From NCBI GenBank assembly GCA_012862575.1, contig BLSF01000090.1, positions 62,001 through 126,000 on the forward strand: a stretch of DNA of 64,000 nucleotides, in the 5' to 3' direction. Source of the stretch: Parietichytrium sp. I65-24A (Eukaryota > Sar > Bigyra > Thraustochytrida > Thraustochytriidae). The number at the start of each line of letters is the position of its first letter. The first letter of the stretch is position 1. The notes below the pieces were generated by a model that saw nothing but the letters and a program-made list of their open reading frames with translations, searched no databases and was not told the DNA's origin. This document shows, piece after piece, positions 1 to 64,000 of this stretch. Position numbers and translations under genes: made by a program.

Positions 1-2325
1 AAGGTGAGCTCGTCGTGGGTGGTCAGCCACTTGACGGTGGTTGTGAAACGAATGCAAAATGAGATTATGGAGATGCAAGCGAAGAACCTGGCGAAAAATC
101 AGCAGTCCAACGAAGGGGTGGTAGCTCTCATTCAAGAGCGCTTCATGGACTTTGTGGAGATGAAGAAGCTCTTGTTCAACCCGCGCGGTATGAATGTTTA
201 TGTTGTCTCGGACCAAATTTTCCCTGCGATGGCCTGGATTGCTGGTCTCTCAAGGCGGCTGCTCTCTCTTCTTTGCGAGGGGCGGCTTGACGACGCCAAC
301 CTCCAACCCGAAGAGCTTGTGTTCTGGCTGAGGGAGGCTGAAGCAAACGACCCGGCAGTCAGAGCAAAATGTCGAGAGGAAAGCGACGCCCTGCGTAGCG
401 AATCTACAGAGTCGGAGCTTGGTTTCAAAGAGATTTCGTCCGCTGCCCAGCTTGGAATCGACATTCCGCTCATGGTGACGAGGGCAGTCCAGCATCAGGT
501 ATCTGCTTCAGAGCCTCTCACTTTGGGCTTCCAGAGCGCGACCATCTTTCTCAACTTGCTCTCTTGTGAATCAGAACTGATCAGGAAATCAAAGTCTCAG
601 TCTGACTTTCAGCGGCTTGTGGAATCTTGCAAATCTGTTCTGGAAGCGGTCAAAGCGGCAGAGACAAGCGATGTCAGCGAGGAGAAACGGGATGCGGAAA
701 TGGCCACCACCACGGAAGCACCCTTGAAGAAGCGGAAACTCAGCAAAGTGGCTTCCGGCACGGCACAAGTAGAACCAATTCCAGTGCCCATCCCTTCGCC
801 AGCCAATGAAACGCCAAACAGTCAGCCTTCGCTACAGGACGCTCGTCAATCCAGTGGCGTCCAGGACGGCATGACAGTCGATGTTGGTGCTCCACCCGGC
901 AACTCGGAGTTTCAGACGGTGAACCTGTCCTTGACGAGTCCCGTGTCCACTGCCGCGCATGCGAAGAATACTGCGACCAACACTACGAGCACGCCTTCCT
1001 CGGTGCAGAGACTGCCAATGTCTCTATCTTCATCAACAGCTCCCACGGGCACCATGTCTTCTCTTGTCCCTGCGCCCCTCACCCCTACTTCTGCTGTACC
1101 TGGGAATGATCGTAGTCTGGAAATGGTCCGACAGTCAGACGTCACAAAACTTGGAGCTGCCGCGGCTGCTGCTGCGGCTGCCTCAGGCTTTGCAAATAAC
1201 AATGGCTCTGCGCTTCTCTTGGAAACCTTGAAGAAGCTGCTTGGAGGCGGCCAATCACAGGCTGCTACCTATGCCGAGCTGCAGAGACTCACCCCTGCGG
1301 AGGTTGCACAGCGAGTTCTCCAAGCTACTTCGCAGCCAGGCTTTTCCGGAATGAGTGCGTCTGCAACTAATGGTGTCAACCCCGCCTCGGACCCTGCCAA
1401 ACTGATAGAGGAAAGCAGTGAAGTAGCAGCCCCGTCGAAAAAGAAGGACACGAAGGCTACGAAGCAGCCGTCGAAGCGATCGGGTGAATGGTCAGCTTCC
1501 GAAATGAACCTTGCATCACACATAAAACTTCTCGAGCTTATCGAAGAGAAGCTCACTCTAAGCGACCGGAACGCGCGCGACTGGTGCATGTTGGAAAGAG
1601 TGGCCAAGGAGTACCCGCCGTGTATCAGTCGAAATATGAAACAAAAAGCGAAGCGCATTTTGCAAGAAAGGCGGACGAGAAAGCATTTGAGGTTTTGGAA
1701 CGCTCTCAAAGCCCAGCTTTCAAACTTTAATGCTCTGAAAAACTTTCTGCGACTCATGCTTGGCCACCAGATATTTGATGACGCTTTTATCACCTGCATC
1801 GCTCAGTATGTGCAGAGGATGCTACAGCTGGGAAAGAAGTCACCAGGATGCCTTCTTGACTGGTTTGATGTTCCAAGGGAGGCAATGTGCAAGAAACTAG
1901 TTGAACTTCATACCACGATTTACAAAGGCAAGCCCATGCACCACGTCTATCAGCACTTTGACCAGCTTCTTTCGCTTTCGGATATTGAGCTAGGGATTTT
2001 AAGCACCTGCAAGTGCTCTTCTTGCCAAGAGGACTGGAGGCTAAACACGATCGACGTTGGATTTGACTCGAATTTGCGGCTCCATTGGACCAAGGAGAAG
2101 TCTAATCTAGTGAAAAGCATCTTGGAAATGCACAAGGAGGACTCTTGGGCTAACCCACTGAATCCCAAACTTAACGGTTGGGAAGTGGTGGACTTCCAAT
2201 ACATACTACACCAGTCTCACACGTTTGAGCACTGCGAGGTTTGTTGCGCCAGGGGCCCAACCACTGCGCGGCCGGTCGCTGCACCGCTCAAGGGGTTACT
2301 GAACGCCGCCCGGAAAAAAGCATAG
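1..2325 (+). CDS. orphan Ala/Ser-rich protein, 5' end beyond or at the window edge
   Basis: The frame is open from base 1 to the TAG at 2323-2325. The first in-frame ATG is at 52 (MQNEIMEMQ), but the 17 codons before it also read like protein, so the true start may lie to the left. The first bases (AAG-GTGAGC) also resemble a splice donor, but reading through gives good protein. From the ATG there are 757 residues. What can be seen: a helical N-terminal third; a long Ser/Thr/Pro/Ala-rich linker (about residues 220-460) with an alanine run near 370 and a basic KKRK patch near 230 that could be a nuclear signal; and a well-structured C-terminal half with a CKCSSC cluster and a CEVCC cluster, possibly metal-binding. 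I do not recognise the family. It converges on the next gene, with 335 bp between them. The linker looks like that of a nuclear regulator, but this is inference only. Confidence 0.75.
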   Translation, partial: KVSSSWVVSHLTVVVKRMQNEIMEMQAKNLAKNQQSNEGVVALIQERFMDFVEMKKLLFNPRGMNVYVVSDQIFPAMAWIAGLSRRLLSLLCEGRLDDANLQPEELVFWLREAEANDPAVRAKCREESDALRSESTESELGFKEISSAAQLGIDIPLMVTRAVQHQVSASEPLTLGFQSATIFLNLLSCESELIRKSKSQSDFQRLVESCKSVLEAVKAAETSDVSEEKRDAEMATTTEAPLKKRKLSKVASGTAQVEPIPVPIPSPANETPNSQPSLQDARQSSGVQDGMTVDVGAPPGNSEFQTVNLSLTSPVSTAAHAKNTATNTTSTPSSVQRLPMSLSSSTAPTGTMSSLVPAPLTPTSAVPGNDRSLEMVRQSDVTKLGAAAAAAAAASGFANNNGSALLLETLKKLLGGGQSQAATYAELQRLTPAEVAQRVLQATSQPGFSGMSASATNGVNPASDPAKLIEESSEVAAPSKKKDTKATKQPSKRSGEWSASEMNLASHIKLLELIEEKLTLSDRNARDWCMLERVAKEYPPCISRNMKQKAKRILQERRTRKHLRFWNALKAQLSNFNALKNFLRLMLGHQIFDDAFITCIAQYVQRMLQLGKKSPGCLLDWFDVPREAMCKKLVELHTTIYKGKPMHHVYQHFDQLLSLSDIELGILSTCKCSSCQEDWRLNTIDVGFDSNLRLHWTKEKSNLVKSILEMHKEDSWANPLNPKLNGWEVVDFQYILHQSHTFEHCEVCCARGPTTARPVAAPLKGLLNAARKKA

Positions 2326-2660
2326 TTTTACCAGTTATTAATGTGTGCGTGGATATCTTTCACGCAATTGAATGAAAAGCAATCTGTTGTGTACTCTGTG
2401 CCTGCAATTCACACTTTTATCTCTGCTTCAACTGTAGTAAGATGAAAAGCCGCAATTAGCTTAGCAGAACTTAAATTCGCATTTCCATGGGTTGTTATGT
2501 CAGGTGAAAGAAGATAGCAAGTAAGTAAAGTGTGGCCTCATAATTTCCTGCTACTCGGGATCCAAAGGTCGCCACAAGCAAGTTGTTCATGACTACTAGA
2601 GCTAGGCTAGACAGTGCCTGGTGCAAGCACGCGACTGCACGACACCGCCGCCTCTTTAGA
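2326..2660. other. convergent 3' spacer
   Basis: Spacer of 335 bp between two converging genes. It should hold both 3' UTRs and poly(A) sites. I see no gene and no clear AATAAA-type signal in it. Confidence 0.6.
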
Positions 2661-3506
2661 CTAGACCCTGGACATATCTTGAAGCATGGGAGGTTTGTCC
2701 TTGCCGCTGAAGTAATGGTGGCTGTGCTTGGAACGAATCTTCTCTAGCTCACTTGTCTCGTGGTGCATTGGATGTGATTTGTCTTCCATGGCCTCTGTGA
2801 CGCGACCTCTGGCAAGCTCAATTACCTCCCGGAGTTCATCTGCGTTTTCGACTGGATATATCAACTTCGAAGGATGGCAAAGGCAGACACTCTTCCAAGA
2901 CGTCGACACATAGGATTGGTGTTTCGAGCAGCAGGTGCCACCATGGAGGACAAGGCCTTCACCAAAGGCATCGAAATAGGTTGGGCAAGGGCTGCAATGA
3001 GTGCAAGGCGGGTCGCACCTCCCTGCTTTGGTCATCTGGCCAAATTCGTCGCGATCGAGATAGAGAACATGAATTCTGTCCATTGTGCAGCAGCAAAGTA
3101 CGATGGGCCGACTTATCTCCAGTTTGTTCTCGTAGACGGTGACATACGTTTCTCGCCTGACAGACTCTGCGTTTGCAACCAAACATGGGTTGCAAGTCAA
3201 GGTGCCCAGAACGATCTGGTGCCGGGAAACGTGTGGTCAGCCTCTCGACATTTCAGAATTTTCCTCTTTTCTCTCACTTACCAAATATGTCCGATATGAC
3301 TCGGGAGCTTCTGCAGCGTACAGCACCTTCTCCGAGAGCCCAACGTCTTGCGTCGCTCTGTGCACCGCCCTGCCTGGTTTGACGAAAAACATGTCTTTGG
3401 CTTTTGCCTCCTGCTCCTCGTCGTCATCCTCGTCATCATTATCTTGAAACTTGACCCTGTACCCGTAGTCGTCGCTCGACCTGCTGCTCCCTCGCTTGTG
3501 CACCAT
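2661..3506 (-). CDS. two-exon cysteine-rich orphan protein
   Basis: Two exons on the minus strand: 3506-3282 and 3215-2661, with a 66 bp intron. The donor is TTG|GTAAGT and the acceptor CACCAG|ATC; both exons join in phase 0, giving about 259 residues. The ATG at 3506 (MVHKRGSS) is chosen because an in-frame stop lies upstream near 3569. The N-terminal 75 residues are charged, with a D/E-rich stretch. After the junction the chain continues as IVLGTLTCNPCLVANAESV, and 'RETYVTVYENKLEI' looks like beta strands of a small PH-like fold. CCC, CDPPCTHC and CC clusters follow, then 'NADELREVIELARGRV', a C-terminal helix like the last helix of PH folds. No membrane segment is seen. I cannot name the family; the PH-like reading is a guess from pattern. 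The intron join is supported by frame and by consensus sites on both sides. Confidence 0.72.
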
Positions 3507-6500
3507 CTTTTGCCCCAGATCAACCCCCCAACCTGTCGCCTCCAACTCTTCGGAGTTTCCGCCGCTTCAAACGCCGCTTCCTACGCTCTTTGCTGTAAAT
3601 GGCACGGCGAGCAAAGTATGCTGCGCTTTCGAGACTCGCACGTTTGCAAGCGCTGCACCCTTCCCCAATTCTGCATTGGAAGAGGACACTACAACTCTCA
3701 GCTCGCTTGGCTGAGCAGTGGAGTAGCCATAGGTTTCCAAATAATCAATGTAAATTTATCATTCCAAACGTTCAAGCTCTATCTTCAAATACTTGCTTTG
3801 ATCATTGATCAAGAGCTGAACACCTACAGAGAAGAGCTCGAAGAAAGGTAGACAGGAGAAGAAAACAAGCGAAACATGGAAAGGTAATAAATAAGCTTTT
3901 CCTTCTTTTTCTGTGACGATGTGACGAAAGAAAAGCTTTCCGCCAAACATTTGCAAACATTTGCAAACGCCCACTTGTGATTGTGTGTCCACGTGTTCTG
4001 TTGCCAGTCGATTCTTTTAGGGCAAACAATACAGCAAATGTGTGTACCACTACATTGGCTCAGTATGGAAGGTCTAGTGGAGGAAAAGGTGAGGAACAGG
4101 GCTGGTGTTTGGATAGTGTTTTGCTACGAGTTGGTATGGCGAGGTAGCTGGGGCTAACTATGAGGGAAATGGGGTCCGCGATGTCCGCGAGGACGCAGTG
4201 CAAGTGTACTCGAGGACAGTGTTGAATGTTGAATGTTGAATTTGAGGGCGAAGGATTTGTTGCTCGCGAACAGAAGGAAGCTGTCTTGGTTCCGTCAACA
4301 ATTGCGAGAACCCATTTCGTGCTCATTTGACAGTGAGTCAACATAGACAGACGTTTCTTTTCCTCCTTTCCAACATTTCGACATTTCGAAACATTTAGAA
4401 CCCGGAATGCCAGTGGGCACATGCCATTTCTGAAAATGCGCGAGGGCTATGAGGCATTTCTGAAAATGCGCGAGAGCTATGAGGCAGCGCCGATGCCAGG
4501 GCAGCCACCGGACACTCAAATCTGGCTATTCGCACGGTAAAAAATTGCAGAGTTGGCTCCGAACCCGCAGCAAGTGCAGAATTCAGGTTGACCATGGACA
4601 GGCGTCATGGGAAGGCGATAAAAAAGGCCATCTGCCCAGTGGACGCCCCCCCTCCACCCCCAGTCCCCCTCCCCCTGTCCTGAAGCAAGCGGCAAGTGGC
4701 AGTGGGCATTCCTCAAATCTCAACACAGAAAGTATTCATTGAGTCGATACCACTCACGTTCTCGGCCTGGGAGTGGAGACGGGGCGAAAGCTGCTGATTT
4801 TGGGTGATTTTGTACACAAGAGAAGGTTGCGTCTTCCCAATTCACGCCAAAAAGAGTGCGATACTCTCGAATGCAAATCACTTGTAACCACGGCAAGAAA
4901 ATCCGCCGTGAAGTGGTCGCGAGCCAAGCAGTCACAAGGACTTGAACGAGACGAGGAGTTGCTAAAGCCGCGTCCCTGGAATACTGACTGGTTCGGCCTT
5001 CACAACGTCTACAGACACTACAGACACATTTGACACGGGATGGGACTCACTGAGGATTCAGCCGATCGTGCGACTCGACCATGGGAGCGTGCCCCATTAT
5101 TGTCACGCGTCCACCGCCTTGCACAGGTCCACATGCGGGTCGTCCTCTAGCATCTGTATAGCTCTCTGTCGGCCAAGTGGACCTGTTAAGTCTGTTGGGG
5201 TGTTGGGAAACTCGGATCGCCTGCCGTCTCAGTGCCACCTTCGGAAAGTTGGTGAGAATGTGCCCTTCCGAAATTTGGCTTGCACTTACTCGCAGTCAAC
5301 TCGACTCTTGCAGAGCATGCCTGCACAAACATGATCCACAAAGCAAAGCGCCAGCACTAGTGGCGCTCTTCTGTCTCAGCCAAGAAGACCAGGCACGGCA
5401 AAGAGGCGAGGGTGTTGAGATTTCTGAGATTGCATCTCATTGGCCCGTCGCGGCATCGACAACTTCGACAACATGGACCGCGCGGCTGAGCGAGTTTATT
5501 CTCATCTGACAGTGAGTTCAAAGTTTTGTGAAGTCTTAACTTTCCAGGCGTCGCCACGACACAAAGTGCTCGCTTCTCACTCTCAATTCTCATGGTCAAC
5601 TGTTCACATGAACATGAAAACCAAATTAAAACCAAGCGCTCAACTAAATAAATCTAAACTCTGAAATTCTGAATTCTAGTAGAATTGGTGCACACGTAAC
5701 ACTGCGGTATCGGCACTTATGAAGAACAAAACGAACTTCGCGAATCCGTGAGTAAGCATTCGTCCAGTGTGCACTCCATGCTAGTGGGATACTTATTGTG
5801 TACAGTAGAAGCGGGAGATCTTCAATCAAAGTTGAGCGCACGCCTCGAAAAGTGCCGAAGATGAACTTACTTTACTTTTCTTGTTATTTTTTGGATGGAT
5901 GGATTGATTATGGTGTCCAGATGTGATGCAGAGCAAGGAGAGCTGCGATAGACGACGTGGGCGATCGCGGCAGCAAGGCGGGCTCAGGTTATGGCCAGGG
6001 CATCATGCCTAGGTGGACGAGTGGCATTCGGCAGGAGATTTGGCACGATTTAGCAGCCAACACACTCATTCGTTGCACACATTCACTCCAGCAACTGCTA
6101 TCAGGAGCAGTAACCTGCCTCACGTCTACTCAAAATGCTCGCCCGTCGCAAAATGTGCAAATGAGAAAAGCTAATACAGACTGGCTGTGAGTACAGTACA
6201 TCAGCTAGTTGGCATCGGCATTGGCATTGGCATTTGCAGCAGCTACAAAGTCACTTATTACTTTTACTTTGATAAATTGAGATGTGGTCAAAACGGTGAA
6301 AGCAGCATGTGCCAAATCGAGGCCCGTGCCCTTATCCTGACTCCTGACTCCTGAGTTTTGACTGCTGAAGCGGACCCATGGGCTAGCAGATTTACCTCTA
6401 CTGCTCCTTCACCAGAACACGCGTCAACTAGTCTTATTTGTTGTGTATTGTCACGCGTCTTGTAACAAGAACGCGGGCGTGGGTGTTGTCGCGCACGACC

Positions 6501-7478
6501 ACGAGCCCGCATTTGTTAAAATACAACCTTTGAGAGATTTGATATAAATGAGATTCAAAGATGAGTTGTAGCTTCTTGCGCACATATTTTGCTAATGCAA
6601 CGCAATGGAATGCAATGTACAACGTGTAGTGGAGTGTCTTGGCTGTGCTTCTCTTGCGAGATTGAGAGGGGAACTCTGTTTATGGCACTACCACGAGGCG
6701 GATTCACTTTTTGCAAGAGAGAGAAAGGAAGATCGATTTCAAAGTTTTAGCAATTTGTCCAGAATTAGTCTCTGCTTCTGTTTTTGTTGCTGCCACTGCT
6801 GCTGCTGCTGGTGGGGATAGCTAGCGAGCCGAGTGAGTATGCGAGGGATCTGAATTCTGAAATTGATGTGAGCCCCAAAGGAGAGAAGTCAGGTGACTTG
6901 ATCAACGTGCGAGTGGCCTGTCGACCTTTCTGCAGGAATGGTTGAGTGAGGCCTTAGGTCACCTAGACGGCTCTGGACTGTCACTCTCTTTGCAGTTTCT
7001 GCTCTTCTGGCGAGAACTGAGTCGACGCTCGCGCTTGCGAGCTGAATACCCTCCTTGTGCGCACACCGCCACACACTTTTGGTTGCTCACGAATTTCCGA
7101 ATTTGGAAAAGAGTCGAGAAGCATGCACGCATCAAACTCACGATTGCGGCCTGTGAATAAGCCCAGATCAACTCCTAGAAGAGTAGAGCATGGTGTGGCC
7201 TCACACAGCCGGAAATCGTCTCAGGAATCCTCTCACTGTACGAGTGCAATTAGAGCTGCAGTGTCTCGAGGGTGAAGAATTGTTATTTGCCAGTACCATG
7301 CAAGCTCTCTTTCCACGCGAGTCTTAGGTATCCACTGGCTCGCTTTTGCAACTCGGTGCTGCCAATCGAAAACAAGCAACAATCACCCAACTGCAAAACC
7401 AAAACAGCAGCTCAGCAACAGCAAAGCAGCAACAAAGCCCTATCGTACTCTAATTATTTGCAATATTAACCTGTCAAG
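3507..7478. other. non-coding stretch upstream of the DD3-3-like gene
   Basis: About 4 kb with only short open frames of low-complexity or arginine/serine-rich translation that overlap one another on both strands. I support no gene. It contains a 30 bp tandem duplication (4425-4484), two copies of the TGACAGTGAGT motif (4328 and 5507), a GTTGAAT triplet repeat (4221-4243), AATTCTGA repeats (5661, 6850) and a CTG run (about 6795-6812). The last 100 bp before the ATG at 7479 are CAA/CAG-rich, like a 5' UTR. Confidence 0.6.
4425..4484. repeat. 30 bp tandem duplication
   Basis: Two adjacent 30 bp copies (4425-4454 and 4455-4484) beginning CATTTCTGAAAATGCGCGAG differ at a single base (GGGC versus GAGC). 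This is a simple recent tandem duplication in non-coding DNA. Confidence 0.9.
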
Positions 7479-9773
7479 ATGAAGGTTGGCGCAGCAGCAA
7501 TCCTTGCTGCCATGGTGGCATCTGTGCACGCTGATGTGTACATGCACAACCCTCGCGGAAGCAACAACCGCAACTGCAGAACCGACAACAACAAGGAGCG
7601 CCGCAACGCTAACCGCCTGTTCGACTCCCAGAACAACGACAACGGTGGCTACTCCTGCCCTCGCGCATTTCCTTTTGACTGCTACGTCTACGTTGATGAC
7701 GGTAACGCTTTCAACAATTGCGTCAACCAGAACAACAATGCCAACAAGGACATGGTCAACAAGGATGGCACACTCGTCAACACAAATGCCATCAACACCG
7801 ACATCATGACCTACTACTCTGGCTCGGAGCTCTCCCTGGAGTGGACCGCACAGCACGGTCTCGGAACCAACAGCGAGCTTCACAGTGACGTCATCGTGCA
7901 GTATGCTTGTGAGGACACCTTGACTGACAACTGCGCAGCCGCAGCTGCTGGAACCTCTCCTTTCGTCGCTGCAGCCGGAACCACTTGCGGTCTTCGCGAC
8001 GGAACCCCAGTTCGCAACAAGGACGGTAACAACGGACTCAATGCCGAGGCCACCAACACCATCCCTGACAATGCAAACAGGCAGGATGACTACCGCTACG
8101 GCCGCCACGAGACCTTCGCATTCTACGACGAGTGCAAGAACCGTGCACGCAACGAAGGTCTCTTCATTGCTGACCAGGACCTCAACGGCAACGATGCCCG
8201 CTACACCCGCCAGAACCCTAACGGCAACAGGAACGGTCTCGAGTGCCCAGAGGAGTCCGAGTACTACCCATACTGGCATTACACGCCATGGAAGGATGTG
8301 GCAGTCGTCACCAGCGACCTCTCCAAGTGCGCGCTCTACCAGACTGAGTCCGGAAACGTCAAGGCAAAGGGCCGCTGCGAATGCAATGGCAACTGCAATG
8401 GCAACGGCAACCAGCCAAACAACGCAGCTGACTGTGCCAAGGTCACTGGCGCGGAGTGGGTTATGGACCCAGCTCACGGAATCGCCCCACCAGAGTGCGT
8501 GATCGGACAATACTCCCGCCAAAACCATCTCGGAAACACTGGCGCTGGCCCAAACAACCAGCAGTACAACTGGACCCTCCCAGAAGTGGCAACGGAGCAG
8601 ACCTGTGTTCTCCGCATTCGCTACAACATGTCTTCGTACGACTTTGGCGATGTCTCCCGCAACGGAGACAGCACCTACAATGGCAACAACTCCCCACTCA
8701 AGGACAACGACGAGAGCGAGGCACTCACCTACGTTCCAGTCCAGGGCATGGCTACCGGCGCAACCCTCAGCTTCACCATGAACACTGACCAGGTGGCTCG
8801 CACCTTCCAGGACCGCTCGTACACCTTCAAGATCTTGCCAAAGCCTGCTGGACGCCGTCTCCAGGGAACCGCAGGAGAATGCGAGAAGACCTACAACCTC
8901 AACGTTCGTGGCAAGCGCGGAAACATCGTGCAGACCTACCCAGCTGTTGAGTACGACTTTACCCCTGATCACCTTGTCGTCGAGCAGAACGACTGCATCC
9001 ACGTGCAGTGGACCGGATCCGACTACAACCCAAACCGCAACGGCAACAACGGTGAGGGTGGTCCATACGCAGCAAACAACCGCAACAAGGAAACCAAGTC
9101 TGATCGCAGCAACATTGTGCAGATGGACAACGCTGGCAACAACCAGCCGATCATGACCGCCGGCAACTTCAACCTGTTCAAGGGAGCAGACACTGCCACC
9201 TACCAGAAGCTCGCCTTCCTGGAGCAGGATATCTCCGATACTTCCAGTTGCTTGGACTTTGAGGCTCTTCAAGACAAATTCAACAACCGTGCTGAGCGTG
9301 AGGAGACCCACTTGAACTGCATGAAGCTTTCGGGTGTCAAGACCCCATACTTTGATGCTGGAATCATGTCCGTGGGTGCTGAGGGCGACTACAAATATAT
9401 GAGCACTCGCAACAACAACTTCTCCAACCGTGGCCAGAAGGGTGCCATCAAGGTCATTGCAAAGGGAACCAAGCCAACCGTTCTCCCAGACGGCTCCACC
9501 ATCCCTGCGGGCGAGGACCCAGAGACCTACGACCCAAATAGCGCCAACGCATCTAGCAACGGCGCCGCAATTGGAATTGCTGCAGCAGCAGTTGGCCTTG
9601 TCGCAGTTGGTGCTGTAGTCTACACTCGCAGGAAGAGCGCTGGAGCAGCCAAGACCCAAGACACGTATGCACCACAGCAGTCAGTCGGACCATACGGTGG
9701 TCAGCAGCAAGGTTATGGTCAGCAGCAGCAGCAGCAGACCTCCAACCCATATTACGGCCAATCAAGATATTAA
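7479..9773 (+). CDS. DD3-3-like secreted/type I membrane protein
   Basis: A single open frame of 764 residues. Residues 1-18 are a clear signal peptide (MKVGAAAILAAMVASVHA), then DVYMHNPRGSNNRN, the hallmark start of the Dictyostelium DD3-3 family. The next conserved block, 'NRLFDSQNNDNGGYSCPRA', also matches what I recall of that family. Many Asn, paired Cys and several N-glycosylation sequons (NWT, NMS, NFS, NAS) fit an extracellular domain. A helix near residues 688-710 (AAIGIAAAAVGLVAVGAVVY) followed by RRK is a membrane anchor. The last 45 residues are a short Gln/Tyr/Gly-rich cytosolic tail with a run of Q. Codon choice is strongly biased to C-ending and A-ending favoured codons, which suggests high expression. 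Function is not established for the family. The conserved N-terminus loosely recalls secreted polysaccharide-active copper enzymes, but the mature first residue is Asp, not the His those enzymes need, so I do not claim that activity. Confidence 0.88.
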   Translation: MKVGAAAILAAMVASVHADVYMHNPRGSNNRNCRTDNNKERRNANRLFDSQNNDNGGYSCPRAFPFDCYVYVDDGNAFNNCVNQNNNANKDMVNKDGTLVNTNAINTDIMTYYSGSELSLEWTAQHGLGTNSELHSDVIVQYACEDTLTDNCAAAAAGTSPFVAAAGTTCGLRDGTPVRNKDGNNGLNAEATNTIPDNANRQDDYRYGRHETFAFYDECKNRARNEGLFIADQDLNGNDARYTRQNPNGNRNGLECPEESEYYPYWHYTPWKDVAVVTSDLSKCALYQTESGNVKAKGRCECNGNCNGNGNQPNNAADCAKVTGAEWVMDPAHGIAPPECVIGQYSRQNHLGNTGAGPNNQQYNWTLPEVATEQTCVLRIRYNMSSYDFGDVSRNGDSTYNGNNSPLKDNDESEALTYVPVQGMATGATLSFTMNTDQVARTFQDRSYTFKILPKPAGRRLQGTAGECEKTYNLNVRGKRGNIVQTYPAVEYDFTPDHLVVEQNDCIHVQWTGSDYNPNRNGNNGEGGPYAANNRNKETKSDRSNIVQMDNAGNNQPIMTAGNFNLFKGADTATYQKLAFLEQDISDTSSCLDFEALQDKFNNRAEREETHLNCMKLSGVKTPYFDAGIMSVGAEGDYKYMSTRNNNFSNRGQKGAIKVIAKGTKPTVLPDGSTIPAGEDPETYDPNSANASSNGAAIGIAAAAVGLVAVGAVVYTRRKSAGAAKTQDTYAPQQSVGPYGGQQQGYGQQQQQQTSNPYYGQSRY

Positions 9774-12700
9774 AAAATTGGCTTTGTACAAGTAATTGCC
9801 ATCGCGCGCCGGTCTTTTGACCTTTCGCGGCACAATGATATGAATCCTCAAGATGAATTAGTGATTGAAATTTATAGAACAGTTAATTTAAAATTATAAT
9901 TACGATGTTATCAAAAACAAAGAATTGGATCTCAAATGCACGGTGGAGGTTGATCCTCCGAGTTCACACCAAGACCTTGGTGGGGATTCTATCAGTCACG
10001 TCTTTTCGTGGCGTGGTCCACAGAGGATGCCACAACCTAGGGTTCGCGAAACGATCAAGTGAGAAGAACTCTGCTGAAGGTCTCGGGGAGCAGCGCTCGC
10101 TTGCACAAGAATAAGAACGACGAGTCATAAATGCATGTAACGCAGGATGACGTGATGGGAGGCTCCAAGTCAAAGCGATCTGAGGGAGACAAAGGCTACA
10201 GCACGATTCGGGCTCGCACACAAGACTTTCACAAAAGGAATAGAAAATTGGAGGAGCTGCTCTAGCACATTTTCCAATCACTGACGCGAATAACCACTTT
10301 GAGCAGTGAACGGAGCGTCTGTCGCGCATGAGGTGCCAGAAAGACTCTACCAACGCAACTGATCGCCTCGAACTCGCAGAGACGATCAGCATGCAGCTCC
10401 AGCTTCTTGGAGTCCTAAGAGTCAAAGGTGAGCAACGCGTTGAACCCAAGAGGGCGTATACAGAGTGGAGAGGTTTCATGATCCTAAGTGCCGGCTGCCC
10501 AACTTCAGAGTCGAAGCGGTCACCGAGAAGTTCATGAACAACTCTCTTTGGCCTGTGAGAGCTCTCCTGGAGGTCCTTCTTCCAGAAGGTCGTGCTCTGG
10601 TTTGACTTGTGCTTGCAAACGTGGAAAACACATTCGCGATTGTGTCACATGGCAATGACTTGTTGGACTCTGTGTGCACAGATGCAGATGCAAGAACAAG
10701 ACGGCGATCCGTACGCTGACCTCACCTGAGCGGTCGCTCTCTGCAGATGAATCGAACAAAGTTATGAACCGCCGACAGTAGAGTCTGAGAACTCCAAAGC
10801 AGTGGGAGTTCGGCGAAGAGCCAACGGCGTTCTTCAACTTTGCCAGTTTGTACGTTCGTCTTCGCGGATGGTAAAAAATGCGAGAAGATTTGGAATCAAA
10901 CGCATGAAGAGGAATCCATGTAATGGGGGTTTAAATAGACGAAATACGGAGACAGAAAATGGGTGAAGAGCTGATGGACCACGAAAGCCTTACTCGTAGA
11001 CGCATTCAGAAGCATTGAGAGTGAGTATCATTCTCAATGGTGGTAAGTCCAAGTTGGCGTGCTCGCAGAAGCTTGATCCGGATACTGAACAAAAATTGAC
11101 CTTGACTTTCCTCTCGTAGCGGTGCCCGTTTTTCAACACGGTTCCTCGTGCGCTTGTTGCTGTTCTTCCGAAAACGAAGGCACATAAGGATGGGTACCTG
11201 CGCAGAGACGGAGGATAAATGCGGCGCGGTTTGAATGGAGCAATTGCGTGAGACAGAGCCTGGTGGGCAGGAGACCAGCCAATGAATGGTCCAGGAGGGT
11301 TTCCCGAAATGCCGGTCTCGTGTCCGTGCAAGTGAAGCCACGAAGTGAGAACGTAAACAAACCCTATCGGAAGGTGGGGTGGTGTCCGTGGCGCCAAATC
11401 AAATCTGAAGCCACGCCTTGTTCCAAGGAACATCACGGAACGATCAAGCGAACAGAAGGTCGATGGTTCGTCACTGGGTTTGTGACGCTACCAGCATGGA
11501 ACGCTCTCCTCTGCGCAGAAGGATCATCGGTTCCAGTTTCAGTTTCCGCGAAAAGTGTTGAAGGCATAGCTGGAGGCGGGTGTGTCGATGGCGGCAAGGC
11601 GTTTGTCCTCCGGTTCGCTCTCTGCAAGCGCTCAACTCATGGGTTACGCAGCCCTCAACTGGTGCTCATGTGGCCGTTGCAAAGGCCAGAACTGATCCCG
11701 TGAGTCCCGTGAGTGCGATTCAGGAAAGTCAAAAGACTAGCACTTTGCAGTAAACGCGCGTGAGAGAAGACGGTTGGGCGACGAAATGTTAGACACTCTC
11801 AGGCGAAACAGGAAGAAAAGAACCTTGCCTTCTCCACCCCTAAGGCCTACGTCGTCGGATGCAATCTGTGCCACTACCCGTAAATCCTGAATGCTTCAGG
11901 GGAATGAAATTCCTTCTCCCATCTGCCAATGGCCTCGTGGATTCTCTCTGATGAAAAAATCAGATTTCAGATTTCAGAACAAAGGTCCCTCCCTCTGCAC
12001 CGCATGCAATTCTTGAATGGCAGGCGGCGGAAGGTTTCCTGATGTGTTCACCCTCCTCCACGACAGTACGACCCACGCGGAGAATGAGAACAAGTTTGGA
12101 GGCGGAAATATCAGAGATACTCACGGTGAAAGTCGGCAAGCCCGCTCCGTGCCAAGACGCCAGCCAGCCAGCCAAGACCGAGAGGGTCTTTCACCGTTTT
12201 TGGAGATCCTGTATTCCTGTACCGGACGAAGTTCAATGAGTCATAGGTTCGAAGGGCGGATTAGTTCAGGAGAGCTTTCTTCGTGAATGGGATACTGGAT
12301 GGCATTGTTACGTAGATGGCCGCGAAAGCGATGACCGAGCGCAGATCGACCCACCGTCACGCGCAACGCTGCGGTTGAAATTGAAACAGCCGCTGTCAAA
12401 AAAAAAATGAAGGAAAGGAAGGAAAGATCGAAGTGCCACGCTGGAGCTAGGCATGGAGTCCCACCCGCACCTCCGGTTTTCCCCAGAGAAGACTTTGCGA
12501 TGATTCCTACTGTTAGTTTCCATCAGGTCCAAGGCTTCCAATGCGCTTAGTTGAGGATGGCGGAGGTTGGCGGGGTAGTAAAATTTATGTGAAGCACAAC
12601 AGTGTGCCAAACCCGCCAGCGCAAAAGAGACCTTCAAGCCTAGTAGAGAGCGAGAGCGAGAGCGAGAGCGAGCGCATTGTCTGTGACTCGATCTGCTGGG

Positions 12701-12900
12701 TCTCTCACCTTGCGACTGAGGCCTCGGCCGCGGAACGCCCTTTCGCAAGCCAAGTCGAAACTGAACATAAGTTAACTGAACATTGACTAATCTTTGTACC
12801 ACGGGCCTCTTCAAGTGATTCCTGACTAACCGCGAAACCGCCCTCTGAAGAAGCCGGCGAAGGTACGACACTGTTCTTGGGCGCATTTCCACTCATCTTG
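9774..12900. other. non-coding stretch after the DD3-3-like gene
   Basis: The first 120 bp are AT-rich and probably the 3' UTR. Beyond that only short unrelated frames on both strands occur (up to about 194 codons near 12.3-12.9 kb, Arg/Ser-rich). None has a recognisable domain or consistent codon use. A (GAGAGC)n tract lies at 12646-12676. Confidence 0.5.
12646..12676. repeat. (GAGAGC)n microsatellite
   Basis: About five tandem copies of a 6 bp purine-rich unit in non-coding DNA. Confidence 0.85.
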
Positions 12901-13090
12901 TGCAGCGTGAGACCAAAGCGGCACTTTCGACTCAAGAATCCTTCTCAGTCCGCCCGAGTGTGCACTGCGTCGGGCTCTGCGGTGTTTGCTGAGAGGAGTT
13001 TCGGCACAGCCAGCACAGCCAGTGAGTTAAATTGGCTTCCGTCGGCCAAGTTAGACATGGGCAGGCCCACTTCCTCGAATCATTCAATGT

Positions 13091-13130
13091 TTGCCGTACT
13101 TGCCGTACTTGCCATACTTGCCATACATTC
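13091..13130. repeat. 9 bp tandem repeat (TTGCCGTAC)
   Basis: Four adjacent copies of a 9 bp unit, TTGCCGTAC then TTGCCATAC, that drift by one base. Confidence 0.85.
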
Positions 13131-13239
13131 CGACACTTCGACGCGTGCGCTTTACTTTGGACCGCACCAGACACACCGAGAGACTCCATTCTTTATTTCG
13201 CTTTCACTTGTTGTTTCCTCTTGCCCGGAGAAGAGCGCT

Positions 13240-13309
13240 TTCACATTTCACATTTCACATTTTGAATTTTACATTTTACATTTTACATTTTACATCTCGC
13301 ATTTCACAG
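13240..13309. repeat. degenerate heptamer tandem repeat (CATTTCA / CATTTTA)
   Basis: Roughly ten 7 bp units that change in order from CATTTCA to CATTTTA. This pattern suggests replication slippage with point changes spreading within the array. Confidence 0.85.
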
Positions 13310-16114
13310 CACACACTATCATTTTCGAAACTTGTATGAACTCTAAGAGTTCAATTAACAACTTCCTTCCCTCGCCAGCTCTCTTCCTTACGACCCCATC
13401 CATGGTTTATCATAGTCCTACCCTCTACGACCATACCTTTACCATTTCCTTTAATGGAGACAATAATAGGACGCTAGCAGATAAATACCGTACAGGAGTG
13501 CAATCTCTGGACCACCCTGTGTAGCGCTAGCTATGCGTGACATAACAGCAAGGTTTAGCCGCGGGAGAAAGCAGGAGATAGGATTATATATTAATAGATA
13601 TTAGCATGGTGGAATCTTACTGTCCTCTTACCCCACTTTCTTCTCTCTCCCGTCCGCGAATTATGAAGCGGGGGTAGCCGAAAGTTAGGGCCGTAAGGAG
13701 CGGGAGAAAGAAGGGACACGACCAAGACTTTGAGGGCCATTTCTGTTATCAACGATTCATTTCTGAGTGGTATGGACACGGCTCCTTTGTTTTGAATTCT
13801 GGTTATAAACTGTGTTCGGTATCTTTTTCGATGTCTTCACTCGCAGGTCAGTGGGAGAGGCCGATGAAATACGAAATAAGAGGAAAGTTAAAAGAATTGC
13901 AAATTGTTGTAAGGCGTTGATCGTTAAAGCAGAGCCTTTTTCGACGAAGCAGCGCATGCTTACTGCTGACTTGAACTCACTTTGGCCTGCGACTCTGATA
14001 GGCTCGCTTTGCACTTCAAAGACCCTGGCTTTCGAACTGACCTGGTATTCTGCTGGAAGACGAACTTGCGAAGGTTTTGATGGGTGGGTGAGAATGAGAA
14101 TGAGAAAAAAGAGAAAAGAAAAAGAAGGAGACACAGTCCCGGAGCCCGGAGCTATGTCATGCAAAGAGCCTCACTTGCCTTCGTGCTCGAAACTCTGCAC
14201 ACATCAAGTCCTCTCGTTAGATCTTAATTTACTGTTTTGAAAAAATGCATTTCTCATTGCCCTGTTCGGCTTTCTCTATTCGAGTTCATACCAGCGTCAA
14301 AGTGGGTTGGCTACGCTTGCTAAGCCCACAAAATGTAACTCCCGATTCGATCACGCACTCACGCTGTCATTTCGGGTACAGCAAGTGAGAGGACAGTCAG
14401 GACGGTACTATTACACGTGCCAGAGCTCACAAGTTCTCGATGTGCCTGAACTCAAATTCACGTAATTTCACGTCAATTCTAACAGCTAACAGCACACCTT
14501 TGTGAACTTTGAATAGAACGCCCGCACATGTACTCGGCACCATAGCTACTTTGGAGCCAATTCAGGACTTTGCATACCTCGTCTCCTCCGAGATGAAAAC
14601 CGCGAAATCTCTGGAAACTCCGACACAAAACGTATCGGTATTGAGAACGGTGTAGGCGAAGAAGGAAGAGGCAGAAAGAAAAAACGTGCAGTTGCAGAGC
14701 TGCGTCTTTCTCGTGAAAATTGCGATTACTGGAAGGCGAGCTGTAGCGTGACGATCCGACAAACTGTTTTTTAGTTAACGAAATTCATTAAACCAGTTCA
14801 GAATTGAACTCAGATGACTCGATTTCCTTCAACGCGTCATTTCATCCTGTTCACAACAACTTTTCTCATTCTTTTTCCCGGACTCAAATCGCGCTTCGTG
14901 TTCGAAACATCTGTGTGTTTGTTTGTCTCTCTCTGTCTGTCAGCCAATGAGCGCTCCTTCTTTCGAAGAGGACCTGTTGCAAAGTTTGCACGACGCCCTT
15001 AAACGTTTGCATTTTCTCAACTCCCGTCCAGAGGGTCCAGAGGCTCCCAGTCCTAGGCCGGACAACAGCTCGTACATTTTAAGGGAAATTGTATGACAGG
15101 AGAACAACGCTAGTAGAGATTCATTCATCCATTCCTCTCATCACAGTGCTCTGCTGGCGCTTGACGTTGAGAGTGCTTGTCACACTCTTCAAACTGCCAC
15201 CTGTGTTTTCTTTCTTCCTCCTTTCCTTGCGCTCAAAGCTCGAACAACAATGAGCGCTACGATAACATCCTTTCTTATTTTTCCAGCCTTCTTATTTTCC
15301 TAGCGCTTTTTTTGTTTCTGTTTCTTTTTCACTGTCAATGAATTACCTAACAGGCCAAAGTGCGCCAGACCTCTTCGTACTTGAGAGGCTTGTCCAGCTT
15401 GTCCTGCATTTTGATGTTCGTTCATCTTTGCTCGTTATGTTTGCCAGAGTCATAGGCACTTGACTAGCACACTCCTTATTCAGGCGTACTCAATCTCATA
15501 ATGCTTACTGCAGCTGTATTCCACAGAATGAACATGCAATGCTGTGGAAGTGGACGTGTACCTTAGAGTTTAGACTTGCCGGGTATTATCAACGCTGGGC
15601 TCTTTATTTGAAAGCACGAAACATAACGTAACCTTGATAATAGAAATCAATAATCCTTACAGTTAAATAAATGTGGGGCGTGAACAAAGATGGCACAAAT
15701 GAAAGTCAGTCCTACGCGAAGTATGGTGGTAGCAGCTCCTCAAGTGTAAAACGTACGAAATAAATTTTGCGACACTATGGATTGCCTACATGAGAAGGTA
15801 GCCGAGCCGAAATTTTTGGCACACAACATCGCACAACGGACGTTGTTCGCTGTCTGTTGTGAACGGGTGAAGCCAAGGGCTATCAGCTGTGCTAGCTAGC
15901 AATATGTGGTCACGTAATTCCGTCAACTTGGTTCGTACTTTTGAGATAAAGTATCGTAATCAGAATCATCGCAGTGCATGAAGCAGGCACGTTTGCCGAT
16001 TCCGACTCGCACAAGTAGCTCGCCGCGAACAGCGAGTTTTGAGTATTGAGTGAATTGAGTGCTGTTTCTTCACCCGATCATCGTCCTGTCCTTTTACAGT
16101 TCGAGTGTAATACC

Positions 16115-16126
16115 AGTACCGGTACT
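16115..16126. other. perfect 12 bp palindrome AGTACCGGTACT
   Basis: A self-complementary 12-mer in non-coding DNA, one of several GTAC-rich symmetric sites in the window. It could be a dimeric factor site; that is inference only. Confidence 0.5.
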
Positions 16127-18990
16127 CGTGTACTTACCAAAAATACAGCAAGTACTTACAAAGAACGAAAAAATGAAAAACGCTCTGACGACACCATGCC
16201 CGGAGTGAGGGGGGGGGGAGGGGGGAAGAAAGGAGTGAGACTCACCTGTCAGAACACTCGTGGGGGCCAGCAAGTAATGTTGGTGTGGAAGCACTCGGAT
16301 CAAGGAAACTGGGAAACTTGCGAGAATGTCGGTGAATTTGTTGAATTTTGGAATTGGTTTTTTGTTGTGCTTGCACTGAAGTTTGATCAGCAGTGTTTGA
16401 CGGTGAATACTTTCAATCAGCTTCATTCATCACTGACTCTGAACTCTCTGAACTGTTTTGCCCAGAATTTTCTAAATTTCCAAATTCTGAAAATTCCCAT
16501 CTGGTTACACACTGTCAGGACTGCCGAAAGCAGTGGGTCGAAAGCCGTCCGACCCAGCCGACACGTGAGCCACTGCGAAACTCACGCGCTTTTGCGAATG
16601 CGTTACTGACTGCGAGGTCTAAACGTGCCCTCCACTCCACTCCACGCCACGGCAGCAGCTCGCAGTCTGAGCTGACGGTGCATTCTAAATGTAAATTGTT
16701 CTCCTACTGACAGTGAGACTCTTGACCAGTGACTGTATCAAACGGGCATTGACAGTCAATCAGAGCCAGGGAAATTCACAACACCGCTCGCGCGAGATAG
16801 CGCTGTTCTAGCTCATTGCTACTTATCATCTTGTGATTGGCTAGTCGTACGTTTGTTCGCCTGAAGCAGGAAGAGTCGCCCGAACGTCGTCCGTGAGGGG
16901 CCTCGAGCTATTTTCAGCTTGATTTTAATAGATCGAAAGCTTCGCGGCGTGCGCCGCTCATCGGTGGCTATTTCAACCGTCGATGATCGGAAACGAAAAG
17001 GAAACATAGAGAGCGGTCCCATCGGTTGTTTTAAGTCTTCTTATCTCAGTTTCAGCAAACACTTTTTTTAACAGCTTCAAGGATTGTCGAACATGGATCA
17101 CTTTTGAGACGAGCACCGACAACTCATTTACCATCAACAAGTGTAACTAACGCTAGTTTCTCTCACACAATCAATCTTCTATTTCTTGGAATCCGGGCCG
17201 GTCAAGAAGGCGGAACATTTTACTGCTAGAAGGGAGCAATCTCCTCTCGGCAAAAGTAGTTTCCCCGAACCTAACAGCTTCCCTAAACCCCACCGCTTCT
17301 ACCTCACAGTGAGGGAGAAGGAAGGGGTATGCCACTACGGGATTGTGCGTGTCTTAGGCAAACTATTAACTGGATTGTTTTTTTGGTGAGTTTGATTTGA
17401 TGATGGTTTGATGATGAGGACAACGCGAGTCTTTTCCGAGCCGACAATATGCGGATGACTCGAGTTTTCTTGCTCCTTTCCGAATCTCTTCGCCAAAATC
17501 GAGTATACATGCTGCGTTGTGGAACTGGATAATGAACGGCTCGCGAGCTGTGCTAAGCCACACTCACAAAACTGCTCTTCTTGATTATGCGATTGTGCGA
17601 ACCGATATGAAGTGGGAATGTCGACAGTGAGTCGATTTATGTCGATTTCACCATCAAGTCGAAAGATTGCAAATTGTTGCTGGGATGGCCCTGAGTTTTG
17701 ACCTGTCCCGAACTTGTGAGAGAAGACAGGCGCGCAAAATCAGCGCACGTTGGCGATGCACAACAGTATGAATATTCTCATTCAAAACTCCCACGGTATG
17801 TATGATGTTGGCAAGTGGATGGCTTTGAGCAAGACATAACATACTCAATTGACTCGCTCAGTCAACATCAGTCAACGCGAAGCCATTGTGATCGAAGAAA
17901 AAAAGGCAAGTTCAAAATAGAGAGAACAGAGCGTTGGGTTGGCAGGGCACTGCGATGAGAAGTCTCTCGGCACTGAACCCAATGTTCGATCTTTTTGTTA
18001 ATTTCTAAAGTCGAATTTTAATCCAAGTCGAATGAGTCTTTTGGACTGTCACACATACTTTTCATTGAAGTACGACGTTCGTTTTTTACCCCAGTGTTCA
18101 GCTGCAGTATTCTATTACGAAGGTTGCACAATTCCTCATCACGACAGAGACTCGCGGCCGGAGCAAGGCCTCTCTATGAACAGTAACTTATGTGGAACAA
18201 GTGTCTCTGTTACTGTCAAAACATTTCAAGCAATCTTCGCGAGCAATTCCAACCATCATCCCGTCAGCGAAACAAATAAGAATAAAATAGAATTTCATTG
18301 AGAATTAACGTGTCTTTCATCAGCTGTGAGGAAAAGATCACAGTGGTAAGCTATTCTGTCCAATAAGTAGCTACAGGTGCCAGGCCATAGCCCTTCCATT
18401 AGTTCCAGCACTTAGTAGCGTCAATAACACTGGGCCACCCTGACTAGAATGTTTGACTGGCGGGCGGAGCTGGAGCGGAGACAGAAACCCGCAAAATCTG
18501 TCGCATGTGGGTGTCGCGGCAGTTCCTTTTCCCTTCTCCCTTTTCCCCCTTTCTCCGAACTCTGCAAATCCCGATCAGTTTGCGCTCACAGGCAGAGCAG
18601 GTTTCGTCACCACAATCTCTCGGATCTTTTTATTTATAATAACGAATATAGAAAAAGAAAAGGAACTAAAAACTGTAAAAACAACAGGCAGCAAACCCAC
18701 ACACATATTCACTGCTCACTGCATACGGAAGGAAGGGAATCTCCTTTCTGGATCTTCTCAGAAGCAAGCAAGGGTGGTGATTCCAAACCTTGCCAAAGTC
18801 AACAACTCGCACTCCATCCACACTGCTTGCTATTCGCCGAATGAAGTACTCTGTCAGTGCTGAAGACGGAGAGTCAAGGCGGAGGGACACATGGGCTACA
18901 GAGAGATGATTAATTAATTCCGCCCTTTCTTTCTACTTTTCCCGACTAAAACTGTCACCCTCGAGCCCAGCGTGAAAAGTGAGCAATCAC

Positions 18991-19030
18991 CGAGTACGGT
19001 ACTGAGTACTGGGTGTACTAGTACCGAGTA
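18991..19030. other. GTAC-rich inverted repeat
   Basis: Arms CGGTACT (18997-19003) and AGTACCG (19020-19026) flank GAGTACTGGGT. The same 11-mer GAGTACTGGGT recurs at about 29229, so this is a dispersed element rather than a chance hairpin. Confidence 0.5.
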
Positions 19031-20255
19031 AAAGCATGTGAGACGTCTACAATGAACATCTTTCGTAACTTTGCTGCTTTTGCTGCTCACTGTTCAACAT
19101 TAACTCATTCCTTTTCTGCAATTAAAAAGTCGAAATAAATGAATTCGAATGGCACTGCTCCCGATGGAAAGAAAGTTCCTGGGCTCCGTGCCTACGGTTT
19201 TTGGGATGAAGTCGATAGGGATGACGTTTCGCCGCTCCCACACCCTGACTTACAAGAAGCGCTCTTTCGCAAGAGCTGTGAGCCGACAGAACTTGTTGAG
19301 AGTCAGCAGCGTTAGCACAACTAGCATGGCACAACTGTGGTTTGGCTCGACTTGGTCACAGCGTTTCGCCATGTTTCGCCTCAGAGCCTCCGCATTTGCA
19401 AAGAGACTTGGGCAGAATGCGCTTTTGCGTTTCCGCTCTCCTTTTCTCTCTTCCCTTTGCGTGCACTTGTGACAGAGTGGCAAGTGACAAGTGAAAAGTC
19501 ATGTGTGCTGCAACCCACCCCAACCCGCGACGACTTGTTTTCTCTTCCTCGACCAGTTACACGGTTTGTTTACAGTTCTTGTTGAGAACGTAGGTTGCGC
19601 CTCTCGTTGGGCAAAACCTCCCTCGTACCTGGCCGCTTGACTGCGACTGTTCTAGTGCTTACCCGTCCCACGGGGAGCACGATCGGCACGAATAAGTTTT
19701 GGCGTGGAAATAGATAGTGCGGGGTAATCGACCGGGTTGTGTTGCGCCGAGAGAGCTCCTGAGGTCCTGTGTGGTCCAGCATCTCGCAAGTGTGTGTCAG
19801 TTTCAGACTGTCGTAGCGCACGAGTTCATGATGATGAGTGATGAGGAAGGGAGAGACCAGAGTTAAGTTGGTAGGCAGGGAGGCAGGCCGGCGCTAAAAC
19901 ATGCCCAAACGCACGTAAGGCACTGACAGCACTGACAGCACTGCCAGCCAAAAAGGATAGGCGGTCGCAGATACTGAGTACTGACAGTGAGTACTGCTAT
20001 CCGGAGATATCCGGAGCGCTGTTTGCGACAGGTCTTTCCTTTTCTCTTTCTCTTTCCTTCGTTGAACAGGTACTGACTGTGAGTAACGCTGGACGTATAT
20101 ATTGTTTTAGGGCCAGTTACTCGCCGACTGCTTAAAAAAGTTCAAGTTCTCTCGCATACTAACGTACTGGTAACCCAACGGAGCTCCAACTTGCGAACTC
20201 GTACGATTCGTACACACAACTGTACAGAGCGTACAGAGTGGTGAGTTGTCTCTGT

Positions 20256-20286
20256 GAATTTTGAATTCTGAATTCTGAATTCTGAA
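20256..20286. repeat. AATTCTGA tandem repeat
   Basis: Three to four copies of the 8 bp unit AATTCTGA in a row. Single or double copies of the same unit are scattered through the other spacers. Confidence 0.85.
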
Positions 20287-22550
20287 CGTGCATCTCACCG
20301 TGTTGGTGCCGCTGGCGATGAGAGCTTGGCTTGACCTCGTTCCTGCTCGCTGCGTTGGCAAGTTCAGCAACTTGTGAGAGCGCTCCACAGTTGCGATCGC
20401 AATCGCAGTCAGCTAAGCTCAGCCAGAGTGTCGGCCGCGCATACGCCACTTTGCTCTTGTTTCTTTCTTTTCCGTCGCTCTTGAAAGCCGCAACGACCGG
20501 AAGGAAGGAGGAAAGGTCGGTCAGACAAAAGCATCCACACTTCATCCTCTTTACTCCCTCTCTTTCCTTGGAGCGAGGAGTAAGAGAGAAAGGAATTTTT
20601 AAAGTGTAAAGAAAGAAAGAATCAGCTTCTGCAATTGAAGCTACTGCATGTCGAGCAACTGCATGTCGCCGAGATTGAGGGCCTCTGTGCGGCGACGTGG
20701 CTTCATGTTAGCTTGCCTGCCAAACGCAGCTGTGGAGCCTGTGCAAAGTATGCGAATGTTGTTCTTTGGAGATTAGCCTAAGCAAGGAAAGTGCTGCGAA
20801 AGCACGTGGCTCTGGCCCTCCGGCTCACTGGAGTGTGGAGGAGTTGCGTACGGCAGGAAGGGACAAAGCAAGCGAAACTTGGCAGAGTCAAGCTGCTCCA
20901 GCTCAGACCGAGATAAAACCGTTGGACAGGAGCTCAGCTTGGATTTAAAAGTGCATCGTGACGATTGACGACTATTTCTGTATATTGTGCCATTCACCGC
21001 TTTCGCTTCCTCCTGTGAAGGGAAAAAAGCAGAGTTGGCTCTGAAACGCCTGAGCATGAGAATTAGAACGAGAACGAGCTGACAAACCATAGAGACGCTG
21101 TCAACTTTGTCCGTGCCATGCCTGAGCAGTTGGCGGAACGGCCTTCGAAGTATTTCGATGAAAGATAAAAGTCATTTGACGTTATGCTCTTCGTGCACGA
21201 GTTAGTCAAAATGCAAAAGAGTTTCAGACCAAGCTCTGGCTGTCCAACGCCGTCGGCCAAGTCATCTCGGCAAATTTCTTCTCGCATTCCTATTCGATGC
21301 GGCAGGCAAAAGAATCTGAGATTCTACCGCTGTGGTCCTCTCGCGTGCCGTTAACGATACCGACCAGTATACTCAGTACTCGCGGCGATAAGCTGAATTT
21401 TGATAAGTGTACCGTTATGAGCTCGCGCTCCGAGACAGCCCTCCGGGAGTCCAGTGTCAGCGTTAGTGTCCGTGGCGAAAACCGGTGCCCTTTTGAGAAG
21501 AAAGAGAAGAAAGAGGACCGCAAGCCTTTTCTCGGACACAAATACTCTCATGAGCAGTCCATCTCCAACTCGGCAAGGTTGACATGCGCGCAAGTTTACA
21601 GTAAGTTGACAGGGTGTTGGCAATCAAGCTACGAATCCACCTATCACTTTATCAATCAGTCCCACTGGAACTGGGAACACACCAAACGGTTCATCAGGTT
21701 CATCAGTCATTTATTAAAAGTTAGAAATTTTGTTTCCAATTGATCGGAAAGTAGAGGAGTACAAAAACAAACGAACAAATGAAAGCTGTAAACTTAGCAG
21801 AGTAAGCTACCAACGTTCGTGTGCCGACTGTGAGTGCTGCTATGAGAGTGTCGTCACCCTTGGGATTACACTCGCCAGAAACGAGCCAAATTGAACTGCG
21901 CAGAACAACACCAACCGAAGAAACGGGACATTAGCACGCCGCTAGCGTACGAGTCGGAGCGTTACAAAGTGCTTTTAAATAAAACATATGGTACTATATT
22001 ATGTACTGTACTAAAAGACTCGCTCGGTTATCGACTTGCTCGGCCAATTGCTCTTCAATTTTGTACTTGCTGCTGTGTACTTGACCGATATTCACTGAAA
22101 ACATTACTTAAATCAAAAAAGAAATAAAATAAACAAATCAAGCAAAAAATCCGAGAGTCTCTTCTGCTGTTTTCCAAAACTTGTAAATTTTAAAAAGAAA
22201 GATTTAGCCCAAGCAGTCTCCCTCTCGGCGAAACCAAAAACCAGAGGCCCTACCTACATCTCGGGAAAAGATAGTCCCCGGCTAGCCAGAGTCGTTCTAC
22301 CTCCCGAGGAGGAGGAAGGAGCGGCAGAGTAGGGAATCCGGGAGAAGTCAGGGGGGTTCCGGGAGAAGGTAAGGCCCGGTGGAAAGAACTAGACTGTCAA
22401 GGGAGAAGGAAGGAGGGAGGGCCCTCTTGAGACAATTTCTTTCGTCAACTAAGAGCCCCCCCGCTTTTCTATCAGTTCCTCCTAACCTCCGCTGGGCTCT
22501 GGAGAACGGCCGGTCGGTCCCAGATCGATGGCCGGAAGAAAGAGAAACAA

Positions 22551-22637
22551 ACAGAGAGAGAGAGAGAGAGAAAAAGTGAGTGAGAGAGAGGGAGAGACAG
22601 ACAGACACACAGAGAGAGAGAGAGAGACAGAGAGGGG
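22551..22637. repeat. (GA)n-rich polypurine tract
   Basis: Almost uninterrupted GA dinucleotides with short GACA interruptions over 87 bp. Confidence 0.9.
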
Positions 22638-23056
22638 CGAAAACACAACCTATTTTAGCCTTACACAGCTATGAAAAAAATCTGTAGGTAGAGAGAAGGA
22701 GAGGCACACACCGCACACCACACAGAGAGCGGTGGCTCGCAATGACTGAATTTTCGAGTCTCTCTTTCTCAGTCCACAGATCCATGCCAAAAAAACGCGT
22801 GCAACAAAATACACAGCTTCTTCACAAACACCGATGCGATGCGATAAAATATATATGATGGACGGCCGACATGAAAGAGAAAGAGAATCCTCTCCTCTCT
22901 TCTTCCTTTCCTCGCCTATTTTTTGGCTGTTGGGGAAGCAGGGGTGTTCCAGTCGGCCACCGTGATTTCGTGATCTCTCTCCCAACAACCATCAACCATC
23001 AACCATCGATAAGATTTCATCATTGCTGTCGATGAGATGGATAGACAGACAGATAA

Positions 23057-23074
23057 ATATATATATATATATAT
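23057..23074. repeat. (AT)n microsatellite
   Basis: An 18 bp alternating AT run between the GA tracts. Confidence 0.9.
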
Positions 23075-23187
23075 TCACATCTCGTGAATTGATTGGTGGG
23101 ATTGGTCCAGCGCTATCACGGCTCATTCCCGCATGTGGCGCGCTTTCGCTATCAGGAAATCGCCCGTCCTAGCCGCCTATCCAACCA

Positions 23188-23370
23188 AAGAGAGAGAGAG
23201 CGAGAGAGAGGGCAGAGGGAAGGAGAGAGAGAGAGAGAGAGAGATCAACACCGAGAGCAAGAAAAGAAGGAAAGAGAAGGAAGGAGGCAGAGAGAGGAGC
23301 GGATTTATTTAGATGTAGAGAGAGAGAGGGAAAGTGAGAGTTGGGAGAGCAGACCGACAGAGAAGAAGAG
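23188..23370. repeat. GA-rich polypurine tract
   Basis: About 180 bp made almost entirely of purines on the plus strand, with a long pure (GA)n core at 23224-23243. Confidence 0.85.
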
Positions 23371-23570
23371 TAAGTTTAGCACTGGCGCCAAGTACGCCTT
23401 CCGCGAAGGATCTCTGCTAACCGCGAGCTAGAGGCCCTGTAAACAGAGTAGCGCACGTACTCCTTGCACTTGTGGAAAGCCTTGCAGAGGCAGACAGGCA
23501 CCAAAGCCCCCTTAGTACTTGCTGCTGTTATTGTTATCTATCGCTCAGTGTGACATTTGGCTACAGACAC

Positions 23571-23820
23571 TCTCTCAATCTGTCTCTCTCTCTCTCTCCC
23601 ACTGCGCTGGCAACGACAGCGGCAGAACACTCACACTCTTCTCTCTCTCTCTTTGCATGGTGCTCACTGTGGTCACTGTCACTCACGGTCAGTGCACATC
23701 CAAACAAACCACTCCACTCCACCACTCCGGTAATCGTCGCTGCGTTTCGAGAGAAGAGCCGAGCCTCTCTTGCTTTGCTTTCATTCACCCTCTCTCTCTC
23801 TCACTCACTCACTCACTCTG
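23571..23820. repeat. TC-rich polypyrimidine segments with a CACT repeat
   Basis: Several (TC)n runs (23582-23600, 23637-23653, 23789-23801) and a final CACT repeat. They are the opposite purine/pyrimidine sense to the tracts just upstream, so the two could pair as an imperfect inverted repeat. Confidence 0.8.
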
Positions 23821-24360
23821 CTGTGCGAGCGAGTGCTTCCCCAAGTGGCTGCGAGGACAGCGGAGTTGCCAGGGGAAAGAAAATAGTCGCGCAACTTGAT
23901 CTTTTCAAACAACGCCGGCTCGCCTCTTCAGTGCCAAGGAAGAAAAGCAGGAGCCGCGGGGCAGACTTTGTACGTTTGCGCGCGGACACCGCTCTTGTGT
24001 GCGAGTGTGGCTGCTGTGAGACTGCTGCAGTCTCACCGTGTCGCGGCGCGGTGCAGCCTTAGGCTGGACACTGATTTAAAATCGATCGATCCACACAAGG
24101 TTGGTTGGCCTTGGCAGTGGCGATTCTCCTCGCGAGAGATCCCGGGAACGTGGCGCGGAGCTGTACTTGGAGTCGTATTACGAGGTCTCTCCAGAGCTGA
24201 GCCAGGTATTGCCCTGCCCTGCGGGTGTAGCGGGGCTGGCAGCCTGTCTGGTGGGGCCCAATCTCTCCTTGACTCGTGACTCTTTCCTGGGACCCCTTTC
24301 TTCAAAAACGGCGAAGGGCATGCACCACACACCACGCAGGCTTCCGTTTTGCAACAAGAC

Positions 24361-27300
24361 ATGTTGGATACTTCACACGCTGGCGAGAACTTGAACGATG
24401 GCAGTTCGCGCTCAGAAGCGCACAATCTGCTCGACTTTTTAAAACGAGATGAGTTCAAATCAACGTCCGCGGAGGAAAAGGACAACTTCACCAGCGAGTT
24501 CTTCGCGACGTTGGGCCATATCGAGGGCTCCTTAACTGGTGTGGACATCTCGTATCCCAAACGCGGAAGCAGGGAAAACCACCACGCCAAGCTCCTCGCC
24601 AATCTTCTTATTCTCCTCGTCATCCATTGGAAAGGAGGCGAGGATGCGGTCACTTCAAGAGTGGGGCTCTGGAAGAATCTTATTTCGGAAGCCAATCGAA
24701 AAAACGGCGACCAGCGCGACATGCTCTCCTCCAGGGAGCATCTCAAGTACGAAATACTGAACGACCGCGTGATTCCCTCTTGCGAGCCGCACAGCAAGCT
24801 CTCTTCTGGGTCTCAACTTTGGCACATTTTGTTGCACAACTTTGAAATTGACAGCCCCTTCTTCTTCAAACTGCTCTGGAAAGACATTCACAAATGGTAC
24901 ATCTCGGCAACTTCCAACAATCCCTCCACAAACACCACTTTGAACCGTACATTATTAGGCAATCGTCGCACTATTTCCTCTGTGTCATCACATGGCTCAG
25001 AATCGGAACATCCATTCTCTATATCGCCCAACCAGCTCGAGGAGTCCGGGGGAAACTTGATCGGAATGAAATACACTCTGATCGGGCCCTCTGCCCACTC
25101 GACACCCAACATCGGCCCTGCCCTTGCCACGTTCCCGGGGATTCCTCCACTGAACCATGTTCACCCACAAATTAGACCCCATATCCATAGCGCATTCGTA
25201 TCTAACGCCCCAGAATCTAACAAGCCCTCCAACGCGAGGAATGCAGCAGTAGCCGCTTCAGCCCGTGCAGGCTCTGGCGCAGGGACTAGCCCTCAGCAAG
25301 AATCGTTTCGGCAAATACCTGGACTGATGCCCTCAGCCATGAGCCTCTCCTCCTCGTCTGCCTCTGGGTCACAACTTCTCTCCCTCTTGAATGCAAAGGC
25401 AAATGAGTCTTCCCCAGCTCCGTCCTCGGGTGGGAGCTCTTTGGCAGGCTCGCCGCCCCAGTCCGCCCCTGGAGTACTGGCAGGGCTTGGTGGCAACCAT
25501 GACTTTCGCGAGCACGCGCAACTTTTCCCCGCGCTAAGAAGCGTGCCGCGTAATACCCCGAGCTGGCTCCAGATGCATCAGACTGCCGGTCAGCAGCCAA
25601 ACACGACCGAACTGCGGCACTCCAAATGCATCAGCCTATTCTCCAGTTTCTTTCTGGAGGCCTCGCACTTGCCTGGAGCGGCGCGAAACGTCCACGTTGA
25701 GGACTTGATCATGAAGGGGCTCGCATTCGAGCATGGGAGAAGCTGGAGGGAGGCTCTTAACGCATATGACGAGGCGGTGCAAAGATGCTACTATAGTCCT
25801 CAACTCGCGAACTCGCATTTACATGCAAGTGCTCTCCAGTGTAAATCTTCAGCCCTTCTGGCGCTTGGAGAAACAACTGACATGTACAAAACGGCACATG
25901 AGGTGGTACGCATGCGGCAAACGCAATTTATATTGGGCCAGTGCTCCCCATGTGCAGTATCTATCGCCCTGAATCTCCTCAGCGCCGCGAGTTGCTATGC
26001 TTGCCAAATCACAAAGGCCAAAACGCTTGCCACTGAAGCCCTCTCGGTGCTCGGAGATGGGCCGCGGTCAGTTCTCGCTGAAAGGTGTGCAGCGGTCAAT
26101 TTGGCGCTGGTGGGAGCAGCTTTGTGTTTTGAAGCGCATTTTCAAACAGGGCTGCGCACAATTGACAGGGCGCTCAAGAAATGCACCCAGCTTGCTGGCG
26201 AAGATCACATCGATTGTGTCTGGCTCCGTCTGCTCCTCTCCGAGGCTCTTTTTGGACTGGGCCAAAAGCGACTGGCACTGGAGCTCTTGGAACAAAGCAA
26301 ACACATTCTAGAGAAGAACTTGCTGAAGGATCATCTGGTGTACGCGTACTGCATTCTAGACATTGCAGAGTACTCTGCAGATCCCAAGGAAGCGTTGATA
26401 TACGCCACGGCCGCCGAACACGCCCTCTCCCACTGCATTGCAACGTACGACCAACACCACCCGTTGTGCTACCTAGCTCTGTTCATCAAACTCAACGCCT
26501 CCTTCTTTCTTGGCAAACCGGTCGAGATGGAACAACTACAAATAATCCTGTCGATTCTTGACGACATGCTTGGCCCGACTCACGTCAAGGTCATTGGTTG
26601 TTTGGTTCAGCTAGGCATGGCCATCAGGCATGGAAGCGGTAGTTTTGCGTTCGCAAAGGAAATCTTTGACACGGCTCGCGAAAGAGCATTGAAATGTTTT
26701 GACTCCGAGCATCCTCACCACAGCTTTTTTGAAGCTGTCTTAGGAGAAATGATGGTTGAGGCTGGTGAACACGAGAGCGCCATCAAGGTGTTTTTAGGCA
26801 TCCTTGGCAGGACAGAAAAGTGGGCCGCGAGAAAAGACATCTCAAATCCAAACCCAATTCTTCCTGACCAAGGTTCATACCTCCTCACTTCAATTGACAT
26901 CCAACATCTTGTGGGAGATTTCGCGCATCTCCTGTTGTCGCAGGCATTAGAGTCAGTTGCAAAAGCGTATGTGCTTATTGCAAATTTTGAACAAGCTAGA
27001 ATATTCGCTTTTCGTCAATTGCTATGCCTTCAAAGTGCCTGGCCATCACGACCTGACATACTCTACCCTGCATATCAGCTATTGGGGACGATTGCTTTCC
27101 ACCTGAACAACCTTGGGGAGAGCTTTCAATTCTTTGAGAGCGCACTGCGCTCACTCGACCAAGGAGTCGAGAATCCCCATGGCCGGATTGAGAAAGCCCC
27201 AATTTTGATGAATATAGCACGTCTTTGCCGTTTGAAGAGTTCTTCTGCGGAGTGCGAACGCGCTAGCGCACAAGCGGTGGAGATTCTTACCAGCAATCTC

Positions 27301-28689
27301 TACAAAACTACTGGCCCAATTGTCGATCAAATTCTGTCGGATATCCACGAGGAGCTTCGCAAGCAGGAAAGTGTCGAGAGCATCTTGGCCTTTCTGAGAC
27401 GGTCCGGCCGCTTAGCAAACCTTGACTTGGACACCTGGCAAACAAATTATGCTCGTCAAATAGCCCGGCAGCTCGCTCAGATTCATTCCTCCAAGGGCCA
27501 ACTGATCGATGCTCAAGCATGGTTGTTATTCAAATCGTACCTTGAACAAAATCAGAATTTGGCCCCCAGTGATGCTGCAATGTCGTGGGCTGATCTCGGC
27601 GCGCTGCAACTGCAGCGGGGTATGTTTTCTAACTCTCGAGACACCTTCTCGAGAGCAAGAGTTCTCCTACAAAACACCCAATCGGAGAAGGAGATTGCTG
27701 ATTTACTCCATGATGAAGGTGCTCTTGCGATGCACTTGGGAGAGCTGCGGACGGCAAAAGCAAAATTTGGCCATGCTCTGCAAATTCGTCGCAGAATCTA
27801 CAACGAAAACCACCCGTCCGTTGGACAAACGGAGCTTGAACTCGTGAATGTTGACATACTTCTCGGCAACTACGGCTCTGCTGGCAAAACTCTTCAGCAG
27901 CTTCTGGCGAACGCTCAGAGTGGAGGAGCAGCAGCACAAGATCTGGAAGCGGGGATCCTCTATCAAATGGGAAACCTTCGTTTCGAAGAGGGTAAGTTCG
28001 ACGAAGCCCAAAACATGTACCAGAAAGTCAAGAGTCAGGTTTCCGAGAACCAGGACCCACTGTATCCCGCTGCACTGTACAAGCTTGCTTTAATCAGCCT
28101 GAAAAAAGGTGATTCGGCCGCAGCGATGCAAAGTATACACGAATGTGTGAAGAAAAAAGAGCATATCTATGGCCACTCCCACCATGAGACAGCGTCCATA
28201 TTACTCCAGAAAGGCAAGATCTCCTTTGCGATGGGTGAATACTCCGAGGCATTCAAAAGTTTTTCGAGTAGTCGCGAAATTTTTTCCCAAACCAATGGCG
28301 AAAAGAGTCTTGGGACAGGTTACGCGATGCTCGGGATCGTCCAGGTTTGCGAGTACTTGCCGGATCGTCTTACCGAACCCCAGATGCTGGAATATCTCCA
28401 TAGTGCAATTTCCATTTTCAAGAGTCACCGGTGGAATGCGAGCGCGGTTGCGCTCGCGGACGCTTTGTCTGTGCTCGGTGACATCTACCTCGACAATGAC
28501 ATGGACAACGACGCATTCAGCTCCTACCTCGAAGCACTGAACTTTCTGAAGCCTCTCATTCAGGACCGCGAAGAATTAGGCTCATCCAAGACGGTCCTCG
28601 CAACTCTCCACGACGAGCTGATACAAAAGTTAGATGGCATTGCTCCAGGATCTGGGATTGAGCAGCCCAATTCACTCTCTGAACTCTGA
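24361..28689 (+). CDS. 1442-residue tetratricopeptide (TPR) repeat protein
   Basis: A single uninterrupted frame. The first ATG is at 24361 (MLDTSHAGENLN). An upstream ATG at 24320 opens a 24-codon frame that overlaps the start and ends at 24394. The N-terminal region (about 1-190) is helical and unfamiliar. A Ser/Pro/Gly-rich linker follows (about 190-430). From about 440 to the end the chain is built of TPR-like helical pairs: 'KGLAFEHGRSWREALNAYDEAVQRC', 'GALAMHLGELRTAKAKFGHALQIRR', 'GKISFAMGEYSEAFKSFSSSREIF'. Several units carry the 'NHPSVG' or 'GHSHHETA' spacing typical of kinesin-light-chain and NPHP3-type TPRs. This is a protein-binding scaffold; the partner cannot be told from sequence. 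No catalytic domain and no membrane segment are seen. Naming it NPHP3-like would be a guess. Confidence 0.85.
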   Translation: MLDTSHAGENLNDGSSRSEAHNLLDFLKRDEFKSTSAEEKDNFTSEFFATLGHIEGSLTGVDISYPKRGSRENHHAKLLANLLILLVIHWKGGEDAVTSRVGLWKNLISEANRKNGDQRDMLSSREHLKYEILNDRVIPSCEPHSKLSSGSQLWHILLHNFEIDSPFFFKLLWKDIHKWYISATSNNPSTNTTLNRTLLGNRRTISSVSSHGSESEHPFSISPNQLEESGGNLIGMKYTLIGPSAHSTPNIGPALATFPGIPPLNHVHPQIRPHIHSAFVSNAPESNKPSNARNAAVAASARAGSGAGTSPQQESFRQIPGLMPSAMSLSSSSASGSQLLSLLNAKANESSPAPSSGGSSLAGSPPQSAPGVLAGLGGNHDFREHAQLFPALRSVPRNTPSWLQMHQTAGQQPNTTELRHSKCISLFSSFFLEASHLPGAARNVHVEDLIMKGLAFEHGRSWREALNAYDEAVQRCYYSPQLANSHLHASALQCKSSALLALGETTDMYKTAHEVVRMRQTQFILGQCSPCAVSIALNLLSAASCYACQITKAKTLATEALSVLGDGPRSVLAERCAAVNLALVGAALCFEAHFQTGLRTIDRALKKCTQLAGEDHIDCVWLRLLLSEALFGLGQKRLALELLEQSKHILEKNLLKDHLVYAYCILDIAEYSADPKEALIYATAAEHALSHCIATYDQHHPLCYLALFIKLNASFFLGKPVEMEQLQIILSILDDMLGPTHVKVIGCLVQLGMAIRHGSGSFAFAKEIFDTARERALKCFDSEHPHHSFFEAVLGEMMVEAGEHESAIKVFLGILGRTEKWAARKDISNPNPILPDQGSYLLTSIDIQHLVGDFAHLLLSQALESVAKAYVLIANFEQARIFAFRQLLCLQSAWPSRPDILYPAYQLLGTIAFHLNNLGESFQFFESALRSLDQGVENPHGRIEKAPILMNIARLCRLKSSSAECERASAQAVEILTSNLYKTTGPIVDQILSDIHEELRKQESVESILAFLRRSGRLANLDLDTWQTNYARQIARQLAQIHSSKGQLIDAQAWLLFKSYLEQNQNLAPSDAAMSWADLGALQLQRGMFSNSRDTFSRARVLLQNTQSEKEIADLLHDEGALAMHLGELRTAKAKFGHALQIRRRIYNENHPSVGQTELELVNVDILLGNYGSAGKTLQQLLANAQSGGAAAQDLEAGILYQMGNLRFEEGKFDEAQNMYQKVKSQVSENQDPLYPAALYKLALISLKKGDSAAAMQSIHECVKKKEHIYGHSHHETASILLQKGKISFAMGEYSEAFKSFSSSREIFSQTNGEKSLGTGYAMLGIVQVCEYLPDRLTEPQMLEYLHSAISIFKSHRWNASAVALADALSVLGDIYLDNDMDNDAFSSYLEALNFLKPLIQDREELGSSKTVLATLHDELIQKLDGIAPGSGIEQPNSLSEL

Positions 28690-31600
28690 GTAGCCAACTA
28701 TGTCCACAATCTTGTAACTGGTAACTCTGATCTTCTGAATGCATTTGATCCATTGCTCTTGAGCCTTGCAGTACATTCTCCGCAGTCTATTAAACATAGG
28801 CGTGCCACAACACGCTGCACTCGGCGAATGAAGCAATCAAAAAGATGTACTCTCGCGAGCTATTGGCCTCAGAGCCGAGAACAGCCCACGTTCGCCAACT
28901 CAACTACTAACTCGCGGCATTCGGGCGATGTAAACTGCCAAGTAGCTAGCAAATGTTTCTCTTCGCAAAGCGGAAATGGAGCGGCGACAGTCATCAGGTT
29001 GCAAGCTCTCGCGCCCGGGGCTTCCACCAATGTCAGCGCCAAACACAGCTCTTCATTGCTGCACACTGCCCCTTACGGTTGACATACGACGCCACGGCGC
29101 GAAAGCCCGTTTCTCCGTCGCAACGAAGGACGTCCCTATTTTTTCTTTCGCCCGTTTCGATGGCATTGGAAAAAACAATCTGTCAAGAAGGGACGGTCGA
29201 AGAGCATAAAATCCGACCTGCTGGTACTCGAGTACTGGGTACTGGAGGCGCCGCAGCTCACGGAGCACAAGCCATGCGTTCCAGTTGGAGTGTCATGGCG
29301 CCTGTCACTCCCTCCCGCCCTTTCTCATCTCTTCTGCCTCTCGCCGGTTGAACGGAGCCTCACGTCGAGCTTGAGCCGCTGGGTAGTGGGGTTGTGATGG
29401 GATAGAGAGACTGACAGACACTGACACTGAGACAGAGACACACAGAGAGAGTGAACGAAGCGCACGTACGCAGCGACATGGAGGCTGTGACGAGTGGAAC
29501 GTCTACAACCTGCCGTAGTTGGAGGATTGCTGGCGATGCAGACGACTTTGTTTGGGGGAACCAAGAGGAGGGCGATCAGATTAGGGCAGATACACTGGCA
29601 GTACATGCACACGTACTCACAGGACTTCTTGAGCTGCTTTTGCATGTTCTCACCCCTTCGTGAACAGAACGTCATTGTTTCTTCCTTCCTTCCTTACTAA
29701 ATCCTCCTCACTCACTCGCTCACTCACTCGCGATACGGGACACAGTACCTAACGCTCAGCGAAAGCCGCCACTTGATCCGAGAAGAGCGTGTAAAATGTA
29801 AAAGGGAGAACGAGAAGGTCAAGAAGAACGTGACCCTTGGCATACCTGGCACACTCACTACACTCACTCGTGGGCAAGGAAGCTCAAGTAGGTGCGGAGC
29901 TTCAGACCTCTTTCGCAGCTTTCCCGGTGCTGTGCTTTGCTTGCTGAGAGAAGGCGCAAAGGACTTGAAACAATCTCATTCACAATCACATTCACAATCG
30001 CTGTGAAGTGGACGTGAACTCATGCAATTTCTTTCCTCTTTACTTTTCCGCCGTCTTCCCCTTTCTTCGCGCTCTCTATCACTCACTCACTCGCTCACTC
30101 ACAGCTTTCTGTAACTGTTGGAAGCGAGCAACCGCAAGGAAACCATCTGTAGAACGAGTAGCGCCGAGCAACGTGCCCTCTCAAGACCCCTCCCGCTAAC
30201 TAAAACGTTCGCATAATTGTCACTTGTCACTTTTTTAACTGACTGTGAATACTAATAAGTTAACAAGAACAAGACTTGAAAAGATCCTGTGAGTGGCAAG
30301 CGTTGAGGAAAGATGAAGGGGCGAATGGGTCGAAGGAAGAGATTTGGCTTGCAACTTTAGATGCCTCGTCTGAGTTTGTCTGAGCTGTTTGAGAGTGTTG
30401 TCTTCGCATGTGCAGTTGCGTGAGTAGAGCTGTGATGTGAACATTCCTAGCAACGTCTCTCACCACTCCCTCTTTTCTCTCTCTCTCTCACTCTCTCTCT
30501 CTTTCTACCTCCCCCCCTCCTTGGCGCTAGGAAGACATTGCGAACTTGCTCTCACAGTCAGTCAATCAGCCAGTCAGTCTTCTCTTCTTCGGCATCCACA
30601 GTCCTACCGGTGACTCTGAGGAGTCTGAGGGAGTTGGTGTTGTAACTTATGTATAGTAAGGGACGCTGTTGCTCTCACCGTGTGAGTTGCGAACGAAGCT
30701 ATTTTTTATATTTTTTCGCTTGCACAACTCTCTAACTTTTCAATTAGCAAGTCCAGCAAGTTTAGCGAGGCCTTCACCGTGCGACTTGAGTTGAACTATG
30801 TTGTCGTCCAAATTCCAAACTCGAATGAATCCGACGACAGAGTGTGAGTCATCGAATTTCGGGAGGAGGGGCCGAAAAAAACGAGCGCATTGCGTTTGCT
30901 GCGTCCCTTGAAACGTGTTGTAAGCAAACGTGAAACCCGAATTACCATGGTAGTTGCGTCCGAAGATCAGCCGGTCCAGCAAAGAGTTCTTACATTTTGT
31001 TGAACACATTGAACACATTGTTCATAGTTTTGTACTCTGCGCGCGGTCTTTTTTTGTTTTCTGTTTTCCCCGCATTCTTGATCAAAAGATCATGAGTGGG
31101 AGGGAGCAAATGTTTGTTTTCCCTGTCCAGAAAAACCGACTGACGCTTGACTCGCACTGCTAAGTATTGTGTAGCCAACCCTCTGTTTGCGCAGCACTTT
31201 TTGCTTTTACGGCTCCCAGTGAGTCCCAGCTGTTACAGTAGCAGCGCAACTTCAGTTCTTGAGAGGTCTTACTGTCCAAACGGCTGGAAACTGCTAATTT
31301 TTTATGCACAGTTCTCAGGTTCCTATACCCATCCGAAACTTCCCTCAGAAGACCACAGAGTGTGCTAACAGCAAATAGACACCCGCTCGATTAGGAGTTA
31401 AGGTAGATGATTGCGGTTGCGAATTGTCAATCTAATCTTTTTTCTTTGTTTCTTTCTTTTTTATGATTGCCTATTTCTTTTTTATCTCTTTTATCTCTTT
31501 TATCTTTTCCAATTTAAAAATTAAAACAGATAAAAGCTCTCTGCGGCCAAGGGCGCAGTGACATCGCTCAGGAATGCTCAGGATTTGGGAATTGAGGTTT

Positions 31601-31956
31601 AGGTTCACTGTCAATTTAATTATTGAAAGTGGAAGATTTATAATTAGGTCAGGGCCTCTACGATTGTAAGCGGTAAGTTTGCTAATGCCAACAACTCTGG
31701 TGAAGTAACTTAGCAGTGATTGCGCAAATTTAGCACCACTACTCTAATAGTCGTTTAAAGTCAGCACTAACTTACAAGTCCGTCCAGTGAAGGTTACCCC
31801 ACCCAAATGATCACCAAGTTGTTTTAATCATCGGTAAACCTGAATTCTGAATGAAATGTACACGTGAAATGGCACCTACCCAGTGCCCAGTACTCCCGTG
31901 ATACGAAGATATACGAAGTCACTGATGAGTGGGGGCGAATACAAACAATTGGACTG

Positions 31957-32014
31957 GGACTCGAACCTCGCGGCTATGACCCCCTCCAACCCACCGCTTG
32001 CCACTGCTTGCCAC
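31957..32014 (-). other. tRNA-like internal promoter remnant (possible SINE or tRNA pseudogene)
   Basis: On the minus strand, bases 31967-31957 read GGTTCGAGTCC, a perfect B-box. About 30 bases before it (32014-31991) GTGGCAAGCAGTGG resembles an A-box with an insertion. The T-stem does not pair fully and no acceptor stem can be drawn, so it is not a working tRNA. A decayed tRNA or tRNA-derived SINE is possible. Confidence 0.25.
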
Positions 32015-32307
32015 ACTCCGGTACAACGAGTTGTTCTCCGAACGTCTACACATTCACTGTTCATGATCATTCTCGAACCTTTGCCCTCAGCGCACTCCTC
32101 CATTCTGCCCAAGCTCGCGAATGCCCCAAAGCGTATTTCGAGGGCGCACCGCCCCTGTTCCTGCAACTCCGCACCCAACCAAACAAACTGCCAATCTTTC
32201 CCACTCTCCTCACAACCCGAGAGGACTGCGAAGACTGCGTGGCTGGCACCCCTGGTCGCATATCGCCCGCGCCACCGCGCACCCCTCTCGCACGCTCATA
32301 CGCTACG

Positions 32308-32352
32308 CACATACACACATACACACATACATACATACATACATACATACAC
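32308..32352. repeat. (CATA)n microsatellite
   Basis: An ACACATAC tract passing into about seven perfect CATA copies, some 170 bp before the CPSF30-like start codon. Confidence 0.9.
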
Positions 32353-32448
32353 TGAATACACTCATACAGAGAAAGAGGCAGAGAGGTGTACACGCAAGTA
32401 TAGATTTTGAACCATCGACTGCTCGAAAAGAGTGCGTGATTGTAGAAG

Positions 32449-32506
32449 GTGAAAGTTGAAAGTTGAAAGGTGAAAGATTGAAAGATTGAAAGATTGAAAG
32501 GTTGAA
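32449..32506. repeat. GAAAG(A)TTG tandem array in the 5' leader
   Basis: Seven units of 8-9 bp (GAAAGTTG, then GAAAGATTG) end 14 bp before the ATG of the CPSF30-like gene. They probably lie in its 5' UTR. Confidence 0.8.
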
Positions 32507-32519
32507 ATCATCGGGAGAG

Positions 32520-35423
32520 ATGGTGCTGCATGCGGACTTCCTGCTTGATGGAGCGGATCACACGCGGCTGTTCGACTTTGAGCTGGAGGTGAGCCGGGGA
32601 CTGGACAAAGACGCGGAGCTTCAGAAATGGACTGGCAAGCAGAAAGAGCAACGACCCAAGACGATGGTGTGCAGGCACTGGGTGATGGACTTGTGCATGA
32701 AAATGGACGAATGCGAGTTCCTGCACGAGCTGGATCCGCGCAAAATGCCCGAGTGCAGATGGGGTGAGAAGTGCCAGGTGCCCGACTGCTTGTTCAAACA
32801 CACCAAAGAGGAAGACAGGGTGGAGTGCGCGTTTTACAAGCTAGGGTTTTGCAGAAAAGGACCCACGTGCAGGTTCAGGCACGTGCAGCGCCCGCCAGAA
32901 GAGTGCCCCGAAGAGATAAAGTGGGACGAAATTGACGATGCAAAGCAGCTCACCCTGACGGAGGTCACCACGATGGAGGAAGGGGTGGAGAAGAAGACAA
33001 TGGTGCAGCACAATGAAAATTACAAGGTCGCAATCTGTAAGCACTGGCAGAACGATGGCAGTTGCCACTTTGGGGAAAAATGCCACTTTGCGCACGGGCA
33101 GCACGAGCTTCGAATGCGCACCGGGGAGGACGAGAACGAAGCTGGCGCGGGGGGGCCACCGAGAACATCTCTGTTGGAGCTCATTCAAAACTTTCAGCAG
33201 GCTGCGGTTAACGCGCCCCGAAACCCAATCAGCGACCACGGCACAGACCTACAGACCCCTGATGAGGAGTCTGTGCCAGATCGCCCAGGTCACCCCGCTT
33301 ACTTTGTAGTTCGGGCTTCCTCCCCCAGTCAAGTAGCGGCATCACTTTTGCACAGATGCTGGTCCGTGCTTCCGTGTTTTATGAGTAAACTGAATGAAGC
33401 TTTTCATCGCGCGCCACGAGTATTCATCTTCTTCGCCTCTGAGGAGGACAGCTTGTTTATGGGCTGTGCAGTCATGACTGCGCCGGTTCAAATGGCGAGG
33501 GATGTACCTTTTGTTAACTTACCTCCTGCGGCCATGGGATTCTCGTTTCTTGCTCAGATCGAATGGCTCTACATCTGTGAGCTCCCGTTCCAAAAAACAG
33601 CGTTTCTGATGTCTTGGGAGGAAGAGGTGCTTCTGGATCTTCCAGTCTCCATGTCGTTCGAATGCTCCGCCCTTCATCCTACAGTCGGTCACGCCCTCAT
33701 GGTCATGATGTACCGAGAAAGTTTCATAACAGTGGACGTTAACCAACTACCCAGCAATGTCTCGCTCTCTGTGCATATGGAAGGCCCCGACCCCAATCTC
33801 TACACCCAGGTGGACGAGCACATCCAGGCAATGAAAGAGTACACCAGGGAGAACCCCGGCTACTTGCGCGAGCTCCGCGGCCGCGGGCCAGGGGAGCAGT
33901 CAGGGGGCGCTTTGCTCGGTCCGAACGGTGTTCCTGTCGGTCCGGGGAGTATCCAGGTGCCCGACCGGCCGGCGGTTCTTATGGGATGCACATCGCGCCA
34001 CTTTGTGCGAGAAATGCTTCACAGGCATCTTTTGGCCGGGCCAGAATCCAATAAATCTGACATGTCCGTGATCCAGCGTGGCACGTACATTATTCTCTTC
34101 GATCACGAAGACAACAAGATTCACGGCATCTTTGAAGCCCTCTCGCCCGCAGAAGAGCTTGTGGAGCCCAACGCGTTTCGGAACAACGATGCAGATATGG
34201 ACTCAATTAGTGAGTTACCTGTCCAGGTTAGGGTTCGAAGGGCGATGAACACCCCGCCCATCCATGCACGCCAGGTACCCATCAATATCCTGCAGACCGA
34301 TGGAGGAGAATCTGCTAGCTTTCAGCGCATCGCTGCCCCGCAAATGCAGTACATTGCCAATCTCTTCGCGCAATCCGCCGGCAACCGTAATCGCAACAAC
34401 AAACAACAGGGCGGAGGTGGTGGAGCGGGAGGAGGAAATGCCGGAGGAGGCGACCGCGGCCCATCCGATTATCCTCCGGGCATTAGTGTCCACGATCTAC
34501 CGTCCAAGGCCGACAATATTACAAGGACCGTGGTTATTAACATTCCATTTCGGGACCAATTCAGAGCTGCCCATCGTCTTATTGGCAAGGCCGGAGCAAG
34601 AATACAGCCCATCAAGGAAACTGGTGTGAGGTGCACGGTGAAGGGTCTTGGGGTCAGTTCGGACAGTGGCCAAAGAGAAATTCATGGTCCCATGCAGGTG
34701 ATCTTTTTTTCCAATGACGCCAACAGCATGGCGCGCGCAGAACAGCTTATCCTTCGGATGGCAGAAGATCTCGAGAGGAGATATGAAGAATACGAACAGG
34801 TCGGGGAAAGTATGCGGGCTGCGAGAGGGGGGCGGGGCGGTGGAAGGGGCGGATATCAGAACGGCCCCGGGCGCTACGGTGGCGAAGGACGTGACTTTAG
34901 AGATGATAACTTTGATGGTGCTTCCGGCCCTGGCGGGGATCGCGAGCCGGATTGGCGCCGAAATGGCCCCCCTGGAGGCAGGCGGGGCGATGATCAATCG
35001 GTCATGTCCTCGGAACGGAATTTTCGCAACTCGCGCGACGACAACCACTCCGTTGGATCAATGGACAGGGGCGGCCGCGGTGGTTATCGCCGCGGCCCTC
35101 CGCCTCCTTATGCTCGCGATGATATGCAATCTGTTGCTTCGTCCGATGTCGGCCATGGCCGCCGATATGACAATGGGCCACCTCGCGGAGGGCGACGCGG
35201 GTACAACAATAACAGAGATGATAACAGTGAGCACTGGAATGACAGTTTCGACAATCGAAGCGATGGTCGCTCTGATTTCCGCGGAGATCGCGGTGGCTAC
35301 CGCGGTGGCTATCGTGGCGGTGGTCGCGGCGGTCGAGGCGGGCGCGGCGGACGCGGGGGCCGTGGAGGGGGCGGGCATTTCCGTAACGATCGCTCGAGGT
35401 CCCCCCCGCGACAACGGTATTAA
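32520..35423 (+). CDS. CPSF30: CPSF30-like CCCH-YTH-DCD-KH-RGG protein
   Basis: A single frame of 967 residues, taken from the ATG at 32520 (MVLHADFLL). Residues 1-45 match the CPSF30 N-terminus ('FDFELEVSRGLDKD'). Three CPSF30-type CCCH fingers follow (about 50-121): VCRHW..C..CEFLH, MPECRWGEKC..CLFKH and CAFYKLGFC..CRFRH. A TTP-type CCCH lies at about 173-194. A YTH domain spans about 258-408 ('AYFVVRAS', 'KLNEAFHRAPRVFIFFA', 'EWLYICELPFQKT') and is closest to plant CPSF30-L. A DCD domain follows at about 485-617 ('VLMGCTSRHFVREMLHRHL', 'YIILFDHEDNKIHGIFEA', 'LPVQVRVR'). Then come a KH domain at about 666-757 with the GxxG loop IGKAG and a long RGG/RDD tail. By family it would act in mRNA cleavage and polyadenylation, bind AAUAAA-type signals through the fingers and perhaps read m6A through YTH. 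The addition of DCD and KH is unusual and rests on pattern recognition. Confidence 0.9.
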   Translation: MVLHADFLLDGADHTRLFDFELEVSRGLDKDAELQKWTGKQKEQRPKTMVCRHWVMDLCMKMDECEFLHELDPRKMPECRWGEKCQVPDCLFKHTKEEDRVECAFYKLGFCRKGPTCRFRHVQRPPEECPEEIKWDEIDDAKQLTLTEVTTMEEGVEKKTMVQHNENYKVAICKHWQNDGSCHFGEKCHFAHGQHELRMRTGEDENEAGAGGPPRTSLLELIQNFQQAAVNAPRNPISDHGTDLQTPDEESVPDRPGHPAYFVVRASSPSQVAASLLHRCWSVLPCFMSKLNEAFHRAPRVFIFFASEEDSLFMGCAVMTAPVQMARDVPFVNLPPAAMGFSFLAQIEWLYICELPFQKTAFLMSWEEEVLLDLPVSMSFECSALHPTVGHALMVMMYRESFITVDVNQLPSNVSLSVHMEGPDPNLYTQVDEHIQAMKEYTRENPGYLRELRGRGPGEQSGGALLGPNGVPVGPGSIQVPDRPAVLMGCTSRHFVREMLHRHLLAGPESNKSDMSVIQRGTYIILFDHEDNKIHGIFEALSPAEELVEPNAFRNNDADMDSISELPVQVRVRRAMNTPPIHARQVPINILQTDGGESASFQRIAAPQMQYIANLFAQSAGNRNRNNKQQGGGGGAGGGNAGGGDRGPSDYPPGISVHDLPSKADNITRTVVINIPFRDQFRAAHRLIGKAGARIQPIKETGVRCTVKGLGVSSDSGQREIHGPMQVIFFSNDANSMARAEQLILRMAEDLERRYEEYEQVGESMRAARGGRGGGRGGYQNGPGRYGGEGRDFRDDNFDGASGPGGDREPDWRRNGPPGGRRGDDQSVMSSERNFRNSRDDNHSVGSMDRGGRGGYRRGPPPPYARDDMQSVASSDVGHGRRYDNGPPRGGRRGYNNNRDDNSEHWNDSFDNRSDGRSDFRGDRGGYRGGYRGGGRGGRGGRGGRGGRGGGGHFRNDRSRSPPRQRY

Positions 35424-35791
35424 GAGGACACCGGCGCAACTTGAGTCTCGATAGCAAGGCAATACAATTGCGAGATGACGAATTTGTAATTCACATTTTT
35501 TGTAATTCTTCTTCATTCTTTTTTCTCAATCAAGTTTTCCACATCATCCGAGCTATTGGCAGAATTGCTCCGGACAATTGCATCGCTCTGCCGGCAAACA
35601 AGGGACTACTGAAGTGGGGAATGGGGAGGGGGGAGAGAAAACCAATCAACGGTTGTGAGGTACAAACAAACTGCGTTTCACTGTCAGTACAGATCTTCAA
35701 AAAAGGGAAATGAAACGCTCTTGGGCCGTCTTCAAATAGAGCTACACCTAGGAGAGGAGCATCCGAGCCAGTCGGAGGAATCTCCAAGCGC
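35424..35791. other. convergent 3' spacer
   Basis: Spacer of 368 bp between the stops of the CPSF30-like and ankyrin genes. It must carry both 3' UTRs. I see no gene in it; a G-rich run lies near 35620-35636. Confidence 0.6.
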
Positions 35792-37498
35792 TCAACCACT
35801 CCCGGTGCTCTGTGCGAGACTGGCCACTTCGGACGTCTCCTCTGCGTCCATATCTAACTCGCGGTCTTCATCATCACTGCTCACATCCTCCTCCTCGTCG
35901 TCGTCAGCTCCGAAAAGAGAGTGCATTACAGAAGAGAGAAACCCGCGCTCTTCACTGTGTTGAGCTTGGCCAGAACTTGCATGTGCGGCTGCTTTTGCGA
36001 CAGCTCCAAGCTCTGCAGCAGCATTTTGCAAATTCCCCACAATCGCTTGCTTTTGCTGTTCTAGAGCCATGGCTTTAATTTGAGTCTGCGCATCCTTGAG
36101 CTGCTCGCGCAACTGACTTGTGTAACCCAGGTGAAGCCTTGCTTCACTAAATCGTAAACGTCGCTCGGACTCCAACTCCTGCGCCAAGCGGTTTCTCTCA
36201 AGGAGAATAACATCGATTGACTCCCGCCGCTCCAGACTACTAGTTCGCGGTCGTCTGAGCTCGGTCGAATTCCGCTTGGACTCTAAGGTTTGATCTGCGC
36301 TAATTTCAGCCCCAGCCGAGGCTCGATCTTGCGAGCCTTTAGGTGAAACCGGTCCTTGGTTTCTCTCCTCCAGTAGCTCGAGGACTCTCTGCTCTTTTTC
36401 GTGCAACGCGTTTCGAAGTTGGGCATTCTCTTTCAGCACGCCGTCCAGTTCCGAATCTGCCTTCGAATACATGGACTGCAGGTGCTCTCTATGGTCCTCT
36501 ATCCGTTGCGCCTGAGCCGAAACTGTCCGGTACTCCTCCTGGAGCTTGGATATATACTTCAATACGCCGTCCTTTTCTAGCAGCATCTCGATGGTCTCCC
36601 GGAGAGCAATTATCGTCATATCCTTCTCTTCGTTGATCCGCCGCAACAACTCTTCTTGGTCGCTCGCTTGAAGCTTGCTCGCCTGCAAGCTATCCACACT
36701 TCCGTTTTCAACAGCTTGCGCACCGTGCTGCAGCTCATTAGTATCGTCAGTTTGTTTGTCTGGCAGGGCGTCCAAAGCTTCGCGAATCTGCTCCTTCTTC
36801 GTCGTATCGCGGACGAGCTCGAGAGGCACTCGGCCTTGATTATCCTTTGCACTGGAGTTGGCCCCCATCGAAACCAACACCTTGACGCACTCAAGCTGAC
36901 CGCTCTCACAGGCTTCGTGCAGCGCTGTCATTCCTTTGGCGTTCTTATCTTCTAAATTCGCGCCACCATCCTGCACAAGCGCGCTCAATATTTCACTTGC
37001 GTTTCTCCCGAAAGATGCCGCCCAATGCACTGGCCGTCCCAGGGCAGGGGTTCCATCTTGCGCGCCGGCAGAAATGCCAGCAGCAAGAAGCTCTCGAACA
37101 CCTTTTGCGTCACCAATGGCAACTCGGCCGAAGAGCTCCTGCTCTAAAGCAGCATACACGGGGCCAGACTTTGCCTGCCCGTCCTCGCCTTGTACAGCGC
37201 TAGCTTTCCTTCCATCACATTGCTTTGCAGCTGCGACAACCTGCGGGGTTACCTTGGCACCTAGTTTGAGTAAAGCACGAACACAATCCAGCCTTCCGTG
37301 GCCAGCAGCCAACGCAAGCGCAGTTGGCTTGCTGTCATTACCTTTCTCGTTGCCATCATCGCTCACGGAATCTTCCAATGGCTGCTCCAACATGGGATCG
37401 CTAGAGCCCACAAGCTGCTGCAGGACATCTGCTCGGCCATCGCGGCACGCCTGCGCTAGAAGCGTGCGTCGCGCCTCATCAGGCACTACACCACGCAT
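35792..37498 (-). CDS. ankyrin-repeat and coiled-coil protein
   Basis: A single frame on the minus strand, 568 residues from the ATG at 37498 (MRGVVPDEARR). The frame stays open a little further upstream with no ATG. About five ankyrin units occupy residues 10-260: 'TLLAQACRDGRADVLQQLV', 'TALALAAGHGRLDCVRALL', 'RPVHWAASFGRN' and 'MTALHEACESGQLECVKVL'. A long coiled coil runs from about 275 to 490 (EELLRRINEEKDMTIIALRE and following). The end is acidic (DDDEEEDVSSDDEDRELDMD). The layout suggests an adaptor or Golgi/vesicle tether, but no GRIP, FYVE or other targeting domain is visible, so the role is unknown. It is convergent with the CPSF30-like gene (368 bp apart). Confidence 0.85.
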   Translation of the reverse strand: MRGVVPDEARRTLLAQACRDGRADVLQQLVGSSDPMLEQPLEDSVSDDGNEKGNDSKPTALALAAGHGRLDCVRALLKLGAKVTPQVVAAAKQCDGRKASAVQGEDGQAKSGPVYAALEQELFGRVAIGDAKGVRELLAAGISAGAQDGTPALGRPVHWAASFGRNASEILSALVQDGGANLEDKNAKGMTALHEACESGQLECVKVLVSMGANSSAKDNQGRVPLELVRDTTKKEQIREALDALPDKQTDDTNELQHGAQAVENGSVDSLQASKLQASDQEELLRRINEEKDMTIIALRETIEMLLEKDGVLKYISKLQEEYRTVSAQAQRIEDHREHLQSMYSKADSELDGVLKENAQLRNALHEKEQRVLELLEERNQGPVSPKGSQDRASAGAEISADQTLESKRNSTELRRPRTSSLERRESIDVILLERNRLAQELESERRLRFSEARLHLGYTSQLREQLKDAQTQIKAMALEQQKQAIVGNLQNAAAELGAVAKAAAHASSGQAQHSEERGFLSSVMHSLFGADDDEEEDVSSDDEDRELDMDAEETSEVASLAQSTGSG

Positions 37499-38017
37499 TG
37501 CAGCCGATCGGTTCTCTAACACCAACCAAGCTCTCGAGATCACAACAGGTACAGCAGCTCAAATCAAGAAAGGCGACCAGATTTCGAGCATCTACGTACG
37601 CGCACGTAAAAAAGCACGCTTCAAACTTTGAAGGCTTTACAGTCAATCAACTCACAAGCGTGATCTCCGACACTCCGTAGACCAACTATCAGCGTAAAGC
37701 TTCTCCAAGTCGGCTCGAAGCACGGCAATAGTCTGAATTGTCTGAATATCGTATCCAAAGGGCTCCAAAAGTGCGACTTTCCACGCCGAGAGCAGCTCCA
37801 GTTCGTCCGAATCTCAAACCACTTTCGATTTAGAATCAATTATTTCGCCTTCAACTCGTTTTCTTCGCAGCCAGACGATCAAAAAACTTCTTGGCACCTC
37901 TCTGTCTGTCCTCTTCTCAGACAAACTCTTTCGGTGCACACAGAAGGAGTCCCCTCACAAAGACTCAGTCTCCTCACTTCAGTTTCATCAACACAGTCCT
38001 AACTGTCCTAGCTCGAG

Positions 38018-38056
38018 AGTACCGTCGCATACGCGCGTACGGTAGTACCTGTGGGT
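38018..38056. other. CG/GTAC-rich inverted repeat
   Basis: The patch reads GTACCGT, then a CGCATACGCGCGT core, then ACGGTAGTAC, so its arms are complementary. It lies in the divergent spacer and could be a protein-binding site or part of an old repeat. Confidence 0.4.
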
Positions 38057-38223
38057 TCGCGTACGTGTGAATCCTAGCGTCGCTTCATAGCGGAAACCTA
38101 ATGTTGCGTAAGAGGTTCTAGCCAGGATGATATGGAGACGGTTGGCTTATCGATTATGGTAGAAAAGAGCTAGGAGGACCACGTCACTGCGCGAAACGAT
38201 AGCGAATGAGAGAACTATAGATT

Positions 38224-38244
38224 GTTCGTGAAGCGTTCACGAAC
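38224..38244. other. perfect 9 bp inverted repeat next to the gap
   Basis: GTTCGTGAA (38224-38232) and TTCACGAAC (38236-38244) are perfect complements with a 3 bp spacer, 21 bp before the run of N. Confidence 0.7.
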
Positions 38245-38265
38245 GAGGCTGGTACACGAGATTAG

Positions 38266-38649
38266 NNNNNNNNNNNNNNNNNNNNNNNNNNNNNNNNNNN
38301 NNNNNNNNNNNNNNNNNNNNNNNNNNNNNNNNNNNNNNNNNNNNNNNNNNNNNNNNNNNNNNNNNNNNNNNNNNNNNNNNNNNNNNNNNNNNNNNNNNNN
38401 NNNNNNNNNNNNNNNNNNNNNNNNNNNNNNNNNNNNNNNNNNNNNNNNNNNNNNNNNNNNNNNNNNNNNNNNNNNNNNNNNNNNNNNNNNNNNNNNNNNN
38501 NNNNNNNNNNNNNNNNNNNNNNNNNNNNNNNNNNNNNNNNNNNNNNNNNNNNNNNNNNNNNNNNNNNNNNNNNNNNNNNNNNNNNNNNNNNNNNNNNNNN
38601 NNNNNNNNNNNNNNNNNNNNNNNNNNNNNNNNNNNNNNNNNNNNNNNNN
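38266..38649. other. assembly gap (384 N)
   Basis: An unbroken run of N. The flanks share a motif: CGAGATTAG ends the left side, and AGATTAGACGAGATTG begins the right side. The gap therefore probably sits in a tandem repeat that failed to assemble, and its true size is unknown. Confidence 0.99.
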
Positions 38650-38948
38650 AGATTAGACGAGATTGGATGAGAGTAGAGTTGATTGATTCTGCCTATGTCA
38701 TGTTATTATGTCATGTTGTTGTTGTTCATGTTCATTGAAAATGAAGGATGTTCTGAGAGAGTAAACGCAAAGTTGAGAAGAGTTGCTGAGACGAAAGACA
38801 CCAAAAACCTTCCAATTGGTCGAAAAACATTGTTCGTTTTAGCACAGACTGCGAATAGGTTCCAGTTCAGAGTGACGGTCAAGCTGAAACATCTCGCCAA
38901 GGCGCTGGCTGTTAAGGCTGTACGGTTGGAAAGGGCGGCGTCGAAACT

Positions 38949-39812
38949 ATGGCGCAGCACTTGCGAGTGATGAGCTACAACGTGAAAAGGTTCATAGTGG
39001 ACGGGCAGAGCACGCTGAGCAAATTTGTGGAAGAGCTGGAGGTGATCCGGCCGCATGTCGTGTGCTTTAACGAAGTGGATGTTGGACAATGGCCGGACTT
39101 GCAGAAGGTGCTTGCCTCGGCGCTGGGACACTTTGAGTTTTACGGCCATGCCATGAAAGGGCGGTATGGGAATGCAATTGCGTCCAGATTTCCACTTACA
39201 AGGAGGCTTTCCGTGCCTCTCGAAGGCGGCACTATTCTGGAGCATCCGCCAAAATCCGGTAAGAAACATCACATCGTGCGCGGCCTGCTCATCGCAGAAG
39301 TTGATCCGTCGGAGGTCGGACTGCCAAAATTTTCCGTCGCGGCCACGCACTTGGACCACATGAACGAGGCGGAGCGCAAGATTCAGCTTGCGCACGTGGT
39401 CAGAGAGCTAAGGGCTCTTGGCACACATCAGCCCGTCTTGCTGTGTGGAGATATGAACGCGTTGACGGTAGAAGACTACACCCAAGACGAGCTAAGGAAG
39501 CTACAGGAGAGGCACACGTTGAAAGGCTGGCCCGAGCCTGCTTTTGGGGTTTTGGAGATCCTGCGAAAGGAGGGCTATCTGGACACCTTCAGCGCTGCGA
39601 AGGACCACACTGTACAGACCTTGAAAGATGAGAGCAAATTCACCGCGTATGTAGACGCACCACTTTATCGAATAGACTACTGTTTTGCGGATCGTGCATT
39701 TCAGAGCGTCTTTAAAATTCATCGGGCGAAAGTACTGAGCAAGCTCAAGCTCAGCGATCACTTTCCTTTGGTAGTGGATTTTATTCACAACCCCGTTGAT
39801 TCACGCCTCTGA
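38949..39812 (+). CDS. endonuclease/exonuclease/phosphatase (EEP) superfamily protein
   Basis: A single frame of 287 residues from the ATG at 38949. The metal-dependent EEP fold is clear from its ordered motifs: N11 in 'MSYNVKRF', E42 in 'CFNEVD', 'ATHLDHMNEAER', 'CGDMNAL', 'YRIDYCFADRAF' and the terminal 'SDHFPLVVDF', which supplies the catalytic Asp-His. All the expected residues are present, so the enzyme should be active. It has no signal peptide and no extra domain, and about 280 residues is a typical minimal EEP length. Members cleave nucleic acid phosphodiesters, phosphoinositides, sphingomyelin or nucleotide-derived phosphates; the substrate cannot be told here. It is not obviously an AP endonuclease. 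Confidence 0.88.
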   Translation: MAQHLRVMSYNVKRFIVDGQSTLSKFVEELEVIRPHVVCFNEVDVGQWPDLQKVLASALGHFEFYGHAMKGRYGNAIASRFPLTRRLSVPLEGGTILEHPPKSGKKHHIVRGLLIAEVDPSEVGLPKFSVAATHLDHMNEAERKIQLAHVVRELRALGTHQPVLLCGDMNALTVEDYTQDELRKLQERHTLKGWPEPAFGVLEILRKEGYLDTFSAAKDHTVQTLKDESKFTAYVDAPLYRIDYCFADRAFQSVFKIHRAKVLSKLKLSDHFPLVVDFIHNPVDSRL

Positions 39813-40759
39813 GTTTGGCTCGAGTTCAAGCGTGCAGTATCGTCCATTTCCTTCTGGACGTTTGAATTTTTTTCAAGCGCGCCCTCCTCAACCGAATAAC
39901 GCGGACGACGGGCTGAATCATATGGGAAACCCAAAGATCCAACAGCTGCATCGTTCGCGAACCACGATTGTACTTTAATTTCCACACAAGAGCCGTTCAT
40001 CACCCCTTTCACTGTCAGTCGACATCATTAGTGTCCATTTCGCATCTCCCTCTGTCAACAACCTTCCTCGTTTCAACTAATCAGATTCCAAACTGACAGC
40101 CAAACAAAACATCTCAACACACATCACGCATACGTACCCACGAAGCAGCCACAACGCGAAACGCTCAAAAGCAAAAAGCAAAAAGTAAAAAGTAAAAATT
40201 GAGAAAATTGTGTTTTGAAAAAGAGAAGAGGCTCACGTCAAACGTCTAAAGTTCACTACGGTACTCATCACTACCTTCTGGCGCCCAATCTCCGGAACGC
40301 ATTATCTTCCAGAGCGTCTATCGAGGGCGCCTACCACGTACTCTGTGCCTGGCCCTCCGCCTCGATCGAGGCCATTCAACCTTGTCAACCAAACACAACG
40401 ACGGCAATTGGTACAAAGGGTGAGCTGTACAGTACGGAAAGTGGCCGCTTAAAGTGTCCTCGCGCACGCCTCAAGAGTCGCCCATTCACCAGCTTTGTGC
40501 AGGTCTCGTGGCGGGCGGCACGGTGAGTTGACTTGGCCGGATTACTGAGGTTGGTGTTGCCTTGGAAAGAAAGAAAGTACTGTGGTGGTGTGGTGGGTCA
40601 AGGGTGTTTATCTTTCAAAGCACTGCACGTCTTGTATCGTCCATCTTGCCGTTCTTCACGTGTCACCGCTTGCCACTTGTCGCTGATTGATCATCGTTAC
40701 TGTTCATTTGTCGGTGGAAGGTGGAAGGTGGAAGGGAAAGGGGCAGCGGCGCACGGATC
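39813..40759. other. spacer between the EEP gene and the large TPR/zinc-finger gene
   Basis: No gene is seen. Contains a minus-strand TGACAGTGA motif (at about 40006), an AAAAGC/AAAAGT array (40168-40199) and three GGTGGAA units (40712-40735) just before the next start, probably in its 5' UTR. Confidence 0.6.
40168..40199. repeat. AAAAAGC/AAAAAGT short tandem repeat
   Basis: About five A-rich heptamers that shift from GC to GT at the variable position. Confidence 0.75.
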
Positions 40760-43700
40760 ATGACGAAAAAAGCGGACCGCATGAAGAAGAAGAAGAAGAA
40801 TGAGCCCGCCGCGACGACGCTCGCCACTGAGGATGTAATCAAGGCGCTGCACGTCTTCAAGAGCGCGTGGGATGCGCAACGGTTCGAAGACTGCGTTGAG
40901 TGCATTACCGAGCTTATCAATTCTGATCCTACCGCCGCAATGATGTACGTCAAAAGAGCCACCGCACTGCTCGAGCTCCGCAGGTTCTCTGATGCCATTG
41001 CGGATACTGTGGAGGCGACCAAGCTGCAGCCTGGGCTGGCGCGTGCGCACCTTTACCAGGGATTTTCATATGCTCAGATGGTTCGCTCGGGCCTTCAGGC
41101 TGACAAAGTATCCGAAGTCAAGCGGCTCGGAAGGGCGGCACTGGCGAAAGCTGTCGAGTTGGACTCTACGCTTGCCAGCGCCGAAGGCTTTCACGCACAC
41201 ATGGACATGCTCGCCGCTGACGGCTCGAGCTCGAAGGGAGCTCAACACGCGCATCGTCCAAGCTTGCTCGATTTGAGCAAACGAAATCAAGTCTCTCGCG
41301 TCGCACTCAAGCCCACCGGGAATGGGCTGCGGGGGTCGTCGCAGCTGGCTGGTCATGCCAGCATAGACGACGACCGCGTTGTGTGGTTTTTAAGCGATCT
41401 TCTGTCATTTGCGCTGATGATTGACTGTGAACATTTGAAATCTGATTTTGACCCTATTAAACTAGTTAGCGAAAGGAGATCCCTGGAGGAATGCCAGGAT
41501 GCCTTGTTATATCTCATTGACAACCTCGTCAATGGCTCAGCTCCAAGCGCAGCGTCGTGGAGAGGAGAGGCCCGCAAAGCAAAAAGCGTGCTGGAGGTCC
41601 AGCTTGTGCTTCGCCCCTTAAGGGCCGCGGTGCCCGGTCCCTCACTGGAGAGTGACTTTAACCGAGTGTTTGCCCGGGCCAAGAGGTGGTCTTATGCTCT
41701 GCTTGACAGCGGAGACACCGCTTTGTCGCTTATGCGAGGTGCAGTTAACCGGCTCTGTGTGAGACTAGTCGTGGACTGCTTACAACTCCGTGTGCAAAGA
41801 AGTGTCATATGGCTTGTAGAGTCTAGATTGGCGTTGTCCCGGTTGCCAGCTTCTGAGGAGCACAGAACATTGATCAGTGAACTGGACCATGTGTTATCAC
41901 CTCTATTTCGCCCTGAGGATCTGCAGGACTGCTCATCCTTTTCCCTGTTAGCTAATTACGCCTGTCTCCCGCAGGTTTCAAGTCAGAAATCGCAGGAAGA
42001 CCTGTACGGGTTATCGTTGACAGATGATTTGCAGACCAAACTTTGCGCACTGTTTCCCGACGCGAAAAGCATTCTGTGCACAAGTTCGTCTAGCCTGGTC
42101 ACCGGGAGACTGGGCTTTTCTTCGCATTTCGATCTGGAATCGGGCTTTCGTCCTTGGAATCTGGTTGAATTTCTACCTGGCAAAGCGCCATCGGATGGTT
42201 CATCAATTGAGCGTCAAAAGGGGCAAGGAGGCACAAACGTCACCTGTATAAGTGAAAGAGGCGTCAGGAAGGAAGACCAAGTTGCGCTGTGCAGCGAACT
42301 CAGCGAGGCGTCCATGCAGCTTTTGGAGCAGCTCAATCACGAGGAGAGGGAGTCGCTCACACGAATCACTTACGAGGAACTTCGCAGCGAACTCCGGAAG
42401 CTTGAGGGCCACAGCATTTGCGAAAAGGTCTTCCGGAACTTCTCGTCGACAGTCACCAAAGAAGACCTTAGCGCACACGTGCAAACCTTGCAGTACTTTT
42501 ACGAGAAGATGTGTGTGGCCTCCGGGGAGGGTCATCAGGCAGCGCCTGATTCACAGAGCGAAGAGGTCATTGGGCTTACACAAAATTCTGGTGAAGCTGC
42601 AGAGAGCAAGCGCGAGATGACGCAAAGGCGGCTTGTAAGTGATGCGAAACACTACACGGAGAAGTGGGAGGCCATCGGGTCTCGCTTCAATGCTCTGGCT
42701 AGCCAACTGGAGCTTCATGGAATAGATATTCAGCCAGAGGGAAAAGATCAACTCGATCGCTACTCCAGGGCTGCTCTGCTTAGCCCTCTTGTGAGCTTTA
42801 TTGATGAGTGGAGTGCAGGCTCCCCTTGTCTTGGCCGCTCTGAAGACGCAGTCAATCGGGAGACAATATACATGGTCCCAACCTGCCGATTCGATGCATC
42901 AGATCTCTTCAATTTTGGCTCTGCCAATCATGCCGCTCAGCTTCCCGAGAATGTTGATCAAGTTGGTATTCCACAGTCTCTTTTGCGTTCACGGGGAAGC
43001 TTTGTATCATACAGGTGCTCAAGATTTTGTCATGAGCTCTGCGGGAGGAACTCGGTTCCGATTGGCGCCGGATCTATCTGCTGTGAGTGTGGAAAGACCG
43101 GTGATCCTTGCACCTTCACCTCTCTCGCGAGTAATTGGTGGTTTCCATCGGTGCGGGTGGTAGAAGGGAAAAAGCAGATTCCCCAGAAAGCTCTGTCGAG
43201 TGAGTCAAGTGCTCGCCCAACCAAAGGGAGTCCTGAACTTCATATTCCAGAATTGCGGAACTTTGGAAGCGGTGCAGACGCCAGGCCAAAGAACGATTTT
43301 GGATCCGGAACCTCTAAGAGGAAGAAGAAGAGGAACGCTAAGGGGGCGCACTTGGACGGCTCGAGCGAGGAAAGAGTGCAGCGGGGTAGCGTGGCAAATC
43401 TCGACAGGAATATAGCGACCCGGCATGAATGCTCAGCCGAATGGGGAACATCTTGCGTCTCCTGTAACTGGTTCTTGTCGATGGACAACCGGTGCGTAGG
43501 ATGTTTTGCTCCTTTGCAAGCCGCCTCTGGAGTCATTTCCCCGCTGTCGAGCTTTCTGCGGAGGCTTGGTCGTCAAGCAGCAATGGCGCCAGTGGTTATT
43601 GAGGAGATATCCCGTCTTTCAGATCTGCGCCAGTTGGACGACATACTCCGATCCTATTCTGACAAACTCTTGAGCGTTTTCCACCATGTCATTAATGTAT

Positions 43701-46700
43701 TCAAGTATCGCAACGTCGTCCGACTCTTGGAAGCCGTCGAGCTGCTGTACAGTGCCATGCTTGAGCAAAAGGCCTTAGAATCAAATCAAGGGGCGCCGGC
43801 CACAGAGGAGAGCATTGCGCATCTCAGCTTTGAGGAAGAGTCAGCCGCCATGTCAACAGCGACGAAGGGAATGGCGTCCATTTTTGGCCAGCTGAAATCC
43901 ATGGAGAGCACAATTGCGAGCTACCATCGCAGGGAGTCTCTAGGCGGCCATGGCGCTGTAGCAGAGATTCTCGTCGACCAACCAGTTAACAGACTTTTGC
44001 TTGCACTAGAGAGCGTGTCATACGCAGAGGCGCGGTTTGAGGCACAGAAAGAGGCGGTCAACGATCGCGAAGTTTCCCACAGTCCGCTTTCCTCATCGCC
44101 GTCAGTGCAGTCCCCTCGATCGGCATTAGAGGGTGTCATGCAATTTGCTACAAGGGCTGCGGGAGAAGCGCGGCAGTCCAAGAGGGAGAGCGAGTCTTTG
44201 GCGAAATCGCGTCGCATGCTTGACACAAAGACGCGGTCGTTCATTTCGGATTACAAAAGATTGATACACCGCTTTTGCGAAGAGCTTTTAGTTGCAGTTG
44301 CGAGCGTGCCTGTGAAAGCAAATGTTGGAGAGGAGGATGAAGGCCCGATCGAAGAATGGAAGCTTCAAGTTGCGAGCCTTTTGGAGTCTGACGCTGCTTT
44401 GGCCGTGCATGACGTACGGGCGATACAGTGGAAACAGGATCAGTTCCGAGCCATAAGTCAGACTCAAGGGATAAGCGACATGTTACCGGAGGAGAAGAGG
44501 CGCATCGCTCGTGCGTCTAATGAGCTATTTGCACTATGGGACCCGCGGCGCTCTTCCGAAAGTCATTTAGTCGAACTGAAGTCTTTAGTTGAACAAGCTG
44601 TCCATGTGCTCGGAGCGTTGAGCAAGCTCAGTGCAACTACGCCGGCAAGTTCGGGTGCGTCAGTCGCAACTATGAGAGGTCCTAAGTCTCCCCAGATGGA
44701 GCGGTTAGAGTCTATCGAGATGGATCTGGAGAAACTGGTGAGCGATGTATTTTATGTTGTTCGCAGTGATTTGCGCCTTTTTGGCCATCGGGACTCCCCG
44801 GAAGTGAATGTCCTGGATCAGATTCAGTCAGTAAAAAGTATATGCAGCAAGTTGCTCTCTTCGAGCGAGAGTGACTCACTTGAAGGAATCGACGAGACGC
44901 CGCGCGCGATTCAGATTGCGCGATTGATCCACCTCCAATCGCAGCTCTTTTTCTCGTTGATTGCAAGAGTTACTACGAAGAGACTACAGGGCTTGATCGC
45001 AGCACATGAAGTCCGGGCTCTTCAGGCGTCCCTTCTGCTTGAAGAGGAAGCAGCAATAGTGCGCAAGCCGTCAAAGAAATCCACCAAAGCCAAGGCCAAA
45101 GAAGAAGCCAAGAGTCGAGAGGTCGAAGCAATCGCGCCACCTAAGAACGCTGGAAAACAGCAGAGCGCCTCCGGTGAAAAGTCTTATGAGACAGAGCAAT
45201 CTGAAGCGCGCGAACCTGTGAAAGTCTCCAGCATCGACTTGCTACCTGCTGCCCCTGTCGAACAGTCAGGGGCTCCGATCGTAGAAGCGACTAGCGAGCT
45301 TTCCGTGGAGTCTCCTCCCCAAAATACAACAGATGATGGGGATTGGATTGTGGTGCAGAAAAAGTCAAAGGTGAAGCCGGAAGGAAAACCTGGAGGCAAA
45401 ACAGCTGAGCGTGAAGATCGTTCGCAGGGGCAGAGGCCTGAGAGCGAGAAAAAGAAGCCTGCAAACTCTGTAAGCGGTAAGAAGAAGCAGGTTGAAAAGG
45501 TGGTAGTGGATGAGTTGGGGAAAATGCCTGCACAAAAGCTTAGCCACAGGAAGGGAAGTAGCAGCGTGCTAAAGGAGCCGGAGGATCCTCCACTAAAGGG
45601 CAAGTCAAAGGCCAAAAACGTCCAGCTCGAGCAAAGTAAGGGGGCCTCGGATGGAGGAAAAAAAGTTGTCGAAGTTAAAAGTGACGTTCAAGCCACACAG
45701 AAGCAGACAAGAGGGAGGAGGGGTAAGAAAGGATCCAAAACGCCATTGGCCAATAATCTCTCCGCAACAGATGAAGGGTTAGTTGAAGAGTCGCTCGGGC
45801 AACAAATCTCCAGTCCGGAATGGGAGGGCATGAAAGATGACGCGCAGAATGAAATCATCGTCGCGGACAAAGATCCAGAAACGGCTCTTGCAAGTTTGGA
45901 AGTATCTACTGTTGACGAGACTATTGCGGATAACCCTGTTGACGGACGCGCAAGCCGAGAAGCAGAGGCTGAAGCGCGCGCAGACATGGAGAGAGAGGCT
46001 ACGGTTATAAAGAGCGAAACCGGAGAGCATGCCAAGGGTATTCCGGCGGAGGAAGAAACGAGTTCGGATGTTGGTGAGGTCTGTGACAATCAACCAAACG
46101 ATGTCCAGGAAAACGATGCCACATTAGGTCCGCGGGATGTTGCCGATACAGTACCACAGGGGGCTTCCAGTGCTCCTGTTGACCCACCAACAAACTACGG
46201 GATCCAGAGCAGCCAAGAAGAGCCCTTACCATCCAACCTAGAGGAAGGAGAATCAGGTTTAGAAGAGGTGCAGGCAGGTGAGGCTGCGGAATCTCCGCAA
46301 TTCAAAGACGCGGCTGCAAATTACGAAGAGGGCGGAATTTCGGTGTATCCTCCTCCTCCTCCTCTTCTTCTTCACGACCAGATGCATCAGCCAATGGGCG
46401 GGCCGATGCCGATGCCAATGCCATACCCCGTCCCACACCATCCCGGAATGCATGTCCACCATAACGCGATGTTTCAACCTCCACAAATGATGCCCCATGC
46501 CCCGATGCCGATGCCGCCACCACCGGAGCCCCGGCCCATGCTCCAGCAACAACGTGTCTGTCGATTTTTTCTGGAAAATTCTTGCAGATACGGCCTGAGA
46601 TGCCGCGACCGACACATTTCTGCGGTTCAATTACACGATGAAATGATGATGTGGATGCATTCATCACAGCCAAAACCGCAGGCGCCTTCCGTCCAGTACC

Positions 46701-46927
46701 ATGTCATGGTTCCACCAAATTTTGGCCCGGGATGGCACCCCGGGATGCCGCCTCCACCACAGCATGGCGGTCCGCCCCTGTTTACTGGCCCTGGCATGCA
46801 CCAAATGCCGCCGCCCCCGTATCAAATGCCCATGGGTGTTGGCCACGAGGATCCAATGTCAGCTACAAATGCCAGCGACAATCTCGCGAACGAGAGTGAA
46901 AAGGCTCCAGATCAAGCGCACGACTGA
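40760..46927 (+). CDS. 2055-residue TPR and zinc-finger orphan protein
   Basis: An uninterrupted frame of 6.2 kb, starting at the ATG at 40760 (MTKKADRMKKKKKN). The earlier in-frame GTG is not needed. A Lys-rich start leads into TPR-like helices (about 20-140; 'YVKRATALLELRRFSDAIADTVEATKLQPG'). A very long helical region follows, broken by two cysteine clusters: one at about 752-790 (CSRFC..CHELC..CCEC) and one at about 890-917 (C-x7-CVSC...CVGC), both zinc-ribbon-like. Residues about 1435-1840 are low-complexity Lys/Glu/Ser, with a short DDGDWIVVQKKSK motif. Residues about 1870-1930 are Met/Pro/His-rich. A standard C-x7-C-x5-C-x3-H finger sits at about 1933-1955 (CRFFLENSCRYGLRCRDRH). TPR plus a CCCH finger suggests an RNA-linked scaffold, but I know no family with this order. 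Confidence 0.85.
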   Translation: MTKKADRMKKKKKNEPAATTLATEDVIKALHVFKSAWDAQRFEDCVECITELINSDPTAAMMYVKRATALLELRRFSDAIADTVEATKLQPGLARAHLYQGFSYAQMVRSGLQADKVSEVKRLGRAALAKAVELDSTLASAEGFHAHMDMLAADGSSSKGAQHAHRPSLLDLSKRNQVSRVALKPTGNGLRGSSQLAGHASIDDDRVVWFLSDLLSFALMIDCEHLKSDFDPIKLVSERRSLEECQDALLYLIDNLVNGSAPSAASWRGEARKAKSVLEVQLVLRPLRAAVPGPSLESDFNRVFARAKRWSYALLDSGDTALSLMRGAVNRLCVRLVVDCLQLRVQRSVIWLVESRLALSRLPASEEHRTLISELDHVLSPLFRPEDLQDCSSFSLLANYACLPQVSSQKSQEDLYGLSLTDDLQTKLCALFPDAKSILCTSSSSLVTGRLGFSSHFDLESGFRPWNLVEFLPGKAPSDGSSIERQKGQGGTNVTCISERGVRKEDQVALCSELSEASMQLLEQLNHEERESLTRITYEELRSELRKLEGHSICEKVFRNFSSTVTKEDLSAHVQTLQYFYEKMCVASGEGHQAAPDSQSEEVIGLTQNSGEAAESKREMTQRRLVSDAKHYTEKWEAIGSRFNALASQLELHGIDIQPEGKDQLDRYSRAALLSPLVSFIDEWSAGSPCLGRSEDAVNRETIYMVPTCRFDASDLFNFGSANHAAQLPENVDQVGIPQSLLRSRGSFVSYRCSRFCHELCGRNSVPIGAGSICCECGKTGDPCTFTSLASNWWFPSVRVVEGKKQIPQKALSSESSARPTKGSPELHIPELRNFGSGADARPKNDFGSGTSKRKKKRNAKGAHLDGSSEERVQRGSVANLDRNIATRHECSAEWGTSCVSCNWFLSMDNRCVGCFAPLQAASGVISPLSSFLRRLGRQAAMAPVVIEEISRLSDLRQLDDILRSYSDKLLSVFHHVINVFKYRNVVRLLEAVELLYSAMLEQKALESNQGAPATEESIAHLSFEEESAAMSTATKGMASIFGQLKSMESTIASYHRRESLGGHGAVAEILVDQPVNRLLLALESVSYAEARFEAQKEAVNDREVSHSPLSSSPSVQSPRSALEGVMQFATRAAGEARQSKRESESLAKSRRMLDTKTRSFISDYKRLIHRFCEELLVAVASVPVKANVGEEDEGPIEEWKLQVASLLESDAALAVHDVRAIQWKQDQFRAISQTQGISDMLPEEKRRIARASNELFALWDPRRSSESHLVELKSLVEQAVHVLGALSKLSATTPASSGASVATMRGPKSPQMERLESIEMDLEKLVSDVFYVVRSDLRLFGHRDSPEVNVLDQIQSVKSICSKLLSSSESDSLEGIDETPRAIQIARLIHLQSQLFFSLIARVTTKRLQGLIAAHEVRALQASLLLEEEAAIVRKPSKKSTKAKAKEEAKSREVEAIAPPKNAGKQQSASGEKSYETEQSEAREPVKVSSIDLLPAAPVEQSGAPIVEATSELSVESPPQNTTDDGDWIVVQKKSKVKPEGKPGGKTAEREDRSQGQRPESEKKKPANSVSGKKKQVEKVVVDELGKMPAQKLSHRKGSSSVLKEPEDPPLKGKSKAKNVQLEQSKGASDGGKKVVEVKSDVQATQKQTRGRRGKKGSKTPLANNLSATDEGLVEESLGQQISSPEWEGMKDDAQNEIIVADKDPETALASLEVSTVDETIADNPVDGRASREAEAEARADMEREATVIKSETGEHAKGIPAEEETSSDVGEVCDNQPNDVQENDATLGPRDVADTVPQGASSAPVDPPTNYGIQSSQEEPLPSNLEEGESGLEEVQAGEAAESPQFKDAAANYEEGGISVYPPPPPLLLHDQMHQPMGGPMPMPMPYPVPHHPGMHVHHNAMFQPPQMMPHAPMPMPPPPEPRPMLQQQRVCRFFLENSCRYGLRCRDRHISAVQLHDEMMMWMHSSQPKPQAPSVQYHVMVPPNFGPGWHPGMPPPPQHGGPPLFTGPGMHQMPPPPYQMPMGVGHEDPMSATNASDNLANESEKAPDQAHD

Positions 46928-49117
46928 TTTGTCTGTATCTCGCAGTTGTCCGACTCGTATGCAGCGTGCTCTTGGCGAACCAAGCATCATAAGGAACGTC
47001 TGATTAGAATACTTTCTTTAAACGCAGCGAGAATCTTTGTAATGAGAGAAAACAGGGTCTGGAGCAAGCGGAATTCAGAGATCTGTTCGCGTCCTGGTTG
47101 AGCAGTTCGTTATGCAGCACTCTCTTCTGATTTCATAAGGCGGTGACAAAGCGCCTCAAGCGAACCAAGTATCACAGGGGGATCTCGAATTCATCGCTAT
47201 TTAATTCCGCATATCCTCTGCTGTTCACTTCACAACTCGTAGAGCCATACATCAATTGGATGCGAGATTTTTTACCTGACTTCTAAGCACTGATTCGGAC
47301 TGTCGACTCTCTTGTGTGACCAATAAGCTTGCTCTTTCAGGGCGTTGTCCTCTTTTCTTATCCGAATCTCACACGTTCAGATTTGGGCTCAAGTTAAAGT
47401 ACGTTTCGTCGGCTGGCTGCGCTGGTTGAAATTTATTGCATGTCTCTTGAGCACCGCATCGTGAAGAAGCCGAGCTGCACCCGAGTTCAAGATTTTTCGG
47501 AAACCCCTCGTAATAATCCAGAGTCTTGGAAGGGTCTCTGAGAGCGATTTCTTGTATTCTTCTCAACGACAAATTCAAACCTGATTGTGAGATTTAGATG
47601 TTGTTTTGTGTGTTTCGTGCGTTTTGTACTAGAAATATTGACAGCGCAACCATGGTATGGCTTGAAACCACAACGGCAATAAAATCGCAGAAGAAAAGGC
47701 ATTTCCCAGCCTGTTGACACAGCCACGGCTCACACTCGGATTGCATTACCGTTCATCTCGTTCACATGCCAGGTACTTACTTTACTGGGCTATACTTTGC
47801 TGTGACCTGGAACGCCGCAATTGCGACCAGGTGCAACCAGTTTCTTCTCAATTCTGAACTAGAAATTGTGAATCTGAATTCTGAACGGGCAAATCTTATC
47901 GTGCTAGGAGCCATGGAACAGGTAGTCTTCTTAAGAGTTGACTCTTGACACTCGTCCATTTCGTGCAGTACTACACACTCTACATCGTTCGTTCTGCTTC
48001 ACAGCTCGTGCACAACTTGAACAGCGTTCCGTGTCTTAACTTAGTGGAATGAGAGATTTTGCTAATGGCTCAACTAGGACCAGATTGATGAGATAGTACC
48101 GTGGGCACGTGGGAGGAAGTTTCCTCTCACCGCTACCAATCGATCACTGATTAATAGTACCCTCTCTCCTGTCATTGCTCCCTTCCCCCCGTCTCACAAC
48201 TTCTCCCCCCTACTAGGCTATCATTAGGGGTATTGGTAGAAGATAGTTAATGGTCGCCATTTTTTGAGTGCGCTCCAATTTCCTCTATTCGAAAGAATCC
48301 AAGTCTTGACTTACAGTGAAATGCGCTGCTTTTTCGTGATCTCGAGGTCGACTTGAGCTCGCAAGTAAAAGTTGTGTGCCACCAACATTTGTGCAAAAAA
48401 CAAGCTGTGAACAAGACGCCTCTTTGCCAATCAATCAACTCACTGTCAAACAATCATTCGTGGTCTCGGTCACTGCTGTAATTACTGCGCAGAGGCTCGC
48501 TGGAGCAGTGTCAATAGCAAAGACTGGTGTGGAAATTGCCGACAGCAGCCAAGGATTGGCAAGGTGCTCAGGGAACTAACATGAGCTAAGTTTAAACCTC
48601 TCGATCGAGAAGGGAGCCAAGAACTCCAAGGACACAACACGTTGTATTGTCAACAAGTGTTGAATTCGATAGGCCTAGGTCACCAGTAGAGGGTACGTGG
48701 TGAGACTGGGTGCGACTACTGGAGCACAGTGAATGGGCGAGTTCATTCACTCGCTCCCTCTTTCGTGAACATTGACTGTGAACTAGTGCTCGCAAGTCGC
48801 TCGAAGGAACGCCAGCGCGTGGCAGCGCATGGGATCGGAAGAGTCTTTGGGAATTTGGCTCAAAGCGCTCGATGCGGCTGTCTCAGTGAGACTTGATTCT
48901 TGTTGAACTAGAGCGTTGCGTTTTCGAGTGGGGGCGTTGTTTACTCTCGAGGGGAAATAGCGAATACGCCAAGTTTGACTTCTCCACGCCTTGTTGCGTT
49001 CACGTCGGCACTCGTACTGCGGAACGATTGGTGCCATTGAGAGCAGCCTCGCAATCGGAGGCGTTGCGCCGGTTGGGAAACATTGAGGCGTGAGTTTACT
49101 GTCGTTTCTGCTTCGAA
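46928..49117. other. non-coding stretch upstream of the 7TM gene
   Basis: No gene can be supported. Contains AATTCTGA-type repeats (47846-47887), a hairpin-like GTGGGAGGAA / TTCCTCTCAC pair (about 48109-48130) and TGAC(A/T)GTGA motifs near 48439 (minus) and 48771 (plus). The latter lies about 350 bp before the next start. Confidence 0.55.
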
Positions 49118-50761
49118 ATGAGGTTAGCTGGGTGGATAGTGCTGGCTCTTGCGCCTTTCGGGGCGTTTGGGCAACTGACTCTCGCGAATGAGTCGGACAA
49201 AGTTCTTTTCGACAGAGTTGTGGGGCAATACAAGCATCTCGGAGCGCAGGAGGGCGAATTCCTTGGCTTGAAGGCTGTCGTCATCGGCGATACGCTGATG
49301 GAAGAAATCTGTACCCTGTTAGTGTCCGACGACGTCGAAAACAGCTCGCGGAGGGATGAAATGCAGGGTGTTTTGGCAATTCTGGCCCCAAACGTGGACG
49401 AGACCTGTAATGGGAGGCTCGGCGCCTGGTCGAATTTTCAATACCTGCGTCCGTGGTGCACCTTTGGATTTGGTGGTATTTTGCAGACTTTCGAATGGGA
49501 CTTCCCGTCCATAGAAGCGAACGGACATGACGGCACCAAGTTTGAGGCATTTGGAGCGATCAAGACGTCCTGCAACTGGTGGTCCGCCCGTGTCTCGGAA
49601 ACGTCGGAAGACCTTCTGGCAGAGTACGAAGATGCGTTCGTTGCCGATGCTCTTGATGTAAGGCTCACGGAGAACGAAGCTCTGATCGCGTTCGACAACA
49701 TAATTGTGCAAATTTTGTGGAGAGCAGTGGTGCCCATCATGTATTGTACTGTGTCGTTGATGGCCGTCTACTACATGGTTTTGCGCTCGCGAAATTCGCG
49801 CGCACGTCAGTTGCCGATGCTACAACGCTTCGTTCGCTCGAACTGGAACATTCAAGGCTTTGTGCTAGGGACAAATGCGCTCATCTTTGCTGTCATGGGC
49901 ATTGTGAAAACTTTTGGGACGCACTACTGCTACGATGCGCTTCCCTTGACGATCACTTTAATGTTTTACACAGAGTTCTTTGGCATCGGTGTGTGCCTCA
50001 ACTGGTGTCTTGCTATCGTCTTCTCGAATCTCTGGTCTAACTTTGTGAAACCTTCATTCAGAAAGCGGCTGACGAGGCGAAACAAGTACTACTTTGGGAC
50101 AGCGATTCTGCTTTTTTGCATGGACCTCGCCACGATTGGTTTCGTTGCGAATCTCTCTGCGGAGACCTACACGCTGGCCACCTACGTGATCCCTGCCCTC
50201 TTCATCGTAACGCAGATATGTGCCATCATGTTTTTAACATGGCAGACCTGTCGGGTTGTCTCCACCATCCAGCTTGTTACCTCCGATGCTTCTCGAGGGA
50301 GCAACCAGTCGAATGATGCTGCAGCCTCGCCAGCCAAGCCGCGTTCTAACGCTGAAAAAATCCCGATTCTCCAGCTATATGAGGCAAGGTTCGTATTTTG
50401 GCTCAGAGTTGCCCTGTTGGCAGCCACCGCCAATGTACTGCTTCTCTTGCTCGTTGGTCTATTTCAGTTGGACATTGAGTCCCCGACCTCCTACATATCC
50501 ATCTTTACGTTTGTCTTTATATCTCGTGCAGGCAATGGACTCGCGCAAGTGCAGATTTGCAAGCCAATTCATAGGAAGACCGTGGAAACCAGACCACAAA
50601 ACGAAAAGATCCCAGCAGCACCTCTAGAGCTCGGCAAATCTTCCGTTGCAGTCGCCATGACTGGCGAAGTGATGCCACAGGTGTCTGGTTTTGACTACCA
50701 GACCGACCCTGAATATTATGCAAAGGTGGGTAGCTCCAATCCAAGCTGGACCCCCTTGTAA
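49118..50761 (+). CDS. seven-helix membrane protein with N-terminal ectodomain (receptor-like)
   Basis: A single frame of 547 residues from the ATG at 49118. Residues 1-18 form a signal peptide (MRLAGWIVLALAPFGAFG). The ectodomain (about 19-190) has several Cys and a Trp-rich 'CNWWSARVSE' patch. Seven hydrophobic segments follow near 195-220, 243-266, 270-300, 322-345, 350-382, 427-450 and 455-485, with a basic loop (RKRLTRRNK) after the third and a Ser/Asn-rich loop before the sixth. The cytosolic tail is about 60 residues and ends in 'DYQTDPEYYAKVG', which offers Tyr phosphosites. The N-out ectodomain plus seven helices resembles a G-protein-coupled receptor, but no DRY, NPxxY or Frizzled-type cysteine pattern is seen. 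The ligand is unknown and the family unrecognised. Confidence 0.82.
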   Translation: MRLAGWIVLALAPFGAFGQLTLANESDKVLFDRVVGQYKHLGAQEGEFLGLKAVVIGDTLMEEICTLLVSDDVENSSRRDEMQGVLAILAPNVDETCNGRLGAWSNFQYLRPWCTFGFGGILQTFEWDFPSIEANGHDGTKFEAFGAIKTSCNWWSARVSETSEDLLAEYEDAFVADALDVRLTENEALIAFDNIIVQILWRAVVPIMYCTVSLMAVYYMVLRSRNSRARQLPMLQRFVRSNWNIQGFVLGTNALIFAVMGIVKTFGTHYCYDALPLTITLMFYTEFFGIGVCLNWCLAIVFSNLWSNFVKPSFRKRLTRRNKYYFGTAILLFCMDLATIGFVANLSAETYTLATYVIPALFIVTQICAIMFLTWQTCRVVSTIQLVTSDASRGSNQSNDAAASPAKPRSNAEKIPILQLYEARFVFWLRVALLAATANVLLLLLVGLFQLDIESPTSYISIFTFVFISRAGNGLAQVQICKPIHRKTVETRPQNEKIPAAPLELGKSSVAVAMTGEVMPQVSGFDYQTDPEYYAKVGSSNPSWTPL

Positions 50762-51019
50762 AACCTTGCTCCTGTAACTTTAGTGTGAAAATTCAATTTC
50801 GTTTCTGTCCGCCATATCTTTCTTTCTCTTTTGATTTATTTAATTGTTCAGAATTTTGAAGGAGGGGAAAAGGCGTTCAATCCGTTCACTCTGGGATGAC
50901 GCTCGGCTGGATAGACATTTACGCCGTCCAAAACATCAGAGCCTATCGACCAATTAAGCGCTACTGCTCTGTTTCTGTCTCTGAAAAGGTTGCCAAGTGA
51001 CATAGAAAATGAAGAATGA
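50762..51019. other. convergent 3' spacer
   Basis: 258 bp between the stops of the 7TM gene and the SAS-4-like gene. It is T-rich after the first stop. No gene is present. Confidence 0.6.
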
Positions 51020-53185
51020 TTAACGCTCGTTCTCTTCGGGTGGCCATGACTGCGCTCGAATCTGCGACTCGTTCCCTTCAGCATCAACGACTACTTTTGT
51101 GCCGTCTGGAAACATGGTCTCCTCTGTTTTGTCGGTGTAAATGATGCGCACGGCTCCATCAGGAAAGAAGATCTCCACAGTGCCATCGGCCATTGTTCGC
51201 TCTACTTGGCCGTTTGAAAATTCCAAGACAACCATGCCGTCGTCGTATTTCGTTTGCGTGGTCTCCGATCTGGCAAAATAGTACACTTCGATGCCTTCCG
51301 AAGGGAGATCTTTGCGGACATCCCCATTCTCAAAGCTGATGGTAGTCTCACCGTTTTCCGCCACCTCCTTGACCTTCCCGCTGGGGTAGGTAGTCACCCT
51401 TGTACCGTCTGCGCGGACAATTGTTTCCTTTCGCGGCTTGGAGTTCTTGCCATCACTAACCCGTTTCTTCTTCTTAGTCTCTTTTGGCGTTCTACCCGGG
51501 CCAGATTCTTCCGGGGGCTTGAGGTTACTTTGCAGCACCAGGGAGTAGGCATTCTTCTGAGAAACTATTTCGCTCTCAAGGGTTCCCAGTTTAGTGGTCA
51601 AACCCTCAATCAGAAGCTCCAGCTCTTGGCACTTTGTTTTTGTCGCCTCAAGATTGCTCTGAGCCATTCTTTCGCGTTCCCAGCAGTCAAGTCGTCTTTC
51701 TTCGGCAAACCGTAGGGCTTCCTCGAGTCTCTTCACCTCTCCTTCTAAGGTTCCAATCCGTTCTTTCTTGCCTCGCATCGACTCCTTGTGTCTCGTGACT
51801 CGCTCTTGCTCTGCCAGCCGCAATTGAGCGATCGTCGCTTGAAGGGACTCCACTTGTACCTTGTCTTTCTTCTCCATCTTGGCAGTCGCTCGCATCAGAT
51901 CAATATGCTGCCTTTGTTTCTCAAGACCAGCCCTTTCCTTTTGAATTGCTGCCCGCTCCCTGTCGACTTGAGCACGAAGCTCTCTCATTTCAGCCGACTC
52001 GCCCTTTTCTCTCTCCCGTTTTTCCCTCTCCAGCTCTCTTTTCTCTTGCTCCAAGCGTTTCCTGTCGCCCTCTAAGCGGTCCAGTGACGCCTCAAGTTTG
52101 CTGTTCGCCTCTTGAAACTTGCTGAGCTCCGCAAGAAGTTTTTGAGTCAACTCGTCTTCCGGCTGGTCCTTCCTTTTTCTTTGTACATAGACTTTGTCGT
52201 CATTCTGCGGCTGCCTCGCGCGTGGCGAATTTGGCGCGTGTTTGGGGTCCAGCGTGTAGAACATTTTTTGGACCAGGCTTGAAACTGGCGCAGGGCTCTC
52301 AGGCACACGGCCGCCGCGATCTCCATCCAGCCGCTGTCGTCTTGGCGGGGAAAACGCCGGGTTGTCGTCGTCTGAGAACAGATCCTGATCTTGATCTTCG
52401 CCAAGTTCATCCTGGCCATGCTCATTTTCATTCTCATCATCATCATCATCATCGTCATCGTCGTCAGATCTACGATAATCCTCGTCCGAGTAGGTAAATG
52501 GAAATGGACGAGGCTCCGGCCCACCGCTCTGACCGGAATACCGGCTATTTCCAAAGCTCGCGTCGTTGGCGACGGCGTTATATAGCTCGAGAAAGTCCTC
52601 CGAGTCTTCATCCGGACTCGCTTTCGCCGGCTGCCATTTTGATGAAACTATTCCCGGCGCGTCACTGGTTGTCTGGGCAAGCGTCTTTGGCGGGCTTTGA
52701 GGCATGTCGAGCGCCACCTGTTTCTTGCGTGACAGCTCATGCCTCTTCGGCTGAGCAAGTTTCACCGCGTCCACCCGATTCCAAACCCTGGACCCCTTTT
52801 TCAAGAATGCGCGCTTCCGGGCGCCCCGCGATTCGTGTCCAGCCTCTGTTGTCTTTTTCGCAGCTCCGAATTCAACTTCCGGTGCAGACGTATTCTTAGC
52901 AGCTCGCGCATTCCTGGGCGGCGAGAACTCGGGCGGTGGTGGCGGTGGTGGGGATTCGGAGCGAAGTTCGGCTGACGCATACTGTCGAGGTCTCGGGCTG
53001 GATTGTGCTGGGTTGGAGTCGTGGTCTGCTTTGATTGTAGATTCCTGCGGTGAACCAGCTTGTGACGAGATTCGCCCGTGGCTCCAACCGCTCAGAGCGC
53101 TCGAGTCCAGATCCGCGCCGTATAGTCGTACAAAAAGGCTCTCACCATTGAGTGCATCTGTCTCGTCCTCTTCGTTCCACTCCAT
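51020..53185 (-). CDS. SAS-4/CPAP (CENPJ)-like protein with TCP10 C-terminal domain
   Basis: Single frame on the minus strand, 721 residues from the ATG at 53185 (MEWNEEDETDALNGE). The first 330 residues are disordered, with Pro-rich (PPPPPPEFSPP) and acidic stretches; a run of ten Asp codons lies near residue 240. A strong coiled coil spans about 335-545. The last 150 residues form the T-complex protein 10 C-terminal (G-box) fold, a ladder of short Gly-containing beta repeats: 'VRADGTRVTTYPSGKVKEV', 'MVVLEFSNGQVERTMADGT', 'IFFPDGAVRIIYTDKTEE', 'MFPDGTKVVVDAEGN'. In CPAP/SAS-4 this domain binds the STIL/Ana2 partner and is needed for centriole assembly. The usual N-terminal tubulin-binding segment is not obvious. 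The gene implies an organism with centrioles and hence a flagellated stage. Confidence 0.88.
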   Translation of the reverse strand: MEWNEEDETDALNGESLFVRLYGADLDSSALSGWSHGRISSQAGSPQESTIKADHDSNPAQSSPRPRQYASAELRSESPPPPPPPEFSPPRNARAAKNTSAPEVEFGAAKKTTEAGHESRGARKRAFLKKGSRVWNRVDAVKLAQPKRHELSRKKQVALDMPQSPPKTLAQTTSDAPGIVSSKWQPAKASPDEDSEDFLELYNAVANDASFGNSRYSGQSGGPEPRPFPFTYSDEDYRRSDDDDDDDDDDENENEHGQDELGEDQDQDLFSDDDNPAFSPPRRQRLDGDRGGRVPESPAPVSSLVQKMFYTLDPKHAPNSPRARQPQNDDKVYVQRKRKDQPEDELTQKLLAELSKFQEANSKLEASLDRLEGDRKRLEQEKRELEREKREREKGESAEMRELRAQVDRERAAIQKERAGLEKQRQHIDLMRATAKMEKKDKVQVESLQATIAQLRLAEQERVTRHKESMRGKKERIGTLEGEVKRLEEALRFAEERRLDCWERERMAQSNLEATKTKCQELELLIEGLTTKLGTLESEIVSQKNAYSLVLQSNLKPPEESGPGRTPKETKKKKRVSDGKNSKPRKETIVRADGTRVTTYPSGKVKEVAENGETTISFENGDVRKDLPSEGIEVYYFARSETTQTKYDDGMVVLEFSNGQVERTMADGTVEIFFPDGAVRIIYTDKTEETMFPDGTKVVVDAEGNESQIRAQSWPPEENER

Positions 53186-53378
53186 CCTGGTCGACTCTCA
53201 ACAAGATTGCTGAACGAGTGCAGATGTTGACAAAGTCTCCACCACAAGAGAGCTCTCCTTCCACAGCTACTTAGCATCAACGTCCGATGTTGTGCGATGC
53301 AACGGTGCGCGGGGACGCTGCTGTGCGCGGACGTATGTTGAATATGAATATGAATTGGAGTGGTTGCGTTGCACAACA

Positions 53379-53400
53379 CTCTCTCTCTCTCTCTCTCTTG
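53379..53400. repeat. (TC)n microsatellite
   Basis: Eleven CT units about 200 bp upstream of the SAS-4-like start. Confidence 0.9.
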
Positions 53401-53643
53401 TACTCACAGTCAATCTCAATGTCACTTGAACAGTGTTCACTGATGAAAAGAAGGGGAAAAAATGGGAGGCAAAGAATATAAAAAAATTTGAATTTGGAAC
53501 ACTCGGAAGAATCGCCCGGATGACACCTCGGAGGCACGATTAAGTAACAGAGCCCCTCCTCTACCAAAAGTTGAAAGTTTTGTTGCCCCGTCTATGCACA
53601 ACTTTCGACCTGCATTCTGAATTCTGGAATTATTCTGGGCATC

Positions 53644-53676
53644 TCTCAGTTCTCAGTTCTCAGTTCTCAGTTCTCG
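53644..53676. repeat. TTCTCAG heptamer repeat
   Basis: Four to five tandem 7 bp units (TTCTCAG) in the divergent spacer. Confidence 0.9.
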
Positions 53677-54718
53677 AAACTCAGTGAACTCAGTGCAGCG
53701 GCAGTGCTCGCAATCACCGTCTTCCGATTAATCAGTGTCTCGGTACTAGGGTCGGGCCCCGAGGTTGATCCGAGGGTCCGATACTATAGTACTATGGGTA
53801 GAGTCATGTTAGTGGAGGTGTGCGGGCGCGCTCTGTCTACTGTATCTACTTTTATCGATAAGCCATTTATAGAAGAAGGTTCCTGGCTCTCCATCGCCTA
53901 CTAGACGCTTACTCAAACGATAGCAGAAACAGGTAAATTAACTAGAAGGACTGCTATCTTGCTGGTGCTATTGTAGACGTAATGATTTCGTTAGCCGGTG
54001 CTTGCGCGTTATGTTACTGTCCAACTGCTGCCATGAGGAGTGTACTAACTTCCCGTTGACTAACGCTGCAAGTAGGCTGTATCTACGCATCCTATTAGTG
54101 TATTGCCACATTCCGTAGTACTCTCAGTGTCAGTACATACTTTACACGAAAGACGTTGTAGGGACACTATGCCTATTACTGGTGTGAGTTTCGTACTGCT
54201 CCACACAAGTCAACGCTTACAGCTCAAGTCTATCGCATCTACCGTTAGGTGGTAGGAGTGGCAGGCCGTCCTACTTGCTATCCCTTGCTCCTACTCCCGT
54301 CATCTACGAGTCCCTCTTCCCTCACTTACCCCGTCTCCCTACTCTCCGACTACTGTTCTCACACTCCGAGAGGCCTAGTAGGCCTAGAGGTCCCTACGGT
54401 CAACCACACCTACCTCTCCTAGCACTCCTAGTACACGTCACGCATAGGAGGCCGGGTAGGTCAGGTAGGGAAGTGGGGCACTGGTACCGGTCAACTAGGC
54501 CTGGCGCGTAAGAGCTGGCGGGGTGTGCTAGGAGGCGCTAAGGAGTGTCAGTGGGTAGCACGAGTAAGTGCACAGAGAGTGCAGACCTTGAACGGCGGAT
54601 GTGGTTTTGATCGCGCGGAGGTGGAAGAGACAGACAGAAGAGTGTGTGAACAGAGAGATAAGGCAGAGAATTTAGAGAAGGGATTTGGGTTGTGTTACGT
54701 GCGTTAATTTGAGCAAGG

Positions 54719-55699
54719 ATGGGGCAGCTGGGAGATAACAGCTCGCCAGAGATGGCGGAGCTGACGAAGGAGGAGAGGCAGTTTTACAAGAAGGAGAATA
54801 ACTTCTCGTTCAACCACAAGGATAAATGGGGCGTCTCGCTGCTGGCCATGCTCGCTGGGTTTGTGCTGAGCGTGCTGTACGGCGTGGTCACCGGATGGGC
54901 CGGGTACTCCGCTCTTGCCGCTGTGGGGCTTCTGGTGGCGCTCGTGGGATGCATTGCTTGGGAGCCTATCCGCGCATTGTACATGGGATCCTGCTTGTTT
55001 GCGATTTTTCTGCGAACCCCAGAGTTCATGGATGAGGACGTGCACTTTCCAAAGCACAAGCTCTTTGTGGAGCCAAAGACGTTTAAGGGCATCCAGGACA
55101 GCGTGCATAGGTATCTCGAAAAGATGAACGGTGGCAAATCCATGCTCGCCACCAAGGACACCTTCGAAGGCGAGAACGACTATATCGGCAGCGGCGGCTC
55201 TGGCGAGAACCAGTGGCGCATTCTCTCGGTGAAGCTGCTCGACATGTACGCCTCTGGAGCTCGCGAGGACTTCCCAGAGCTCTGCAAAGTCTTGGACGAG
55301 ACTCCAGAAATTATCAGCTGCGTCCTCAGTGTGTTGGAGCCGCAGTGCAAGATCCCTATGCACGTCGGATACTACAAAGGAATTATGCGCTACATGGTCC
55401 CTGTCATCGTCCCAAAGGAGCGCGAAAAGGTCTGGCTCACTGTCAACGGCATCAAGTACAGCTGGACCGAGGGCAAGTCCGTGCTCTGGGACGATACTTA
55501 CCCACACGCAGTCTACAATACCACTGACGATATCCGCGTCGTTTTGTACATGGACGTCCTCCGCCAGGTCAACGTGCCAACCATCGCTCAGCGCCTCAAT
55601 CATTTTATGATGGTTCTCTTCAAGCTCAGCGGTCTCGCTCAGGCTGAGATCAAGAAGACTGAGGTCAAAGTTAGCCTCAAGAGCAAGAAGGACGACTAG
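54719..55699 (+). CDS. aspartyl/asparaginyl beta-hydroxylase family membrane protein
   Basis: A single frame of 326 residues from the ATG at 54719. Two hydrophobic segments (about 38-62 and 63-98) anchor the N-terminus in a membrane. The C-terminal half is the 2-oxoglutarate/Fe(II) beta-hydroxylase fold: 'CKIPMHVGYYKGIMRYMVPVI' with iron ligand H215, 'SWTEGKSVLWDDTYPHAVYN' with ligand H263, and R273 for 2-oxoglutarate. The 10-residue His-Arg spacing matches the ASPH family, which uses a HxG...H pair with no Asp ligand; here the third position is likewise Gly (HVG). The key residues are intact, so activity is likely. The substrate could be EGF-like domains, as in animals, or a lipid, as in bacterial LpxO. 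C-ending codon bias is strong, as in the DD3-3-like gene, which suggests high expression. Confidence 0.9.
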   Translation: MGQLGDNSSPEMAELTKEERQFYKKENNFSFNHKDKWGVSLLAMLAGFVLSVLYGVVTGWAGYSALAAVGLLVALVGCIAWEPIRALYMGSCLFAIFLRTPEFMDEDVHFPKHKLFVEPKTFKGIQDSVHRYLEKMNGGKSMLATKDTFEGENDYIGSGGSGENQWRILSVKLLDMYASGAREDFPELCKVLDETPEIISCVLSVLEPQCKIPMHVGYYKGIMRYMVPVIVPKEREKVWLTVNGIKYSWTEGKSVLWDDTYPHAVYNTTDDIRVVLYMDVLRQVNVPTIAQRLNHFMMVLFKLSGLAQAEIKKTEVKVSLKSKKDD

Positions 55700-56226
55700 A
55701 CTGACAGAAAAGAACTGCATTAGAATATTCTCCGTTTGTTCCACGGCCTTCTCCTTTCGCTTTCCCACACAATGTATCGCATGTCTCCCTTTCCTTCCCT
55801 CTTCTCTCATGTCCAACACGATTTTCATTGTCAGCAGCTTGAATCGCTTTGTGCACACCATTCCCTTCTCATGTCTCTGTTTCTGCACGCCAGTAGCGAC
55901 CGCTCCTCGCGTCAAATCTAATCTCTAGTTTCAACGAACTCTCAATTGATGTGAAACCAAAACAGCGAAGAGGCAAAGTCCTAAATCACTCCGAATCAGT
56001 TCAACTAGTTCAGCAGTTCCCTACCGAGCAGCTTAAAAGTAATGTTTGCAGTTAGTATAAGTCTAACTAAGCAAATGACTTGTTGACACAGAGAGAGACG
56101 ACCAAGTACTCGAGCGTGGCTGTGGCATACATAGTAGGTCCCCGCTTGTTTGAGCAAGCACAGAAGGGACACCTGCTTTGCATGGCTCCGAGTTGCTGTC
56201 GTTGGGCTTGATACAGTATCGAGGGG
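55700..56226. other. spacer between the hydroxylase and WDR5 genes
   Basis: 527 bp, pyrimidine-rich in its first half (probable 3' UTR) and mixed after that. No gene and no named element seen. Confidence 0.6.
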
Positions 56227-57219
56227 ATGGTGCAAGCCAACTTTGCGTCCAGCGCGCAGTTGGAAGGGCACAAAGCAGGTATCTCATGCGTCAAGTTTGC
56301 GCCCTCGGGCAGGTTTTTGGCTTCCACAGGAGCCGATAAATCAGTGCTGGTATGGGACGCTGATAGCTACAAGTTTGTGAGGTCGATAGAAGGGCATAAA
56401 CTGGGGATTTCGGGGCTGTGCTGGAGCTCCGACTCGAGGTTCATCTGCACGGCGTCGGACGACACGACTGCCAAGTTGTGGGATGTGGAGAGCGGCAAGA
56501 ACATTCGAACTCTGGAGGGCCATCAGGAATATGTGTTCTCAGTGGATTTTAGCCCGCAGTCGAATGTGATTGTCACTGGCTCGTTCGATTCAACGGTGCG
56601 ATTGTGGGACGTGCGCTCCGGAAAGCCCATTCGATCTCTCCCGGCACACTCTGACCCAGTGACCTGCACGTCGTTCAATCGAGATGGTACGCTATTTGTG
56701 TCGAGTAGCTACGACGGACTTTGCAGAATTTGGGACACTGGGTCCGGGCAGTGTCTGAAAACCTTAATTGGGGAAACTAATCCGGCGGTGTCGTTTGCCA
56801 AGTTTTCTCCAAACGGCAAGTTTATCCTTGCTGGGACACTAGATTCGACCTTGCGGCTGTGGAATTATGCCCAAGGCAAGTGCGCAAAGACTTACAAAGG
56901 ACACCGAAATGAGCGCTACTGCATGATTTCCACATTTTCTACTGTGTCCGGGACCTGGGTGGTTTCCGGGTCTGAGGATGGTAAAATTTATTTATGGGAT
57001 GTACAGACCAAACAAGTCGAGCAAAGACTGATCGGGCATTCAGACGTTGTGATCGCTGTAGATGCGCATCCAACACAAGACGTCCTGGCTTCTGGGGAGG
57101 GTAAGCGAGATGGCCATGCTCCCGTGGTGCGGATATGGAAGCACGGCCAAGATCAGAAGCAAGACGGCGATGAAAACGACAATGGACAGCCACGCGTTAT
57201 TCGGGCGGACGATTCCTAG
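56227..57219 (+). CDS. WDR5: WDR5-like seven-bladed WD40 protein
   Basis: Single frame, 330 residues, the usual WDR5 length. Seven WD40 blades are visible: 'LEGHKAGISCVKFAPSG', 'IEGHKLGISGLCWSSDSRF', 'LEGHQEYVFSVDFSPQSN', 'LPAHSDPVTCTSFNRDGTL', 'NPAVSFAKFSPNGKF', 'YKGHRNERYCMISTFS' and 'LIGHSDVVIAVDAHP'. The blade-specific strings 'SSSYDGLCRIWDTGSGQCLKTLI' and 'NERYC' are those of WDR5 rather than of a generic WD40 protein. WDR5 is the core scaffold of COMPASS/MLL histone H3K4 methyltransferases and docks Arg-containing peptides in its central pore. The C-terminus adds a charged tail (DQKQDGDENDNGQ). It is intronless. A second WDR5-like gene starts 5.9 kb away on the other strand. Confidence 0.93.
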   Translation: MVQANFASSAQLEGHKAGISCVKFAPSGRFLASTGADKSVLVWDADSYKFVRSIEGHKLGISGLCWSSDSRFICTASDDTTAKLWDVESGKNIRTLEGHQEYVFSVDFSPQSNVIVTGSFDSTVRLWDVRSGKPIRSLPAHSDPVTCTSFNRDGTLFVSSSYDGLCRIWDTGSGQCLKTLIGETNPAVSFAKFSPNGKFILAGTLDSTLRLWNYAQGKCAKTYKGHRNERYCMISTFSTVSGTWVVSGSEDGKIYLWDVQTKQVEQRLIGHSDVVIAVDAHPTQDVLASGEGKRDGHAPVVRIWKHGQDQKQDGDENDNGQPRVIRADDS

Positions 57220-57410
57220 CGGCGCGCCAGACTCGGCTTGGACCCTCCTCTGGCCTTTTGAACAAGACAACCGCACAACAACTGTATCTCTCTCTACCCT
57301 AAAAATACCACAAGCAACACCTGAACATGACCAACCAGTTTTTTCTAAATTCTAAATTCTATTCTAAATTCTAAATAGAATGTAACCTAGCTAGCCTAGT
57401 CGGATAAGGC

Positions 57411-58803
57411 ATGATAAGCACTTTCGAACCTGTGGACTCTGTGGACATCTTTTCCTCGACACCCAAAACAAAGTGTTGGCAGTCCATTGCTCGGGAGACG
57501 GCGGCGTTGGAGAAGAGGGCAACCCGCAAGATGCTGGGCAAAGGTGTATACGCGGAAGGGAGCGGTAATGTGGTGATTTGCGCCAAAGAGCACATCGAAG
57601 CAGTAAGTGTGACGGTGTCCGTGCTGTGTTTGGAACTTCAAGTTCGCGGTGACGTGTGTGTGGCTGAGCGAAGTTGCTGACACGGGAGCTGAGCGCGTGT
57701 GCACTGCGTGAATAGGTATATGCTGCCGGGTGCTACGGCTCATCTGCGTTGACGGCGTCGTAAGTGTGGGGCAGATTGGCGTTGGCACAGCTGGAGAAAT
57801 GCGGTAGCTAATTGAGGGTGTGTTTGCGCGTGAGACAGGCTCAAGCCGCTTTTCATGCGGAAGGACAAGCGGCGATTTCGTGATCTTGATGCGGACAGCT
57901 CTTGGGTAGAACCGTGGAAGGTACGTAGGTGAAGTGTTTGTTGCAAGAAATTGGGTGATGTCTTTTTCTTCTTTTTCTGGTTTACCTTTTGCTGACTGGC
58001 AGGTTTTGCGCAGCTCACGCTCGTGGAGGCGTTCTACCTGATTTCGAGAAACGAGCTTGAGGTTTTCGCGAATGGAGATCAAGCTCCGCTCACGGCAGAT
58101 CAAGCGTGGGCCTCTTTTGGAAGGTCCACAGCCTTTTCCTCGCCTCAAAATTTTGCTTGCATGTACATAGCATATTCAAATCTTAAATCGCAAGGGTGGG
58201 TTGTGAAAGCCGGGTCAACATACGGTGGACACTACGTTGTGTATCAAGGGGACCCGAGCAAATTCCACTCACAATTTTGTATTCTTGTGAGGGACACCGG
58301 TGTCCCAGGACCAAGTAAGTTTTCGCAACTCGGTGTCTATACGCAATCAATTTTTTCTTTCGTTCTTAACGAAGGTACCTTTTATGCGTGTACTCTCAGT
58401 GGATTGGCTTGAAGTGACACGCGAGATGCGCGTGGCCAACCAGACCGCCAAGGAGGTGATGCTCTGCGACGTGACTCTCCTAGACGAGCCCTCTGTTCCC
58501 ATTCCAAACTCAAAAGTGGATTTTGTCATTCTGCTTCGCTGGATGCTCAAGCATGAGGAGGCAGGCAAAGAAAGGAAGCCGCACATGAAACTAAAGAGAA
58601 AGCTTATCGACCCGTCACAAAAGCAGCCACCCAAGCAAGCCAAGACAAGCCCGTCGTCGCGGAACAAGCAACAACAAAACTCGGAGAAGAAAGATCTTGG
58701 CGAGCAGAATCGTTCAGAACCGCCAAGCGAAATTGACAGCAACTTAGCGCCTGTGCCCTCTCAAGTTGAAAACCCTCCAAAAGAGGAACTGCGACAAGCT
58801 TGA
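57411..58803 (+). CDS. TSEN2: tRNA-splicing endonuclease subunit Sen2, five exons
   Basis: Five exons: 57411-57602, 57716-57759, 57839-57920, 58014-58314 and 58400-58803. The four introns are 113, 79, 93 and 85 bp. Donors are GTAAGT three times and GTACGT once; all acceptors end in AG and every junction keeps the frame, giving about 340 residues. The N-terminal domain reads '..NVVICAKEHIEA|VYAAGCYGSSALTAS', as in Sen2. The catalytic domain has 'LTLVEAFYLISRNELEVF', 'FACMYIAYSNLKSQGWVVK' and 'YGGHYVVYQGDPSKFHSQF'. The Tyr-His-Lys triad is Y183, H191 and K224, with an 8-residue Y-H spacing as in yeast Sen2. The last 100 residues are a Lys/Gln/Ser-rich tail. As part of the Sen2-Sen34-Sen54-Sen15 complex it cleaves the 5' splice site of intron-bearing pre-tRNAs. 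It is by far the most intron-dense gene of the window. Confidence 0.9.
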
Positions 58804-58975
58804 GTGTTTGTCGCGGAAGAGAAGACTCGAGCTACGGACCTTGGGGAGTCCTCATGTCTTGTGGCAAGCACCCGTACTCTCACAATGAGCGCGGAAACCT
58901 AGTTCCGAATCTACTCCGATGCAAAGACTTGGATATTTAGGCCTGCTTTTTTGCTTGCAAGGCAAGAAAGAAGCC
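58804..58975. other. convergent 3' spacer of Sen2 and Rrp40
   Basis: Only 172 bp separate the two stops, so the 3' UTRs are short or overlap in antisense. No gene. Confidence 0.6.
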
Positions 58976-59848
58976 CTATTTGCGACCGAGTGCAGTTTTG
59001 ATGATGGACTGAACAAGCGCAGGAAGTTTGGATACCGGTGTGTTCTCAGAAGCCTTGATAGCGTTAATAATGACAAGAATTTCCTCTTCCTTGCCGGCGT
59101 TCACCCAGACCACCCCATTTACTCCCGAGGCGATTTCAAAGGCGATTGATCCTGCGAGCGCATTCAGCACGGGGCACTCGGGATCAAGTAGGCTCTCGGC
59201 GAGAGCGGTAGAGCACTCGAACACCATCCCGCCGCGCAGCTCTCCATAAATAGACTGCCCAGTCATCCAGTCTTTCTTCGGGCCACTTGCAACGCAGCAA
59301 GAGAGTTCAGGGTCCATGTCGCGATCAACCTGAGCAACGCGAGCAAAGATCAGTGCGCCAATTGCAAGGTTGGGCTTATTCCGCTTCGAAGCACCATCAA
59401 ACGAAAGGGTTGGCAAGACCGCGTGCCCGGAGCCTCGAATGTCTACCTTGTAAGACTCGGAGAAAACTCCCTTCACCACTCCAATGACATTGTCCTCCAG
59501 TTTGGGAAGGTACTAAACAAAACGGGATGCACAATTTTCCGTCAGCGAGAGCTCCAAAACCACGCACGTCTATTCCATCAAACTTGGCTCACTTACCCGG
59601 TGGCTTGGATGCTCCACCCAGAACACGTTTGGCTGTATGAAGCTGAGCACACCAGCCATCGTCGCCACAACCCTGTCTCTGTCCTGGTAGAGGCCTTGGC
59701 CAGTTTTGATCCTCTTGCCAAACATTGTCACCTCATCCGTCACATCTTGTCCCGCAAACACTGGAACCGCTTCAAAAGCCTCAAAGTTGCAAGGCACGCC
59801 ACCCAACTCGCCCTCCATCTTGGCCAAAAACGAGTCTGCGTCCGCCAT
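58976..59848 (-). CDS. EXOSC3: exosome cap subunit Rrp40/EXOSC3, two exons
   Basis: Two exons on the minus strand, 59848-59597 and 59512-58976, with an 84 bp intron (CGG|GTAAGT ... TTTAG|TAC), phase 0, about 262 residues. The start is the ATG at 59848 (MADADSFLAKMEG). Domain order follows Rrp40: a short N-terminal beta domain ending 'VFWVEHPSHR|YLPKLEDNVIGVVKG'; an S1-like barrel 'SYKVDIRGSGHAVLPTLSFDGASKRNKPNLAIGALI'; and a KH-like end 'CPVLNALAGSIAFEIASGVNGVVWVNA'. The block 'LSFDGASKRNKPN' and the KH 'G-N-G-x-x-W-V' core are diagnostic. Rrp40 sits on the exosome ring and guides RNA for 3'-5' processing and decay. The gene is divergent from CAF-1 p60 and convergent with Sen2. A CTGT microsatellite lies in its 5' UTR. 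Confidence 0.92.
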
Positions 59849-59866
59849 CTTTTCCTTTTTTTTCTC

Positions 59867-59894
59867 TCTGTCTGTCTGTCTGTCTGTCTGTCTG
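59867..59894. repeat. (CTGT)n microsatellite
   Basis: About seven tetranucleotide units, 18 bp upstream of the Rrp40 start codon and probably transcribed. Confidence 0.9.
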
Positions 59895-60459
59895 CCTATC
59901 TCCGCCCTAGACCGTCCGCGTGCAATGTGGCTTTTTGCGGTGCACAACGCGGATACTCTATGTGTTTGTGTCTCTCTCCCAAACATCCCAAACATCCCAA
60001 ACATTCCCAAACTCTAACTCTGCCAGTCATTTCCACTCATTGGACGCCACACTACCGCTGCCTTCTATCCTTCGCTTAGGCTGTCCGCAATGGAGCACTG
60101 TAGTAAACTGTTAGATCGTCGATTGGAGCCGGATATCTGCATATTTATGCATATGAAATAAATATTTCTGACTATAAAAGAACATTCCTGAACTTCAGCT
60201 CACGAGTCCTTTTAGTGTAACTAGGGTTTACTGGTAATTTTAAATTTCACAAAGAACTGACACACCCTCACATGCACATCTCTCTCACTGTTCCAGCGCC
60301 CTCCTCACAAAGTTCAAAATTTCAACTTCTTTTTAGCTTGAAAACAATTTGAATTTGAATTTTGGTTACTGAAAACAATAGGACGTCCATAATGAAACTC
60401 CCTCCCAGCGGCAGAAGATAGCTGCAGCTCCTCTCACATTCGGTCAGTTGCCCATCGCC

Positions 60460-60500
60460 GCGTACACATCGCGTACACGTCGCGTACACGTCGCGTACAC
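60460..60500. repeat. CGCGTACACGT tandem units
   Basis: Four adjacent units of 10-11 bp, each with a GTAC core and an ACGT junction, in the spacer between Rrp40 and CAF-1 p60. Confidence 0.8.
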
Positions 60501-60631
60501 ACCGAGTGCCACACACGGATACGCCATAGATACGGCACAGGAAGACCTCCCATTCATTGCTGGCTGCTGGTTGGTCGCTTGTTGGTGGCGTCAAGTACGT
60601 GAAGTGCTTGTTTTGGTTCGTTCTGTTTGTG

Positions 60632-60660
60632 TTGTATTGTATTGTATTGTTTTGTTTTGT
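60632..60660. repeat. GTATT/GTTTT pentamer repeat
   Basis: Five to six 5 bp units (GTATT then GTTTT) about 100 bp before the CAF-1 p60 start. Confidence 0.8.
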
Positions 60661-60762
60661 CGGTCGCTTGTGAGTGAGCTGCAGGTCGGCAGTGCTTGCG
60701 CGTTGGAAAGGAGCGGGAGAAGCAGGACTCGGTGAAGGAGAGAGAGTGGGAGATACAAGGAG

Positions 60763-62740
60763 ATGCGTGTTTGCACGCCGCAGATCGCGTTCCACCAGGG
60801 GGATAGCGGCAAGAATGACCCCATCCTCTCGGTGGACGTGCACCCAAAGCTGGAGCTGATGGTGACGTGCGGGAGTGACAATGAATGCAAGCTGTGGGCC
60901 CTGGAGAGGTCGCAGGAGGACGGAAGCCCGTTTGTGTTTCAAGTGGCCATCGTGGCGCACTCGAAAGCGGTGAATGCAGTGAAATTCTCACCGAATGGTA
61001 AGTTGGCGTTTATTTCTTTTCTTTTTTTTTTCGGTTTAGCGCGCGAGCTGCACGTCTGAGCAGGCGTGGGCGACAGTGTGAGGGAAAGATCAAATCTGAC
61101 ACGCAGGTATGATTGTTGTTGCCACAGGCGTGAGCTTGGCCTCTTGCAGCGATGACGGCAGGGTCTGTGTCATGAGTTGCAGCGAAGAGGCTATCCAGAG
61201 GAGCCTGATCGAGGATCTCCGTATCCCTGGTTCTGCTCCTAGCGCCACCGCTGCGACAGACACGGCTACCCTCTGGAACGCAGTCAAGGACGAGAAACAG
61301 GTGACACGACGGTACCTCCGTGGCCACTCTGGAGATGTCATAGATCTTGCGTGGTCCAAAGATAGCAACCTCATTGTTTCTGGCTCGATCGATGGGATTG
61401 TTTTGCTCTGGAATGTGGGCTCCGGGAAAGTGATTCGGTCGTTTGATGAACATGGCCACTATGTCCAGGGCGTTGCGTGGGATCCTTACCAGCACTATTT
61501 CTGCTCCGAGAGCGCGGACAGGAGCGTCAAGGTGTACAAAATGAAATTGAAGAACTCGTGCTCCAAGAAAGGAAGTACCAAGCCTACGTCAGAAACTCCG
61601 CAGACCGACGCGCAAGCAACCTATGTATATCAGTGTGAGCTGAGCAAACGATTCTACTCGCAAAGTCAAAAAATCATCCAGCAAGATCCGACCAAGTCGG
61701 AGTGCGAAGATGCTACCGTTTCGCCGCAGGTTGTTATGAAGAAGAAATCTCAGAGCTTGTTTCTGGACGACTCCGCCGCCACGTTCTTTCGCAGACCTGC
61801 GTGGTCTCCGGATGGGTCTCTTCTAGTGGTGCCAACGGGCCACTACAAACCAGAAAAGGGCAGCGCCCCGTTGCCGACAACATTTGTCTTCTCCAGGGGG
61901 AATTGGCAGAGCCCTGTCATGCATTTGCCAGGAATGTCGCGAGCGTCAGTAGCTGTTCAATTCTCTCCGATTCTTTATCACCTCAGAGGGGGGAGCGCGC
62001 GCCCCTGGCTTGAAGTAAAGTATCGAATGGTTTTTGCGGTCGCCACTCTGAATAGCGTGTACATCTATGATACTCAGCACCAGCATCCTATTGGCATTGC
62101 AGAAAATATCCATCTCGCTCAAATTACAGACATAGCCTGGTCCAAAGATGGTTACGGGCTAATAGTGTCCTCAAATGATGGGTACTGCTCACTTGTCGTC
62201 ATGGATCAAGACGAGCTTGGCAAATCTCTTCCGGACAGTCTCGCCCCGGAGGTTATGACAGCCGCTGCGCCTCTGTACACAAAGTATTTGTCTTTAGCCT
62301 CACAGGCAGAAGCTAAAGCTGTGGCACTTCCTTCGAAAGCATCCTCACAGAGCCCTGGAGAGGAGGAGTCCGCGGAAGAGTCTATAGGGCAGGTCGAAAG
62401 ACAGGCTTCTGCAAAACAGATCCGCAGAATAACTCCCCTCTCTGTTGGGGGAACGAATCCCTTTTCTGTGGCGGCTGCGGGGGCGACCAGCAATCACAGT
62501 CGCGCCGCATCTCCCGCTTCTGAAAGAAAACGAAAAATCAAGCCGGAGGTACTCGCACATTTCGAGAGCCCAAAGAAGACAACGGCAACAGTGTCAGCAG
62601 TTCAGACTGTTAGAAATTTTTTTACGACGCCAGCGTCTACGTCCTCTCTCACGCCCAGCGCTCCACAAGAGTCTCTGGAAAATTCCAATCCTAGCAAAAA
62701 AAGACGCGTCCCGCTTATTCACGTGTCGCCACCTCAGTGA
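60763..62740 (+). CDS. CHAF1B: chromatin assembly factor 1 subunit p60 (Cac2), two exons
   Basis: Exons 60763-60997 and 61128-62740, intron 130 bp (ATG|GTAAGT ... CCACAG|GCG), which splits a Gly codon; about 615 residues. The first residues 'MRVCTPQIAFHQGD' and 'ILSVDVHPK' match the p60 start. WD40 blades follow: 'SKAVNAVKFSPNG|VSLASCSDDG', 'LRGHSGDVIDLAWSKDSNL', 'EHGHYVQGVAWDPYQHYF'. The p60-specific block is clear: 'LFLDDSAATFFRRPAWSPDG', 'VFSRGNWQSPVMHLPG', 'YRMVFAVATLNSVYIYDTQ' and 'ITDIAWSKDGYGLIVSSNDG'. In the tail, 'RRITPLSV' (about 511-518) looks like the ASF1-binding B-domain shared with HIRA, and 'VQTVRNFF' (570-577) is a degenerate PCNA-box-like motif. CAF-1 deposits H3-H4 behind replication forks. 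Confidence 0.92.
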
Positions 62741-63084
62741 TTTGACGCCAAGGCTGATACATATGTGGGGCGATCTCCTCACCAGGATTAAGCGTCAGTC
62801 AACTGATCTATGCTTCGCAGCGTGAGAAGCATGAGGGATTAGACTCTCGCGCAATGGTCAGAATCGAGCGTAGAATTTGATGGCACTCAGACCGCAAAAC
62901 ACACCTCAAGAGTCGGCGTTGGTCTTGTTTTCTCTATTGACCGTGAAAAAAGACAAGTTTATTTCTAAAACGTATTCATGTATAATCTCGACTACAAGCG
63001 AAACAAAACCCCTGTTTGTCTTCTCGCCAAAATACAAAACAAGATCAGCGATGTACACGCCAAAAGACTACCACCCCGGTTGGA
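62741..63084. other. convergent 3' spacer
   Basis: 344 bp between the stops of CAF-1 p60 and the second WDR5-like gene. AT-rich, no gene seen. Confidence 0.6.
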
Positions 63085-64000
63085 TCAGAGTTCCACACAG
63101 ACAACATGAGGCTCCGCTCTCTCGCGAGCATCTTCATCAGAGGCTCCAGAGAGGTTTGTCCAGACGCGAACTTCCCCACCGTTCTCCTTGGATGCAATGC
63201 CTGCAGAGACCACGGTACCGTCGTACGGGTGAGCATCGACGCTAAGTACTGGCGTCTCGTGTGCTCGGAGCGTATGTGTCACCTTTTTCGACTGCAAATC
63301 CCACATCAATACGCTGCCATTCTCGGACCCAGATATGATAGATGCGGAACCATCGTAGACGGAGAACGCTGAGGATAAACACAGACGCTCCTGAATGTGG
63401 CCACGGTAAGACTTTAGTGAGCGAGTCTGCCCATAGTTCCACAACTGTAGCAGGCCGCCAAATGACCCCGTGAGAACAAATTTGCCGTTAGGGGAGAACC
63501 TCGCGCTGGACATTGCTGGGTTTTCATCTTGCACTATAGTTCGTAGACAATGTGTTGAACGAAGCTCCCACAAGCGGCAAAGCCCGTCCAAGCTGGCAGA
63601 GACAAACAAGGATCCGCGTCGGTTGAAATCCACACAAGTTACAGGATCGGTGTGAGCTTTTAACGTCCGGATGCTTTTGCCAGTCTTGACGTCCCATAGT
63701 CTGACGCTGTTATCGAAACCCCCTGACACGATGAAATTGTTGGATGGGCTGTAATCTACCGTAAACGCAATGTCCTGGTGCCCATTCAGCGTCATGATTC
63801 TGGAGGTGGACTCTACATCCCATAGCGCAACCGTAGTATCATCCGAGGCTGTACATAGCTTTGTCGAGTCTGGCGACCACGCCAGTGACGAGATTCCGCT
63901 AGAATGCCCAACAAGCGTGTGCTTTAACTCCCACGCCTCAGAGGACCACAGAGCGCAGGTCCCATCGGCAGCTAGAAGCCAACATTTTTACGTTTGGGTC
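63085..64000 (-). CDS. second WDR5-like WD40 protein, 5' end cut by the window edge
   Basis: On the minus strand, an open frame runs from the stop at 63085 up to about 63987. The visible part holds most blades of a WDR5-type propeller: 'LVGHSSGISSLAWSPDS', 'LNGHQDIAFTVDYSPSNN', 'LKAHTDPVTCVDFNRRGSL', 'SASLDGLCRLWELRSTHC', 'NPAMSSARFSPNGKF', 'RGHIQERLCLSSAFS' and 'RAHETPVLSVDAHP'. It is a diverged paralogue of the gene at 56227: the usual 'SSSYDGLCRIWDTASGQC' became 'SASLDGLCRLWELRSTHC'. At 63970 the reading frame breaks. Upstream, frame 1 reads 'DPNVKMLASS', which matches the WDR5 blade start; one extra T then separates it from 'ADGTCALW'. This could be a sequencing error, a real frameshift or an exon boundary (TTCTAG precedes). 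It may be a diverged COMPASS-type scaffold or another WD40 adaptor. Confidence 0.85.

Follow-up and report, generated by a model that had tools for sequence, protein, structure and literature searches.

Human CPSF30 binds AAUAAA through its zinc fingers ZF2-ZF3 and Fip1 through ZF4-ZF5 (PMC5760199). The proteins of plants and Apicomplexa carry three fingers, the third of which has been likened to human ZF5, followed by a YTH domain (PMC8313237), and a further arrangement, in which Znf, YTH, DCD and KH follow one another, has been described for the CPSF30 of many heterokonts in section 13 of PMC7641849, where S. diclina is shown for this type according to the legend of Fig. 11a. In the same source, DCD was placed by profile comparison in the PUA-like superfamily together with EVE, and was predicted to bind modified RNA, possibly m5C.

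The present analysis concerns a locus in a window of 64,000 nucleotides, the whole stretch of Parietichytrium sp. I65-24A DNA that was analysed, together with the assembly (42.5 Mb, 172 contigs), in which profile and protein searches were read exon by exon. Fourteen control genomes, prokaryote as far as named, gave no match (0/14) for YTH, DCD, MT-A70, Fip1 or VIRMA, and thus served as no positive control for these families. We take PMC7641849 to be Bell et al. 2020.

A CPSF30-type protein with the heterokont domain order

As summarized in Table 1, the locus holds one uninterrupted open frame of 967 aa, in which four CCCH fingers are followed by YTH, DCD, a probable KH domain and an RGG-rich tail. 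Stops in the same frame lie upstream, and the in-frame TTG at 32502 is an alternative start. The coordinates, residue ranges and motifs given in the initial annotation were all correct, and its proposal that CPSF30, YTH and DCD are joined in one frame was borne out by the Pfam scan and the match to human CPSF4.

Table 1. Features of the CPSF30-type locus (window positions) and the second DCD protein of the assembly
Feature (residues)	Position	Strand	Basis or remark
CPSF30-type protein with YTH, DCD and probable KH	32520..35423	+	ORF; Pfam scan
CCCH finger 1 (51-69)	32670..32726	+	Aligns to human CPSF30 ZF2
CCCH finger 2 (79-94)	32754..32801	+	Aligns to human CPSF30 ZF3; 3 residues shorter
CCCH finger 3 (103-121)	32826..32882	+	Human CPSF30 ZF4 in main alignment; ZF5 more weakly, 11.6 bits
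CCCH finger 4 (173-192)	33036..33095	+	Tristetraprolin/BRF2-like
YTH domain (261-397)	33300..33710	+	Pfam; W281 kept, second cage Trp absent
DCD domain (488-593)	33981..34298	+	Pfam; resembles the genome's other DCD
Probable type I KH (680-745)	34557..34754	+	Pfam below curated cut-off; GxxG = GKAG
Low-complexity RGG-rich tail	34824..35420	+	14 RGG in protein, first at residue 769
Predicted DCD-poly(A) polymerase	Contig C18, L005:3663-7490 (outside window)	-	1275-aa single frame

The best match of the protein among solved structures was human CPSF4 (E = 2.4e-19), its best stretch (residues 46-124) covering the ZF2-ZF3-ZF4 region, and several CCCH families scored above their Pfam cut-offs. Fingers homologous to ZF2-ZF3 and to ZF4/ZF5, the features by which a CPSF30 was to be recognized, were present. 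A human CPSF30 fragment matched the assembly at this locus only (E = 4.5e-19, 51% identity), and no second CPSF30 was found in this exon-by-exon search of the 42.5 Mb, in which five candidates were scored. A paralogue search with the whole protein returned four places besides itself, three through finger 4 and one through the low-complexity tail, none of them a second CPSF30 by these matches. A Fip1-family gene was present on contig C36 (E = 5.4e-15).

The initial annotation had called the fingers CPSF30-type as a group, which held for fingers 1-3 and failed for finger 4, a tristetraprolin-type finger that it had not singled out. By its sequence, finger 4 is tristetraprolin-like and not CPSF30-like, matching BRF2 (1rgo) with E = 2.4e-15 and tristetraprolin (1m9o) with E = 4.9e-13, both summed over two stretches (best single stretches 3.7e-9 and 8.5e-7, respectively), compared with E = 2.4e-4 for CPSF4 (6fuw). 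Like the first BRF2 finger, it has a YK lead-in and ends in a FAHG-x-x-ELR tail, whereas the tristetraprolin/BRF2 proteins have a tandem pair and only a single such finger occurs here.

The order Znf-YTH-DCD-KH was thus found in one frame, the KH domain being sub-threshold. The initial annotation knew of no CPSF30 with DCD and KH, and this claim of novelty fails because the arrangement had already been reported for many heterokonts in section 13 of PMC7641849. The protein is a new example of the published heterokont-type CPSF30, an arrangement known for water moulds and their relatives. No relatives of the whole protein were found in the viral contig collection. As a lineage marker, a Labyrinthulomycete 18S primer sequence had no exact match (0).

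Elsewhere in the window, a 2068-aa open frame (40721-46927) showed a sub-threshold CCCH match alone, near its C-terminus. A 721-aa frame on the reverse strand (51020-53185) carries T-complex protein 10 C-terminus repeats (PF07202), presumably as in CPAP/SAS-4-type centriole proteins.

AATAAA was counted around 52 ORFs of at least 250 aa, with unverified gene ends, from the window and 20 regions of 10 kb (L020-L039), leaving out ORFs that did not have 250 flanking bases on each side as well as overlapping shorter ORFs. It occurred within 250 bases downstream of the stops in 5/52 cases, against 5/52 on the opposite strand and 1/52 upstream. This small set, whose gene ends are unverified, gave no sign of a dominant AAUAAA after the stops. 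Pyrimidine-rich words ranked high downstream relative to the opposite strand (e.g., ATTCTT, 16 vs 4), without correction for how many words were tried. The organism may use a poly(A) signal other than AAUAAA.

YTH domain and m6A writers

Of the three domains that the initial annotation had proposed to check by HMM search, YTH and DCD exceeded their Pfam cut-offs. YTH (PF04146) was detected in the whole protein with E = 1.3e-19 (70.7 bits, cut-off 22.1), and its closest solved relative was the CPSF30 YTH chain 5zuu (E = 3.4e-14), which we take to be Arabidopsis CPSF30. With the cage positions that we assume for this domain, W281 matches the first cage tryptophan. Residues 282-348 are devoid of Trp, the next being W349, and hence a second cage tryptophan is absent, whereas the aligned segment of 5zuu has one; depending on the alignment, F331 or N333 occupies the opposite position. 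The combination of two cage tryptophans and a third hydrophobic or aromatic residue, by which m6A-reading YTH domains were to be recognized, was not found. For YTHDC1, the region 428-439 has been named for the cage (PMC8313237). The genome yielded a single further YTH (contig C124, 31.2 bits), which is shorter in the cage segment and has no Trp between its two flanking ones, so that both YTH domains found (2/2) are without the second cage Trp. The protein carrying this second YTH (L002:526-2586, reverse strand) is 686 aa long and RGG-rich.

MT-A70 gave one match in the assembly, at contig C26:339506-342901 (L012; one candidate scored), in a gene interrupted between two parts of the domain, probably by an intron. 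The domain stretch matched chains labelled MT-a70 family protein (7f4r and others), presumably Tetrahymena MTA1, with E = 5.8e-54, compared with 4.3e-24 for METTL3. The METTL3 and METTL14 queries both returned this locus only (one candidate scored each). The four WTAP matches, none of which passed the cut-off (best 21.5 bits vs 35), look like chance because the control also matched below the cut-off in 3 of the 14 prokaryote genomes; VIRMA had no match in the assembly, a weak negative in that the control was silent too. By these searches, the canonical m6A writers are probably missing from this assembly. The MTA1-like enzyme could methylate RNA, and m6A itself is compatible with the data. In oomycetes, according to the part of PMC11449341 cited here, no homologue of METTL3 or METTL14 was found, yet m6A was still reported, via METTL4- and METTL16-like enzymes.

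The initial annotation had proposed that m6A may be one of three controls on 3'-end choice here, next to a DCD interaction and a second RNA contact through KH. Since the second cage Trp is absent and the sole MT-A70 locus is MTA1-like, confident m6A reading is unsupported, and plant-like m6A reading by this protein appears doubtful. A reader resembling those of plants and Toxoplasma, in which YTH would recognize m6A near poly(A) sites and guide cleavage with F331 as the cage stand-in, DCD and KH only strengthening RNA binding, is possible but unlikely. F331, which lies opposite the cage-segment Trp of the best solved match, may be an aromatic substitute that could keep weak m6A binding, and the overall YTH score is strong; moreover, Toxoplasma CPSF4-YTH has been crystallised with m6A and m6A RNA (PMC8313237), and the oomycete m6A was reported where METTL3 and METTL14 were missing. 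Weighing against such a reader are the cage segment devoid of Trp, the lone MTA1-like MT-A70 locus and the same loss of the second cage Trp in the genome's other YTH.

Two DCD domains in poly(A)-related proteins

The DCD domain (Dev_Cell_Death, PF10539) was detected with E = 1.3e-12 in the whole protein (48 bits, cut-off 27.8) and with E = 4.6e-14 (52.7 bits) when the segment was scanned alone. Besides this locus, the assembly contained one DCD match, on contig C18, and the two domains resemble each other with E = 5e-8 in a single comparison, a score reached by none of 2000 shuffles. A false DCD match was rejected on the strength of the two Pfam scans and this similarity. Comparison with PDB sequences yielded nothing credible (best E = 0.93), and no measured DCD ligand was found in the parts of the literature consulted. 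An alignment of the two DCDs gave 28 pattern matches in the viral contigs and the DCD alignment gave 53 in bacterial and archaeal genome contigs, with none confirmed in either.

The C18 protein has its DCD at residues 6-100 (35.9 bits, cut-off 27.8), together with MTPAP-like central (32.8 bits, cut-off 27), NTP_transf_2 (29.3 bits, cut-off 21) and a sub-threshold PAP_assoc. The best of its three solved relatives was poly(A) RNA polymerase protein 2 (3nyb, E = 3.3e-10), which we take to be yeast Trf4, the other two being GLD-2, and it carries GSFATG, SDLDLL and PVDISL starting at positions 369, 381 and 643, presumably the catalytic motifs. From these matches, the protein is classed as a TRF4/GLD-2-type non-canonical poly(A) polymerase with a fused DCD. 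No fusion of DCD to a TRF4-type polymerase was found in the literature searched, which lay mostly outside subscription papers. With CPSF30 and a TRF4-type polymerase as the hosts, both DCDs found sit in poly(A)-related proteins.

The DCD had also been read as a stress-linked interaction. That it is a stress or cell-death protein-interaction module linking 3'-end choice to stress is highly unlikely: the domain was indeed originally identified in stress-induced proteins of plants (PMC7641849; PMC4943007), but its PUA/EVE-like classification and predicted binding of modified RNA weaken this reading (PMC7641849), and the genome's other DCD belongs to a poly(A) polymerase-like protein.

KH domain, RGG tail and gene model

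In the whole protein, KH-I_KHDC4-BBP scored 22.9 bits (cut-off 30) and KH_1 16.5 (cut-off 21.5), and scanning the segment alone raised these scores to 26.7 and 20.2, still under the curated cut-offs. The GxxG loop, which the initial annotation had pointed out, is present as GKAG within residues 687-695. On account of this loop and the sub-threshold scores for two KH models, the KH domain that it had claimed outright is better called probable than proven. PDB sequences again gave nothing credible (best E = 1.4). The RGG tail was confirmed as annotated.

A chance open frame was rejected, 967 codons without a stop having a probability of about 2e-17 under a single-base composition model. A gene-model artefact, whether two genes or an intron that removes a domain, is scarcely credible in view of this length and of the identical domain order already known in heterokonts, even though seven GT[AG]AG sites lie inside the frame and introns probably exist in this genome, because the MT-A70 gene is interrupted within its domain.

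Discussion

Considered as a whole, the product of 32520-35423 is probably the CPSF30 of this organism, of the heterokont Znf-YTH-DCD-KH type. We infer its binding activities and its role at the 3' end as follows. Fingers 1-3 would carry out the conserved CPSF30 work, in which fingers 1 and 2, the equivalents of human ZF2-ZF3, would contact the polyadenylation signal of the pre-mRNA, and the ZF4/ZF5-like finger 3, perhaps together with finger 4, would hold Fip1. Finger 4, YTH, DCD, KH and the RGG tail may form a multi-contact RNA clamp on the same transcript. Within this clamp, a modified base would more likely be read by the DCD, for which m5C has been proposed as ligand (PMC7641849), than by YTH, given the altered cage of the latter and the failure of the searches to find dedicated writers of m6A in mRNA.

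A bolder version, which we regard as unlikely, holds that the m6A side of CPSF30 has degenerated in this lineage, with the writers lost and both YTH cages eroded, and that marks are now read for the poly(A) machinery by DCD. If true, 3'-end formation and later tailing could both be guided by a single RNA mark (perhaps m5C), the CPSF30 DCD acting at cleavage-site selection and the other DCD at the TRF4-type polymerase. The protein raises the questions of whether CPSF30 retains YTH once the m6A writers are gone and whether DCD is a genuine reader of modified RNA, for the latter of which the presence of another DCD-bearing, poly(A)-related protein in this genome offers an independent handle.

What is new here comprises the missing second cage Trp, an MTA1-like MT-A70 as the only one, the tristetraprolin-like finger 4 and the DCD-TRF4-type fusion. 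Compared with human CPSF30/CPSF4, the protein shares the aligned ZF2-ZF4 region, whereas nothing before finger 1 aligns to ZF1 and the human protein is described as having five fingers and a zinc knuckle but no YTH (PMC8313237). With Arabidopsis CPSF30-L and Toxoplasma CPSF4 it has in common three CPSF30-type fingers followed by YTH, while DCD and KH are not mentioned for these two in the cited part of PMC8313237. The closest counterpart, likened by description, is the heterokont CPSF30 of PMC7641849, which differs in that three CCCH motifs are named there against four here, and which agrees with the present protein in CPSF30 orthology and in having the same domain order within a single protein.
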